From: Panorpa germanica
Taxonomy: Eukaryota > Arthropoda > Insecta > Mecoptera > Panorpidae
DNA length: 64,000 nucleotides
Direction of reading: 5' to 3'
Assembly: GCA_963678705.1 (NCBI GenBank)
Contig: OY783222.1
Coordinates: forward strand, 2,480,001 to 2,544,000
How positions within the stretch are numbered: the first letter of the stretch is position 1; each line of letters starts with the position of its first letter. The position numbers and the translations under genes were made by a program. Under the pieces are notes generated by a model, which was given only the letters and a program-made list of their open reading frames with translations, had not been told where the DNA came from and made no database searches. Below are positions 1-64,000 of the stretch, piece after piece.

Positions 1-470
1 CAGTCAGACATATGACATATATCTTTTGTTTCATTATTTTAAATGTGTCACTTCATATATTGGGTAGTGGGTGTTGTTATACATGGTAGAAGTGTTGAAA
101 AGATCACATTTGTATTGTTGTTAGTTAGCAATTAGCGTAGAGTAAATATATATACTGTAACAGAGATGGCACATCTATAGCAAACGTGCACATATGAAAA
201 TTATGTCAACTGTAGTTCGATAGACATAAAGGTTCACCTTCCCTGTGCTACACAGCTTGTATGTAAATATTTTCTGAAAATATTTTATAAAATGAACATT
301 AATTAATATTTTAATTAGTAGATTTCATAATGTTATAGATGGTATTACTTGTTTTATATTATTTTATTAAATAAACATATGGGCGATTTATTTACAGTAC
401 CGGATTAGGTTTTGATGGTGCTCTGCACTTAGCAGAAGACAGGGCCCTTGTTCTATCAGACAAATCAACA
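1..470. other. AT-rich non-coding stretch
   Basis: No ORF, splice pair or repeat that I can support. Ordinary AT-rich intergenic or intronic DNA. Confidence 0.6.
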
Positions 471-595
471 TTGTTAATATTCCCTAACATATAAGAAGTT
501 ATGAAACAATAATTGAACATTTAAGGTTCTGTAATCCGCTTTATCAATATATGGTACACTTTTATAGAAATTAAAACATGGGACACGAGCCCATT
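471..595 (-). repeat. MITE family A, end fragment
   Basis: About 125 bp that match one end of the longer family A elements, in inverse orientation to the copy at 41,668. It ends in ACACGAGCCCATT, a slightly diverged form of the family terminal repeat. It starts at nearly the same internal point as the fragment at 52,147. Confidence 0.7.
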
Positions 596-1326
596 CAAGT
601 ATAACTCTATAAACATATTGACAAGGTCGTTTAAATGTTCTTCTAGCCATCTATTATGATTTTAATGCATATTTTCTCCAGCAAACAATCCTTTTATCCA
701 ATGTTAAACTTGCAATCAATCTTTCTACAGGTCTTTGTTTGTTTTTTCTCTTTTAAATAAAATATGTTTTCCTTGCATTGTAGTCATGCATTTGAATATA
801 TTTGTTAGAGCTAAGTATCAAAGCATTTCATATTCCATTTGAATAAAACATCATGTTTAAGAGAATAATAAAACAGACAATATAATATTCCAAGATCATC
901 ATGTGTGGTTCTTAGGGATGATGGAAGGGGGGTGGCTTTTTAGTCTGCTTTGTTATGGTATTCAATAAAACAGAGATGGAAAACATTTTGGAAAGACAGC
1001 GTTACAATTTCAATGAATGTCAATATATTGTGATGTTCAAATTTAATTAATTAACACTTCTTTATTGTTACCTAACTTATTATCCGGTTTTATTGGGAAC
1101 TGGCATGTGTTTAACGTCCCCGATGTACTCGCGATGAATTATCGTTTAATTAAAAATATAATAGTGTTGTACCCAAAAGATTCCAGTTGAACATGAACAA
1201 TTTTAGGATAATATAAAGTTATAAACAAAAGTTACCGTTCGACAATATTTTTACATTTTCTTATTCATTCATCATTTTAAAACATTTATTATCATTTTAC
1301 ATTTACAAATGGTTTCATGCAAGATT
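596..1326. other. AT-rich non-coding stretch
   Basis: I see no coding exon or recognisable element here. It ends at the target duplication of the non-LTR insertion that follows. Confidence 0.55.
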
Positions 1327-1339
1327 ATATAATGATACA

Positions 1340-1487
1340 GGAGGACGAAACACTGGAGCACATTAAGTTTGATTGTAAGGAAAAAGTTGTGAGCGAAATG
1401 AATATTGGCCAGCTATTAAAGGGAGGCAGTGAAGAAAAGAGATGGATGGCGGAAATAGAAAAAAGGAAAGAAAAAACAAGACAATAA
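1340..1487 (+). pseudogene. ORF2 C-terminal remnant of non-LTR element
   Basis: About 48 codons in frame, matching the last residues of the reverse-transcriptase ORF at 46,428-47,924. The second half of the CCHC-type knuckle and the GGSE.KRWMAEI tail are recognisable. The start is lost through 5' truncation, so this is a dead fragment. Confidence 0.8.
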
Positions 1488-2082
1488 ATAAGCTCGTAGC
1501 TGTGTTGCATAAGGAACATGAAGAGAGAGGAACTACTAAAAGAGGCAGTGAAGGGAAGCAGGAGAAAGAAAGAAGTAGCGAGGAAACAGTTAAACTTCAG
1601 TCCAGAAAAATAGAGGATTTGCGGAAAGGAGATAAGGACAAGAGGTGGATGACGGAGATAGAGAGAATAATAAAATAGTAAAGGAAGAGAGTCAAGAAGA
1701 AATAGTAAAGATAGAGAGTCAAGAGTAAATAGTAAAGATAGAGTGTTTATGCCTGTAATAGACATAAGTGAAGAAGTGAAAACGAAGAGAGAAGGCAGGA
1801 AGGATAGTGAAAAGATAATAGAGGGTTTGTCGAGAGGAGACAAGGAAGGCAAGAGGTGATAGAAAGATACAGGCTATAAGAAAATAGAAGCAGGAAACGG
1901 TGTGAATAAAGGAGGAGTAGGGGACATGAAGAGAGAGGATCAAGAAAAGAAGAAACAGAAAGTACTATTCGAAGTAGTAATAGCCTAGAATAGTTTAAGT
2001 TTAGTTTTTTAACTTTGAATTTATATGAAATGCATTAAGAAATATAATAATGTAGATTGTAAAGCCGAAAGGCACACAATTA
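1340..2082 (+). mobile_element. 5'-truncated non-LTR retrotransposon copy
   Basis: This is a 3' fragment of the same non-LTR family as the element at 46,427-48,128. It begins inside the C-terminal zinc knuckle of ORF2 (reading EDETLEHIKFDC) and reads open to a TAA at 1,485-1,487. It ends in the shared 3' tail with TGTAGATTGTAAAGCCGAAA. A 13-bp direct repeat, ATATAATGATACA, flanks it at 1,327-1,339 and 2,083-2,095. That is the expected product of target-primed reverse transcription with 5' truncation. The 3' non-coding part is about 595 bp, against about 204 bp in the sister copy. It contains rearranged extra copies of the ORF tail (around 1,543 and 1,638) and repeats of a GAGAGTCAAGA unit. 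Confidence 0.9.
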
Positions 2083-2095
2083 ATATAATGATACA

Positions 2096-4245
2096 AATTA
2101 AGTTCATATATTAGTAAAATATTTTTAATGATTCTTGCAACTTCGATGAATAATAAATATTATTATTTCATTGATTCATCATCATTTGATTTATCGCAAA
2201 GTTAGGTAAACAATATTACATTAAATAATACACGAATTTACGTTTTATGTTTAGCGAGATTCATTTATTTTGTTAAATTTGTTATACCTTTCACTTTTAT
2301 ATTTAAAAAATATATTTTATTTTGTACTTTTTTTAATGTACTTTTCTTCACTGCACCCCAGTTTCTCTGACTGTCATCAAAGGAAATTAAAACGTTTACA
2401 AACAAGGTTTAAGTACTCATACATTAGGTTGTCCACGACTACAATAAACTATATGAAATATATTCCATTTATGTTTAAAAATATTTAAATAAAACTCATA
2501 TAAATAAATGTTCGATTGTTATCTTTTGAGCTTTCATTCAACTAAATGCTAATTCTTTTTATTGAAAGTAATACTTTATGGAGATAGACAGTTTGTGTCT
2601 ATACTGGGCCTGTCCTTTATGTTCGAACTGTCAGACAAGACTCTCAAAGTGCTGACTTCTTTTCATATGGTACGTTCGAGATAGAAGAGAGATGCGGGAC
2701 GTCATAAACGGGACATTATTGTAAATATATGTTCTATATATAGAAAAGTCTTTCATTCTATTTGCAGGAGCTTTAAAAGCTTATTTGCAATAGAAGCTTT
2801 TGAATTTTATAATAATAATAAAAGTCAGTTATTCAACATGTAAACAAAATGCATATAGTTATAGAAGCAAACAAATTAACTTAATGTTAATCTTCTATAG
2901 GTCAAAAGGAACAATAGCACATTGTATTATGAAAAGTGTCACGGTTTTAAGATATCGGTGTTTACTGAGTTTTTCAATAACAGAAATTTTAATTTTTTCT
3001 AGTTATTTAAATATTTTTTTTTCACGTTTGTTTAGCTTCGTAATTAATCACTATGTCGTATGTTTAATGTTATACCATAACCAATATTTGACGATTAAAT
3101 TTAAAAACAAAATTTAACAAATTCAGAATTCTACATTTACAATTGCTATAAATATTTTAATATAGTTCAACAATGAGATTTTGTACCGTAAACGGCTTTC
3201 ATATTTTACAAGCCTCAAAAATAATCTACAATACATTTTTGTATAAAACAAAATTAATTTTTTTGTTTTTATTATTTTAAACAACTTTTTAAATATGAAT
3301 TTGACATCTCATCCCACTCTTCCTGCTATTCCCGGTACCCTTAAGCTAAATCCGTTTCCAGGATGCATCTCAATAGACAATTAAACCACACTCCAATCTC
3401 AATCCCACTTCTGATGCTCTATTTTATATAAAATAGAATATCTTTTATTAGCACAACAATGAATTTTGATTGCTTAACTTTTTATTATTTTCTGTTAACT
3501 ACAAATTGCTGTTACAACTGTAAATTAAATTGTTAATGGAACTATAATTATAAACTTTGTTTTTACATGTAAAGTTATTTGAAGTTAAAAAAACAGGGTG
3601 CACTTAAAATTACGTTTTAAGGAACAATTAGACGTAAGTAACTTAGTGTAAAGAAAGGATTAAGTAAAGATTATTACTGTGCATAGTTGCTGAAAGTAGT
3701 TGCGCTTACGGGAAACATAATGATGTGAATTAAATAATTGGGAGAAAGGAAAAGTTGAAAAGTTTAAACTATAAAACTATTTTTTTGTGCAACTATCTTT
3801 CAAATCTTTTCCACGATCTTATGACTTCAAATATTCTTTCTTCTACTATAGTCGCATCATACTCGTTGTATAAAATGTGTTTTATTTGGTGGAATCGAGG
3901 CCATAGTCACAGATTGTCTGCTTATGCTTCATACTCTACTGGTTTGCCCTGGTCTGGGTCCTTAGTCTTATAAAACATTTCCTTGATTCAAAGATACAAA
4001 TGTTTTGGCTCCCGATATAAATTGTGTATTAAAACGAGGCCAGAATAACGCCACGCCAAGCCGCTGAGAAAAATAATAAAAGAAAAGAGACAACACAACG
4101 AAAACCAGATTATATTAAAATCTAAATGAAAATACCACTGCGTTTTATTTCATTTTTTTATATAATTTAAATTAAAATTTTCTTTGTTTTTAAATTGATA
4201 TAACCGTTAATATACATCGTAACACTTTGTCAGTTAAAGAGATAT
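2096..4245. other. AT-rich stretch without a gene
   Basis: Only short, low-complexity frames occur (for example around 2,270-2,490 and 2,800-3,117). Their composition is that of AT-rich noise, rich in I, F, Y, N and K. I see no element boundaries or splice pairs that I would defend. Confidence 0.5.
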
Positions 4246-4529
4246 ATCGAGAACAATAAAATTTCAATATTATGTCTGCCGTAACAGGGTTAACTTGATT
4301 ATTTACCACATTACCATAGCACTGACCTATTCAACAAATAACTGACGTATAATATGCATTTCACGTCATACAAATGGCCGACCATCTCTAGCGCTTAAAC
4401 TACAATTCAAATTTTTAATTGGTATATCTCCGTCAACATTTAGATATTTAATAAAATAGACACGCCAATACACATTTATTAACATCAATTTTCAAATCAA
4501 CCCCTAAAAAATGAGGATACAAGCGCATT
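4246..4529 (+). repeat. MITE family A, 3' half fragment
   Basis: This matches the second half of the family A element at 41,668-42,258, from the ACAATAAAATTTCAAT block to the terminal repeat, here GAGGATACAAGCGCATT. The first half is missing. Confidence 0.8.
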
Positions 4530-5514
4530 ACAATATATTATTGCAGATAATTGATTGGAATCCTTACTAGCATACCTTAATTCCTTAACACCTTTTTCCA
4601 GCTGATCCAAATAAACATTGAAAACTAAATTAACCAACAAAATGATTGTAAACATCAATACTACAAAATTAACATTAAAAATCTTTGAGCTTCAACAATA
4701 AAATCACATTTATTTGTATTTCTATGTCAAAAAAATCTTCTTTAGTATTAATATTATTTTATTATTACACGTTTTATAATAAAATAGTATCTGCTTGTAA
4801 AGTAAAATAAAGTTATAAAATGAAAAATCAGTAAATTCAATTAATAACAAAGTTGCTTAATACCTAATTAAATTATTAAAATAATATTATAATAAAAACA
4901 TTATTAGAATAAATTCAAAAATAATTCGTTATAAATTGCTTTGATGTATTTAAAAATCAAAAATTATAATAAATAAATTGAAGTATAATTTAATATACTG
5001 CGTAGACCAATTTATAAAAAGTCCAGACTTTGTCTCATATCAACTTTTTTGTTATCTATCGGCTGAAATCTCTAGTGGTTCATTCGTCTCACAAATCACT
5101 GTATTCTATATATACTGTGTTACATATATGGTATGTATCGACTCTGTCAACATTTGGGTGTCGATAGATTGCTTTTTTGTACACAGTTTTTGTTCAAAAC
5201 TTTTTTTAAAAGTACTTCGAACCTGAACAATTCCATTGACAAATGATATTTTTGACAAAGTTTATCGTAAAAATGTTCACGAGGGTTTTTTTTAACACAG
5301 TCTTAGCTGCAGGGGTACTATTTAACTATTTAGGGGTATTAACATTGATTAGGTTAAGGGGGGAGGGGTAAGGTTTTAGTTTATTTATATTAATTTATAA
5401 CATATTAAGTTTATTGTGTAAAAGTTTGAAGTTGAATGGAGTAAAACTGTCGGAGATATAGAGTTTTAAGTCTTCACCTGTCTGGTCTGCTTTCGTGTTA
5501 CTTTGAAACTTTTA
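4530..5514. other. AT-rich stretch without a gene
   Basis: No gene seen. A short G-rich patch lies at about 5,290-5,375. Confidence 0.5.
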
Positions 5515-5995
5515 AATTCAGAGTCGGTGCCCTCTCTAGCTCAAAATTTACTGGACCGATTCTTTTGAAATTTTGCACACTATTTCTTTACATAAATACC
5601 GAGGTAACGCTGTGGAGTTTTTTTTATTTATTAATTTTAACGTATTTTAAAATAACACAATTTCTGATTTTTTTCATGAAAAATCGATATTTTGACTTTA
5701 AAGTGCTGTAAAAAATTAAAAAATCAATAAAAATAGAAAAACTCGACAGCGTTACCTGCAGAAACTTATCAACTAATGAAATCATTTTGGTTGTTCGGTT
5801 TCAGACAATCTAGTGATGAGTTATGAGTGGCACCGCAACGTTACTTTTTTTTTTGACGTCTGCGGAGATTCGCTGTCAATGCCTCATTTCTTGATATTTA
5901 TTTATGAAAGTTTCACAAAGTGTTCTTCGAATGTCATTTCATCATGTAGTAATTATAGAAATAATTATATATTAATTGCGTCGTCATAAAACATG
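5515..5995 (+). repeat. Dispersed 480-bp repeat, copy 1
   Basis: Matches 50,137-50,600 over nearly the full length, from AGAGTCGGTGCCCTCTCTAG onward. It contains an internal inverted repeat (AGGTAACGCTGT against ACAGCGTTACCT), so a transcript could fold back. There is no coding capacity. The class is unknown; a non-autonomous transposon is most likely. Confidence 0.75.
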
Positions 5996-7338
5996 ATCGA
6001 AAATATGCTTCTTTTTATTGTTTTGATCTTATATCCACCCCCTTATAATATTTACTCGTAGATCATCCTGATTAATTTAACAGCAGTATACACCGAACCG
6101 TATATATCTCTCTACGGTAGAAGGAGAACAATTGTATACAACAAGGACATTTACTCGTATAAATGCGTTACTGTCAACATTTCTACGATACTTGGTTCAG
6201 ATACGAGTTCCAAATGAAGACATTAACTTACATATGAATAGATCTTTCTCTGAAGACATAAAGTAACCACTATCTTCAATGACACGAACATTTTATGGTC
6301 CCCTTGATGATCCTAGCTACGTGAAATCGTTAGAAGTCCATTGTATGAGCACGCGGGTCATATGTTACAGAAACTAGGATGCAGGTTGAATTTCAAAGCA
6401 ATCTCTTTGGTTACAGATTCTGTTTGGACAGTACTTGCACCTTGCACTTTGATGGATCAGTCCTTTGATAGGATTTATCTTGATGTTGACAGACTAAATC
6501 TAAGATAGATAGGATGAAATAATCATTCCCATATATATATACTCTCTGCCAATGTGACGTCACTCTTTTTGATGTAATTTCATGCATTCATAATTTATGT
6601 TATTGTTGCTGCGTGTTGATCAGGCGTTAAATTATATTAACTAGTATGTATAGGCATATAGCTATATGTAGGCAGTTTAGCGGGCTTTCATTTGAATATT
6701 ATTTGTGGTTGTCGTATATATATAGTTGTACTCATATATCCACCAAATACAAATACATACATATCCATATGTAACCATAAAATAACATTTATTGAAATCC
6801 AATTATTTCCATATTCAATATTTTCCTTTCGCTTTTCTCTGTTTGTTCTGATGGTCTCCCTATTTTCTGTGTTTACGCTTAATTTTATTTTCAAATTTAA
6901 CTGTGATTTGTTTACCCATTCCTGTTTTCTTAAAGGTTTTATGCAAACATTCAAATATGAAAAGCATGGGCAAAGTTTAATATTTGCACAAATAACAACA
7001 AACGAAAAGATGACGTCATATGGCTAGTATTAATCAATATTATTAAAAGTAAAGTTTCAATTGTGTGTCGGTAATACTTAAGGAAAATTGAGTGTGATTG
7101 GAACGCTCATAATATTGTTCAAAACAGCGCTTGGTGTGGTCCATCGGCTTATGTGTAACCTGTCACTTATCAAGATTTATGTAAACCACACGTCATTACG
7201 CTCAAAATTTATTTTCACTAATTAATAACACGACTTTAGTATTTAAAGTTTTCGTATTCAATATTCTACCGTTAGTTAAGTCACACTCTGAAGGAATGGT
7301 TCTCAAAGTTGTTCGCTGTTTGAAGCAAAAGCGTGATA
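5996..7338. other. AT-rich stretch without a gene
   Basis: A 111-codon frame at 6,692-7,027 is open, with an opposing frame over part of it. Both have AT-noise composition and no recognisable domain, so I do not call a gene. Confidence 0.45.
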
Positions 7339-7340
7339 TA

Positions 7341-7407
7341 GTTCAAATTACAAAAGAACGTTAAAAATTGATATGGTACAACAGTCTCGAACTCTCGTAG
7401 TTTGAAC
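7341..7407 (+). repeat. MITE family B, 67-bp minimal derivative
   Basis: Starts GTTCAAATTAC and ends GTAGTTTGAAC, with TA on each side (7,339-7,340 and 7,408-7,409). It holds the two family B ends and almost no interior, so it is an internally deleted copy of the 210-bp elements at 8,787, 13,426 and 35,455. Confidence 0.7.
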
Positions 7408-7769
7408 TATATGAACTGATAAAACGTAATCTCCGTAGGTAGGTACTATACTAAATTGACTAAAAATATAATAATACCTATAAAAATATCAATTATGAAA
7501 ATATATTTAATGGAAAATTATGTATTAAATAATATTAAATCTTTAATAAGAAAACTCATTCGTGAGAAGGTTAGCAATGGATTTAGAAATGGTTAAAACT
7601 TGAAAGTACATTGGTCAACAAGGACAAGACCTACACGAGAAGGAGAATTAATATATTTGGAAGTTTAAAGTAGGTTAACTTTAGTTTTATATTAGTTAAA
7701 TTTAAGGAATATTACGCCTAAAGAAAAAAACGTTAAATAAAATGAAATAATGAAAAATACAAGAGGATT

Positions 7770-8168
7770 TGGGAGAGAGAGATACCGAAATTTATACGAG
7801 AAAAAGAGACAAATGGAGGAAATGGACAGAGGAAGAGGAAAATAGAGAGAAATGAATGTGCAATTTGTGCTGAAGAGAGATAGAAACGCTGGATCACATT
7901 AGGTATTTATATGAGAAAAGAGTAAAAGAGTAGCGGAGATAGAAAGAAGGAAAGGCAAAGTAGAAACAGGAGGGAGAATAGCAGAAAGACAGCAGAAGTA
8001 GGGGTTTTAATTTATTTGTTTTGTTTTGTATTTTTCTTTTTTCTTTTGGAAAGAGTGAGAATAGGATCACAAAATGTAATTCATCATAATGATATGTAAT
8101 TTAATGATTTAATGGCGAAAGAATGTAGTGCATAACACCAAAAACATTTAATAATAATAAATAAATAA
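7770..8168 (+). pseudogene. Decayed non-LTR retrotransposon 3' end
   Basis: A purine-rich stretch whose translation, in two frames, restores the pattern of the non-LTR ORF2 tail. NECAICAEE is followed, after a frameshift near 7,888, by ETLDHIR. This is the same C-x2-C...H zinc-knuckle layout as in the intact ORF at 46.4 kb, but from a different subfamily. Several stops follow. The 3' end runs into AATAATAATAAATAAATAAA (about 8,149-8,168), a plausible simple-repeat tail. I did not find a target duplication. Confidence 0.6.
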
Positions 8169-8786
8169 ATACAATGTACAGCATATGGATTTTAAAGAAC
8201 TAGATGTGCAATAATAATTTTCTCATGAAAATGTACGCGTTACATGAATTCGCACTATTTAAACTCGCATTGTTGAGAGGATTCACACTCAACTCTAGTT
8301 CATAACTTTCGGAATACTTGTTAAGAACCTCTGGTATGTACATATGTATACCAATACAGCGAACGTACTTAAGAATTGCCTTAGTTAAAAATAGGACTAA
8401 TTAATTTACCATGTCACGAACTGCGGGGTCAACGGGAAAGAAAAGAGAAGGAGAGAACATAGAACGAGCATTAAAATGAAAACATTACCTCCCCATGCTT
8501 ATGCTCATGCTCATGTTGGATTAAATATGAACAAATTGTTTTTATTAAAACGATAAGTTGATATAATCTTAGTGTTAATGGATTGTTTTACTCGTAGCAC
8601 TATTATAATTTGAGGTTATTTATTTATAGTCATAGCTGGTACTTTGTAATTTATATTTTATGACGTGTGCTATGATTTATGTGCAAATGGATTATAAATA
8701 TGATATGCAAACCGACAAAAACATTACAAATAATTATACATTTTTGAATTTTATTAGCTAACTAATCGTGTCGAAGTGTGTATATA
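8169..8786. other. AT-rich stretch without a gene
   Basis: Nothing recognisable apart from a short CATGCTTATG/CTCATG tandem near 8,494-8,516. Confidence 0.5.
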
Positions 8787-8995
8787 ATCGAAATTGCGAA
8801 AGTTCGGCGGTGACTTATGCCTGAAAGAGGTTATAAGAGCCGCATAAATGGTGATACGAGGGTGAATTTTATCTTACTAGTTACAATATGCATTATAAAT
8901 AAATGTGTGAAAATGTTCTTTTCTATTGTATCGCAGATTTAAACAGCACAACCGATTTTAACCATGAGTCGCCGGCGAACTCTCGTAACTTTAAC
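8787..8995 (+). repeat. MITE family B, full-length copy (209 bp)
   Basis: Terminal inverted repeats of about 35 bp include AGTTCGGCGGTGACT on the left and GTCGCCGGCGAACTCT on the right. TA dinucleotides flank both ends (8,785-8,786 and 8,996-8,997). This suits a Tc1/mariner-type non-autonomous element. No ORF. Confidence 0.8.
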
Positions 8996-8997
8996 TA

Positions 8998-9579
8998 TAT
9001 TTATCATATATTTCTCACAGTTCATCTACTACATTAATTTTTATTATTTAGTTGCAAGAGTAGTATTGCATAAGGTTATATGAGCTTTAAATGAGTCGTT
9101 TTTTGCATATGTTTTTTAATTTATTTAACTTAAAAATTTCCATTGATAAAAGTCTTATCACCGATAACTTTTTACTATATTGGCAGTATGTATGGTGTCG
9201 TGGATGTTATCAATCATAAGTTGATAACATCTAAACATAGAAAATATATCTATTTCGTGGATCAAAGTCAAACTGAGTCATCTATATTTGTTCTATATTT
9301 ATTTATTAAGCTTTGGCTTATTCAGCCTTCTTGCTATTTTAAAATACATTTGTTCTAGAAATATGGAAACCTTAAACTTTTAAAACTGGATAGTAAATTA
9401 TCCTTTATTACTAGAAAACGTGCCTTTGGGCCAGTCCTACCGGTCAAAATATTGACTGTATACAACTGTTTTCGGCGAAAGGCAATTGTGAGTGGATATA
9501 ATTGGTTTTTAGAGACCCGACCCTGATTTTGCAAATACATTTCTACATGGATTACTAAAATATTTACAAATCTATAAAT
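8998..9579. other. AT-rich stretch next to LTR element
   Basis: Contains a 71-codon AT-noise frame only. Ends at the left target duplication of the BEL/Pao insertion (AGTGT, 9,580-9,584). Confidence 0.5.
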
Positions 9580-9584
9580 AGTGT

Positions 9585-9892
9585 TGTACGAAATAAAACC
9601 ATGCGAGTATTTGTAGATTGAATAATTATTCAATTGTTTAATGATAAAATAATTTTACACTTTTTAATTACTTTGAACCAACATTCTTATAATAACAAGA
9701 TGGTTGGGAATTATGATCTTGACAGTGTAGAAGCCCAAAACACAACTGACCTGATTGCCATACGGCCGTGTCGTACACAGCAGTCATCGTATTGCTGTCA
9801 TGCGCATTACTTCTATTAGAGACAACAATGTATTATAATGTTGGAATGCCAACAGAGACATCTTATGTTCTGTGCTAATTTTGTACTGAACA
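9585..9892 (-). repeat. BEL/Pao 3' LTR
   Basis: 308 bp, starting TG and ending CA. On the coding strand it carries a TCAGTT initiator-like site (9,744-9,749) and an ATTAAA signal near the U3-R-U5 end. Short frames in it are chance. It matches the 5' LTR base for base as far as I can read. Confidence 0.92.
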
Positions 9893-10047
9893 TAAATTGC
9901 CAGCCAGCAGAAGTAGATAAGCTCACAACCAATATCAAATTATACAATGTTACATAAAATTATTATAAACCAATTTACAAAAAATAATGTGAACTTCTTA
10001 AAACTATTATAAACAAAATTACACAAAATAACATAAACTTCTTAACT

Positions 10048-11730
10048 CTATGGTAGTCTACATAATTTTGTGAAAATAATATAAAACAAATTAATTACTA
10101 TCCTAAATATAACAGAAACCATAATTATCAATGTAGCATACATTATCATTTGCATAATGTACACAACAATCATCAACTCAATAGTTACAATGTTATTGAA
10201 ACAATTATCTTTTAACAATTCCAACAGTACAGATGTTTGTTTTACATCAATGTTGTAAACATTGCAATTAATATCTGATGGAAGTATTGTATTTGAATCA
10301 AAAATTTTATTTGTTGCTTGTTTGATTCGCACCAGCAACACTGCGCTAATAATCTCAAGCTGGGGTATTGTAAGTACCTTACTTGATGGAGCTACACTGG
10401 ACTTGTAGCAAATTAAATTTGTTTTTATTTTAATATTTATAAAAATAATATTGTGTTTTAAACCTAATGTCATAATACTGGTTGATCTGTTTAATAATGT
10501 TTTATAAACCTCCAATAATGAAGGATTGTGTCTAAATCTTTTTTCCAACACATTAAATCTTTGCGGGGCAACTGAGAAAGAATCCTCCAATTCTATTTTA
10601 TTTACTAGGCTGAGTAATGGCAAATCAACAGTTAAATTATTTTTAAGTGCTACTGAATTTTGAAAATTATGTTCAGCCTTTAAGTAATCCTCAGAAAACT
10701 TATCTGATTCCTCTGGGACTTTCTCAGTTGTCCAAGATTGTTCCATAACATTCTCAAGGTTAGTATATTCACAAATAGCAAGATTACATACAATATTATT
10801 ATGTGAATACTTATTTTGATTATACAATTTTCTTGGAACCACATTTCCTTTATTATTATTGTCATGTGACATATTTTTATAATCTAAACTATACTCAATT
10901 GCAATTGCACGTCTTTCTAAAAATGAAATAAATTCTGCCATAGTAGGCAGTTCTTCTAAATTTCTTTCCATGTGGAAAGTGCGGTTAGTAACGATATCTA
11001 ATTTTCTACTTAAGGCCGAGATTAAAATCATATCCCACTTGTCTACAGGCTCATCAAGATTTTTTAACGCTTGTAATTGCTGTTTTACTTGACATAAAAA
11101 AGCCCTTATATCGACTGCAGTACCTTTCTGCATGTTGGGAATATCAAGTATTATATTAATGTGATAAAAGATTAATCTCGCCTTATTTTCATACCGCGCT
11201 AACAATAAATCAATAGCCTCTTTGTATGAGCTGTTCACAAGCGGCAGATTTATAATTATTGAGAGAGCCTCATCAACGAGATACTTTCTCAAATAAAAAA
11301 GTCTTTGAACATCGGACAATGATGCATTATTGTGAACCACTGCTTGGAAGAGCTCATAAAAGGGCTTAAACCTGGTTATATCCTTGCCATCGAAGGTTGG
11401 AATTTCCACCGCTGGGAGCTTCAATGGAACTAATTCAGGCCTATTAACTTCTTTTAACTTATTGATGCTAGCATTTAATTTTGCAATAATGTTAAAATAC
11501 TTCTCTTCAACTTCTTCAATGTCTTCCTCATCTTGATCATCAATTTCTAAAATGCTGTACTGCGTGAGCTCGTACGATTGGAATGTAGTCATCATCTTTT
11601 CTTTTTTCACCTGCAGCACCTCCACTGTAGCGGAGTCGAGAGCCCTTGGGTCGCTGACGTAATTTTCCATCCGTGATATTGCACTTTTTGCAGCCGTCCG
11701 CGCCGATCTAAGCCTTTTCAATCCCTCCAT
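10048..11730 (-). CDS. Chimeric Gag-Pol ORF of the BEL/Pao derivative
   Basis: 560 codons, starting at ATG 11,730. Residues about 105-275 carry the BEL/Pao Gag domain (DUF1759): LPAVEIPTFDGKD, a helical middle, and the end motif FISFLERRAIAIE. Residues about 60-80 are acidic and probably coiled. From about 325 the sequence resembles the Pol linker between protease and reverse transcriptase (APQRFNVLEKRF, then a leucine-rich segment). At about 451-469, KVLTIPQLEIISAVLLVRI is the segment after the reverse transcriptase, at the start of the RNase H-like/A17-associated region. Gag zinc knuckles, the protease active site, the RT catalytic box and the whole integrase are absent, removed by at least two deletions, yet the frame stays open. 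The C-terminus (about 515-560) is hydrophobic and probably out of the original frame. Expected product: a Gag able to enter particles made by a complete relative. Confidence 0.88.
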   Translation of the reverse strand: MEGLKRLRSARTAAKSAISRMENYVSDPRALDSATVEVLQVKKEKMMTTFQSYELTQYSILEIDDQDEEDIEEVEEKYFNIIAKLNASINKLKEVNRPELVPLKLPAVEIPTFDGKDITRFKPFYELFQAVVHNNASLSDVQRLFYLRKYLVDEALSIIINLPLVNSSYKEAIDLLLARYENKARLIFYHINIILDIPNMQKGTAVDIRAFLCQVKQQLQALKNLDEPVDKWDMILISALSRKLDIVTNRTFHMERNLEELPTMAEFISFLERRAIAIEYSLDYKNMSHDNNNKGNVVPRKLYNQNKYSHNNIVCNLAICEYTNLENVMEQSWTTEKVPEESDKFSEDYLKAEHNFQNSVALKNNLTVDLPLLSLVNKIELEDSFSVAPQRFNVLEKRFRHNPSLLEVYKTLLNRSTSIMTLGLKHNIIFINIKIKTNLICYKSSVAPSSKVLTIPQLEIISAVLLVRIKQATNKIFDSNTILPSDINCNVYNIDVKQTSVLLELLKDNCFNNIVTIELMIVVYIMQMIMYATLIIMVSVIFRIVINLFYIIFTKLCRLP

Positions 11731-12398
11731 CTTGCTTAGGTGATAGATTCGTACTTATATGATAGATGAAACGTGGATGACAAACTAATCCAGGTTAATC
11801 CAGCAACATGAGAAGTTTTTAATAGATTGGTACTTGCAGATAGTAATAATAACTTTGTACCTTCATGAGTAAAGAAGTATTTTACTGTCCTCCAGCATCC
11901 ATGTATCCTCTTCCGTAATGAATAATTTTTCTTAAAATATAAACGTGTAGTAATCCAAATTATATGCGAATCCGCTTAAATCAAACGTTGCATTACCCAA
12001 TCAATGGCAATTGATGACTTGCCAGGCCGCCATAGGGTAAATGTAACAAAATAGCTTGCACTTGTGCTGGTTACTATACAGATGTAACCTCAAAACACCA
12101 CGAAATCACACGCGGGTACCAATGGCTTGTAAGGCCAGTTTTTTTTTTTTTGTAGGATTTAAAACCTTCTTGAAATGTAATTGTAAAATATCCAGCTTCG
12201 CTTGTAAGGCTTCTGGAAATGTAATTGTAAAATATCCAAATCCTCCGTGAATCCGCCAAAATAGAGCGTCCCATTTACCCAATCAATGGCAATCGCCAAG
12301 GGGCAAATGTAATAAAACGCCAAAAATACAATGAAAAACACACGCGGTTAATAAACTCGAAGGATCGGCTTTGTAAGACTCGAAGGACCAGCTTCGCA
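11731..12398 (-). other. BEL/Pao 5' leader with internal duplications
   Basis: Untranslated leader between the 5' LTR and the Gag start. A 23-bp unit starting GAAATGTAATTGTAAAATAT occurs at 12,172-12,194 and 12,216-12,238. A longer, diverged duplication built around CCCAATCAATGGCAAT occurs near 11,995 and 12,278. Such leaders usually hold the packaging and dimerisation signals, so the duplications may matter for mobilisation in trans. That role is inference. Confidence 0.7.
12379..12390 (-). promoter_or_regulatory. Primer binding site, tRNA-Tyr type
   Basis: On the minus strand, TGGTCCTTCGAG lies 8 nt inside the 5' LTR. It is complementary to CUCGAAGGACCA, the 3' end with CCA expected of insect tRNA-Tyr, which I recall ending CUCGAAGGA before CCA. 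A decayed duplicate (CTCGAAGGATCG on plus) lies 23 bp further in, at 12,356-12,367. Confidence 0.75.
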
Positions 12399-12706
12399 TG
12401 TACGAAATAAAACCATGCGAGTATTTGTAGATTGAATAATTATTCAATTGTTTAATGATAAAATAATTTTACACTTTTTAATTACTTTGAACCAACATTC
12501 TTATAATAACAAGATGGTTGGGAATTATGATCTTGACAGTGTAGAAGCCCAAAACACAACTGACCTGATTGCCATACGGCCGTGTCGTACACAGCAGTCA
12601 TCGTATTGCTGTCATGCGCATTACTTCTATTAGAGACAACAATGTATTATAATGTTGGAATGCCAACAGAGACATCTTATGTTCTGTGCTAATTTTGTAC
12701 TGAACA
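12399..12706 (-). repeat. BEL/Pao 5' LTR
   Basis: 308 bp, TG...CA, matching the 3' LTR. Transcription would start in it and run leftward. The same TCAGTT site falls at 12,558-12,563. Confidence 0.92.
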
Positions 12707-12711
12707 AGTGT

Positions 12712-13425
12712 GATATACGCTTTAGAACTTGTGACTCCGCTTTAATTTATCCTCCACACATGTAAACAAAACACATCGTTGCTAAGATTAATGTTTAAAC
12801 GTTGACATTCATGTGATAAATTAGTAATTTTCTGTTATTTAAAATAAAAATGTTGACATTAATTACACGGCTTCTAAATCGCATCATTTTTTACCCAAGT
12901 TCTTACAACGAACGCAGTGGCGAAGTGGGAGGCACCTAAATGTGAAATATGGAGAGGACCACCATGTGAGGAAACTTTTTTTTTTAATTAGTTACATTTT
13001 TATGTGTTTTCCTATAATTAACTGTTTATAGGTGGCGCTAGTTGTTTGTTATGTATCCAGATTAATTGCATTCCACTCCGCTGTGGCGCTCATCACGCTA
13101 GTGAAGAGGAATGCATCCTTTGTTGTAGTTTTATTGTTTAGATCAGGGGTTAACAAATCTTTGGAGTGGTTTGGCTGGTTTATAAAATGGACAAAAATAT
13201 GAAAATATCAAGAATTTGATTTAACTGCATTAATATCTGGGTGACATATATATATAGCTTCAACTGAAATCTTAGTTAAATATGAATCATTTGAACATGC
13301 ACCGTCGTCTACATATTTAGCAAATTGATGCTTTTTGGTTTTCAAACATGAAACCTAAAATGTTATCAAATGAACGGACAAATCATTGCTGAAAACAACA
13401 AATTAACGATTAAAAAGCTAGTACA
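12712..13425. other. AT-rich stretch without a gene
   Basis: No gene or recognised repeat seen. Confidence 0.5.
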
Positions 13426-13635
13426 GTTCAAATTACGAGAGTTCGGCGGCTACTCATACTTAAAACAAGTTGTGGAGTATAAATTGCCGATATAACTAAA
13501 AAGCACTGACTCACTTGTTTTTCTATAATGTATATAGAAACGAATAAGATAAAATTTATTATCGTATTATAGATTTATACCGCTCTTATAACCTCTTTTA
13601 AGTATAAGTCACCGACGAACTATCGTGATTTGAAC
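13426..13635 (+). repeat. MITE family B, full-length copy (210 bp)
   Basis: GTTCAAATTACGAGAGTTCG at the left end is mirrored by GAACTATCGTGATTTGAAC at the right. The size matches the copies at 8,787 and 35,455. The flanks here are CA and TT rather than TA, so the TA duplication has been lost or mutated. Confidence 0.8.
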
Positions 13636-15028
13636 TTATACGTCAATTTAATAAGTGTACCGGATTACGTATATTGAAAACTACTTTGAATTAAAACAAA
13701 TATTTTCTATATTGTCAAATATAAAAGTCAAGGCAAATAAATAGATAGATATAAAAAAATAATAATAACTAGACAGTGTTCGATTATACTATCTTAGGAA
13801 AATTGTCTCTGTTTCTGTATTGATAATGTTTTCCTTTGCCCGTCGATAACCTTAAAGAAGCCAGCCGGTTTAATTTAACAAACTTTGATGATGATGAAAT
13901 GCCCAAAATGTCTTCTAGATTCAATAAATGACAAGGCAACTAAAAATGAAGAAAGTTTTTTTTAAAAGTAAACTGTATATAAAAGTTTCTCATTGTAAGT
14001 TTAACGATCGAAGCCGACATCATGTTAGAATTTTAAGGGTTCTTTCATTCGAATTTTCAAAGTTTTCACATTCCATCGTTCTTGTTTCGTTCATTTTAGT
14101 TTAGACCTCATCTAGATCCATCCCTCTTTTCTCAAGGTCTCTAGACCTTATGGAGGTTTATAGAGTTGTTTTTATATATATATATATATATATAATTATA
14201 AACATGAACAAAACCTATCCCTTTTTAACGGTGACATTGATGAATTACTTTAATGTATAATTCTTGTTAAGTTGAACACATGATTCTCTATATTGATGGA
14301 TTAAGAATACTTGTTTTTAAGATTTCATTGACTTAAAGTTCTAATTTAATTTAGACATTGATAGTTCGTACCTTCTTTCAGATACATTTAGATTCCATTT
14401 AATTAATAGTTTTGTTCAACTAGATTCTTATTTTGAACCACTGCTAATTTAAATAAAAACAAATAAAGATATACAATAGAATCCCACAATTACATCAATA
14501 GCGATCTAATGCAATAATTTTAAGAGGTATTGAAAACCACAGATCGAGGGAACTTCAAATAACCTACGCCTTTCCTTAACCTGGCTTCTCATCCCAGCAT
14601 CCGCAGCTGCATGAGAATAGCGGGCGTCGGGACGTTGGACTTCATACACGTCCTGGAATTCCACTTCACTATATTTCAATCATTTTTATATTTGTCGGTG
14701 GCGAATATTTGATGAAATATTCACGGAGAAATTTGCATGCAAATGATTAGTATTCAATTTTATTTAATAAGATTATGGCGGTGTAGAATTTAGTAAAAAA
14801 TAAACAATGGTATTTAAAAGGTAAAGGTTACTTAAACTTGACATTGAGATTTTCAAAAAATCAAATTTTATATTGGGTATATTTATTAATTATACTTTTA
14901 TGTATTGATGATTATGTAAGTACATAATCATAAGCTTATTACGGTGGAGTATAGCCTACATATATGTGTGAAGCCACGACACAATAAACACTGCAAACAT
15001 AGAAAGAGATCTTCAGTGATAGAATTAA
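13636..15028. other. AT-rich stretch with short (TA)n
   Basis: A (TA)n run at 14,172-14,194. No gene seen. Confidence 0.5.
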
Positions 15029-15270
15029 AGGGCCTATTTTCTAACTGCTTACATGACGTCTGTTAACTTCTGACGATTTTTCAAAGGCCTATATTTTCTA
15101 AACTAAGCTATGTAAGTTTACACAAAACTACCAGAAGAATTTAAATAAAGAACAAAATAAATCCCATACTTTGAAACTGGCATAAGTAGTGTAATTTGTA
15201 AATTATAGGGCCATTGAAAAATCGTTAGAACTTAACACACGTCAGCTAAGCAGTTTCAAAATAGGTCCCT
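15029..15270 (+). repeat. MITE family D, full-length copy (242 bp)
   Basis: About 60 bp at the left (AGGGCCTATTTTCTAACTGC) is the inverted match of about 60 bp at the right (ending CAAAATAGGTCCCT). The middle block (CTATGTAAGTTTACACAAAA) recurs, diverged, at about 57,207-57,355. No ORF. The target duplication is not clear. Confidence 0.75.
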
Positions 15271-16264
15271 AACTATCGGAAATAGGCCAACGTTAAATAA
15301 ATTAAGTAAGAAAAATTAGTTGTAAAAGAATACGGCATTATATATATAAACCATACTTTCTTTTCTTTTGTGCTTATTTTAAAACCAATTTTCTTGAACT
15401 GATCGCTAAGATATGTGTGTATATATTAGCCATTATATTTAATTTTTTAATTTGGTTTCCCGACAAAAGTGTTCTACGGATCAACTTATATCTTTGTCAT
15501 TTTTTAATAATTTTTCTCATAAGTATATTTACAAATGTATATACTAATAAATATTATAATATAAGGTTGCTTAATTTTTTTAATTCGTGTTTTTACGAGC
15601 GCCGGGGTAGTTATATTTAATTATGCATTTATTCTTCTCAAGTTATGCTGGAACGTTTTTAAGAAAAAATCAAATACAATATTCGAAGACAAATATACGA
15701 CCTTCATCTACAGGCAATTGACATTGTCTATCGAAATCGTATTTTAAAATAACAAAGAATATTTAGAACTCTTTCTTTGTATGTCTAGCGGTTCATCGCA
15801 GTTCTCCACCACGCGGATCATTACGTTCAAACCTTGCCGTATTGTTTATTTTTCTCCAAAAAGACATTTTCCAAACGCTACTTCAACGTCTCTCTATTTT
15901 ATTCATCTGAATTGGTTTATAGCCGTTCCTTTCTACGTTTCTTTGTGTTTTTTTGCTGTATTGCGTTGTGTTTTGTTTAGATGACTATTTTAGTTTAGTT
16001 CAATAAAGATTTGCTTGCGTTCTGTTAACACATTTCAAACAGAAAGATTTTTATAACGTTTGTTACGCTCAGTAGACCGAATGAATATTCTTACGCATGT
16101 TTGAAGAAGATGTGAAGATCTTCTCTGGAGAAACCGTTGAGACGGTTCAAAAGGCGGAAAACTTCACTTCAGTTCGTAGGGGGTTTTATTTATTTTTATA
16201 TTCGATGTTAATGAGATAAAGAGATTTCTTATAGTAAAAAGAACGTAATTTATTAAATAGTTTC
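15271..16264. other. AT-rich stretch without a gene
   Basis: Two 67-codon frames (15,417-15,620 and 15,781-15,984) have no recognisable features. I do not call them genes. Confidence 0.45.
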
Positions 16265-16605
16265 AATTAGAATGTGAAAAAGTCGCGTCGCCCTCTTGTC
16301 ACGTCTTGTCAGACATTTTGAACCCCCCTCCTCTGTTGTGACATCACACATTTGAAAAAAGATATATTTGTTTTAGTTTTATTTTATATTTTGTTTTTGT
16401 GAACAAACTTTAGATTAGATGTGACGTAACAAAATTTGTTCCTCCTTCTTGTCACGTCTTGTCACACATTTTTGTCTTCCTCCCTCTATTATGACATCAC
16501 ACATTTGAAGAAATTTGTATTAGTTCCAGTTATATTTAATTTTTTATTTTTGTAGACTAACTTTAGAACTAAGTTGTCACGTCACAAAATTACCCCTCTC
16601 CACTC
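16265..16605. repeat. Tandem repeat, about 153-bp unit, two copies
   Basis: GTCACGTCTTGTCA starts at 16,298 and again at 16,451, each followed by a C/T-rich patch, then TGACATCACACATTTGAA, then a T-rich block and GTGACGTAACAAAAT or GTCACGTCACAAAAT. The GTGACGTCAC-like and polypurine pieces resemble the interior of the TGACGTA-ended element at 20,299. The array may be an expanded piece of such an element. Confidence 0.75.
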
Positions 16606-17253
16606 CCCCCTCTTTTGCAACGATTGATACTAGTGAACTACCTTAAGTTGTTTAGTTTTAACATATATCTACCAGTATTTTACCTTCGGTCGGTAATGTA
16701 GTCGTCGTTTTTACCATCAAACTCAAACTTCTCCTTCGTGTAATATCATTTGATTTAATCTCTAACTCAATAAATTATTTTACCGCAGTAAAACAAAGTG
16801 CCGCTACGAAAACATTTAATCGTAATTAATTTACCATTACCACAAAATGTTTGTCAGCAATAACCGAGCGTCAAAACGAACAAAAAAGTGAACTACGGCA
16901 ACTTTCCACGAAAAATATGATAGATCAATACCTGGAAAAGCGCCCCCTCTTGTCGACCACCTCTACCCTACAAGTACTAGTAAAACATCCACTTCCTGGT
17001 TCTGATCGTAAGGGTATATTAGTTTAATTATTGTATTAATCTACAACAGAAGATCAATTAAGTTTTAATTGGTTGTAAGTACTTGGTAACAAGTTGCTTT
17101 GGTCATAAGACACAGAGCAATTATGAGCTAAGTTTAAGACACGTGCTACATACCGAAGAGCCCTATAAATTTATGGATTAATTCTAAACGGTTATAGCAA
17201 AGGAGGGTGAAATTTTAATTACTTGTAACCGTGTACGTCATTAAAATGTACTC

Positions 17254-17312
<59 letters not shown>

Positions 17313-18582
17313 GGATTTAAAATCGCCTATTAACTATTAGGTATGTTATAAGATTATAATAACAAACTTTTGAGAACTTAATTAATTGAGTCAATTATTA
17401 CCTAAGGTCATCTTCAGTTATACACCAAGACAATTATGAATTGCACTTTATTTTTGGTCAACTGTTTTTTTCTTGTATTATATTACTGTGATTTCAAAAC
17501 CTAGATTATATCTCGCCTTAATTATAATATAATATTTGTGTGTGTTTATCATATTCATGAATGAATAAATTTATTACCCTCTGGTTGTTCATTTTGGGTG
17601 ACTGTCATGACTTTCTTATTTATTGAGTCTATGTTATAAATAACAAGTTTAACCAATTTTTATTCTAATCATTAATTAAGTCTCTCTAATGTCAAAATGG
17701 CTAGCAAAAGGTTTAAACCGGTACTGTATATAAGTATTTCCCACTCTGTAGTAAGCTTTAGTACAAAATACATCCCAATTGATATGATCTATTGGTCATT
17801 ATAACGTAAAATCTTCCTTTTTTTGAATGTAGCTTCCAATATGGTCATCAACTATTAGTATTTTTAAGAAGAAACCCTAATAAAGTGTATAAACTAATGA
17901 TAAAGTTAGATAACCAGTTTCTAAAAATAAAATAAAAAAATTAATAAAACAAACTATCAGTGAAAATAGTTTCACTATTTTTATCATAGTGTGGTTGTTA
18001 TGTACTCGTTCATTCCAAACTATATGATTCAATTTCAAAAATACTAAATTTTATATTTTTACAACTGAAAGTAAAATAAAACAACATCCATAAAGAAATG
18101 GCCATTTATCCACCAGAAACGGAAGCTGTAAAATGAAAAAAAAATCACTAAAACAGTTGAAACAGATAACTAGGAGATGAAAAGGGTTTGAAAATCCACC
18201 CCTTACACCTTCTCGTACCCCACTTCGTCATTCTAGAGGCTGCGTTGCCTGGAGATATTCTTATCTAAGCTACATACATTTATCATTTTATGAAGCAGCT
18301 CTCTCATTGGCTGAATTCAGATTATAAAGAATAATTAAAAGATACTCGACGAAATCTTTATAATTATATAATAATGTTAATGAATGAAATAGACATTTTT
18401 ATTTTATAATTACAATTTAGGGGATTTGATATAGGGTGTTTCTTAATTAAGCAAAATAACATAAGCAAAAAATAGCAAAAATGTTCCCTACATCTGATAA
18501 TCTTTTGTGTTATGTACACATCAAAATATTCCATATAACACTACACTGTCTACCATACTATATAACTCATAATTTCAAGTAA
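16606..18582. other. AT-rich stretch without a gene
   Basis: Includes a microsatellite (listed separately). A diverged 70-80 bp block at 17,470-17,545 (ATTATATTACTGTGAT...) recurs at 22,530-22,605. No gene seen. Confidence 0.5.
17256..17309. repeat. (TA)n microsatellite
   Basis: About 27 uninterrupted TA units. Confidence 0.95.
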
Positions 18583-19198
18583 AAATTCTATAAAATTGTC
18601 CTATATATTGATAAAGTATGTTACTAGAACCTCAAATGTTCAATTATTTGTTAATAACTCCTTATATGGATATTAACAATTTAAAAAGTCATTTTATCTC
18701 TTTAATTTTTAAGGGATTCAACGTTGTACAACATTCCAAATGCATGTGACATCACAGTTGCTTAATTATATTCTTGACAGAACTCTGACAAGTTTACAGG
18801 TTATCAACCTTACAGCTCATAAATCTCTGCTATATGTATTTATATATCAAAATATCAAATATTATTTACAGCTATTTCAAGGAACAATCAAATTTCAATA
18901 TTATGTCTGCCGTAACAGGGTTAAATAAAATAAAAACTTATTCTTTGATTTGACTTGATTATTTGACTACCAACAGCTACAGAACATTACCACAGCACTG
19001 ACCTACTCAATAAATAACTAACGTTAAAATGCATTTCACGTCATACAAATATGGCCGACCATTTCTAGCGCTAAAACTACAATTCAAATTTTTAATTGCT
19101 ATATCTCCGTCAACATTTAGATATTTATTAAAATAAAAACGCCATTTATTAACATCAATTTCAATCAAAAATTGAAGAATCGACCACTAAAAAAGGAG
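18583..19198 (+). repeat. MITE family A copy without terminal repeats
   Basis: About 615 bp collinear with 41,668-42,258 (CTATAAAA..., GATTCAACGTTGTAC, TAGCGCTAAAACTAC, ATATCTCCGTCAACATTTAG). Both GGGCTTGTGTCC ends are eroded, so this is an old copy. Confidence 0.8.
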
Positions 19199-20298
19199 AA
19201 CTCTTGAAATCAACCCTTGTGGTTCAACCCCAGTACGCATTGTATAGGGTGGTATAGTGAGATGCATCATTCATACCACGAAAACCGTCGCTTCGACACA
19301 GTTGATAAATTCTAAGTCAATATCACAACTACATAGCAAAAGTTGCCAAGTTAGGGTTGGGGGTTAGGGTTACTGCTAGGGTTGTACAAATCGTGATTAC
19401 AATAATCCACTTGATGAATATTTAATTCATTTATATAGCTGCTTAGTTGTTTTAAACATTATTCTGTTTTAATCTAATAATCTGTATAGATTATTCATTT
19501 CCTAATCTACTAATAAGTTAAATATGATTATATGTGATGGAAAAATTTCTATTTTTTCTTGCGATGAATTTTTCACAGTACAGCCTTAGCCTGCATAAGT
19601 TTACCTACTCATTTACTACCATAGATTACTGCCTACGAATTTAATAAATGTCAGTCATACTTTTTGTCTTACTAGTTAGGGATATCTTTCCAATAACGAA
19701 GTACCATTAAGTTTGAAGTTTTAACTTCACGAACCGTTCAAACAGTTTTGCATCTAGATCCTTCTAAATTTAATTACATGGTTCCACAAATACATATCAT
19801 ATCTCAACCTTCATCAAGTACAATTTGTCTTCTGACATGCGTGTACCGTAGATACGAATGTCATTTTCTCTGTGTGACAGACCACTCATTTTATTGATGA
19901 CATAAAACATGACATTGGTCGATGTTGAAGGCTGCTACCACGCAGTACTTCTTGCTATCTTCATCACAGTGTATAAGTGATACGTCACTTTGATAAGAGA
20001 GAAAGTAAAGAACAACGCTTGAGGCGTGGGGAGGGTGACCAACTCTCTCCTCACTCAGATGATGACAACATCTAGAAAGATATTAGGGTGTCTGTTTACT
20101 GGTGGCTAGTATTGTGTGTGGGATGGGAAGGAGATGGAGAGGGGGAAGCGTCATTTGTTTAGGATGAGTATCAATTGTCAATGTATGTAGTAAACAAAGG
20201 ATTCTTCTCTTTAATTTCATGTAGTGGTTTGAATCTCGCATACAAGTTGAAAAGGCTTTACTCAAACAAAAATATTATACTTCTTTTATGTGGTTAAT
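19199..20298. other. Non-coding stretch with TTAGGG-like patch
   Basis: GTTAGGGTTGGGGGTTAGGG near 19,350 resembles degenerate telomeric repeats. It is too short to claim a former telomere. No gene seen. Confidence 0.5.
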
Positions 20299-20495
20299 GC
20301 CCATCCATTAATTACGTCACAGTCAGGGCTTCTAAAATGTGACAAAATGTGATGAAATATCTAATTTAAAATTAGACTTGCACTTTCTTTTTTTAAATAT
20401 GTGTCAGCGGGGAAAGTTGGCAACAGTATGTGATAATAAGGTCGAGAGTGTTAAAAATCCATGACATTTGTGTGACGTAGTTTATGGATAACCCC
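20299..20495 (+). repeat. MITE-like element E with TGACGTA ends
   Basis: About 197 bp. The left end (CCATCCATTAATTACGTCACA) reads inverted at the right (TGTGACGTAGTTTATGGATA), with 17 of 19 bases matching in the core. The interior carries TGTGACAAAATGTGATG. No ORF. Confidence 0.7.
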
Positions 20496-20852
20496 GTAAC
20501 ATGGATCAAATATAACATATTACTGTAATCAAGAATACAGCATTTAGAAAAATGTATGTGATAAGATATAAATACAAAGTTTAATCAAAAAGAAATTAAA
20601 AATAAAAATTTTCCATATCTCTATACTGTGTATATCAAATATAAACTGGTAAAAATATACTGGTGCATAATGGCGATATATTTGAAACAATCAGTTCTTA
20701 TTGATACACTCTTTTCTATGCATGTATACTAACACATGTTTGAACAAATTTGTAAAGCCGTAGTACATTATTTTTTATTCATAAAATTGTGAGATATATA
20801 TATACTGATAATATCGATTTGTACATTTTGTATTATACAGATCTATGTAATG

Positions 20853-20856
<4 letters not shown>

Positions 20857-20938
<82 letters not shown>
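20857..20938. repeat. (TA)n microsatellite
   Basis: About 41 TA units without interruption. Confidence 0.95.
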
Positions 20939-20945
<7 letters not shown>

Positions 20946-20969
20946 AAAGGCAGTAGCAGATTTAGGTTA

Positions 20970-21225
20970 CTGAGTGCCCTACCCAGTAAACATTTTGGAG
21001 TCACTTTGCCATCATATTGAAGATGAGAATGACTTTTTTGTCATAAAAAAGTTCATTTTCTCACAATCGTTCATATGAAATGTCTATTTTGTCGGTTACA
21101 AATAGCGAAACTACTCCATCTGTCAGAATATAAATGAAGATAAAGTTGATGCGAGCTTTAATTGAAGTGCTATAGTGATAGAAACATCACAAAACAGGAC
21201 ACTTCACTAAATTGTTTACTGGATA
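20970..21225 (+). repeat. Dispersed repeat F, copy 1
   Basis: Matches 48,968-49,198, with CATCATATTGAAGATG and AATGAAGATAAAGTTGATGC well kept. No ORF and no clear ends. Class unknown. Confidence 0.7.
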
Positions 21226-22659
21226 GGGACAGAAAAAACTTTCGGTTCCTCCCCAACTATAAAAATTACAGAGAAAATTGAAATACGTGTTAACCATATT
21301 CTGCTTTTTCTAATATCCAACTAGTTAATTCACTCAAATAAAATATTAAAAAAATTATCTGATTACAATTGTCTGTAGCGAAATAAATTGCATTGTATCT
21401 ATTCACATTTGCCTTTCAAGGTGGCTCTTGGTTTTTTGAGCCTGTGGTTAATCCTCTGCTTAAAAAGAACATATTAAAACATTCTTACAAACCAAATAAA
21501 CCTACAAATACAACAATATCTCCATTACAATCTGTTTCTACAAAGCATTCATCTGACTAATACATATCCGTGGTATGTACATACGTTTAACCCATATTGT
21601 AAGACCATTACAATTATTTCATGTTCTATTTGGTTGGATTTTCAAATCAGGTCAAAAATATGGTTATGGAAATGTGGTTTGTTATTCCAATTGGTTTTAT
21701 TAACATTTAAAATGATAACATATTGTTATTCTCATTATATTATATACTCAATACATTTACAACTAGTTGGGGGATTTCCCAAACATTATCAGAGCTTTAT
21801 AAATAAGCAAGATATTACTTAGAAACTTCCAACTCAGTAAATTGTGACTAGGTACAGTTTAATTTGAAGTTAAATCAAAAGAAAATAGGTTCTTTAAGTA
21901 TCTGAATAGTAAATTGTATCAGCTGTATGATTCTTCAATTTATTTCCAATTTAGTTCTATCTAGTATAAATTTGTTTGAACAAGAATAAAAACATAATCA
22001 TATTCAGAATATATAAGTAAGAGTAAATCCTTTCGTAATAGAAAAGGGCAACAAATCTTTTAATAACTAAAAGGATGCCATAGCAGTAGAAATCGCCGCG
22101 AAACATTAAATAATTTGTACAACAGTTTTAGAAGCACTGAAGGTTATGTAAATAGTAATAACTGAATATCTATTATATTTATTCAATGTTTAATGTATCG
22201 AAATAATGAGTTTTTATGTACTAGACAATTATTGTTCGAGTCATTTACAAAAATACAATAGTTGTATATTAAATTCATTGTGATTATATTCATAACCAAT
22301 ATGTACGAACTGAGTATATGAACTTTGAACTCATCTAGTGATTTAATCGCTATCTGATATGGCTATATTGTTGCTATTAAATATACAATAAACTCTTTAA
22401 CAATAAAAATTTATGGATTAGAATATGTATAATAGGATATTATATTTTGGGTAATAAAAGAAACCCGGTCATTTTGTATATTATTTGTAAAGCATTATTG
22501 AAATATACTAAATCTGTGTAATATATATTTTTTATTATATTACTGTGATGTCAATAGCTAGGTTATATGCCGCATTGTAATACAATAATTGTGGGTTTTT
22601 GTGGATAAGTATATCTGAGTCTTAGAGCTGGAGTACGAGTTATATACTACACTGTGTGC
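21226..22659. other. AT-rich stretch without a gene
   Basis: Only a 62-codon AT-noise frame at 21,634-21,822 and the diverged block at 22,530-22,605 shared with 17.5 kb. Confidence 0.5.
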
Positions 22660-23015
22660 AGTAAATCTTAATTGAATTTTGCGTTGCTAGTCTTTATAGA
22701 CCCTAAATTTGCGGAGTGTAAGCTGAAATTGCATCAGCATGTGCACAAAGAAGCTGGAACTTAAGGTAGAGAAACATCCCAAACTAATATGATAACTGAA
22801 GAGTGTTCGTGCAGAAGGAAGTGAACCGAACACTGTTCACCATTGGCACGAGGTGTGCAATGTCCACATAAAATACCCTCACTCGCATACCACCTAAGCT
22901 AATATGTATAAAGCTTATGGTACAAGAGCTTGAAACTTCTATGGCTCAAGAATTTGAAGCACTTGTGAAAGAAAGTACACAGAAAATGATTAGGATTAAG
23001 AAATTCACTGAATAA
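22660..23015 (+). pseudogene. Possible decayed coding region, unidentified
   Basis: Base composition here is less AT-rich than its surroundings. One frame, broken by a stop, reads like protein: VFVQKEVNRTLFTIGTRCAM, stop, then about 52 open codons ending QELETSMAQEFEALVKE...KKFTE at a TAA (23,013-23,015). An ATG-started part spans 22,917-23,015. I do not recognise a family. It could be a dead transposon or gene copy. Confidence 0.3.
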
Positions 23016-23204
23016 AAATTTAAAATGTTTATGTTGGTGTCCAAATTTGTCCCCTCCTTTACCATTTTCCTATATTTTTTTCCTGAGCCCTTTCATCACT
23101 AAGTCACTGATATATAATCCAGTATTTATCTTGAAAACATGCCGTGATCTTAGTACTTAAAACTGATATTGATTACATATTAATTCAATTTTTCTTGATT
23201 TCAG

Positions 23205-23263
23205 ATTTTGGATCCAACAATATGTATTCCTGCATTTGAACTTGCAATGGTCCAGCAAAATTG
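23205..23263 (+). CDS. Candidate internal exon (59 bp)
   Basis: TTTTTCTTGATTTCAG precedes it, a good 3' splice site. GTGAGT follows, a good donor. In the first frame it is open and reads ILDPTICIPAFELAMVQQN. A second frame is open too. Length 59 leaves phase 2 at the end if the first frame is used. No neighbouring exon could be joined with confidence. The splice signals are better than chance, but the product is unknown. Confidence 0.4.
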
Positions 23264-24920
23264 GTGAGTGACTGAAATATACTTATGATATTTTATTAAT
23301 TTTAAATTTATGTTATAATCAATGGCGTTCCGATATTAATGGGGGTAATCTAGTCATAATTGAATCAAGTTTTCAGGGCTTATGATGGGCTGCGACATGT
23401 AGCGCCCCTGCCCCTGATACACTTCTGATTATAACTCACATTCACTACATTATATTCCACATTGACGTATATATACGATACTTACAGATTTGACTAAGTT
23501 ATTGACCCAATAATCAGAAATTATGTATGTGTAAAACTAGTAAATTAATTTAAAATTAATGATGGTTTTTTATATATATCACTGATATTTTAAAAACAAA
23601 GTTTACCAATTAACAACCCATTCCAGTAATTTATTTTAGTAATTAGTAATACTTAGTACAATTAATACCTATTAGTAATAAATACTTTTTAATTGGTATT
23701 ATATTTATGATAAAAAATATTTGGTATATAAATCGCTCAGTAGCCAATGCGGTTAAGTCCATTTTTAAAAGCAATAAAAACAATAACAAAAAAAATATTT
23801 TCTGTAAAAAATATTACGTTAAAACACGTTTATGTTTAGAGGGATGTACTAGTATGTATATATAGATTTTACTCCCGAAATATTTTCATATAAATCCTTT
23901 TTAAAGTATAATCCATACAAATCCACAAGTTGCATATATTACATAATTATTAAGCTATATACTTGTCAAAATGCTTCACACATCATGAAATATATTGTTA
24001 CTGTAGCCCTAGCGGCATCTATGTAACTTACAATATGTTATATACCAATCTCATATGTGTACCATAGAGTCAACTTCTATAGATTCTCATTTGGGTTCTA
24101 TGCTTCAATATATACGAGTATCTAGTGATATATCCGGTTTATCAGAGTCCCGAAAATTCGTAAATGCTACATTACTATAACTATATAGTATAGAGAAAGA
24201 GATACGTAGATCTTCTCACCCCATATTAACTTTAACCACCATCTACCACCCTCCCCTCTCCCCGTACTGTTGATATCACCCATATATCAGCTACTATGTC
24301 CCGCAGACGTTTTGGTAACACGCTCGTAGCGCCTTCTGGCTATCCGGAGTTTCACTTTACAAATGTGCTTTGTCAAGGACGAAGAGGAAGGGGAGGGATA
24401 GTAGTTGTTGTAGAGTGGGGACAAAAAGTCTCAAATATACAGGAATTGTACATCTCCATAAACCTGGTACTAGCGATAGTCAAATATAGGTAACCGATAT
24501 TAATAACATCATAAAAGGAATAAAATTGTATGTTCACCTTTCAAAAATAACAGATCCATGAGTTGTTAATTCCTTTTTACCTAATTTTATTATAACCTCA
24601 CTATATACACTTAAGTCACTAACTAACACAAAACGTGGGTTCTGTCGGCTACAAATGTCAACTGTATTGGCTGTTATTCCTACAGCGACATCTATTATGT
24701 ACATGCGACATCATATATGTTTTTACTGAACCAACAGGTGAGCTTTGTACTAACTAAAGAAATATAATTTCTTTTCATTCTTATAAAGTAATTGTTTGGG
24801 AATCTGTGATAATATTCTCCAGATAAACGTCTTAAAGCGAAGACCGATGTAATGTGAGAATGAGCAACGAAAAAGGGTAGTATCGTTGGTCGTTCGAGTG
24901 CAGCGCCTTACTTATCTCAT
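23264..24920. other. AT-rich stretch without a gene
   Basis: A 65-codon frame at 24,296-24,493 has a G-rich middle but no recognisable feature. Otherwise nothing seen. Confidence 0.45.
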
Positions 24921-24923
24921 ATT

Positions 24924-25016
24924 ACCCCGTGTTCACTTGGCGCGATTTAGAAGCGTTTGTCACATAAGTGCAAGCGAGAGGTATTGCTTCCACATAGTGC
25001 TGGCCTACTCGAATCG
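24924..25016 (-). mobile_element. Possible DNA-transposon terminus
   Basis: CCCCGTGTTCACTTGGCGCG follows TTA. Its purine/CpG layout and the TTA flank recall PIF/Harbinger ends. No matching inverted end was found in the neighbourhood, so the element would be one-ended. Confidence 0.25.
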
Positions 25017-25097
25017 CGTGTAAATTGCACCAACATTTTTATATATTTGCCTTTTTGTATATTTGACAACATTTCTATATGACGAATTATTGTCATC

Positions 25098-25265
25098 TTA
25101 ATCTTCATTTTCATTTTCTTCAATATCATACTCAGATATTACTGATACCACAACCTGTGGTTTCACTAAGATCACTGTCTTAGGTAAATCTCTGTGAGAT
25201 TGCGTTGGTGGTGTTGCCTCATTTGAAGTTGTCTTAGATATACCGTTCACACTTAATGGTGGTAA
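25098..25265 (-). CDS. Open 55-codon stretch, unidentified
   Basis: Open from a TAA at 25,268 to a TAA at 25,098. Reads SKTTSNEATPPTQSHRDLPK, then a valine-rich segment and an acidic end (EYDIEENENED). The composition is protein-like, unlike the AT noise around it. No ATG or clear splice site sets a start. Could be the tail of an exon or of a dead transposon ORF next to the terminus candidate at 24.9 kb. Confidence 0.3.
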   Translation of the reverse strand, partial: LPPLSVNGISKTTSNEATPPTQSHRDLPKTVILVKPQVVVSVISEYDIEENENED

Positions 25266-25474
25266 TTATGTACAGGCCTTTAAAGAAGGTCTTTTTCATT
25301 CTGTGCACTTCTCAAAACATCACCTCCGCTAAACAAATTGGTGCCAACCAATTATAGGTATATGATATTAATAAAGGTTTATGACGCATAAAGATATTTC
25401 AATTATATAAAAGTGTTTCCACTGCCTGTCAGTAAATGCACAATCTTTTGTAGACTAGGAAGAAGCTAACAGTA

Positions 25475-25845
25475 TTATTATTAAATATAGTTTCTCGGGC
25501 TTCCTAGGCACGTAGCCTTTTATCGCCACTAATATATTCTGCGTCCTCTTATACTTTGTATCCCCTTTGTATTCACAAGAATGATCTATACATGGCTACT
25601 GCTGTTATAAATTTCGGTTTCTCAATCAAAAAGGGGGTATTAACAGGAAGCGTGTGCGAAGTCTCTAGCACCGCCCGTTGGATACCATTTCTTGCTATTG
25701 CTGTATTTTTACATTGCCACAGAATGTGGTCAGGGTCTGCCTCTTCTTCACCACATTCGCATTTAGAGTTTGGAGAAGCTAACATTTGAATTAAAAATGT
25801 GTTCTGTAAAAAGCTGTTCCTTAAACATTTGTTCTTCACATTTCA
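25475..25845 (-). pseudogene. Non-LTR retrotransposon 3' fragment (ORF2 tail)
   Basis: The minus frame over 25,573-25,839 reads the tail of a jockey/I-type ORF2: a FLIQMLASPNSKCECGEEE zinc-finger lead-in, then HILWQC. That gives C-x-C...H-x4-C as in such elements. The frame has no ATG; it starts after a stop, so it is 5'-truncated. After the stop, a 3' untranslated part with GGCTACGTGCCTAGGAAGCC runs into TTTAATAATAATA near 25,475, a likely TAA-repeat tail. Different family from the element at 46.4 kb. Confidence 0.7.
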
Positions 25846-25934
25846 TAATCCTAAAAATTGTTTCATATTCAAGATTGTTTACGTAACAGGTATGTGTTGT
25901 TATGTTAGATAAACCTTGTTGTAGTTAATGCTTA

Positions 25935-26030
25935 TAACATTTTGGTTAAAAACGTTACAACAAAATATTGTATACAATACTATTACCTACAAAAAAGCTT
26001 TTCACAAAATTTTTGTGGGAATTAAAATTT
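25935..26030 (+). repeat. Short diverged repeat H, copy 1
   Basis: GTTACAACAAAA..TA..., CTACAAAAAAGCTTTT and ACAAAATTTTTGTGGGA recur in the same order at 26,710-26,825. No ORF. Confidence 0.6.
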
Positions 26031-26473
26031 GATTTAGGTTAGTTATGCTATTCGTAAGCTTTGGAAATATGGTATGTGTTTTTTTTCATATATATTTTTT
26101 TTATTTTTGCGTTAGTAAGTTCTTTTTCTTAAGAAGGGTTGCGCTAGTATATAAGATACCTATATCTAAATATAGGGTTAGGTCTCTTTAATATGTACGG
26201 CATAAATAACAAATACCATATTTCATTAATAGGAAAAAACTCCAGTTATTTACCAAATTAAAGTTCCTTGAATTGTGTCAGAAGAAGAAGAAAAAAAAAA
26301 GTCAAGGAACGTGTTCTGGTGGTTTGAATAGTCGTGGAATGAAGTAAGAAGAAGGGTGCGAGGAGGGTGTGAGGGAGTAACTAGAAACGAGAAAAGACAC
26401 GTCACATCGCCCGACCCTCCGGTCATTATTCTGTGGTGTCTATTTCCTAGTTCCATAGAACCATTAGTAGATA

Positions 26474-26620
26474 TCAAAGCTTCCTGGCCGTCACCCATTC
26501 CTCGTGTTGCCCGAGGGCGTACATCCCGCGCCTGTAGTAAACGTCGCGGCGCTGCGCGTCGTTCGGGATAGAAAGGAACAACACGCTATTTTCTGAATTT
26601 TTATGAAAGTGTACTTTAGA
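26474..26620 (-). CDS. Candidate terminal exon in CpG-rich patch
   Basis: Minus-strand frame open for about 48 codons to TGA (26,474-26,476). The last 32 codons lie in a CpG-rich island within AT-rich DNA and read like ordinary protein: NDAQRRDVYYRRGMY, ALGQHEEWVTARKL, stop. A pyrimidine-rich run before GACGCGCAG (about 26,557) could be the 3' splice site. I do not recognise the family. Other frames of this GC-rich patch are open too, so a promoter-type CpG island is the main alternative. Confidence 0.35.
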   Translation of the reverse strand, partial: SKVHFHKNSENSVLFLSIPNDAQRRDVYYRRGMYALGQHEEWVTARKL

Positions 26621-26709
26621 GCTTTATTTGGAAATAATTTAAAAGGATTTTAATATAAATTACGAGTATATACTATTTAATCAATAAAAGTAATATTTTT
26701 ATTATATAC

Positions 26710-26825
26710 ATGCTGATAACTTTTTGATTAAAAAAGTTACAACAAAAAGTTATAAGTAAAAATTGTAGACAATATTATTATCTACAAAAAAGCTTTTTAC
26801 AAAATTTTTGTGGGACTTATAGCTT
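26710..26825 (+). repeat. Short diverged repeat H, copy 2
   Basis: Partner of 25,935-26,030, with the same ordered blocks, about 750 bp downstream. The two flank the CpG-rich patch at 26.3-26.6 kb. Confidence 0.6.
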
Positions 26826-27511
26826 TCGTGTTAAATACACAAAACTAATTACACTCTTGTTTTTAAGATGGTGGTGGAATTGAGGTGCCTTCACCCCGAT
26901 ATTTAAAATTCAAATACTGGGTTCTACTACTAGTATATACTAGTAACGATAAAGTGAAATTAATTTCAAATTATGCAATTATTTGAACGGGAAATATCCA
27001 TTTTATTGAATGTATGTATTACAGGAAATACACCAGTACCGGGTAATCATTTATAGAATTTTCCAGTTTAATGGCGTGAGAAAAATAATAGATAATAGAT
27101 TTTCTAAGGATAAATTATTACTTAAGTAATATATAACATTTAATATTGACTATTATAATGGTATCAGGCTCGTCAGTACAGTGCCGTTGTATCTAGTACA
27201 GTCTTTTTACTTTTATAACATTTAATAATTCTATAAGTTTTTAGTAGAGAGAACTAATACAGTTTCATCAAATGCAATTTCCATGTCTTTCCTGTTATAC
27301 ACTCTTCTTTCAAGTGACTTTCTAAGTAAACATCATTAAAAAGAGTAAAATGTTATGTCAATGCATCAACAGTGTGTGTTTTGATTGTTGAGTTCAGCCA
27401 AGTGTTCTTTTGTACTCACTGTTTACCGGCAATTTAATTAACTCGTCAACGGAAAAAATCGTCTGAAAAATTTACTAAAGGAAAAAAATAAAATAAAATA
27501 AAAAAGTGATT
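26826..27511. other. AT-rich stretch without a gene
   Basis: Nothing recognisable. Confidence 0.5.
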
Positions 27512-27671
27512 AAGACGACATAGTGGGCGAGAGCATTGGTGCCAAATCCAGAATCTGAGGTTCGTTGTTATCAAGTTAAATTGTTTTTGTACATACATAA
27601 TCGCAAAACCTATTAGGTAGTGGTTATAGCCTACTGAATTTAAATTTCTTTAAATATTGTATTCTCGCTTA
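27512..27671 (+). repeat. Possible tRNA-related SINE, copy 1
   Basis: GTGGGCGAGAGCATTGG has an A-box-like layout, and GGTTCGTTGTTA about 36 bp later is B-box-like. Then follow AGCCTACTGAATTTAAATT and TTCTCGCT. The same order recurs at 34,470-34,614. Classification rests on two copies and imperfect boxes. Confidence 0.45.
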
Positions 27672-30360
27672 AAGTCTGCATTATCTGAATCTAATTTTGT
27701 TTAATTTCCTAATACACCTCTGGTCGTTGTTTCCGGAATATGAGCATCGTTTCTTGAAAGGTGCATGATGCATTGCACCTCTATTATCCCAGGGGAACTA
27801 GGAGTATATCGTTATTATTATTATTATTTTATTATACACTAAAGCTTCCTTATAACATTTCATGAACTCTAAAATATATTCTTGATTTTTGTATAAATTA
27901 TTTTACATTAATATAATAAGTTATTATAAAGAATAAGTAATTCTGATTGTCATGTTTTTTTATCAATAGGCTAGATTCTTTTCTTTATTATTTACTTGCA
28001 TAAGATACTTTACCAAATTTGATTTGCAATTTCCAGTGCGAAAGAAATAATATTAAATGTCCTTGCTATAAGATTTTCATACTATCTCTATTATGAACCT
28101 TATAACAGCTTTATATACGGTTCACTTTACATTGTTCAATGCAACTATTGCTTTACCACTATCATAAGTAATTGATACACTGATAAATTTAACTTATACA
28201 TTACACCCTTTTATAATGCGAATGCCAAATCAAACTTTTTAATTTCAGTCTTTTAGTGCCAATTCTTTATTTTCAGTCTCACGTTGAGTTTGATTGTATC
28301 TAGTTACAGTTTACTAAGTTGAAATCATCCCTCTAATATCCTCCTCAGGGATCTATACGAGTTAAAATGTTTACAATTTTAATATTACTCTATTTTCCGG
28401 ACGAGTTTTTGCAAGAAAAGAAGGAAGGAAGGGTATAGATAACGGAGGTAAAGAGAAAGAGAAGAGGGAAGAATTAGAAAGTTTGTAAGCAGAGGGAGTA
28501 GGGAGGAGCGATTGCAAGAAAGGAGAAGAATGTAGATAGGTGGAGGAAGATAGCAAAGGAGACGATTTCTCAATTCTATGGTGTGGCCTATATCTTCATT
28601 GTCGATGTTGTTATTTGTTGTCTTGTATTATATTCCGCCTTGTGTGTTTTTGTAGAAAAACTTGGTCAAAACCCCTCCTTTACTATGGTGATGTTTTAGA
28701 TAGAAACAAATATGTATTTATCTCTCTGTCTGGCATAGCATTCGTATAGAGAATTACGTCCTTCGGTAGTCTGTGTTATTTTTAGGGTGTGTGTACTGCT
28801 TCAAGTGTTATATTAGGAATTGTCCTGTGTTTTATTTTGTTGTACATATAACGACTAACGAGTTAGTTTCTTCATGTAATCGTGTGGTACTCTAATTAGA
28901 AGGCAAGTTATGTACTAGTTTTAACATTTGTTCTATATGATCTGCAGTTTCTTCTTGTTCTGTACGACCTGCTAAATGAAGCAGTTATATATATCGTATA
29001 ACATCGGAATATTTCGTAATACAAATTTGAAAAAGATATACTAATAACTGGGCAATATGTAACTTAAAAGAGACCGATATCACAACCAATATATTAGAAA
29101 ATAATGAACAAATAAATGAAAGGAGTGATCCTTCCTGTCAAGCACACATACCTACATAAAAGTAAATAATTATTAACCTGGTGCACAGTATTCAATAACA
29201 TTTTCTATTCAACCCTACAGTCTATATATCCAAAGGGTAATTCTATCTTATTTCCCGTATAGTCATTTATACGCCCTTGCATTTCCATGCCACATGGTGA
29301 GGGAGATGGGGGTGAGGGTGGTACGTACTGATACTGTATCCTCTAGTAGAGTTCTTTTGGAATTTAGGGGCAAGGCAGACTTTAAGTAGGAAAGAAGTTG
29401 TTGATACAGTCTTGATGCATTTGATTTAGGGGAATGGATCGTCGTAAGTAGATATACAAATTTATATACAACGTTTGGGAAGGGGGGAAAAGAGATTTAG
29501 AGACGTAGGTCTCAAGATACAAGATTTGGCTAAACTAATATCGTAAAACTGTCATCAGACTCAAAAAGGAAAATAAATTACAATAAAAACACTGTTAGAA
29601 AAAATGTATGTTACTGAAAAACTTCTACATACGGGTAATAAGATCTACACAATATATATAAAATAAAAGTGGGCGTGACCTGAACAATTTCTTTTAAAGA
29701 ATTTCAGTCATAAGGTACTGTTAAAAAGGTCAAGAGCATGGCAATTGCTCTTCTTAGAACGAAAATGTACATATCCATGTATTAATTGTGCCTCAACCTC
29801 AATGCAGTATATGTAATAATTAAATAACAGTACAACACCTTCTGATAACGATGAAAAACATTCGAAACCATCCGAGAAAAACATAATTTCAAAAGACAAT
29901 GGAGCACTGAAAACAAACTCCTACTCTACAAATCGGTATGGTCATATTATATTTAACTGTGGGGTACTGCATGTACCTCTTATATTGAAATAATCCAAAA
30001 TGCTAAGGATTGTCACGAATGCACCATGGTTTATGCCTAATCACATAATACATGAGGATCTGGATATACCCACAGTTAATGAATAAATAGTGCTTTGAAT
30101 CAAAGCATACAAGGAGAGAATACTTGAACATTCCAACAATTTGGCCAGCTGTCTAATGTCCAATAATTCAAATTAAAAAGGAAAGTATCTGAAGACCTAT
30201 TAACCATCTAAACAGAATCTAGGATCTATTAAAATTGAGGGATGCGTCGATGGGAACATCCCGCGCAGGACACTTTATTTACATGTCTATCACTGAATGT
30301 CCTCTAAACAGGACAGATTGTAATAATCTTTAGTAATCAAATAAAAAATAGACAATTAAA
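27672..30360. other. Stretch without a recognisable gene
   Basis: Contains an ATT/TTA microsatellite near 27,813-27,836 and a purine-rich patch at 28,410-28,560. A 69-codon frame at 28,540-28,749 and a 63-codon minus frame at 29,708-29,899 lack support. No splice pair worth calling. Confidence 0.45.
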
Positions 30361-30403
30361 GGATACCATGGAAAGGTACCAAAGGTACCATGGTACCATG
30401 GTA
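30361..30403. repeat. Clustered GGTACC/CCATGG palindromes
   Basis: Tandem, overlapping palindromes: GGTACCAAAGGTACCATGG continues into GTACCATGG. A local sequence oddity with no known role. Confidence 0.7.
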
Positions 30404-31611
30404 GGATACGAAAGATTATTATCGAAACATAGCTTATGAACAAGTTAACAATAAGGTAAAACATTGTTAAATTGGTTTTCGTTGATAAAAACACGGACAA
30501 ATTAATTAATAGTAGCTTTTCGGTAGACTATTGTACCTTACTTCACTGATCATAATGTTACGACTACCACTGCTTCGAATCTAGTGATCTACAGGTGACT
30601 CCGCTAGATTTTTAATAAAATATATGAAATAATATCGTTCCGAATAAATGTTGGCTATCCCCCTCCCACTTCTGTAAGGTATACAGCAGAAAGTTTCCAT
30701 TTAACAAGAATGATACCTTCATAACCTAAAAAACTTACGTGTCAAAAAATCTCGAGATGTTTCTTAAAGTTAGGCAGCGCTACGTTTAGGAGTAGACAGT
30801 AGCTACGTTTTCACTCTAACTCAACGTAGCTGTCTGCAGCACCTGCTACGTCAGTAAAGCTTGCTTTAACTCAGAAATAGGTACAGTCAGCTTATTGATA
30901 ATATCAAGTAATATCTATAAGTATAAACGGGTTCAGACGGTTATTGTATTTAACTAGTCGTATCTATCTGTAACAAAGGCGCTGATAATTTAGTAGGAAC
31001 GTAGACAGTAAAATTTCAATTTAATTGCTGCTACGGGCAAGAGCTTTATGTTATTTTATACATCTTATATCGTTTTGTAGTGTTATCACAATTGTATAAG
31101 TGTGAGTGCGATGTGATAAATATATTATTACACACAATACCAATAAATAAATGTTTTGTGATGCTAGCTAATTTCAAGGTTTATTTTCTACCTATTCTAC
31201 TTGCTAGCGTGCTACAAGGAAATTCAAGCGTTACATTTTTAACAACAAACTACGATATTATTAACATCTTGTTAGATGATATGCATCTCTATAAAAAATA
31301 ATTAATCTTTGATCTAGTTAATATCTACTAAACAAAAAATAAGCAAGTCTTATCTTATCTATGAACACTTTTCTTATTAAAAGGGCAAAAGAAAGAACTG
31401 CGCATCAACTTTTATATTTTTTATTGTACTCATAATCTGTTTGATCTTTCAGTAGGTTAAAAAGATATTCTAAATACATTCTATGATTCTATTAATCCAC
31501 CAAAAGGTGTAGATTTATTTTTCAAAAGCAGTAAAATAGGTACCAAAACGTTGTATATGCATTCTTTAGTAGATAAAATTAACTACACCTGAGAAATATT
31601 AACCCTGCGTG
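30404..31611. other. Stretch without a gene, one stem
   Basis: An imperfect inverted repeat at 30,795-30,836 (AGACAGTAGCTACGTT against AACGTAGCTGTCT) could form a stem. A 73-codon frame at 31,080-31,301 has no recognisable feature. Confidence 0.45.
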
Positions 31612-31812
31612 TGTACACTGGGTCTTTTAAGGAACAGTTGAAATTTCAAACTCCTATTTCCCTATTATGAGTATACAGCGCGCTTCACCTATGCCCCTTA
31701 AAAAACCAGGTAGTGGTAGGAAGTTAAGGTTCCAGCAGCGTCTGGATCTAGCAGTCTACTTGCAAAGGCGAGCCAGTGAAACTTGTCTTTTCCCTTAAAG
31801 GGTCAGTGTACA
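31612..31812 (+). repeat. MITE-like element with 43-codon ORF
   Basis: TGTACACTGGGTCTTTTAAG at the left is the imperfect inverse of CTTAAAGGGTCAGTGTACA at the right, giving a 201-bp element. Inside, 31,667-31,798 is an ATG-to-TAA frame of 43 codons with a basic, protein-like composition (PLKKPGSGRKLRFQQRLDLA in the middle). The ORF may be a remnant of a transposase N-terminus or chance. I saw no second copy in the window. Confidence 0.45.
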
Positions 31813-32689
31813 AACGACGTCAGTATTTTCCAATGTTAGTAAATGCACTTTTTTGCTTTTCTCGTTGTTTTACAGTTTTTTCATGATTAGAATAAATGTT
31901 TTATATAATTTAATATATTATTATTTAGATTGTTTATTTAGATTTTTTTTTATTAAATTCTTTTTTAGTAAATTCTCTTTATGACACTAATTAAACTAAT
32001 ACTAATTATTGTTTCATAACTTTTGTATTTTCAACAATAAGAACTTATTTTATGTCGAATAATCACCGTTCCGTTTATTATGACATGCTTGAATCCGTCA
32101 AATATTCTCCACTTTCAGGTGCACAAATAATTCAATTTTTTGGAGCACACGCCAAAGACACTACATTCTTTCGAAAGCTTATAGTCTAAGGTAAAAAAGC
32201 CTATAACCGTTTTTCTTAATATTTGTTTGTTATAAAGTTACGAGTTTATTAACAATATTCCATTTTTTCCGCGTTTGTCAATTTTTATTAACAACGGTTT
32301 TCAACTTTAAACTTTGGCAACTTCTGGATCATGTATTAGACACTTCAAGAAGTAATCCAGAATTTTTGAAAGTTTAGAAAAGCCGAAAAACTCAACTGTT
32401 TCCTCAAAGATCCAGTGCACACGGAGGGTTAATAAATTAAAAATTATTTTAGTTACTTCATATATATATAATTTTAAGAAAAAATTTAAAATCATAAATT
32501 GGTTTAACACAATAATAATATAAGTACTCGAAAAGTCTTTTAAACATATATGGGGCATATATACTTGTATGGATAAAGCCCCCCTCTCTCTCTCTCCTCT
32601 TCCTCCCCCCCTCGCCCATCCACTGAACTTTATTCTGAAATACTCACTCATACTATTTAATATGTATCTCTACTTATAAGACGTCATTT
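31813..32689. other. Non-coding stretch with CT-rich patch
   Basis: A CT microsatellite-like run at 32,579-32,615 reads as GAGA repeats on the minus strand and sits just upstream of the CpG-rich patch. The 114-codon minus frame over 32,307-32,651 reads through this simple repeat and is not a gene. Confidence 0.5.
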
Positions 32690-32845
32690 TAGATCTGAGT
32701 CTGCGCCTAGTCGTACTGCTAGCAGCGCCGCGTCGCCCCTGGACGGCCGGGTATGGAAATGACTCAGTCGACGCCTAACTATCACTAACGTCTGAACGTC
32801 AGTTTACGCGCGGTTTCGTACCTCCGATACGATATCGGACTTTAC
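32690..32845 (+). promoter_or_regulatory. CpG-rich candidate promoter
   Basis: About 20 CpG in roughly 150 bp, in DNA that is otherwise very AT-rich and CpG-poor. It holds GACGTCA (CRE-like, 32,682-32,688), a GA/CT-rich run just upstream, and TCAGTTT, an arthropod initiator-like site near 32,800. No TATA box at the right distance and no good DPE. Orientation is uncertain. No coding exon could be attached. Confidence 0.35.
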
Positions 32846-33971
32846 CTACTAAATTATATTGTGTTACAAGCGAACGTAACTTTTAAAAACTTTGTGGAAT
32901 GTGTTTTGTTTTTTAATTAAAATTAAATTAAATTTAAATAAAGGTATTTATTTATATTTTAATTTATTTTATATATTAGATTTATTTTTGTGTTTTGTGG
33001 TGTTTTTTGCGTGCGTGGGTTTTCAATAATTACTTATTTTATTTAATGTGCTGTCAATATTTTTAATTAATATAATAATTAATAAACTAAAATTAATTTT
33101 AATTAATAAATACTAATATACATCCATTATAATATTTGTGTTTATTGTTTAAATCAAATAATTAATTTAATTCATAAAAATTAAATAAACATATTATAAA
33201 ATCGCTGAATAAATTTTCGAATTATGATAATTAATTAATATATTCTGATTTATTATAATTCTAATTCAATATCGGTTTTTTCTTTTTTAAATAAATTAAT
33301 AGTGTATTTTTAAAATTGCGTTTTTCGTCTTTTCGTATTAAGAGGTGATTATTTAAGGTTTTAAGAACAACTGGAAATAAATAAAAACAAATCCGGTAAA
33401 CACAAAACTTTTGCAGAATTGCTTTAAATATTTGTAATTTGTTTCTTAAACAAACCATGGTGATATTTTTTCTAGAATGGTTTCAATTTTGCCGAAATTC
33501 TATTAACGTAATAATAGATTTATCATTTTATGATTCTAATAGCAATAAAAATATAGTATTTCTTACGTAAAAGATAATTATATTTATTAATTAAACTTTG
33601 GTAAATTCAGAAAATGTGTTTAGCGGATAATATTCGAAAGTGGAATCTTACAATCTCAGTAAACATAAATGTAACATAGCAAATACGTTTAGAAGTAAAT
33701 ATTACATACATTCATTTAGCAAATAAGTTTAATGTTTAACATTTATAAATATTAAGGTTATTGTAATTGATAATAACTAAATTGAAATTTCAAAATTATG
33801 TTGGTGGTATTTTTAAACAATTCCACTACATTTTAAAGTATAATTTTTGTTAACAATTATTATGCACATAATTCCTTTTCTTTTAAATTTATTATTATTG
33901 GCTTTAACTTATTCATTCACCTTGTGTACGACATTTACATAATATGTTACAGTTATATATGTAATTTTATA
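32846..33971. other. Very AT-rich stretch without a gene
   Basis: Nothing recognisable. Confidence 0.5.
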
Positions 33972-34167
33972 TTTCAAATTACGAGAGTTCGACGGCGACT
34001 CATGCTTAAGAAATGGTTTAAGAGGAAGAAGTTATAAAAACCGCATAAAACTAGGATACGATGGTGAATTTTATTTTATTCGTTCCTATATTCATTATAA
34101 AAAATTTGTTAAACAGTGCTCTTTTATTGTATCGTAGATTTATAGGGCACAACTTGTTTTAAGCATG
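33972..34167 (+). repeat. MITE family B copy, right end missing
   Basis: The left end TTTCAAATTACGAGAGTTCG follows TA. The interior matches the copy at 8,787 (ATACGATGGTGAATTTTATT, ATTGTATCGTAGATTTATA). The right terminal repeat breaks off after AAGCATG. Confidence 0.75.
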
Positions 34168-34356
34168 TTTAAAACCACAATTACTTTGTCAATTCATTCC
34201 CAACATCTTTAATCAAGACGGAAACATTCCCTGGGTCATTAATTCATTTACTGATTTGTCATTTTCTATTTTTGTCCCTTTTGAAGCATCATTTTGTTTG
34301 AATAAAATGTTTGAAATCAAAGTAAGGATACGTTATAATTACCAATTGATTTCAGT

Positions 34357-34404
34357 TTACTGTTTGGGGTAATTTTTTTTGTGGTGCGTGAATCCAAACC
34401 CACG
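34357..34404 (+). CDS. Weak candidate exon (48 bp)
   Basis: Preceded by CCAATTGATTTCAG and followed by GTAAGT. It is open in two frames; phase 0 reads FTVWGNFFVVRESKPT. The splice sites are fair, but such short matches arise by chance, and no partner exon was found. Confidence 0.2.
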
Positions 34405-34469
34405 GTAAGTCCGACGGGGGATGGATATGTCTTTTGCTATAAACCAAATCTTTATTTTAATATATTGGG

Positions 34470-34614
34470 CGACACAGTGGGCGAGAGCATTGATATGAGA
34501 TGCTGACTGCTGTGTCTTTGGATTTGATTATCCGGATCAGAGTTATATTGAAGCCTATTAGTTAAATTTATATATTTGTTGTTTCTAAATATTCAAACTC
34601 GCTAAACACAACAC
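34470..34614 (+). repeat. Possible tRNA-related SINE, copy 2
   Basis: CAGTGGGCGAGAGCATTG, then GCCTATTAGTTAAATTT and ATTCAAACTCGCT, in the same order as 27,512-27,671. The B-box-like part is more eroded here. Confidence 0.45.
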
Positions 34615-35454
34615 ACGGATGCTACCTTACATTAATTTTATATTTTACTTAAGTAAAACCTAGCAAAATTTAAACTGAAAGTATCTAGCTATTCTTAGGA
34701 AGGTGTTCTCAAATAGCTTTTGGATTAAAGTTATAATAATTAAAAAAATAGGCCACAAAACATTGTGTATTAGGTAAAATATTCTACGTAGTAGGTAACT
34801 TGTCCTATGTTAGATAATCCTTAAGCACACGTAACTGTGTTTCAAGTAAAGTTAAAGTACCTATCTCAATTTCTATTTATAACAATTTTTTGAAGATATA
34901 AATTTAAAGTACATATATCATATTTATATTGTTGTACACCACATTTTCCTGCTGCAATCTTAAAGTCAAATATTTACTTTTGTAAGGGAGTTTGACGAGA
35001 AATACTCTTTCTCTCTATTCACTCCCACGAGAAATGTTTAGAATTTTATATAATATTATGTCTTAAAATTAAATAGGTTTTGTAAATTATTATTAAATAT
35101 ACAATGTATATTGAAAAAAGTTACACATTTTTAACACAAATTGAAAATTAAAATAATTGGCTATAAAACACAATAGATAAAATATCTTTTTTAATATTTG
35201 TATATTTTGTTACGTTTCAAACAATCGAGATAATTGTATTGTACAATCAAATTGTATGTTTATAAATGTTATTTATTATTCAACTCAACATCGAGTTTAA
35301 AATAATTAAAATATAACATGAGGTTTGTTATTGAATCACGTTAAATTATATTTTAACTTTGCGCTATCTAAGAACACGCATAAGAGCATTCGTACATCAT
35401 ATTCGCAATGTAATAATTAATCTATGTGTAAATCAAATGAAAATCATAAACATA
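34615..35454. other. AT-rich stretch without a gene
   Basis: Nothing recognisable. Confidence 0.5.
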
Positions 35455-35664
35455 GTTCAAATTACGAGAGTTCGGAGGTGACTCATGTGTAAAACAAGTT
35501 GTACCGTATAAATCTACAATGCAATGGAAGAGCGTTGTCTCATTACTTTTTTTATGATGTATATACCAACGAATAAGATAAAATTCACCATCGTTTTGTA
35601 GATTTATACGGCTCTTATAACCTTTTTTAGGCATGAATCACAACCGAACTCTCTTAACTTAAAC
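35455..35664 (+). repeat. MITE family B, full-length copy (210 bp)
   Basis: Both ends are intact (GTTCAAATTACGAGAGTTCG and GAACTCTCTTAACTTAAAC) and TA flanks each side (35,453-35,454; 35,665-35,666). The 70-codon minus frame across it is only the repeat read through. Confidence 0.85.
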
Positions 35665-36916
35665 TATAAATAAATTATCAATATATAAAATAATTACTAA
35701 TTTCTATTCGACAGATAACACGGCTAAGGAGATAAATCTTAAATATTATCAGTTGTACCACAGAAACCAAATAAAGAGACTCATTTTCTGAAGAAACTGT
35801 TCTTGAATAGTTTTATCTTAGATAGCTATTGATGTTGTGAATAACATATTAAAATTTCATACGATTCGGTTGAATAGATTTTTTTTTTACATCATCATGC
35901 CGAAAAAAGTAGCTGCTTCATTCCATTCAACTTCTGCTAAAACGGTTGTAGAAACGAAAACATTGTCAATATCCTTACAAAAATTTAACAGTATGTACTT
36001 AAAGGACTATACTTTCGAAATATATATAAAATAGCAGATTGTCTTGCAAAAAAATAAAGTATAATCGCTTTTCCTCAATAATGGAATTTTAAATATTTTT
36101 AACATATGTAATTTACATATTAATATTAAATAAATTTGCTGGGTTGCAAATTTAAGATAAAATAAATTGCATTTTATCGTTAAAGGTTTATTTTTTATGC
36201 ATCATTGTAAACTATCTGTTAAAATAACTCGCTCTAGTAAGTTATCCTAAGACTATAGTTCTTTTTTTGCTATATGAAACTATTTGCTGTAGTTTCGCAT
36301 ATAGCAGACTTCATATACTGCAAAGCATTCGGACGTTCACAGATTTCATTCCCTATCAAAGCACGGCGCTCACAATGTTGCCGCTGGATATATCTATAGA
36401 CTCTTTTTCTTTTATTAGAGATCAATATTTGTATATATATATGTATATGTATATATAAACGCGCTGTAAATATTTCCAGGAAAATGACGTTTCCCCGATG
36501 TGTTGTCAAATATTTGCTTTTGATTTAAATGGCGGTATGTAATGTGGGTTAGGACCATGTTGTTGTTTTTACTTCAATACAATTCTCATCATCATTGTCA
36601 TCATCATCGTCATCAAACGAATATCATCACAAAGGCATGACGCTATTCGCAGCCAGTATCACAATAACATCATGTGCACAATTATTTTTAAATTTATTGT
36701 CAAAAATTGTATAGAGGGAAGCAAAAAAAAACGTATTAAAATTAAAAATTTAAATTGTATGTGACATATTTATTTGTTATTTGATTTAACTTGCGATTGG
36801 TAAAGCTCCACGCCGTCGGTTGCGTTTCCGTTTTTTGAATATTATCACTAAATAATTTGTGCATATTTCTCGTCGTGAATTAATAAAATATTATATATTG
36901 ATATTTGTATTTATTT
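35665..36916. other. AT-rich stretch without a gene
   Basis: Contains a TCA/TCG triplet microsatellite at 36,588-36,618. Frames of 63-79 codons around 35,837-36,509 carry no domain. Confidence 0.45.
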
Positions 36917-37313
36917 AAGGTGAAACGATACTTGACCATTTTTTCTCGCGAAATATAGATTTTCTAATTTTTATACTCTATATATTTTTAAGTCTTAAGC
37001 GTAAGTTTGAGAACCATAATAAAGGTTATAAAATTTATGACAAACCCTTAGAAATGTTACCAGTCATATAAAAATTGAAATTTAACTAGAAAATATAGCA
37101 ATATTCATTTTCAAAACTTATTTTTGCGGTTCCAACTCATTCAAAGTCAGTGGAAGAAAGCTTAAAATGTAGATACGTTATTCATCTAACTAATTGCAGC
37201 TTTAGATTTTGATTCGCGTTTATAGTTACTTACATAAAACGATTTAAACATAAAAAAACGTGGTTTTTTTGATAATATTTAACCTGCTGTTTAGTATCGC
37301 CATCTATATTTCC
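36917..37313 (+). repeat. Repeat family C (long-arm element), copy 1
   Basis: Starts AAGGTGAAACGATACTTGAC. The right part, from TTTGCGGTTCCAACTCATT to GCCATCTATATTTC, is one arm of the element at 53,095-53,686. The left arm is mostly deleted, leaving only the tip. Confidence 0.8.
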
Positions 37314-39599
37314 TGCTACACGGTGGAACGAATATTTGTTCCGAATGATTTATTTAATTTATTAATTTGTTGATATTATTGACACTGACACTGTTTAACA
37401 AAAACTTTCAAGTAAATAAAGAAATTTTTAAGTATAAAACATTCCTTTGTTGGACGATTCATGCAGCAGTGCATGACATATGGATCAAGTGTGTGGTTGG
37501 ACACATGTAGATCCAAAATCGACCACACGATGCGTTCAACGCTAGAAGATGTTCGTAGCATCGTTTGGTACCGGCATAGTACACCTTATACCATGCTAAT
37601 TTCAAATTCCGAAGACACAGCAGTCTTTCGTCAGTCTAGTCCATTGGACCACTTTGTTTCTTTGCTGATATTTCAAGGATATCTACAAGTAGCACAATAA
37701 ATAATTTCATAAACCACGTGACCCACGAATATTACAAGTAGCTGCAGATATTTATTTAACGTAACAGCCCAGTCGACGTGGTAATTGCCTAAACTACAGT
37801 TCCACATAATAAACAACAACATCGCGTGCTAGGCGAACCGTTCTTATCTAAAGCAGACTATTATAAAATAGTTTTAGATTATCAAATTCTAAATGTGCTA
37901 TTTTACAAGTATAAAACGTTTTGGAAAATAGATTTTCACTAAGATATAGTTTGACAACGTATTATTATTTCTATAAAAGAAATTTATAGAAAACTTATAG
38001 AGAAAAATACCAAGGAATATTTACTGCAGTGAAACTTTTTTTGTACTTTAAGAGTTAATTTAGTCTTACTTCAAAAATGTATTAAGTACTCTTTAAATGC
38101 GTATTTACTCTTTTACAGACACTTACTCCCCTCCTTGATAGCCCTATGGTCAACGAAAATAAAAACCGGTAACAAAATTATCCTTGGAGTAGTCAGGAAT
38201 CTAAAGGAATAATTTTATTTTCGTGAAGTTCTTCTACACTACATATTAAGTCTAAGGTTAGCTTCTTGGAAGTTAATAAATTTATTTTAGCCCCCGGTAG
38301 CAACACAAGCATACTGTTGTTATTGGACAACTCAATTTAGCAGCGTGCGTTGAATATTAACCATGGTTTAAATTTTGACAAGGTCGCATATGTATAGAAC
38401 CAGTCAATGTATTGAGATGGATAGAACGACATATTAAATTACATGTAATTTAATCCAATAAATTTTATATATACTACCTATTATAATACTTTTAACATTA
38501 ATAATAATACAATACAAAATTGCTCTCGTTTTGCATAACTTTTGAGCCATTTAAATAAGCTTACGAATAGCTGCTTTGAAATTGATTAAACTTCGCTGTT
38601 CTTTATTAAAATTTAATTGTTTTGTTTAATTTGTAACATACCATGTATAACACAGCAGTGCAACATACATATCGCCCTATATTTATTTAATTATTTCTTA
38701 TTTAAGTTCATACTATCGATGACTGCTGCCACCTATTGATTGTTAGTTTTTGCACGATATTAAATATGCATATATATTCAGGAATATATTTTCATTTTAT
38801 TTTAAAAAGAGTTTCATTTAAGCATCTTGATGTTTAAGAAATATTAAACACTTCTTAACTGTGGTCTACATCTTTAAAATAGTTTTCGATTGAACTTTGT
38901 CATTTTAAAAATATGAGCTGCACAAAATGCTACGTATGAAAAGTGCTACAAGCTAACAGGATTAGTTTATAATATATAAAAACATTAATTAATAAAAGCA
39001 AAATATTATAATGAATAAATGTAGTAAAACTTTAAATAAAACCACCTGACTTTAAAGTAATTAATTGATTTAATAACCTAATACTTTTATTTTTAAAATA
39101 TAAAAACTAATTTTTAAAAACAATTAATAAATTTTATTGTCTGTCAAATACAATAGAAGTAACATAGGATTATTTGTTGTGCGCTTTTAAAAATTTAGTA
39201 AACTAAAATAATTCTACATATTTATTAATTATTTTTATTTATGAAAAGTGTAATTTAAAATTGGTTTTGTGCTGCAAAAAGCGCTCTACTGTAGTTTTAG
39301 TATATGCACATGCGTCAGAAAATATTCCACTTTATTTATTATGCACTTTTTGACGTCACAAAATAACATAGTGTTTCTCCCTTTAACTTTTCTCATTAAA
39401 TCACACTATTAACTGCTAATTTTTTTTATACTTTGTATTTCTCACACCACTACGTGTAAAAGCACGTCACTGTGCATATATTAGCGATTAATTGTTATTA
39501 ACGAGTGTAAATTAATTAATTTAAGACACCACAACGAATTAATGCGTGCGCATAAAATGCACACCGCTTATACCACTGCAACTCGTAAACTCCTGATTG
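37314..39599. other. AT-rich stretch without a firm gene
   Basis: A 79-codon plus frame (37,461-37,700) and a shorter minus frame lie in a patch of lower AT content. The plus frame includes QQCMTYGSSVW, vaguely like a non-LTR RT motif, but nothing else supports this. Confidence 0.35.
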
Positions 39600-39715
39600 G
39601 TATATCATGAAATTTTGACACAATTCTTTCGAAGGTTGGTACTATCTCAGAAACAAATGGATTTGTCAATGGTGGCGCCACCTATAAATCATCCTACGAA
39701 TTTATTAATTGATGT
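39600..39715 (+). repeat. Diverged repeat G, copy 1
   Basis: ATGAAATTTTGACAC, GGATTTGTCAATGGTGG and CTACGAATTTATT recur in order at 60,145-60,265. No ORF. Confidence 0.55.
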
Positions 39716-40377
39716 GGTATTATAGCAGTATAGAAGTACTTTCTAAGGTAATAACTCTATCAATTATAAGATTTACGAGTAAAGAAACTATCCTATTATC
39801 ACACGTAATCAGTGCTTCATTGTATTTGACTAACATAAAAATTATACTGTGTACTAAACCAAAGTGTGAAGTGTATAGTTTTATTTACAACACTAAAACT
39901 TAATGTTATATTCACAGGTGTCGTCATCAATGACGTCATAACTATCCAACTCACATGTAATAACCTATTTCATTAACTTTATAATAAACTGTAATGTAAT
40001 AATTATATAACAACTACATAATTCATTATTTTATAGAAAATAATGAACTAATATAATCTCATCTCATCTCATCTTTTTCTCGTCTAAAGTATTAAAGGAA
40101 GTAATTTAAAAAATCCGTTTTAATTAAACTCTGTAATAGTCTAATATTAAATAATCGTGAAACTTATAAAGTTGTTAGAAGATTTACACTCTGAATGAAA
40201 TAATTTGAATTCATTAACTATGATAACATGATAGTAGCACATACTGTAAAGTGAAGTGGATTAACTTGTGGATAAGCAACCAACTACTTAAAGGTAAGAT
40301 CTTAACGATTTTCTGTTGCATATGAAACTGTTCTATCGTGTAAATGTCCTGTTATAAAATATACTGTTATAAAATAT
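39716..40377. other. AT-rich stretch without a gene
   Basis: A short CTCAT tandem lies at about 40,056-40,073. Otherwise nothing. Confidence 0.5.
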
Positions 40378-40754
40378 ACGTCGTCGTCATTCACATCTTC
40401 TAGACCTTCTGTGAAAAGCTTGTACCACTTGTAAACATTTTTTTGGCTTAAAGTAGACTAACCGTATGCCACTTTCAACATTTCAAGTGTTTTGGAGCAC
40501 TTGATTCCATTTTTCACACAAAATTTAATGCAAACCTTTTGATCCATGTTTTTCGACAGCAAAAAATCGCCGAACACGCAAAACACTTCTAACTTTTATG
40601 CTTCTCACAAACAAACTAAATGTGCTATATTGCTAAAACTGTGAACATATGTTCGAGACGAGTGTACCAACATAACAAAATAAAAAAATCGATAATCGAA
40701 TGTATGTAGCCCGCGGAATTTAACCTTGACCTTATTTTTTGAACAGACCTCGTA
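40378..40754 (-). pseudogene. Mariner transposon remnant, 5' TIR and transposase start
   Basis: On the minus strand, ACGAGGTCTGTTCAAAAAAT at the outer end (about 40,753) is a mariner-type terminal repeat. An ATG at 40,547 begins MDQKVCIKFCVKNG, the N-terminal helix-turn-helix region of mariner transposases, continuing KTLEMLKVAYG, an in-frame TAG, then NVYKWYKLFTEGLEDVNDDD. The copy stops at about 40,378, so the catalytic DDD domain and the 3' TIR are missing. Dead. Confidence 0.85.
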
Positions 40755-41667
40755 TACATTCAATAATAAATGTATGAAATTTTATTTGTCGTAAGTTGAG
40801 AACACAAAATACAAACAAAATATTTATATATTTTAAAAATACTTTAGAATTTCTAAATAATTAGATACGAGTTTAATTATTATACTCAGTATAAATTTTC
40901 CATTCTAAATTTCCACTTTAGACAAAACTATTCTAAGCCTAACGACAGCGTCTCAGACGTTGCTCTAGATTTAAAATAACATGTTTTATTTCGGCTTAAT
41001 TTTATGTATATATTCTCCTAAAAAATATAAAGAAAAATAAAAGAAAAAAAAACATTTCCATCATTAATCAAAATATAAGATTCCTAAATTTAATATTTCA
41101 CATCAAAATGTCTGCTGAACAAAATGTAAACTTGGAACAAGCGGTACTCGCCGTAAAGTTTCTCCTAAAATCTATTGTCTAGATCCCTAAGGGTGTTTAT
41201 CAGAATCCAACGGGATTGGGGGATGCTACGTATATACACTTCTGGACACTTATAAACTATTGCGTATGAATCATCACTGGTATTTCTCATCCCCTATTTC
41301 TCGTCTACGTAATGGCATAAGGGTTTCAAGAACGATTATTAGGTATATTACAACTATATAGTGTCCAATAAATTTCGCCGTTTATTAGAAACAGCATAGG
41401 GCTCGGATTCGGCCCGTTAGATATAAAATGATTTAGTAATTAAGAGGCATTAAAACGTTATACCTTATTGAGTAGAAGACGAGCGAACATAGGTATTTAT
41501 CCGTGTTCAATAGAACAGAAGACAACAATTTGTGCCTTAGACACTTAATCATTAGTAAATGAAGTGATTTATAATTAAAAATTAGGTATAAGGTATTTAT
41601 ATTGTTGGTAACATCACGAAGTTCATTAAAAAAATATGTAGAATTTAAATAAACCCTTATCTTAAAC
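40755..41667. other. Non-coding stretch, one tiny ORF
   Basis: A 24-codon ATG-to-TAG frame at 41,108-41,182 begins MSAEQNVNLEQAVLAVKFLL and looks protein-like, but it has no partner exon or homologue that I can name. The 78-codon minus frame ending at 41,433 is AT noise. Confidence 0.35.
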
Positions 41668-42258
41668 AATGGGCTTGTGTCCTATGTATTAATTTCTATA
41701 AAAGTGTACTATATATTAATAAAGTGGGTTACTAGAACCTCAAATGTACAATTATTTTTTAATAACGCCTTATATATTAGGAGATATTAACAATTAAAAA
41801 AGTCATTTTGTCTCTTTAATTATTAAAGGGATTCAACGTTGTACACATTCCAAATGCATGTGACATCACAACCTTACAGCTCATAAATTTATATATCAAA
41901 ATATCAAATATCATTTACAACTATTTCGAGGAACAATAAAATTTCAATGTTATGTTTGTCGTAACAGGGTTAAATAAAATGAAAACTTATTATTCTTTGA
42001 CTTGACTTGATATTTCGACTACCATCAGCTACAAGCACTGACCTACTCAACAAGTAACTGACGTTAAAAGTCATTCACGTCATACAAAAATGGCCGGCCA
42101 TTTCTAGCGCTAAAACTACAATTCAAATTTTTAATTGCTATATCTCCGTCAACATTTAGATATTTAATAAAATAGACACGCCAATACACATTTATTAACA
42201 TCAATTTCAATCAACAATTGAAAAATCGGCCAATAAAAAATGAGGACACAAGCCCATT
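41668..42258 (+). repeat. MITE family A, full-length copy (591 bp)
   Basis: Reference copy. AATGGGCTTGTGTCCTATG at the left is mirrored by TGAGGACACAAGCCCATT at the right, an inverted repeat of about 16 bp. No ORF of note. I could not see a direct target duplication. Confidence 0.88.
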
Positions 42259-43039
42259 ATCATTTACCAAATCTATCCAATAATTATGTCTAGACATTAG
42301 TCTGACCCACATTAAACCTTAATATTTCTAACCACGGTCAGAATCCTTTAAATACCCATTTAAATAATCATATAAATTTATTTGTACTCGTATATTAAAA
42401 AGTTTTATGAAATACTATCATAAAAAATTTATACTAGATAGAATGAAGTATGAGACATATTTTTGGAAATTATTTTGTTTTGGAACAAACGAATGGTAAC
42501 TTAAGATTGTTTACACAATTTATTTTTGAAAAAGTTTTACTTAAATAATAAATGTGATTCGATTTACGAACAAAAGCTGCTTACATAACAGATTCTTATT
42601 GTCGATCACAATTTCAGATGTCAAATTCTAGTAAACTAGTTAAATAAAATCTTCAGGACAGTTCGACTTTACGATGCAATATACTAAACTATCCAACGAT
42701 AAACTAAACTACTCTTAAAAATGTTGTAGACGGTAGTCTCTTAAGTCTAATGAAATGTCTAACAATTTTATTGCCCTGTTTTACAGAAGGGTTGTTTTAT
42801 CGATGCTCACTATAATTTTCAGTTCACGAGAATCAAATCTTAACAATTATAATACTGTAAATGATTTGGTTCTGGGTAACCAATGGAATTCTTCAATTAA
42901 TTGTGGATTGTTAAATTGGTGCTCCATTGAAACAATATAGTTTTGAGGGATGAGTATGTATACAGAGTGTCCAAAAGAAATATATATATATATAATGATA
43001 ATGAATTAAAACTGTGTATACATTTGTTTTGTGACGTCC

Positions 43040-43079
<40 letters not shown>

Positions 43080-43282
43080 GGTTTTCGATTTGTTAAGTTT
43101 TAGCTATGTTTTACTATCGTCATGGTTAATTTTAGTTTGATTCTCACAAACCCTGGTATTTATAATTACGGTTTAATGTGTGCTTAAATCTTTTAAAATA
43201 CCACCTAGAAATAATACTTACTTAATAAATAATAAATCCCAAAACTAACATAAATAAATAATATAACTAGTTCATAATTTCT
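42259..43282. other. AT-rich stretch with short (TA)n
   Basis: A (TA)n run at 43,049-43,075. The 61-codon frame at 42,755-42,940 is unsupported. Confidence 0.5.
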
Positions 43283-43405
<123 letters not shown>

Positions 43406-43698
43406 TTCTTTTTCGAAACTAACATATGATAACATATTTTTAATTAGTTGATAGTAGCAATTAATTAATTTTTTTAATTTACATCATAACGTAATTGCCT
43501 TCATATATTGAAATCTCATTAATTTTATAATTAGTTTGAAAACATACATATAAATAAACAAGAACAAACATATTTGCATATATGTATGTATGAAATGCAT
43601 ATATGTTATACATACATGTAAACTATATGTATTTTAATCACAGATAGTGAATTTTAAATAAGTACTTTTTATAAAAAGTAGAGTTTTGAATTTAGCGC

Positions 43699-43771
43699 AA
43701 ACTTGATGACCTATCGAAAGCATATTTTTCAATTTTTCTTTAAAATAGCGTTTTAATAGGTCATCAAGTTT
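43699..43771. repeat. Perfect 16-bp inverted repeat
   Basis: AAACTTGATGACCTAT and ATAGGTCATCAAGTTT are separated by 41 bp of AT-rich sequence. Could be a hairpin in RNA or a tiny foldback element. Confidence 0.8.
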
Positions 43772-45314
43772 ATCTATATTTTAAGAAGATTGTATACTTT
43801 AAATAAGAGACTCTCTTATTTTGCTGAACTCAAGTTTGAGCAAAAACATTTCAGTAGAACTCTACAAATAAAATCAGAAAAGAAACAGCATGAAAGAAAA
43901 GTGTTAATATAATAACTAAATCAGATGTCATCAACATAAGAAAAGCACCAAAAATATATAAGTTTTTATTAGATTAACTTAGGATATGTGAAGGTTTTCC
44001 ATCGTCAGTTTCCACGCGACAAAATCCAGCGACATTCTCGTTCGGTTCATAAATAATTTATGACAATTAACATAATATTTAAATGATAATGTACAACTGT
44101 TTGTGAATATCACGACATTATTATTTACGAGGTACTTACAAGACTTGAATGTTTTAGATTCCATCGCGTTTTACTTCCTTTTGTAACACTAGGAGGCCGT
44201 GTGAAAACGAGTGTGAACATTTTGCGTGTTCAAATATTGCAGAGTATATGGTATATAAAATATACTTATTTAACAAAACACTGCTATGAAGTTATTCACT
44301 TTAAATTATGTATAACTAAATTATATTTCAGGAAAATATTATAACTGCATTCTGGTCAGGTGAGCTAACGGCATATATTAGTTATAGCTACTTTCATTGT
44401 AGTGTGTGCCAATGGCTAACGCAGTTAATTTCAGTTAATTGGAGTCGACAGAACTCACTGTGCATAATGTTAGCTTACAATAAAATTAGATAAAAAGGAA
44501 TTGATAATTTAAATAATAAACTTTAAAAGTAGTTATTTTGTTTTCAGATAGTTTGTTTTAATTATTATAATGTGTATGTAAATTATTAAAATAAAAGTCT
44601 TTGATTTCGGAAGCAACACATAAGTTTCTTTAAAAATGTACAATTCCTAAAATTTCTAATAACTATATAAATTATATTACTATAAACAATTATCAGATAT
44701 TTTCTTGGACGGGCCCCTCAAAAAACTAATCCATCTCTGCTTTAACTAAATAAATACACTGTCTAATTTTCTTCCTACCTAAATAATTATTTAATTATTA
44801 ATTTATTAATAACAAGCTCTACAACTTTGATTTAATTAATTAATTATAATGAATACTTGGAATGATATTTTCAAACGTTTATGTCTGATGAGGTGTACCA
44901 CAAAATTTTCACAGAATTCTGTATTTGAGTATCGCCGTTATACACTCGTTAACTCTCCCACTCCCCTACTCCTAATTGGTTTAAGAAAGGGGTTATCAAA
45001 CACTTTAGGGGAATATTTAATTGAAAATCTATGACAGTAAAAACTAACTCAATTAATAATAAGGATGTTAACTTAAAATTAATAAACACACACATAGATA
45101 TATATATATAGAACTATTTGTTTATGATTAGATTTTATTTGTTCTCCGGAACTATTTTTATTCTAAAAGGGATCGTGAGAAATGAATTGCTCTTAGTTTG
45201 GCTATACTTTTTAAAGCTAAGTCGCAAGAAGTTTTGTAACTAGCTATAATTTATTTAATATAAAATTTGAGGCGATTCTAAATTCAAGGTCATGTTCACC
45301 TGAGGTTATTTTAT
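43772..45314. other. AT-rich stretch without a firm gene
   Basis: On the minus strand, an ATG at 44,164 (ESKTFKS) is followed after 25 nt by GTAAGT, a possible short first exon. Nothing else supports it. Confidence 0.4.
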
Positions 45315-45665
45315 TTAAGTTAAATTTGACATATCAGTTAGAAACTTGAGCACTTTTTGAATTTCTTCTGGATTGTCTGAAAGTATGTCCTTTAGTTCAC
45401 CACTGATGCTCTGTTTTGTTCGTTGAGTTAAATATTGTGGACAGGTTATTGGGAGGTGATGGACTGTTATTTGCGTCTGACAGTTGCTGCACTGCGGAGT
45501 TGTTATTTTACTCATTAAATGTTGATGCGTCAACCTCGTTTGTTTAATCAATTTCAATTTGTTGCTCCTTATTTGTGTCCAACAGCAGGGTGAGATCGGG
45601 TTACCCTTCAAATACTTCGATTTATACGATAAATCCAATGCGTTTGATGAGCTTTTTAATATTTA
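45315..45665 (-). pseudogene. Non-LTR retrotransposon fragment (ORF2 C-terminus)
   Basis: A minus frame open for over 107 codons to TAA at 45,315 ends like jockey/I-type ORF2. The RNase H-end segment NKLKLIKQTRLTHQHLM is followed by a zinc finger with CSNC, TVHHLPITCPQY, that is C-x2-C...H...C-P. Upstream RT parts are missing and there is no ATG start, so it is truncated. Third distinct non-LTR family in the window. Confidence 0.72.
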
Positions 45666-46413
45666 TAAATATAATTCTACTATCTATTGTATCTCAAAGA
45701 TATTTATACGGGTTATGTACATATTTTTTCTTATATCCTCAGGAATGTCGCAACAAGTAGTAAATCAAACGTATAACATCAAAACACGCATATTGAAATA
45801 AATTCCTAAAATTCATAACATTTTTTCATAACATACAAAATGTACGCATAACGCAGTCAAACAAAACGAACCATAATATTTGTTGAACCTTTATTAAAAC
45901 AATCAGCTAATTTTAAAGTAAAAACCAACCATGTTTTATTTGCTATGTTTGACATTAATTCCCTATTGTCTGCACCATATTTCCTGTGACAACCCTGCTT
46001 TGTTCACCTAGGGGTGCATTGTCACGTAGCGCAGGAACCCTGTGTTTAATGTTACGGTGGTGGTTTTTGGTTAGAACAGGGGTGTACTAAATATGAATCA
46101 GTAAATAATACATATTGTAGAAGGAACATGAAAATCTTATCCTTTATTCTTTTACTTTTATTATATTCAGTTAATTTAAATTAATAATATTTCAGAAGTT
46201 GTGCTGAAGGGAGATTAATAGCTTTATTAGGACACTGCAAGCGTATTTAAGCGAATTTTGATCGGACACTGCAAACGACAAAGCCATCCGAATTCTATAG
46301 CTATACATCACATATTGTCTTCCCTGTGCTTCTTGTTTCTTTCAAATTTTAATTAGTTCCTCATTGATTTCGTTAATAATTTGCTCATTTGATAACATTT
46401 TCCGACATTTAAT
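45666..46413. other. AT-rich stretch without a gene
   Basis: Nothing recognised. Ends at the target duplication of the next element. Confidence 0.5.
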
Positions 46414-46426
46414 TAGTAAATTATAA

Positions 46427-48128
46427 CGGACGAGGGACTTTAGACAATATATACGCACTGAACCATTTAGTTGAAAAAGAGCTAAGTGAAAAAGGAGGAC
46501 AGATATATGCAATGTTCATCGACCTTAAAGCGGCGTTTGACATGGTCGACAGACAGAAATTGTGGAAGTACATGAGAAAGAAAAAAATAGATGAGGACAT
46601 AATGAAATGTATTGAAGAAATTTACGAAGAAACAAGAATGAGAATAAGAGTTGGGGGTGAAGAATCAGAAGAATTCTGGACAGACAAGGGGTTGAGGCAA
46701 GGTTGTCCTCTGAGCCCCATTTTATTTGCGATATATACAGCAGACTTGGAGGGGGTAATGGAAAGAGGACAAGACGGGGGGGTGCTAATAGGAAGGCACT
46801 ACAAGATATGGACTTTAGCATACGCTGACGATATAGTCCTGTTGGCAAAAAGGGAAGGAGAGCTGCAGGAGATGGCACACCGGCTAGGGAGGTATATAGA
46901 CAGGAAAGGACTAGAGTTAAACGTGGAAAAGACAAAAATTATGGTATTTAAAAAAGGGGGTGGAAAAAGGAGACTTAAAAGGTGGAAATACAAGACAGAG
47001 GACATTGAGGAAGTTGAAGAATTTAAATATCTGGGCTACACTTTTAAAAAGAATAATGGAGAAGAGGCGCATATAAGGGAGGTGGCAAAGAAGGCAGAGC
47101 AAGCAATGCGACGGGTATGGGGACTAGGGGAAAAGGTATTTGGGGGGGACATACAAAAGAGAATATGGATATACGAGAGACTGATAGCCAGTATGATGTC
47201 GTATGGAGCAGAGGTTTGGGGGTGGAAGGAACAAGAAAAGTTGGAAAGAATACAGGTAAGATATATGAAATGGGTTCTAGGGCTGGACAGGTGCACGCCA
47301 GGATACATGGTGATGGAGGAGCTAAAGAGGGACAAGATACGAATTAAAACAGGGGAAAGAGCGGTAAAATACGAGGAGAAATTGAACAGAGCGGAAAGCA
47401 AAATCTTAAAGAAAATAAGAGAGGATTACATAAAGAATGGGGGGAAAGGAGGTCCAAAAAAGAGAAAAGAATACTTTGAAAGGAATGGAATGGCGATCGA
47501 GGAGGCAGAGAGGAGAAGAGAAGGTGGCGCAAGTGTGGCAGAGGAGCTAAGGAGAAGGGATAAGGAGACACAACAGCAGGAGAGAATGGGAAAAATAGAA
47601 AAAAGTAACTACAATAAAAGATATAAGAGGTTATGGGAAAATAATGTGCCTCAGTACCTTATAGAAAAGGACATAAAACACATAAGAAGAACAGCAAGGT
47701 TTAGATTGGGAAATGAGGAAAAAGGAAACAGATATTGGGAAAAGAGTGAGGAAAGAAAGTGTAGAATGTGTGGAGCGGAGGACGAAACACTGGAGCACAT
47801 TAAGTTTGAGTGTAAGGAAAAAGTAGCAAGCGAAAGGAATATTGGACAGCTATTAAAGGGAGGCAGTGAAGGAAAGAGGTGGATGGCGGAAATAGTAAGA
47901 AGAAAAGGAAAAACAGGAGAATAAATAATCTGGTGGAGAATAATAGAGAGGGTCAAAAGAAGAAGAAGCAGAAAGCACTTTTGGAAGTAGTAAAAGTCGA
48001 GAAGATTTTAAGTTTATTTTAAGTTTAGTTTTTAAGTTTGGAATGTATATAGGAATGAAATGTATTAGAAATATAATACTGTAGATTGTAAAGCCGAAAG
48101 GCATACACAATTAATATATAAATAAAAA
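46427..48128 (+). mobile_element. Young 5'-truncated non-LTR retrotransposon
   Basis: 1,702 bp flanked by a perfect 13-bp direct repeat TAGTAAATTATAA (46,414-46,426 and 48,129-48,141). It begins inside the reverse-transcriptase domain and has an open ORF, a 204-bp 3' untranslated part with TGTAGATTGTAAAGCCGAAA, and a short A/T-rich tail. Clean borders and an intact frame point to a recent insertion by target-primed reverse transcription. The endonuclease and first RT motifs are missing, so it cannot move by itself. Confidence 0.95.
46428..47924 (+). CDS. Reverse transcriptase ORF2, 5'-truncated
   Basis: 499 codons remain open from the truncation. The first in-frame ATG that gives a long product is at 46,512 (470 residues). 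The pre-ATG part already reads RT (GRGTLDNIYALNHLV). Numbering from that Met: FIDLKAAFD at 2-10 (first catalytic Asp), LRQGCPLSPILF at 61-72, YADD at 104-107 (catalytic pair), GLELNVEKTKIMVF at 133-146, EFKYLGY at 170-176. A long basic helical connector follows, then a C-terminal zinc knuckle C417-x2-C420-x8-H429-x4-C434. The layout fits the jockey/I/R1 group. It would copy element RNA at a nicked target, but the apurinic-type endonuclease is gone. It is a fragment of a transposon, not a host gene. Confidence 0.93.
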   Translation, partial: GRGTLDNIYALNHLVEKELSEKGGQIYAMFIDLKAAFDMVDRQKLWKYMRKKKIDEDIMKCIEEIYEETRMRIRVGGEESEEFWTDKGLRQGCPLSPILFAIYTADLEGVMERGQDGGVLIGRHYKIWTLAYADDIVLLAKREGELQEMAHRLGRYIDRKGLELNVEKTKIMVFKKGGGKRRLKRWKYKTEDIEEVEEFKYLGYTFKKNNGEEAHIREVAKKAEQAMRRVWGLGEKVFGGDIQKRIWIYERLIASMMSYGAEVWGWKEQEKLERIQVRYMKWVLGLDRCTPGYMVMEELKRDKIRIKTGERAVKYEEKLNRAESKILKKIREDYIKNGGKGGPKKRKEYFERNGMAIEEAERRREGGASVAEELRRRDKETQQQERMGKIEKSNYNKRYKRLWENNVPQYLIEKDIKHIRRTARFRLGNEEKGNRYWEKSEERKCRMCGAEDETLEHIKFECKEKVASERNIGQLLKGGSEGKRWMAEIVRRKGKTGE

Positions 48129-48141
48129 TAGTAAATTATAA

Positions 48142-48967
48142 AAACCTATAATCTAATTCTCCTATCTTCATGGAATCATTTCAAAAACCAGCTTCTCTAC
48201 CCCACGCTCCCACTGATTTCAAACTCTATAAGCTATATTTCATTCGGTCCACTACAAAACAACTTTGTGCAACGCGCGTTCGACCGAGTTAAAGTTCCGG
48301 ATGTACCTTATGTAGCCGTGGACTTATAGCGGTGTTTCTGTGAAATCTGTTCTAATCGATAGGGGTGGAGATGGTAGGGGTTGATATAGAAAAGGGTGTT
48401 AAACAACGGTTAATATTTGGTGAGAAATATGGATGAATATAGCTTTAAGATATTAAGCTTTGCTGTTGATAGGCTTATAGAAAAATCCGAACGGTAAACC
48501 TGCTAACCAATACACAATACTAGTAGAAGGTAGTATAGAGTATAAGATAGAATACATGAAAGACAATACACTAGTTCAAATATTGCTTTTTCATTTATTT
48601 TTCATGTACAAGGGAATTTAATACACTCTAAACTATAAGAATTTATGTGATAGTCACAGGAATGTTTTTATTGAGGTTTCTGCCGCGTTTAATTTCAACA
48701 ACCACATGTTTAAACATTTTCTTACAAGCTTAAACATGAATATGAAATTTTATTAAAAAACAATTAGTAAAATAGAGAGTGGACCATTTGTTAGTTTCTT
48801 TTTGATATTGCTATAAAAACTAATCTGTTGAATATTTTTGAAAGGTTGTTGCTTTATTTAATAGAGTACAGCTTCAGATATTTATAAAAAACAACTTCCG
48901 GTAAATGGATGCCGTGACAAGCTTGGAATTAACCAAATTACGCAACTTATTGTAGTTTTTTGTGGCT
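48142..48967. other. AT-rich stretch without a gene
   Basis: Nothing recognisable. Confidence 0.5.
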
Positions 48968-49198
48968 CATTGCTGCACTCACCCAGTATACATTTTGGAG
49001 TAACTTTGACATCATATTGAAGATGCGTTTGAGTTTTTTATCATGAAAGAGTTCATTTATAGTTTAGTTTCTCTCAAATGGCGACACGCTCCACCTGTCG
49101 GAATACAAATGAAGATAAAGTTGATGCGAACTATAATTGAAGTGCAATAGTGATAGAAATGTCACAAAATAGGACACTTCACCAAATTGTTTACTTGA
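48968..49198 (+). repeat. Dispersed repeat F, copy 2
   Basis: Partner of 20,970-21,225; the two share long blocks such as ACATTTTGGAGTAACTTTG. Confidence 0.7.
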
Positions 49199-50136
49199 TT
49201 CAGTTTCTCCTATAAAGTCAGCAGAACAATTTATAGTTATTTCTCTATAAATATTTAAATTAACAAAGAATGAGAACAGCAACTGGCCCAAGGAATCTTA
49301 TTCTTAAATAATTGATTGCAACTCTATTGCACTATATATACAGTTTTCCAAGAAGGGCGGGTCGATTTGTATCATCTCATATAAAACACCTTGATACAAC
49401 TTATATGAAAATAATACAGGGTGTGTGTTTTATATGAAATGATACAAATTGGAAATCCCAATATAAATTAATTTTAAAATCTTTCTGTTTAAAACTAACA
49501 TAATATAATTCATAATACATTGTAATAACTAATAAGAAACAAGATGGTGGAATGAAATAATTAAATGTCACTTCAATATTCATGTAACTAATAAAATCTA
49601 TTATGACATATAAAGTTAATATCTCACTTAATATCACGATACAATGAACCCAACGGTAACTCTTTAATGAAGTATGACGTACGTAATCTAATCCCTAAAA
49701 CTTTCTAACAGTTGTGGCTTCAAAGCTGATAAAATAGTTATAATTCTGTCATGGAATGGTAGTTCTATGTACTATGTATTATTAGTACAGTAAGAGTATT
49801 ACTCTCTGGGAATGATTGAAGCTATTCAGAAAGTTAATGGTAAAAGTTTAAGCCGAACCACGTGGCATGGCTAATTGTATAACTACAATGTACATCCATA
49901 TCTTTGTATTATTATGTAAAGGTACACTTTGAATAAGAATTAACTGGAAATGTATTTTAAACATAACGGTTTTTTCTATTATGAAAAGATATGTTTACAT
50001 GTACACGTGGTTTTTACTCATTTACGTAATTTCAACTAGTCTAATGTCCAACCAGCAATTTATCCATTACCAATACATATACATAACATACGATATTAAG
50101 GATCGTTTTTAAACACGTTTTTCTCACATTTAGTTT
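49199..50136. other. AT-rich stretch without a gene
   Basis: An imperfect inverted repeat around 49,370-49,445 (TATCATCTCATATAAAACAC against GTGTTTTATATGAAATGATA) may mark a small foldback. No gene. Confidence 0.5.
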
Positions 50137-50600
50137 TTTCAGAGTCGGTGCCCTCTCTAGCTCAAAATCTACTGGATCGATTCTTTTGAAATTTTGCACA
50201 CTCTTTCTTTACATAAATGCCGAGGTAACTTTAATTTTAACGCATTTTAAAATAACAAAGTTTCTCATTTTTTCATGAAAAATCGGTATTTTGACTTCTA
50301 AGTGTTGTAAAAAATTGAAAAATCAATAAATGAAAAAAAACTCACAGACATGGTTACCTGCAGAATCTTATCAGCTAATAAAATCATTTTGGTTTTTCGA
50401 TTTCAGATAATTCAGTGATGAGTTATGACTTGCACCGTAATGTTACGTTTTTTTTGTGACGTCTGCGAAGATTTGCTGTCAATGCCTCATTTCTTGATAT
50501 TTATTTATGAAAATTTCACAAAGTATTCTTCAAATGTTATTTTATCTTGTAGTAATTATAGGAATAACTATATATTAACTGTGTCGTCAAAAAACATTAT
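50137..50600 (+). repeat. Dispersed 480-bp repeat, copy 2
   Basis: Partner of 5,515-5,995, with small deletions in the middle, including part of the internal inverted repeat. Confidence 0.75.
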
Positions 50601-52146
50601 CTAAAATATGTTTTTTTGTACCAATTTTATAATTGAAGTATCGAAAGGTTTCTTCCTCTTAAGTCTTCTAGTTAACGCTTGGTTGTCCAACAGTTGGAGT
50701 ACCTCGTCATTCGGATGACAGTGCAGTCTGCCATGATGCTTGGAAGCATATCTTTTTATTTCCTCGGCGACAGTCTTTATCTTAGGATCCCGGTGGAGGT
50801 CGATATTTCGAATATACCAAGGAGCGTTTATTTTGGAAATGTTAGTTTCCTTTGAGCAGTATATTGACAGTATAATATATTGTTCAAGGAATTCGTATTA
50901 TACAAGAATCTACTGTAATTTGTACACAACACTTTTTTTTCATTTAACAATAATAATATTATTCATCTATGTATTTGCGTCTTGAATTTTCCACAATTTC
51001 CGTCACAAAAACTCTAGAAAAATAAACCAAATCCCAACAGGAGCGATGATATATATTTTTTTATATTTTCCTTCTAATTGATGTCTTCTATATATTATTC
51101 CATCAATCATAGTTACAAACCACCCACCACCCCCACATTTTCATATTTTCTAAATTATATATTCATCAAATCAAAACTAAAAGGATTTGTATATATCGCC
51201 TAATGAATACTTGCAAGCGATCTGTCAAAATATGTATTAAAATTAATCTTATAGAATCTGAGTTGTATACAGTAGTATAGAGTTGTGTTTTCCATAGTCA
51301 TTTATTTGCAAATATGACGTCAGAGTAGTTCATCAGTTAGGTTCGTACTCGTATCGTTTGTGTGACACTTACAGCAGACAGGCCAATGAATGATTATGTT
51401 AACAACACTGTATTATAGTTTGCAAACAGCAAAATAGCAAAACAGTGAAGCTGTTGAACAGAGCAGTGAAACTTAAACGTAAAACGAACGAGTTGCTAGC
51501 TACATCCTGGCTACATACTAATATCGTGTTCCTTTCATCGCAATGTGGAATAGTACTGGTGGTACTTGGTTGTTTCATATGCATAATTTAATTTTCAACA
51601 AAGCAATTCTAGATTAATATAGGATGCAGGGTTAGAATTCTCTATTCGCTAATTGTTATTATTAATTAAGTAGTCTTAAGGTCTAAATAGAGATTGCACT
51701 TGGTTCAATTATTTTTAATTAGTCAAAATATTATAGAACATATATTGCCGAGAGTGTTGTTGCTTTACAAAAAATGGATGTGTCTTCATGTTCGATTTCA
51801 TAACATTTTCACAGAGGTTTTGGAACTGGTTTTACATCAGAGTACCAATACAAGAGACAAGATTGTACAATAGAGTACAATAAAACACGAACAAAAACAC
51901 CAATGTTTACACCAAAGAGACAATTCTTAAAACATTTTTGTTTTTTGTTGCTGTTTTAGTAAACAAAACACATCAAAAGAAGATCAAAGGTTTGTTGTTG
52001 TTTTTTAGTCTGCTTGGTTTGAACACGCAGTTTTGCTTTTTGTGAACATTCGCGCTTGTCAGTTGTTGTTTATAATGTTTATAATTTTTATGGGACACAC
52101 AGAAAAACACTAAAAACAAAACCAGTCTGTTCAGTATGAATAGTTT
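50601..52146. other. Stretch without a recognisable gene
   Basis: Frames at 50,740-50,985 and 51,399-51,584 are unsupported. The patch at 51,940-52,080 is rich in TTTGTTGTTG. Confidence 0.45.
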
Positions 52147-52281
52147 GTTTTTTAATTGTTAATATCTCTTAACATATAAGGAGTTATTAAAAAATAATTG
52201 AACATTTGAGGTTCTAGTAACCAACTTTATCAATATATAGTACACTTTTGTAGAAATTAAGACATAGGACACAAGCCCATT
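52147..52281 (-). repeat. MITE family A, end fragment
   Basis: About 135 bp matching the last part of the element at 62,359-62,983 and ending GACACAAGCCCATT. Same extent as the fragment at 471-595. Confidence 0.75.
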
Positions 52282-52663
52282 ATTGACTTTTAATTGAGAA
52301 ATTCATAACTGCTTTGTACTTTAACAACAGTCAGACGCAAATGATAGTTCTTCATCTCTTGAAACCAAGCTGATGAAATCGGTAGGGAAAAACAAAAATT
52401 GATATTTGACCTTAAGAATTGTTACCCCATATCTCATTTATATGTAGCCTTAATTCCACTGGCCATTACGACATCTAGCATTCGGAAATACAAACAACCA
52501 ATAAACAGATTGTACCAATACCACATGCACGTGGAATATATGCATTGGACAATGAGTTGCACAAGCTAATAATAGATTAATACAAACAGTTTACAAGACT
52601 GTAATACGATATATATGGTAGGTAGTTGGGCTTAATATTAATAACATAGATAAATGGACGCAC

Positions 52664-52744
52664 TACTGCAACCAGCAGGAGTACGAGCTCCAATACCCAC
52701 AGCGAGATGACAATGGCCATCGTGATCATCCCATGATCTGACAT
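52664..52744 (-). CDS. Candidate membrane-segment exon
   Basis: A patch of about 50% GC in AT-rich DNA. The minus frame from 52,744 reads MSDHGMITMAIVISLW, then VLELVLLLVAV: one strong hydrophobic helix, or a signal peptide from an inner Met (ACGATGGCC is a good start context). GTGCGT at 52,663 is a possible donor. An acceptor-like GATGTCAG lies at about 52,736. If used, its phase fits the signal-peptide exon at 55.5 kb, though a membrane helix directly after a signal peptide would be odd. Overlapping frames are also open, including one on plus. Confidence 0.28.
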
Positions 52745-53094
52745 CAATGATGACAATAGACCGAGACTACAAACACTCGGTTGACTATAACACACACCAT
52801 GGTTGTGTCAGTGTGGTGGGGGGAGGTGTGGTCTAGGGGGCCCTAGTTCCGTTCATAGAGCTAATTAACATTTATTATCTAGAACAATAATTATATTAGT
52901 ACAGTCATTGCTTTTGCTGTGTTGTGATTTCCGGAAACGCGTATTATGTATATAATATGAATATGTCAGTCCTTTGATACGTTGAGATAGTTTTAATTAG
53001 GCATGTGTTTAATTCTCGGGTCACAGTTTTTGTATAATTAAAAAAACTAAGAAAAGTGTAGACTACAGTTAAGAAATGTGTTTTATATATTTTA

Positions 53095-53686
53095 CCCATT
53101 TTTGATTCGCGAAATATAGATGGCGATACTATACAGCAGGTTAAATATTATCAAAAAAATCATGTCTTTTTATGTTTAAATCGTTTTATGCAAGTAACGA
53201 TAAACGCGAATCAAAATCTAAAGCTGCAATTAGTTAGATGAATAACGTATCTACATTTTAAGCTTTCTTGCACTGACTTTTAATGAGTTGGAACCGCAAA
53301 AATAACTTTTGAAAATGAATATTGCTATATTTTCTAGTTTTCCCATTTTTATATGACTGGTAACATTTCTAAAACTTATAAATCTTGTAACCTTTATTAT
53401 GGTTCTCAAACTTATGCTTAAGACTTAAAAATATATATAGTATAAAAATATAATTAATTTTCAAAAGTTATTTTTGCGGTTCTAACTCATTAAAAGTCAG
53501 TGGAAGAAAGCTTAAAATGTAGATACGTAATTCATCTAACTAATTGCAGCTTTAGATTTTGATTAGCGTTTATAGTTACTTACATAAAACGATTTAAACA
53601 TGATTTTTTTGATAATATTTAACCTGCTGTATAGTATCGCCATCTATATTTCACTAGAAAAAATGACCAAGTATCGTTTTACCTTA
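53095..53686 (+). repeat. Repeat family C, full copy with long inverted arms
   Basis: About 590 bp. The left arm (GAAATATAGATGGCGATACT to about 53,330) is the inverted copy of the right arm (about 53,463 to 53,655), so nearly 200 bp can pair, with a loop of about 130 bp. The right tip reads ATACTTGGTCATTTTTTC when inverted, matching the tip at 36,917. No ORF. Foldback-type non-autonomous transposon. Confidence 0.82.
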
Positions 53687-54832
53687 AATAAAGAAAAGTA
53701 ATAGAGGTTCTACTTTGTTTTTGTCATTTATTTCGTGCTGGATGCTGTCAGTGACAATCCGACGTCAATAATATTGAAATACCATATATTTTAATGTTTG
53801 AAAATTTCTATATAAATAATAAATTTGATATGAAAAACATACAATTGACTAATATATGTTTCCTGGTATAAACACATCCCAATTATATTTCTAGAATGAA
53901 ATATACTATTTATGCCAAAAATATAATATATTCAAGGAAAACATCCCCTAAATATTTCATATTTGTGGTATGGTACATTACACAAGGATAACTCAAATAA
54001 TCTCGATGAAATACCCCTAAATAAAATACTATTATAGGGTGGTATACAACACAACACATTCATATCAATTTCTATTTATAAATATGTACTCCAATACAAG
54101 GGAACCACAGCCCTCCCACATTGTTATTGATTCATGTATGCTAAATATGTAACATGCTCTTGTATGGGGATGATATTATATGTATTGCACCCCTGTGGAT
54201 TCTTCGATTCGGGGATTCATTTAAACCCTTCATTATTAAATTTAAATTTATGTGCTTTATTATGAGCACAGTGTAAAATATTGTTAATCCATCATGAGTG
54301 GAACTAAAGGTAAACATAGCAGTATTTATTTCATAGATGTCTCTCGACACTACTGCCTAGTTTTAAAGTTTAACACAGGAGAGGCGAATATGAACTTCGC
54401 TGCTTATAAAACTCATGATAAATACATACTAATTCAAAACAGAACCACAAACAATTTATGAGCGCCCCACGAGCAGTTACATTGACATTTTTCCACAATT
54501 AAAGTGCGCTTTGTCGTGGATTGCGTTGAATTCTGGTCTTCATGTTTGGAACCATTTCTGGCGATGTTCCTGCTTTTAGAAATCCACCTCTATTGCGTTT
54601 ATTGATGCTACCAGTATCATTGTCACGTGTAATAGTTCGATACATAAACATTTTGTTCACATGTAACTTCTCTTAAGTGCGACGTAAAACTATATGCTTT
54701 TGTAGGCTTGTAAACAACATACCAGATTGACGCTCGTCAAAAAATGAGCGAGTTGTCATTAGCTGTTTGGTTGCTACTGCAGCTTGAAATTGATAATACA
54801 TCGAGCGTCCTGTATTTCTCTGTTAGTTTATT
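53687..54832. other. AT-rich stretch without a gene
   Basis: A 69-codon minus frame (54,141-54,350) is unsupported. Confidence 0.45.
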
Positions 54833-55422
54833 AATGGGCTTGTGCCCTATGTCTTAATTTCTATAAAAGTGTACTACATATTGATAAAGTGGGTTACTAG
54901 AACTTCAAATGTTCAATTATTTTTTAATAACTTCTTATATGTTAAGAGATATTAACAATTAAAAAAGTTATTTTGTCTCTTTAATATTAAAGGGATTCAA
55001 CGTTGTACATATTCCAAATGCATGTGACATCACAACCGCTGCCAACCTTACAGCTCATAAATCTCTGGTATATGTATTTAAATATCAAAATATCAAATAT
55101 TATTTACAGCTATATTTTAAGGAAGAATAAATTTTCAATATTATCTGCCGTAACAGGGTTAAATAAAATAAAAACTTATTATTTTTTGACTGGATTTGAT
55201 TATTTCGACTACCAACAGCTACGAAACATTACAACAGCACTGACCTACTCAACAAATACCTGACGTTAAAATGCATTTCACGTCATACAAATATGGCTAA
55301 AACTACAATTCAAATTTTTAATTGCTATATCTCCGTCAACATTTAGATATTTAATAAAATAAACACATTTAATAACATCAATTGAAAAATCGACCACTAA
55401 AGAATGAGGACACAAGCCCATT
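54833..55422 (+). repeat. MITE family A, full-length copy (590 bp)
   Basis: Ends AATGGGCTTGTGCCCTATG and TGAGGACACAAGCCCATT. Collinear with 41,668-42,258, with a few indels. The 86-codon frame across its middle is not a gene. Confidence 0.87.
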
Positions 55423-55497
55423 CTACTTTATTTATACAACTACATTATTAATTTCAAATAGATGTAACATATAATATGTAAATTTATTAAATATTAC

Positions 55498-55564
55498 CTG
55501 CATGAAGGAGGTCTAGTAGAAGAAAACACAGAAAAATTAATTTATCTAAAATGGTTTTCTTCAT
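55498..55564 (-). CDS. Signal-peptide first coding exon of an unidentified gene
   Basis: On the minus strand, ATG at 55,564 is preceded in frame by TGA 10 codons upstream, so it is the first Met. The peptide is a textbook signal sequence: MKKTILDK (two to three positive charges), core LIFLCFLLLDLL, then HA. The exon ends GCAG and is followed by GTAATA, a good donor, in phase 1 (22 codons plus 1 nt). This matches genes of secreted or membrane proteins, whose signal exon often ends in phase 1. The 5' untranslated part lies to the right, up to perhaps 55,700; its start is not defined. Later exons would lie to the left. I could not identify them securely (52.7 kb is a weak candidate). Confidence 0.55.
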
Positions 55565-55739
55565 GTACTCCTTGCAGCAGATACTTCGTCTTCAGTCTTG
55601 CACTAACATCACGCTGTGATACTTCACTACTCTGCAGGACATCTAGAGTCTACGTCTGGAGTGTCCTGACACCCACGTAACAAAATACATCCCCCCACCC
55701 CCACACACAACCCAGTGTGGAGGAGATTCATTGCACGTA

Positions 55740-58020
55740 CTTCCGCAATAAGAGTTATTTCTATTCTTGATATTTAATTTATTTTTAATTAGTCTGATGC
55801 GGAACAAATAGAAAATATCACTTTTTTATTTATTTAATTTTGTGTGGCTTTTCTTCTTTAATTACTTTATTGAATATAGTCTTTAAATACAGTTATGTAA
55901 TATGGACGTAGCATTTATATATGGATCGTGTTGTTTACTGAAGTATTCCATTGAATGTAACTTATGTGTTGCAAGGAATGCAGTGAGATTCAAAAGAATA
56001 TTTTGGCCGCAACGCCCCTTTTATAATATGCTCCAATTTTAAGTTATGTTGACTTCGATTATGCTCTCTGAATATCCGAGATAGTTAGGCCGTAATCTCT
56101 TGTAGATAGATTAAATTTATTCCATGACAAATTATGGATAAAGAAGAATTTGGTTAGTGGTACAGTCTTTGCAGTCTCATACGAGAGGTTTTAATAATAT
56201 GCTACATACCGCGAAATACCCGAGACCCGGAGTAATCCGAGAAGAGTCGAATGTAGCCGGACCAAAACGTGGATATGGTAAATGAAAGAGATAGCAAACT
56301 TATTTATACCATTATATACGTTTGTTAAAAAGGGAGAATATATTTTATACAATTCTATTAACTACAAATTGGACAAATGCATGTTAAGTTAATTTACGTA
56401 ATATATCGGACTACTACTTCGCTTAGATTTCACTAAGTTAAAAGCCATTTCATCAAATTATTTACTAAAGCTAAACAAAGATTGACTTTTAAAAATGTAA
56501 TCCACGAAATACAATTACAGAAAAAGCTTAAAGATTGGTTAAATATTAATCAATAACCAATTTATTTTACCTCGAAATGACATTAATGACTAAATCCCTA
56601 TTGTTTCGACACACCCCTAATCCCAACATGGTGTTCGTTTCCAGCTGGGACGCCTCAGATACCTGTCACGCAGTCCCGATACCGATCTACAGGACTCGGG
56701 AATCGGGATAAAGCGTTTGGTTTTACAGGGAATGGGAATGGGAACTAAAACCCGTGATCACATTCCCTATCAGATTTATGGCTATAGTCTTCGGCAGGAA
56801 TAAATTGTTACGCTTCAAGAAGGATTGTTTTAGTATGGGAGATGGGAACGAGATCATTACAGAGATTTTTGGTGTCGGTGTCTGAGAATCTACAGGTAGC
56901 TTCAGAGGTATCGAAGGCATATTGCTGCTATATTATGCAGTCTAAATGAATCAGAAAGAAATGTAATGGATTAAATTCACTAAGGATAGAAAGAGATGGA
57001 CAGGTGGGGTCGAAGAGATTGACCTTGCAGCTAGCTAAGTAAAAATCTAGAACACGTTAATGCAAAAGTGTTGAGCTGAATCACTCAGTAAGACAGCTTG
57101 CAAAGATTTATAAGTAATTTATCTTTTAAAAGTAACTACAGCAACTTTCCTTTATTTTGTAGAGAAGGAAATGTAGATTCCAATGAAATGGCGTCCGTTG
57201 GTGTCGCTATGTAAATTTACCCAAAACTATCAAACGATCTTAGATCGATAGAATAGAGAGCAAAACAAATCCAACACCTTAAAGCGAGCATAAGTAGTCT
57301 AATTTAAATCTTTGAAATATTGTCAGAAGTTAAAACGGTCCAGCAATTTGGCCGTAACTTTTTCCACCGCTTTTTGGCGCCAGTTTTTTGACTTGTAAAA
57401 CTCATAATGTGAATCCAGTATCATTCAAACTTTTAGAGCAATGTATTACGATATTTTCCTGTCTTAGAACTTATGAATTAATTTAGATTAAGGAAAGTAA
57501 TCGAAAGAATTATAGCCACATAGAAATCCTATTTTATTAATAATATCTAGCTACAAACTATCTACAACATTGTGTGCTTTGCTATTAAATGCATGGTTTC
57601 ATTATTTAAATTAGAGTACTAAACTAAATGATAGATCAAAGAACACTGGCGCACCACATTTAGGTTTCTCATCGTATTCCATAGCCCGTACATTTCCCTA
57701 TTTGCAATGCCATTACTTACCTCTAATTCCCATTGGAATTCATTACATATTCATCTGCATGCCTTTGCTTATACATATCTGCATTTCTAATAGTTCACGC
57801 CCACTGGCTCTATGATTATTGGATTAGTTTAATTATTCTATCAACTATTGGTGTACCATTACGAGTTGTACCTGACTGTTTCGCTTAATACTATGTAAAT
57901 TTGACAAAGAGATGATCAAGTTACAACAACCCATGTACAAAATAGTCTTGCTAGCTTACAACTAGCTAAATATAACCTAGGTAGACTTCTATAACACTAA
58001 TCAATGAAACATAAATATTC
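55740..58020. other. Stretch without a firm gene; MITE D remnant
   Basis: 57,207-57,355 is a diverged copy of family D (partner 15,029-15,270). On the minus strand GAGGTAAGTA at about 57,712 is a perfect donor sequence, but the open frames before it stop at once. A non-coding 5' exon is possible. A 65-codon minus frame at 56,723-56,920 lies in a less AT-rich patch with no recognised domain. Confidence 0.4.
57207..57355 (+). repeat. MITE family D, diverged copy
   Basis: CTATGTAAATTTACCCAAAA, AGCATAAGTAGTCTAATTT and TGTCAGAAGTTAAAAC align in order with 15,105-15,245. The terminal repeats are degraded. Confidence 0.6.
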
Positions 58021-58036
58021 TTATAGTTTTTCTTCA

Positions 58037-58042
58037 TTTATT
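58037..58042 (-). terminator. Poly(A) signal AATAAA
   Basis: AATAAA on the minus strand, about 200 nt after the stop codon of the 218-codon gene. Likely 3' end signal for it. Confidence 0.5.
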
Positions 58043-58244
58043 ACAGCGATCATTTAATATAATTAAACATCAAAACAATTATTTTTAATACAAAATTAAA
58101 ACTTTTAAGAAACTCATACATAAATACTTTTATAAAAGCGTGTTTTTTCACATAAGTTCACCTTAAATAAATTAATTTATAGTAACATATAAACAAAGTA
58201 TTTTTAGAAAACTAATGTTTATAATTTGAGCTTACTAAACATTG

Positions 58245-58901
58245 TTAATCCCAAGATGGTGGCTGATCTGCAGGAGGTGCTGCGGACAACTGCATCTGCT
58301 CCTCCTCTCCTGGATTCTCAACTACTTGAATCATATCCTTACTAAATTTCTTCTTCGTAATCTTCTCCTCGTTGTTGTAGTAACTGATAATCATGTTGTC
58401 TGCAGGAGAAGGAGAATTGTTGTTATCAAACGCGCAGATAACCCCATCTCCAATATTAAGACGCTTCATTTGCTCCTTGGCTCTAGCCATCTTGTCGAGA
58501 TTGATGGCTGTGGAACAATCGCACGAGTTGCGACGATCCTTACCGCTAATTCGAGCAGCTTTCGATGGTTTTCCTTGCTGGTGATGACCAAACATCTCAG
58601 TGGGGTATTGCAACTCGTAAGCCACTCTGCTCCTCTTGCTCACGTCTCGAACCTCCCTGTAATTGTGACGCATATTATAAATATTATTTTTAGCGTTCAT
58701 GTAGTTCTCCCATAATTTGTGACGCATCTGATCGAGGGATTCCTCCTCGCCATTTGCTTCGTGAATTCCAAGGAAGATATTCTGGGCGATGTTGACATTA
58801 TTTGGTGTTACACATGTCGGTGATATTGCTGAAATATTTACTGGAACAACTGGTATTTTTGCTCTGTGATTAAATTTAAATTCAGAATGATTTAGAGACA
58901 T
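58245..58901 (-). CDS. Hypothetical protein, 218 aa, single exon
   Basis: ATG at 58,901 is the first Met after an in-frame TAA at 58,908-58,910. The stop is TAA at 58,245. I do not recognise the family. The protein is hydrophilic and has no signal peptide or membrane helix. Visible parts: N-terminal 40 residues rich in V, P, N and I; a charged helical stretch at about 50-90 (EEESLDQMRHKLWENYMNAK, then NIYNMRHNYREVRDV); KPSKAARISGKDRRNSCDC at about 111-129 with a kinase-type RRNS site; DKMARAKEQMKRLNIGDGVI at about 135-154; a Lys-rich KKKFSKDM segment; and an acidic to Pro-rich tail (GEEEQMQL, APPADQPPSWD). Codon use and length set it apart from the AT noise. TATAAAAT at 58,948-58,941 and an AATAAA 200 nt downstream fit a complete transcription unit. 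It could instead be the last exon of a larger gene or a retrogene. No poly(A) tract next to it supports a processed copy. Confidence 0.7.
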   Translation of the reverse strand: MSLNHSEFKFNHRAKIPVVPVNISAISPTCVTPNNVNIAQNIFLGIHEANGEEESLDQMRHKLWENYMNAKNNIYNMRHNYREVRDVSKRSRVAYELQYPTEMFGHHQQGKPSKAARISGKDRRNSCDCSTAINLDKMARAKEQMKRLNIGDGVICAFDNNNSPSPADNMIISYYNNEEKITKKKFSKDMIQVVENPGEEEQMQLSAAPPADQPPSWD

Positions 58902-58940
58902 TTTTTTTTAGTAAATTACGTAATCTAGGATTTACAAAAT

Positions 58941-58948
58941 ATTTTATA
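58941..58948 (-). promoter_or_regulatory. Possible TATA box of the 218-aa gene
   Basis: TATAAAAT about 40 nt before the ATG. In AT-rich DNA this is weak evidence. If used, the 5' untranslated part would be very short. Confidence 0.25.
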
Positions 58949-60144
58949 AACTTTTGTTTCTGTCAGAAGGACATGTCATCTACACTATTTTAAAATGACT
59001 GCTGTGATATGAGGACAGGTATACCAATAAATAAATAAAAAACAAAATATTTGAATTTAAATTTTTTCCATAGACTTAATCTACATGGACTGCTGCTTGT
59101 GTATTTCAATAGCTAAAAATGCTATATAACATATTAAAAACCGGATTAGTTTTTATAAAATAAAACAAATAATTGAAAGCCATATATAAAACGTAAAATA
59201 ACTAAAGAAACAAACATAAAAGACATATTTAAGAAACCAAAATTACCAGCGGTCCATGATTGAACGGTCTAAGATTTATTATGTAGCAATATTCACACAT
59301 GTGGCATATCAAATAATATTTTATTTTTATTTAAAAAAAATATATTGTAGTAATTTGCATTATTTGAATTTAAAAAATATTTCTCTTTGCAATGTAATAA
59401 AATTTGTGTTTAATATTTTAAATTTAAATTTTAAAATGAATTTATGATTATCAGCGGCAAATTTAAATTATTATTTGCAACTACTGGCTTGAAGAGATTA
59501 TGTTTATTGATTTTAATTTGATCTGATAACATTTTAAAGTGTTTATATTTTCTTTTATTATCATTAAATATAATATAGATTATGAATATATTTACGTAAA
59601 AATTTATTAAAAAATGGTAAAGAAATAGGGAGTGGAACACGTTTGCCGGAAGGTTGGCCGAGTGTCGCTTGTTCCTTTTAGTCCTATTAAGTTTATGTAC
59701 TCAAATAAATATGAGATATTTAATATTAGATAATATAAAAAAAATAATTTTTTTTTTGAAATTATAAGTTAAAAGAATTAATGAACATAAATCAGTGGCA
59801 TATGATTATTATGATAGATAATAGTATAAAGAACATATAGTATAATTTTTGTTAAAATCGGTTTTACAGTTCTCAAGATATCGCCGCGACAGTAAGAAAG
59901 TAGTTTCCAGAAAAACGCTAAAGCAAAAAAATGTATTTGTATATACGAGTATATACTATAGCGCTCATTTCCAATTGCTGTAACTAAAGTAATATATAAG
60001 GATGAAGGGAAAAAGGCGTGACAAGTGTTTATTCAGACTCCATATTGTTTTCCATTATGAATCAATGCTTTATCAACATACGAAGTTCAGGATTTTTTAT
60101 TGTTTTGAAAATTATAAAAGTAGCGTCACTAAAATCGCTGTACC
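58949..60144. other. AT-rich stretch without a gene
   Basis: Nothing recognised. GACCGCTG followed by GTAATT on minus near 59,252 is a weak donor-like site after an ATG. Confidence 0.45.
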
Positions 60145-60265
60145 TTGTAAATTAATGGTCGGAATGTTATGAAATTTTAACACATATCGCTTGGAGGCTG
60201 CTACTATCTAAAAATAATATGGATTTGTCAATAGTGGTGGCATCTATATGTCATACTACGAACTT
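60145..60265 (+). repeat. Diverged repeat G, copy 2
   Basis: Partner of 39,600-39,715; ATGGATTTGTCAATAGTGG is the best kept block. Confidence 0.55.
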
Positions 60266-61002
60266 ATTGAGTTATACGTTAACCCCGGAAATTAATTTTG
60301 TGTCATTTGAACGAATAATACTTCAAGAATTGTTTAAACTAATGGATTTATGTGTATTGACAAATTGTCATTAATTTTCAACAGTTTATTTACTAATTGC
60401 TTAAATGTTTGATACAGTAAGCTTCTAATTAGTCAATGTTATGAGCACCGACAGATGAATGACAGTCTCTAATTGCATAGGACTACACTGAATGTACACA
60501 TAGTGGCCAACACTATCATGGACTGTCTGCTTCCATCTCCCACATTATTCATATCAATATAACTGCAATGAATCTATATTAAACCAATGTTATTATAAGG
60601 ACTCATATAAATGATAGGGCGAGTTCGTTGAGGTCACAGGTTCTTAAACTATGAACACTTTGAAACCACAGACTCAGAAACGAAACGATTTTGTTGATCT
60701 AAGTTATATTATTCTTTTTTAAAAAATAGTGCAAGAGTTAGAAGATTATTAGTTTATTCTATATTAAAAATGTGATAGAAAGTTGCAATTTGGTATGAGG
60801 GCTAACTTTATTACCTAATTTACAAATGGAAAAAGCCCACGAATTTTGAATAAAATGAAAAACATATATTTAGGGTTAAGAAAATAAGTACCCATCCCTT
60901 TCTTTTCTGTAAAAAATAAATAAACTATCTCTTTCCAACAACTTTGAGTCACGTGTTCTATAATTACTAGTAAGGGCTAATTTTCTTTTCTTTTTGTTAC
61001 AG
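60266..61002 (+). other. Upstream intron of the 61.0-kb gene
   Basis: No exon seen. It ends in GCTAATTTTCTTTTCTTTTT, then GTTACAG: a branch-point-like CTAAT about 23 nt before the AG, and a strong pyrimidine tract. The exon that follows starts one base before the ATG, so at least one untranslated exon lies further left. Confidence 0.5.
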
Positions 61003-61064
61003 AATGGCGCCGTCAGTTGTATTACTGTGGCAGTTGGCTGTTTTGTTTCTGTGCTGTACAACAG
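61003..61064 (+). CDS. Signal-peptide exon of an unidentified gene
   Basis: A 62-bp exon bounded by a near-ideal acceptor (TTTTCTTTTTGTTACAG) and donor (ACAG, then GTAAGT). The coding part starts at ATG 61,004 (AGA before the ATG, but GCG after it) and runs 20 codons plus 1 nt, phase 1. It encodes MAPSVVLL, WQLAVLFLCC, TT: a hydrophobic signal sequence with no charged residue. The GC content is above that of its flanks. Known pattern: signal exons followed by a long phase-1 intron in receptors, channels and secreted proteins. The remaining 2.9 kb to the window end shows no second exon, so the first coding intron is at least that long. The family cannot be named from the signal alone. Confidence 0.75.
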
Positions 61065-62358
61065 GTAAGTCAAATATCTTTATTAAGCTAAAGTATCATT
61101 CCCACTCACTGCTTTAATTTAATTTTGTATTTAATTTAAATTGTTTAGCATATGGCAATACGCGTAGTCATTCACAGTACCACTTTTAATTTAATTTATT
61201 TTTTAAGTTACTAATTGTTATTAAAAATAGCAGTTTTAATTATGTCACAATTTATATTACTAACGATGCATACGCACCAACTAAATTAACTAAACTTAAA
61301 TTAAGAGACAAATGTGAAAAGGAATGCTTAAACGAAAACCTGAAATCTAGATTACAATATTAAATAAAAACAGTAAATTAAATATCAAAACAGTGAGTGG
61401 GAATGAGGCTTTACTTCATTCTCTTGTTTGCTACGGGTCTAATCGTTTCAGACAACCAATGCGGACCAGTATACGTTTGCCATTGAAGGCATGAATCAAT
61501 TTACAGGTTACTCATGTAAAAGAATGTAACACTTATAGTACTTTAATAAGTGAGAAGCTTACATTGCAAGTAAATTTCGATGTGACATATAGCTTGTGGC
61601 AAGATAGCACTGTTAAATTTAAATACAATAATTTTATTTATCGTTCAAGTATTTTTATACAAAGTTTTCGATTCGTATTATTTAGAATTTCACTTATTCT
61701 TTCTTGATGCCAAATGGAAAAGACTAAATCCGGTGAAGAGTATGATGGGGTGGGTGTATGGTGTATTAGGCGTGTAGGATCTATGGTAATGTTATCCATC
61801 AATCTTCTGTTCTGTCTTTTAACTGTTCTTACTGTTTCCTTCTTTATATGCGTATTGTTTGAATACATTTGTGGGAGTTAAGACTTAAGGATCACAACAT
61901 TTGATATTCTGTTTGAATAAAACATTTTTAGTTTTGAATAAAACAACTGACGTTTCGTTTCGCACTGTAACTGACTTTGAATGTTAGCTAGCTAGTAGCT
62001 ACTAGCTAGTAGATCTTTTGGGTCAAGCTATTATATATTTCACTTCTGTATTAATATTTATATAGATACAATAAAATATTGTTGGATATATACAAAAGAG
62101 AGGTTATAAATCTTGAATGAAATGTCAATAAATATAAAATGGAACATATGTTAGGGAAGCGGAAAACTGACAGATTTGAAAGGGAGAATTTAGAGTTGGA
62201 AAAAACTCAATAATTTATGTAACACATTAAAAACTCTATACGACACTGAATGCTGTGACTCCAGGTTCGATACCCGGACCAGTCTATATAAATTAATTAT
62301 GTACATATATAATAGCGGCAGCTATGTGGTCCACATATATGAGGCCGAAAATCACAAG
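61065..62358 (+). other. Intron of the 61.0-kb gene, part 1
   Basis: No exon found. It includes a perfect 22-bp palindrome (two 11-bp halves around TAGCTA, 61,988-62,009) and a B-box-like GGTTCGATACC at 62,263, perhaps from a SINE. A 76-codon minus frame at 61,638-61,868 is unsupported. Confidence 0.5.
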
Positions 62359-62983
62359 AATGGGCTTGTATCTTAATTTTTAGTGGTCGATTTTTCAATT
62401 GTTGATTGAAATTGATGTTAATAAATGTGTATTGGCGTGTCTATTTTATTAAATATCTAAATATTGACGGAGATATAGCAATTAACAATTTGAATTGTAG
62501 TTTTAGCGCTAGAAATGGTCGGCCATATTTGTATGACGTGAAATGCATTTTAACGACAGTTATTTGGTGAGTAGGTCAGTGCTGTGGTAATGTTTTGTAG
62601 CTGTTGGTAGTCGAAATAATCAAGTCAAGTCAAAGAATAATAAGTTTTTATTTTATTTAACCCTGCTAAGGCAGACATAATATTGAAATTTCATTGTTCC
62701 TTGAAATAGCTGTAAATAATATTTGATATTTTGATATTGTATAAATACATATTCAATTGTGTATACATGTATAATACAATTGTGATGTCACGTGCACTTG
62801 GAATGTGTACAACGTTGAATCCCTTTAATAGTTAAAGAGACAAAATTACTTTTTTAATTGTTAATATGTCTTAACATATAAGGAGTTATTAAAAAATAAT
62901 TGAACATTTGAGGTTCTAGTAACCAACTTTATCAATATATAGTACACTTTTATAGAAATTAAGAGATAGGACACAAGCCTATT
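62359..62983 (-). repeat. MITE family A, full-length copy (625 bp)
   Basis: Starts AATGGGCTTGTATC and ends GGACACAAGCCTATT on plus. The interior is inverse to the copies at 41,668 and 54,833. It sits in the intron of the gene that starts at 61.0 kb. Confidence 0.87.
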
Positions 62984-64000
62984 ATACATGAAACTACTGC
63001 TTTCGGGTTCGATTCTTTGTTTTCTAGGTTATGAGTTTGAATTTTATTACTTTCATTTGATTGAGTCTATATGAATGAGGATAATAAAACTACAAGGATA
63101 TTAAATCAATACTTCCGGTAATTAAAAAACGTAAATTTCTTATTAAATTTTATGTAATATTTATTACCTAACACTATCTTTTTATTATTTACCATAGCTT
63201 AACATAATTCTATCAAATTGTCATTAAATAAATGCAATGAACGTTAAAAATCTTGTACTAATATATTAATTTAATACGTAACGGTATATAACCTTGCATA
63301 AAACGTTTTATTAACATCACAAAATGTAATTTTATGTCAAAAGGTAATTTTTATATTATCTATACCAATTTTTTATATTAAATAAACCTTATTTATTAAT
63401 TATTGCCATTAAATAGCTATTATCTGTGCTATCTATTCTATTTCTACCTATTAAGGCAAATTATTGGTAGCCTATTCTATTTCTATTTTAAAGCTACCAA
63501 TAATTTGCCAATTTAGTTTTAATCGCTCCAACTTGCAAACAGCTGCGTTTAAAAGGGTATGGAACACCCTTCGAGTAATTTTTAAACAATACAATTAATC
63601 AAAGAGCACCCTGTTAGATAGAATTCTTCTTCCCACCGCGTACTTCAACATTACAACAGTTTCCCAAATAGAGTTTTTCCTGTTTTCAGATTTTCCCTAT
63701 TTCAGATTTCTTTCTTGTGTTTCTCGGTTTTTTTTTTGGCTGTGTTTTATTATTTAGGGATGATTTATTTGTTGGTTTATTCTTGTCATAACATTACTGT
63801 TTCCTCTCACTCGTCACCCCATACCTAGTTCACCCCCTACTCTGTGTGTATATTACGAAGGGTTTTTCGTTTCGAATGTCGGCTTGGATTTATTGTTTTG
63901 TATGTGATATGATGGAAGTAGCAAATGTTATTGAATAATAAATTAAAATGTTTTATTCTTGCATGTTGCTTTGTTACTTTGAGAGATAGAAATATGCGTT
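62984..64000 (+). other. Intron of the 61.0-kb gene, part 2
   Basis: No exon found. Contains the 16-bp inverted repeat listed next. AT-rich to the window end. Confidence 0.5.
63455..63509. repeat. Perfect 16-bp inverted repeat
   Basis: GGCAAATTATTGGTAG and CTACCAATAATTTGCC are separated by 23 bp. Either a strong hairpin or the two ends of a very small foldback element. Confidence 0.85.

What the first reader, a model, noticed from the sequence alone, without database searches (positions are those of the whole stretch)
9585..12706. Recent, internally deleted BEL/Pao element with all cis signals kept
The two 308-bp LTRs read as identical, with a 5-bp AGTGT duplication and a primer binding site. 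Protease core, RT and integrase are gone. The deletion therefore probably came before insertion, and the element was moved by enzymes in trans. This is a non-autonomous BEL/Pao lineage, comparable in logic to known LARD/TRIM-type elements but with a Gag still encoded.
Basis: partly seen in the sequence, partly recalled or inferred. Interest (0 to 1): 0.7.

Follow-up and report, generated by a model that had tools for sequence, protein, structure and literature searches.

The report
Gag-keeping non-autonomous BEL/Pao retrotransposon family
A stripped-down jumping gene in an unnamed, probably insect, genome has lost its copying enzymes but kept a capsid-type gene that looks protected by selection, and many near-identical young copies suggest that it spreads by borrowing enzymes from related elements.

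Summary
In detail: identical 308-bp LTRs, an AGTGT duplication, a tRNA-Tyr primer site, and one 560-aa minus-strand frame with Gag (DUF1759) but no protease, reverse transcriptase or integrase found. The window's genome (464 Mb) lists at least 95 copies. Of 20 chosen by LTR alone, 19 have their own 5-bp duplication, 19 have no LTR difference, and 19 keep the frame. So the deletions predate the insertions and this is a non-autonomous family. Gag looks selected (10 amino-acid, 17 silent changes; omega about 0.2); the pol remnants are less so (15, 7; not significant). Corrections: three joins, not two; 'all cis signals kept' is too strong (primer site short and offset, no ordinary polypurine tract); TR-GAG is a better comparison than LARD/TRIM. 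No parent was found: Gag of sampled full-length BEL/Pao elements is 26-31% identical, but that search was partial. The genome also holds a second, unrelated Gag-Pro BEL/Pao family; two copies read show no RT. The kind is known; the variant is new as far as my searches reach.

The parts
9580..9584 (.). target site duplication AGTGT, copy beside the 3' LTR
9585..9892 (-). 3' LTR, 308 bp, TG...CA
   Evidence: identical to the other LTR
9893..9907 (-). edge before the 3' LTR where a polypurine tract would lie; 7 of 15 purines; the same motif, apart from two C/T positions, in 20 of 20 and 28 of 28 copies
10048..11730 (-). single open frame, 560 aa
   Evidence: kept in 19 of 20 LTR-selected copies
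10855..11730 (-). Gag part, aa 1-292, with signs of purifying selection
10975..11394 (-). DUF1759 domain, aa 113-252
   Evidence: E 1.4e-27
10489..10785 (-). linker that precedes RT in a full-length BEL/Pao element, aa 316-414
   Evidence: 34.3 bits to L090; 100 shuffles reach at most 25.0; a tblastn of the same segment had listed nothing
10303..10434 (-). C-terminal remnant of Peptidase_A17 (Pfam name), aa 433-476
   Evidence: E 2.1e-6; 38-53% identity to 18 sampled domains
11731..12398 (-). 5' leader, with internal repeats and variable length between copies
12379..12390 (-). primer binding site, 12 nt match to tRNA-Tyr
12399..12706 (-). 5' LTR, 308 bp
12707..12711 (.). target site duplication AGTGT, second copy

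Best explanation
This is one young insertion of a non-autonomous BEL/Pao retrotransposon family. Shown: the internal deletions are shared by the copies read and so predate the insertions; those copies are young; the Gag part of the one frame changes far less in amino acids than silently, while the leftover pol pieces do so less clearly. Inferred: the RNA is made from its LTR, primed by tRNA-Tyr, reverse-transcribed and integrated by RT and integrase from full-length BEL/Pao elements in the same genome. Also inferred: the element's own capsid-type Gag matters to its own spread, probably by joining or shaping the mixed particles that carry its RNA.
For: Twenty LTR pairs 2.81-3.02 kb apart, start to start. 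In the 20 copies: 19 perfect 5-bp duplications, 19 with zero LTR differences (one with 1), 20 with the same primer site core and 3' edge, 19 with the frame from the same start. A protein search scored 78 of 2655 candidates; all 78 cover residues 1-560 at 99-100% without stops (a best-match list, so biased to intact frames). Leader: 14 distinct gap runs; frame: 4, of which 3 are multiples of three. Gag 10 N / 17 S, omega 0.16-0.23, p 4e-6 to 2e-4; pol remnants 15 N / 7 S, omega 0.59-0.85, not significant; Fisher 0.045 (19 copies, L025 dropped as frame-broken). Candidate helpers: 150 of 1684 Peptidase_A17 candidates scored, 39 of the 150 rows (hand count) in open frames of 1614-1767 aa. Four of 6 sampled helper pieces hold the same tRNA-Tyr primer site core. 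A 562-aa single-Gag TR-GAG element was seen to transpose in Arabidopsis (PMC8704663, passages).
Against: No parent or specific helper was identified, and no RNA or protein data exist here. The selection test rests on 27 and 22 changes. By mean pairwise ratio the pol remnants are also below 1 (0.45 for columns 305-573, 0.31 for 417-573, against 0.16 for Gag; no test of these was made), so some constraint there is not excluded. 14 of the 17 silent Gag changes fall in the 140 DUF1759 codons, as would also happen if a patch had been imported by recombination from a diverged intact relative, in which case the constraint could be that relative's. The Gag lacks a CCHC motif and a protease, so it may not work alone. 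The plus-strand primer site is unclear.
Confidence: 0.75

Rival explanations
1. A non-autonomous family moved wholly in trans, whose Gag is a passive leftover; the apparent constraint comes from recombination with, or recent descent from, intact elements.
For: The 20 copies are 98.2-100% identical; silent changes cluster in DUF1759; two LTR types about 6% apart go with nearly the same internal region, so recombination seems to occur; the pol remnants also show mean pairwise ratios below 1.
Against: The pol remnants, which would share any recent descent, show less constraint than Gag (Fisher 0.045). 19 of 20 frames are intact while the leader carries many gaps. No close intact relative was seen in the pieces sampled.
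Confidence: 0.3
2. One-off deletion after insertion of a full-length element.
For: Nothing beyond what the single window shows.
Against: At least 95 listed copies with the same frame or LTR pair spacing, 48 of them read whole, at different sites and nearly all with their own duplications.
Confidence: 0.01
3. Copies spread by segmental duplication or assembly duplication, not retrotransposition.
For: High identity of copies.
Against: Own 5-bp duplications in 19 of 20 and 27 of 28 copies, on many different contigs.
Confidence: 0.02
4. The truncated Gag acts mainly as a trans-dominant inhibitor of helper elements, like Ty1 p22, and is kept for that.
For: Capsid-type Gag without CCHC motif or protease; Ty1 p22 inhibits assembly (PMC4599808, listing with start of abstract).
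Against: The family has many young copies, and an inhibitor of its own helper should not be favoured at element level. Its Gag is only 26-31% identical to the Gags found in sampled full-length elements.
Confidence: 0.08

Closest known systems
TR-GAG elements (plants), e.g. AT5TE33540 of ATCOPIA63 (PMC8704663, passages read)
   Same: Two LTRs, a single frame for Gag (562 aa there, 560 here), no pol; TR-GAG movement has been seen.
   Different: Copia superfamily in a plant with a similar, potentially autonomous element recognised; here BEL/Pao, probably insect, no parent found, and the frame carries two pol remnants.
Bel-21_AG of Anopheles gambiae (PMC3212995, section 11 read)
   Same: Non-autonomous BEL/Pao family in an insect, short (3803 nt), identical LTRs, one long frame.
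   Different: Its 927-aa frame has no recognised domain, dN and dS did not differ, three sequences, primer for asparagine, and a polypurine signal was called.
Wheat RLG_Sabrina_SA and RLG_WHAM 'semi-autonomous' elements (PMC9744471, passages read)
   Same: Abundant LTR elements that encode Gag but no RT or integrase and are thought to be served by an autonomous partner.
   Different: Gypsy elements that keep the protease; the second family in this genome (L091, L092) is the nearer match to them.
Cattle ERVK[2-1-LTR] D-type, mouse ETn (PMC10924933, passages read)
   Same: Elements with a replaced or lost centre that are moved in trans and keep parts of gag; in cattle the D-type outnumbers the competent type.
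   Different: No intact frame in the cattle D-type; retroviral, with recognised competent partners.
Achilles of the olive fruit fly (PMC4580426, passages read)
   Same: BEL/Pao with a tRNA-Tyr primer site near the LTR.
   Different: RT is present; the word non-autonomous does not occur in its main text.
PbTRIM of the harvester ant (PMC3532108, passages read)
   Same: Insect non-autonomous LTR family with no autonomous partner found.
   Different: Very short, non-coding, tRNA-Leu primer, 4-bp duplications, polypurine tract of about 15 nt.

Membership tests
BEL/Pao superfamily | BEL/Pao-type Gag and pol domains (DUF1759, Peptidase_A17) | tested here: met
   linker before RT also matches a full-length element of the same genome
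BEL/Pao superfamily | RT phylogeny within BEL/Pao | not testable with these tools
   no RT found
BEL/Pao superfamily | 5-bp target duplication, TG...CA LTRs (recalled as typical) | tested here: met
   two full-length BEL/Pao elements here also show 5-bp duplications
Non-autonomous LTR retrotransposon family | Many copies sharing the same internal deletion at independent sites | tested here: met
Non-autonomous LTR retrotransposon family | Autonomous partner sharing LTRs | tested here: inconclusive
   18 of 150 listed A17 domains and six 5' pieces sampled, none close; the DUF1759 list (150 of 2254, all at 118 bits or more) cannot show a parent scoring about 97 bits
TR-GAG (Gag-only LTR element) | LTRs plus a single intact Gag frame, no functional pol | tested here: met
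   the frame also carries two pol remnants
TR-GAG (Gag-only LTR element) | PBS and PPT present (defining list recalled) | tested here: inconclusive
   PBS met; no ordinary PPT; full-length families here have short purine runs, longer than this element's
LARD | Large, non-coding internal region (recalled) | tested here: not met
   internal region 2506 bp with a 560-aa frame
TRIM | Very short element without coding capacity | tested here: not met
   3122 bp with a conserved frame

The most novel reading that the evidence does not exclude
In this genome, RT-less BEL/Pao elements with their own Gag have arisen at least twice and both lineages amplified to many copies. In the one studied, Gag is kept by selection acting on the element itself: a cis-acting capsid that marks or packages its own RNA while the enzymes come from distant BEL/Pao helpers with Gags only about 30% identical. 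That would be a Gag-owning parasite lineage that is old in sequence though young in copies.
Probability: 0.35. Interest if true: 0.75.

Novelty: new variant of a known kind. Interest (0 to 1): 0.58.

Why it matters
Whether a defective retrotransposon's own Gag helps it, or is only luggage, is an open question for Gag-only elements. Here a natural family of many young copies, an internal control (the less constrained pol remnants) and full-length candidate helpers lie in one assembly, so the question can be tested by counting substitutions, genotyping insertions and sequencing particle RNA. It also suggests that Gag-keeping, RT-less BEL/Pao elements can become numerous in an animal genome.

Tried and rejected
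Relatives in phages, viral contigs and genome contigs gave no BEL/Pao element that I could recognise. The one file of these loci searched (L001.fa, which may or may not hold L002 and L003 too) gave nothing below E 9; L002 and L003 were not examined otherwise. No solved structure matched. The AlphaFold2 single-sequence model has mean pLDDT 39.6 and was not used for a fold search. No Rfam match in the window and no tRNA gene. I considered a missing polypurine tract as a special mark of this element and mostly dropped it: two full-length BEL/Pao families in the same genome show runs of only 4-5 purines ending 3 nt before the 3' LTR. A third, whose LTR start I did not settle, shows a run of 7 ending 3 nt before a TG. 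The deleted element's own edge is weaker still. I could not date the deletions: the A17 remnant is too diverged from sampled families. A tblastn of the middle segment against two helper pieces listed nothing at E 0.01; blastp on the proper frame then found it in L090 (E 1.6e-6), while L089 matches it only weakly (E 0.02 with the whole frame, nothing in place with the segment alone). Rows dropped: L025 from the dN/dS set (frame broken); L035 from the LTR and duplication count (one LTR partial); alignment columns 293-304 from both dN/dS segments. My note says more than 100 copies for the second family; the recount is 93 of 150 rows.

Full report
What is there. The element runs from 9585 to 12706 on the minus strand. 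Its two 308-bp LTRs are identical, start with TG and end with CA, and are flanked by AGTGT. [quoted passage not shown] the tRNA identity rests on a human TyrGTA fragment printed in PMC7698123 (passage). A BEL/Pao family of the olive fly, Achilles, also has a tRNA-Tyr primer site (PMC4580426, passages). A 668-nt leader with internal repeats precedes a single 560-aa frame.

What the frame encodes. Pfam finds DUF1759 (aa 113-252) and the last part of Peptidase_A17 (aa 433-476, profile positions 105-148 of 162) and nothing else. Nine chosen minus-strand pieces gave no retroelement domain. There is no CCHC, D[ST]G or [YF]xDD motif. Between the two domains, aa 316-414 match the linker before the RT of a full-length BEL/Pao element in the same genome (L090; 34.3 bits, against at most 25.0 in 100 shuffles; the match in L089 is weak, E 0.02 with the whole frame) (a first tblastn listed nothing). 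So the frame is Gag, join, pre-RT linker, join, A17 remnant, join, hydrophobic tail. Protease, RT, about the first two thirds of A17, and integrase are not found. That is three joins, not two.

Other copies. The window lies in an assembly of 464 Mb in 249 contigs. An LTR search scored 40 of 1114 candidates; these are 20 elements with LTRs 2813-3018 bp apart, start to start. I read all 20, the window included. Nineteen of 20 have a perfect 5-bp duplication, 19 of 20 have no LTR difference and one has a single difference, all 20 share the primer site core and, apart from two C/T positions, the edge before the 3' LTR, and 19 of 20 keep a frame of 560-573 aa from the same start. A protein search scored 78 of 2655 candidates, all 78 full length without stops. 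Three of these 78 are in the first set, so at least 95 distinct elements were listed (20 + 78 - 3, counted by hand). Of loci L032-L060, 28 of 29 could be measured: 27 have a perfect duplication and 24 identical LTRs, with a second LTR type of 309 bp, 93-94% identical to the first. So 48 copies were read whole. Both lists hold best matches only, so the share of young, intact copies in the whole family is overstated.

Age. Over the 20 pairs there is 1 LTR difference in 6160 bp, over the 28 pairs 4 in 8652 bp. These insertions are young. The lineage need not be: its A17 remnant is only 38-53% identical to 18 sampled domains of 150 listed. Its Gag is 26-31% identical to Gag in five of six sampled full-length or long-frame families, with no match in the sixth piece and no DNA similarity beyond a 15-base match at E 0.01.

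Selection. On the 19 frame-intact, LTR-selected copies, counting each codon variant once, Gag (aa 1-292) has 10 amino-acid and 17 silent changes (omega 0.16-0.23 for transition weights 1-4, p 4e-6 to 2e-4). The pol remnants (columns 305-573) have 15 and 7 (omega 0.59-0.85, not significant); the two differ at p = 0.045. Mean pairwise ratios are 0.16 for Gag, 0.45 for columns 305-573 and 0.31 for 417-573 alone, so some constraint on the remnants is not excluded. The leader has 14 distinct gap runs, the frame 4, three of them multiples of three. This suggests that the Gag part does something that matters for the copies that spread. The main caveat is that 14 of the 17 silent changes lie in DUF1759, so an imported patch from a diverged relative is not excluded.

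Cis signals. The title claim 'all cis signals kept' is too strong. The primer site matches 12 nt (11 in the copies with the other variant) and is 8 nt from the LTR, whereas three full-length families have an 18-nt match 0-3 nt from theirs and a fourth holds the core. The 15 bases before the 3' LTR hold 7 purines. Yet the same edge stands in 20 of 20 and 28 of 28 copies, so it must serve as a boundary for plus-strand synthesis. Two full-length families in the same genome have runs of only 4-5 purines ending 3 nt before the 3' LTR, and a third probably one of 7. So short tracts look like a habit of these BEL/Pao elements, and this element's is the weakest of those seen.

Helpers and parent. The genome has many BEL/Pao elements with long open frames: of 1684 A17 candidates 150 were scored, all above cut-off, and 39 of these rows (hand count) have frames of 1614-1767 aa. 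They can supply RT and integrase. No parent sharing these LTRs was found, but the search was partial: the second LTR query and the junction pattern did not complete, and the DUF1759 listing (150 of 2254, all at 118 bits or more) cannot show a parent that scores like this element at about 97 bits.

A second family. Of the 150 rows of the DUF1759 listing, 93 (hand count) have frames of 831-861 aa, mostly at 118.8 bits. Two copies read (L091, L092) have DUF1759-type Gag similarity and a CCHC and a D[ST]G motif; for L092 Pfam also gives DUF1759 and an aspartyl protease (RVP, 4.2e-7). Neither shows an RT or A17 match in the 5.3-5.5 kb fetched, and their Gag is 33% identical to this element's. LTR ends were not settled for them. 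Two rows of similar score have 1652-aa frames and may be full-length relatives (not examined). So Gag-keeping, RT-less BEL/Pao families seem to have arisen at least twice here. Which of the two families is larger cannot be told from capped lists.

Comparison with what is known. Gag-only LTR elements are known in plants as TR-GAG, and one with a 562-aa Gag was seen to move (PMC8704663, passages). Gag-Pro 'semi-autonomous' elements are known in wheat (PMC9744471, passages). A non-autonomous BEL/Pao family, Bel-21_AG, is known in a mosquito, with a frame lacking known domains and no sign of selection (PMC3212995, section 11). In cattle, defective elements outnumber their helpers (PMC10924933, passages). 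The listings, and the passages that I opened, show no Gag-encoding, selected, non-autonomous BEL/Pao element; the library lacks most subscription papers. I therefore call it a new variant of a known kind.

Mechanism. Most likely the element's RNA is packaged in particles built at least partly from its own capsid-type Gag, with nucleocapsid, protease, RT and integrase from other BEL/Pao elements, primed by tRNA-Tyr and integrated with 5-bp duplications. Shown: the shared deletions, youth, duplications, frame conservation and the Gag-against-remnant contrast. Inferred: mixed particles, the identity of the helper and any cis preference.

Noticed in passing
G000, e.g. L091 1319-3823 and L092 1149-3695: Second BEL/Pao family with many copies (93 of 150 listed rows with frames of 831-861 aa) encoding Gag, one CCHC and, in L092, a retroviral-type protease, but no RT or A17 in the fetched stretch; two rows with 1652-aa frames may be full-length relatives.
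   Followed up: partly
L032-L060 against L012-L030: Two LTR types about 6% apart go with nearly the same internal region, which suggests recombination between subfamilies.
   Followed up: partly
window 12356-12390: A second primer-site-like CCTTCGAG lies 23 nt downstream of the primer site.
   Followed up: no
window 12431-12448 and the same place in the other LTR: An 18-bp perfect palindrome in the LTR.
   Followed up: no
window 10051-10302, minus strand: The last 84 residues of the 560-aa frame hold a strongly hydrophobic, membrane-segment-like stretch (19-residue mean up to 2.6), in a part that chance would rarely leave open (1 of 4000 shuffles).
   Followed up: no
window 4308-4529, 18583-19198, 41668-42258, 54832-55422, 62359-62984: A dispersed repeat of up to about 600 bp in five places, about 82-92% identical.
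   Followed up: no
window 53111-53652 and 36967-37312: A self-inverted (palindromic) repeat with a related copy, MITE-like.
   Followed up: no
window 46413-47924: Non-LTR-type reverse transcriptase frame (RVT_1, 7.6e-30, matched from profile position 47); parts of its region recur at 1340-1491 and 1929-2087.
   Followed up: no
G000:C1:10151890-10181972 and G000:C2:13299748-13347207: Regularly spaced BEL/Pao hits (14.8 kb apart on C1; about 5 kb apart in part of C2) that look like local duplication of element-bearing units.
   Followed up: no
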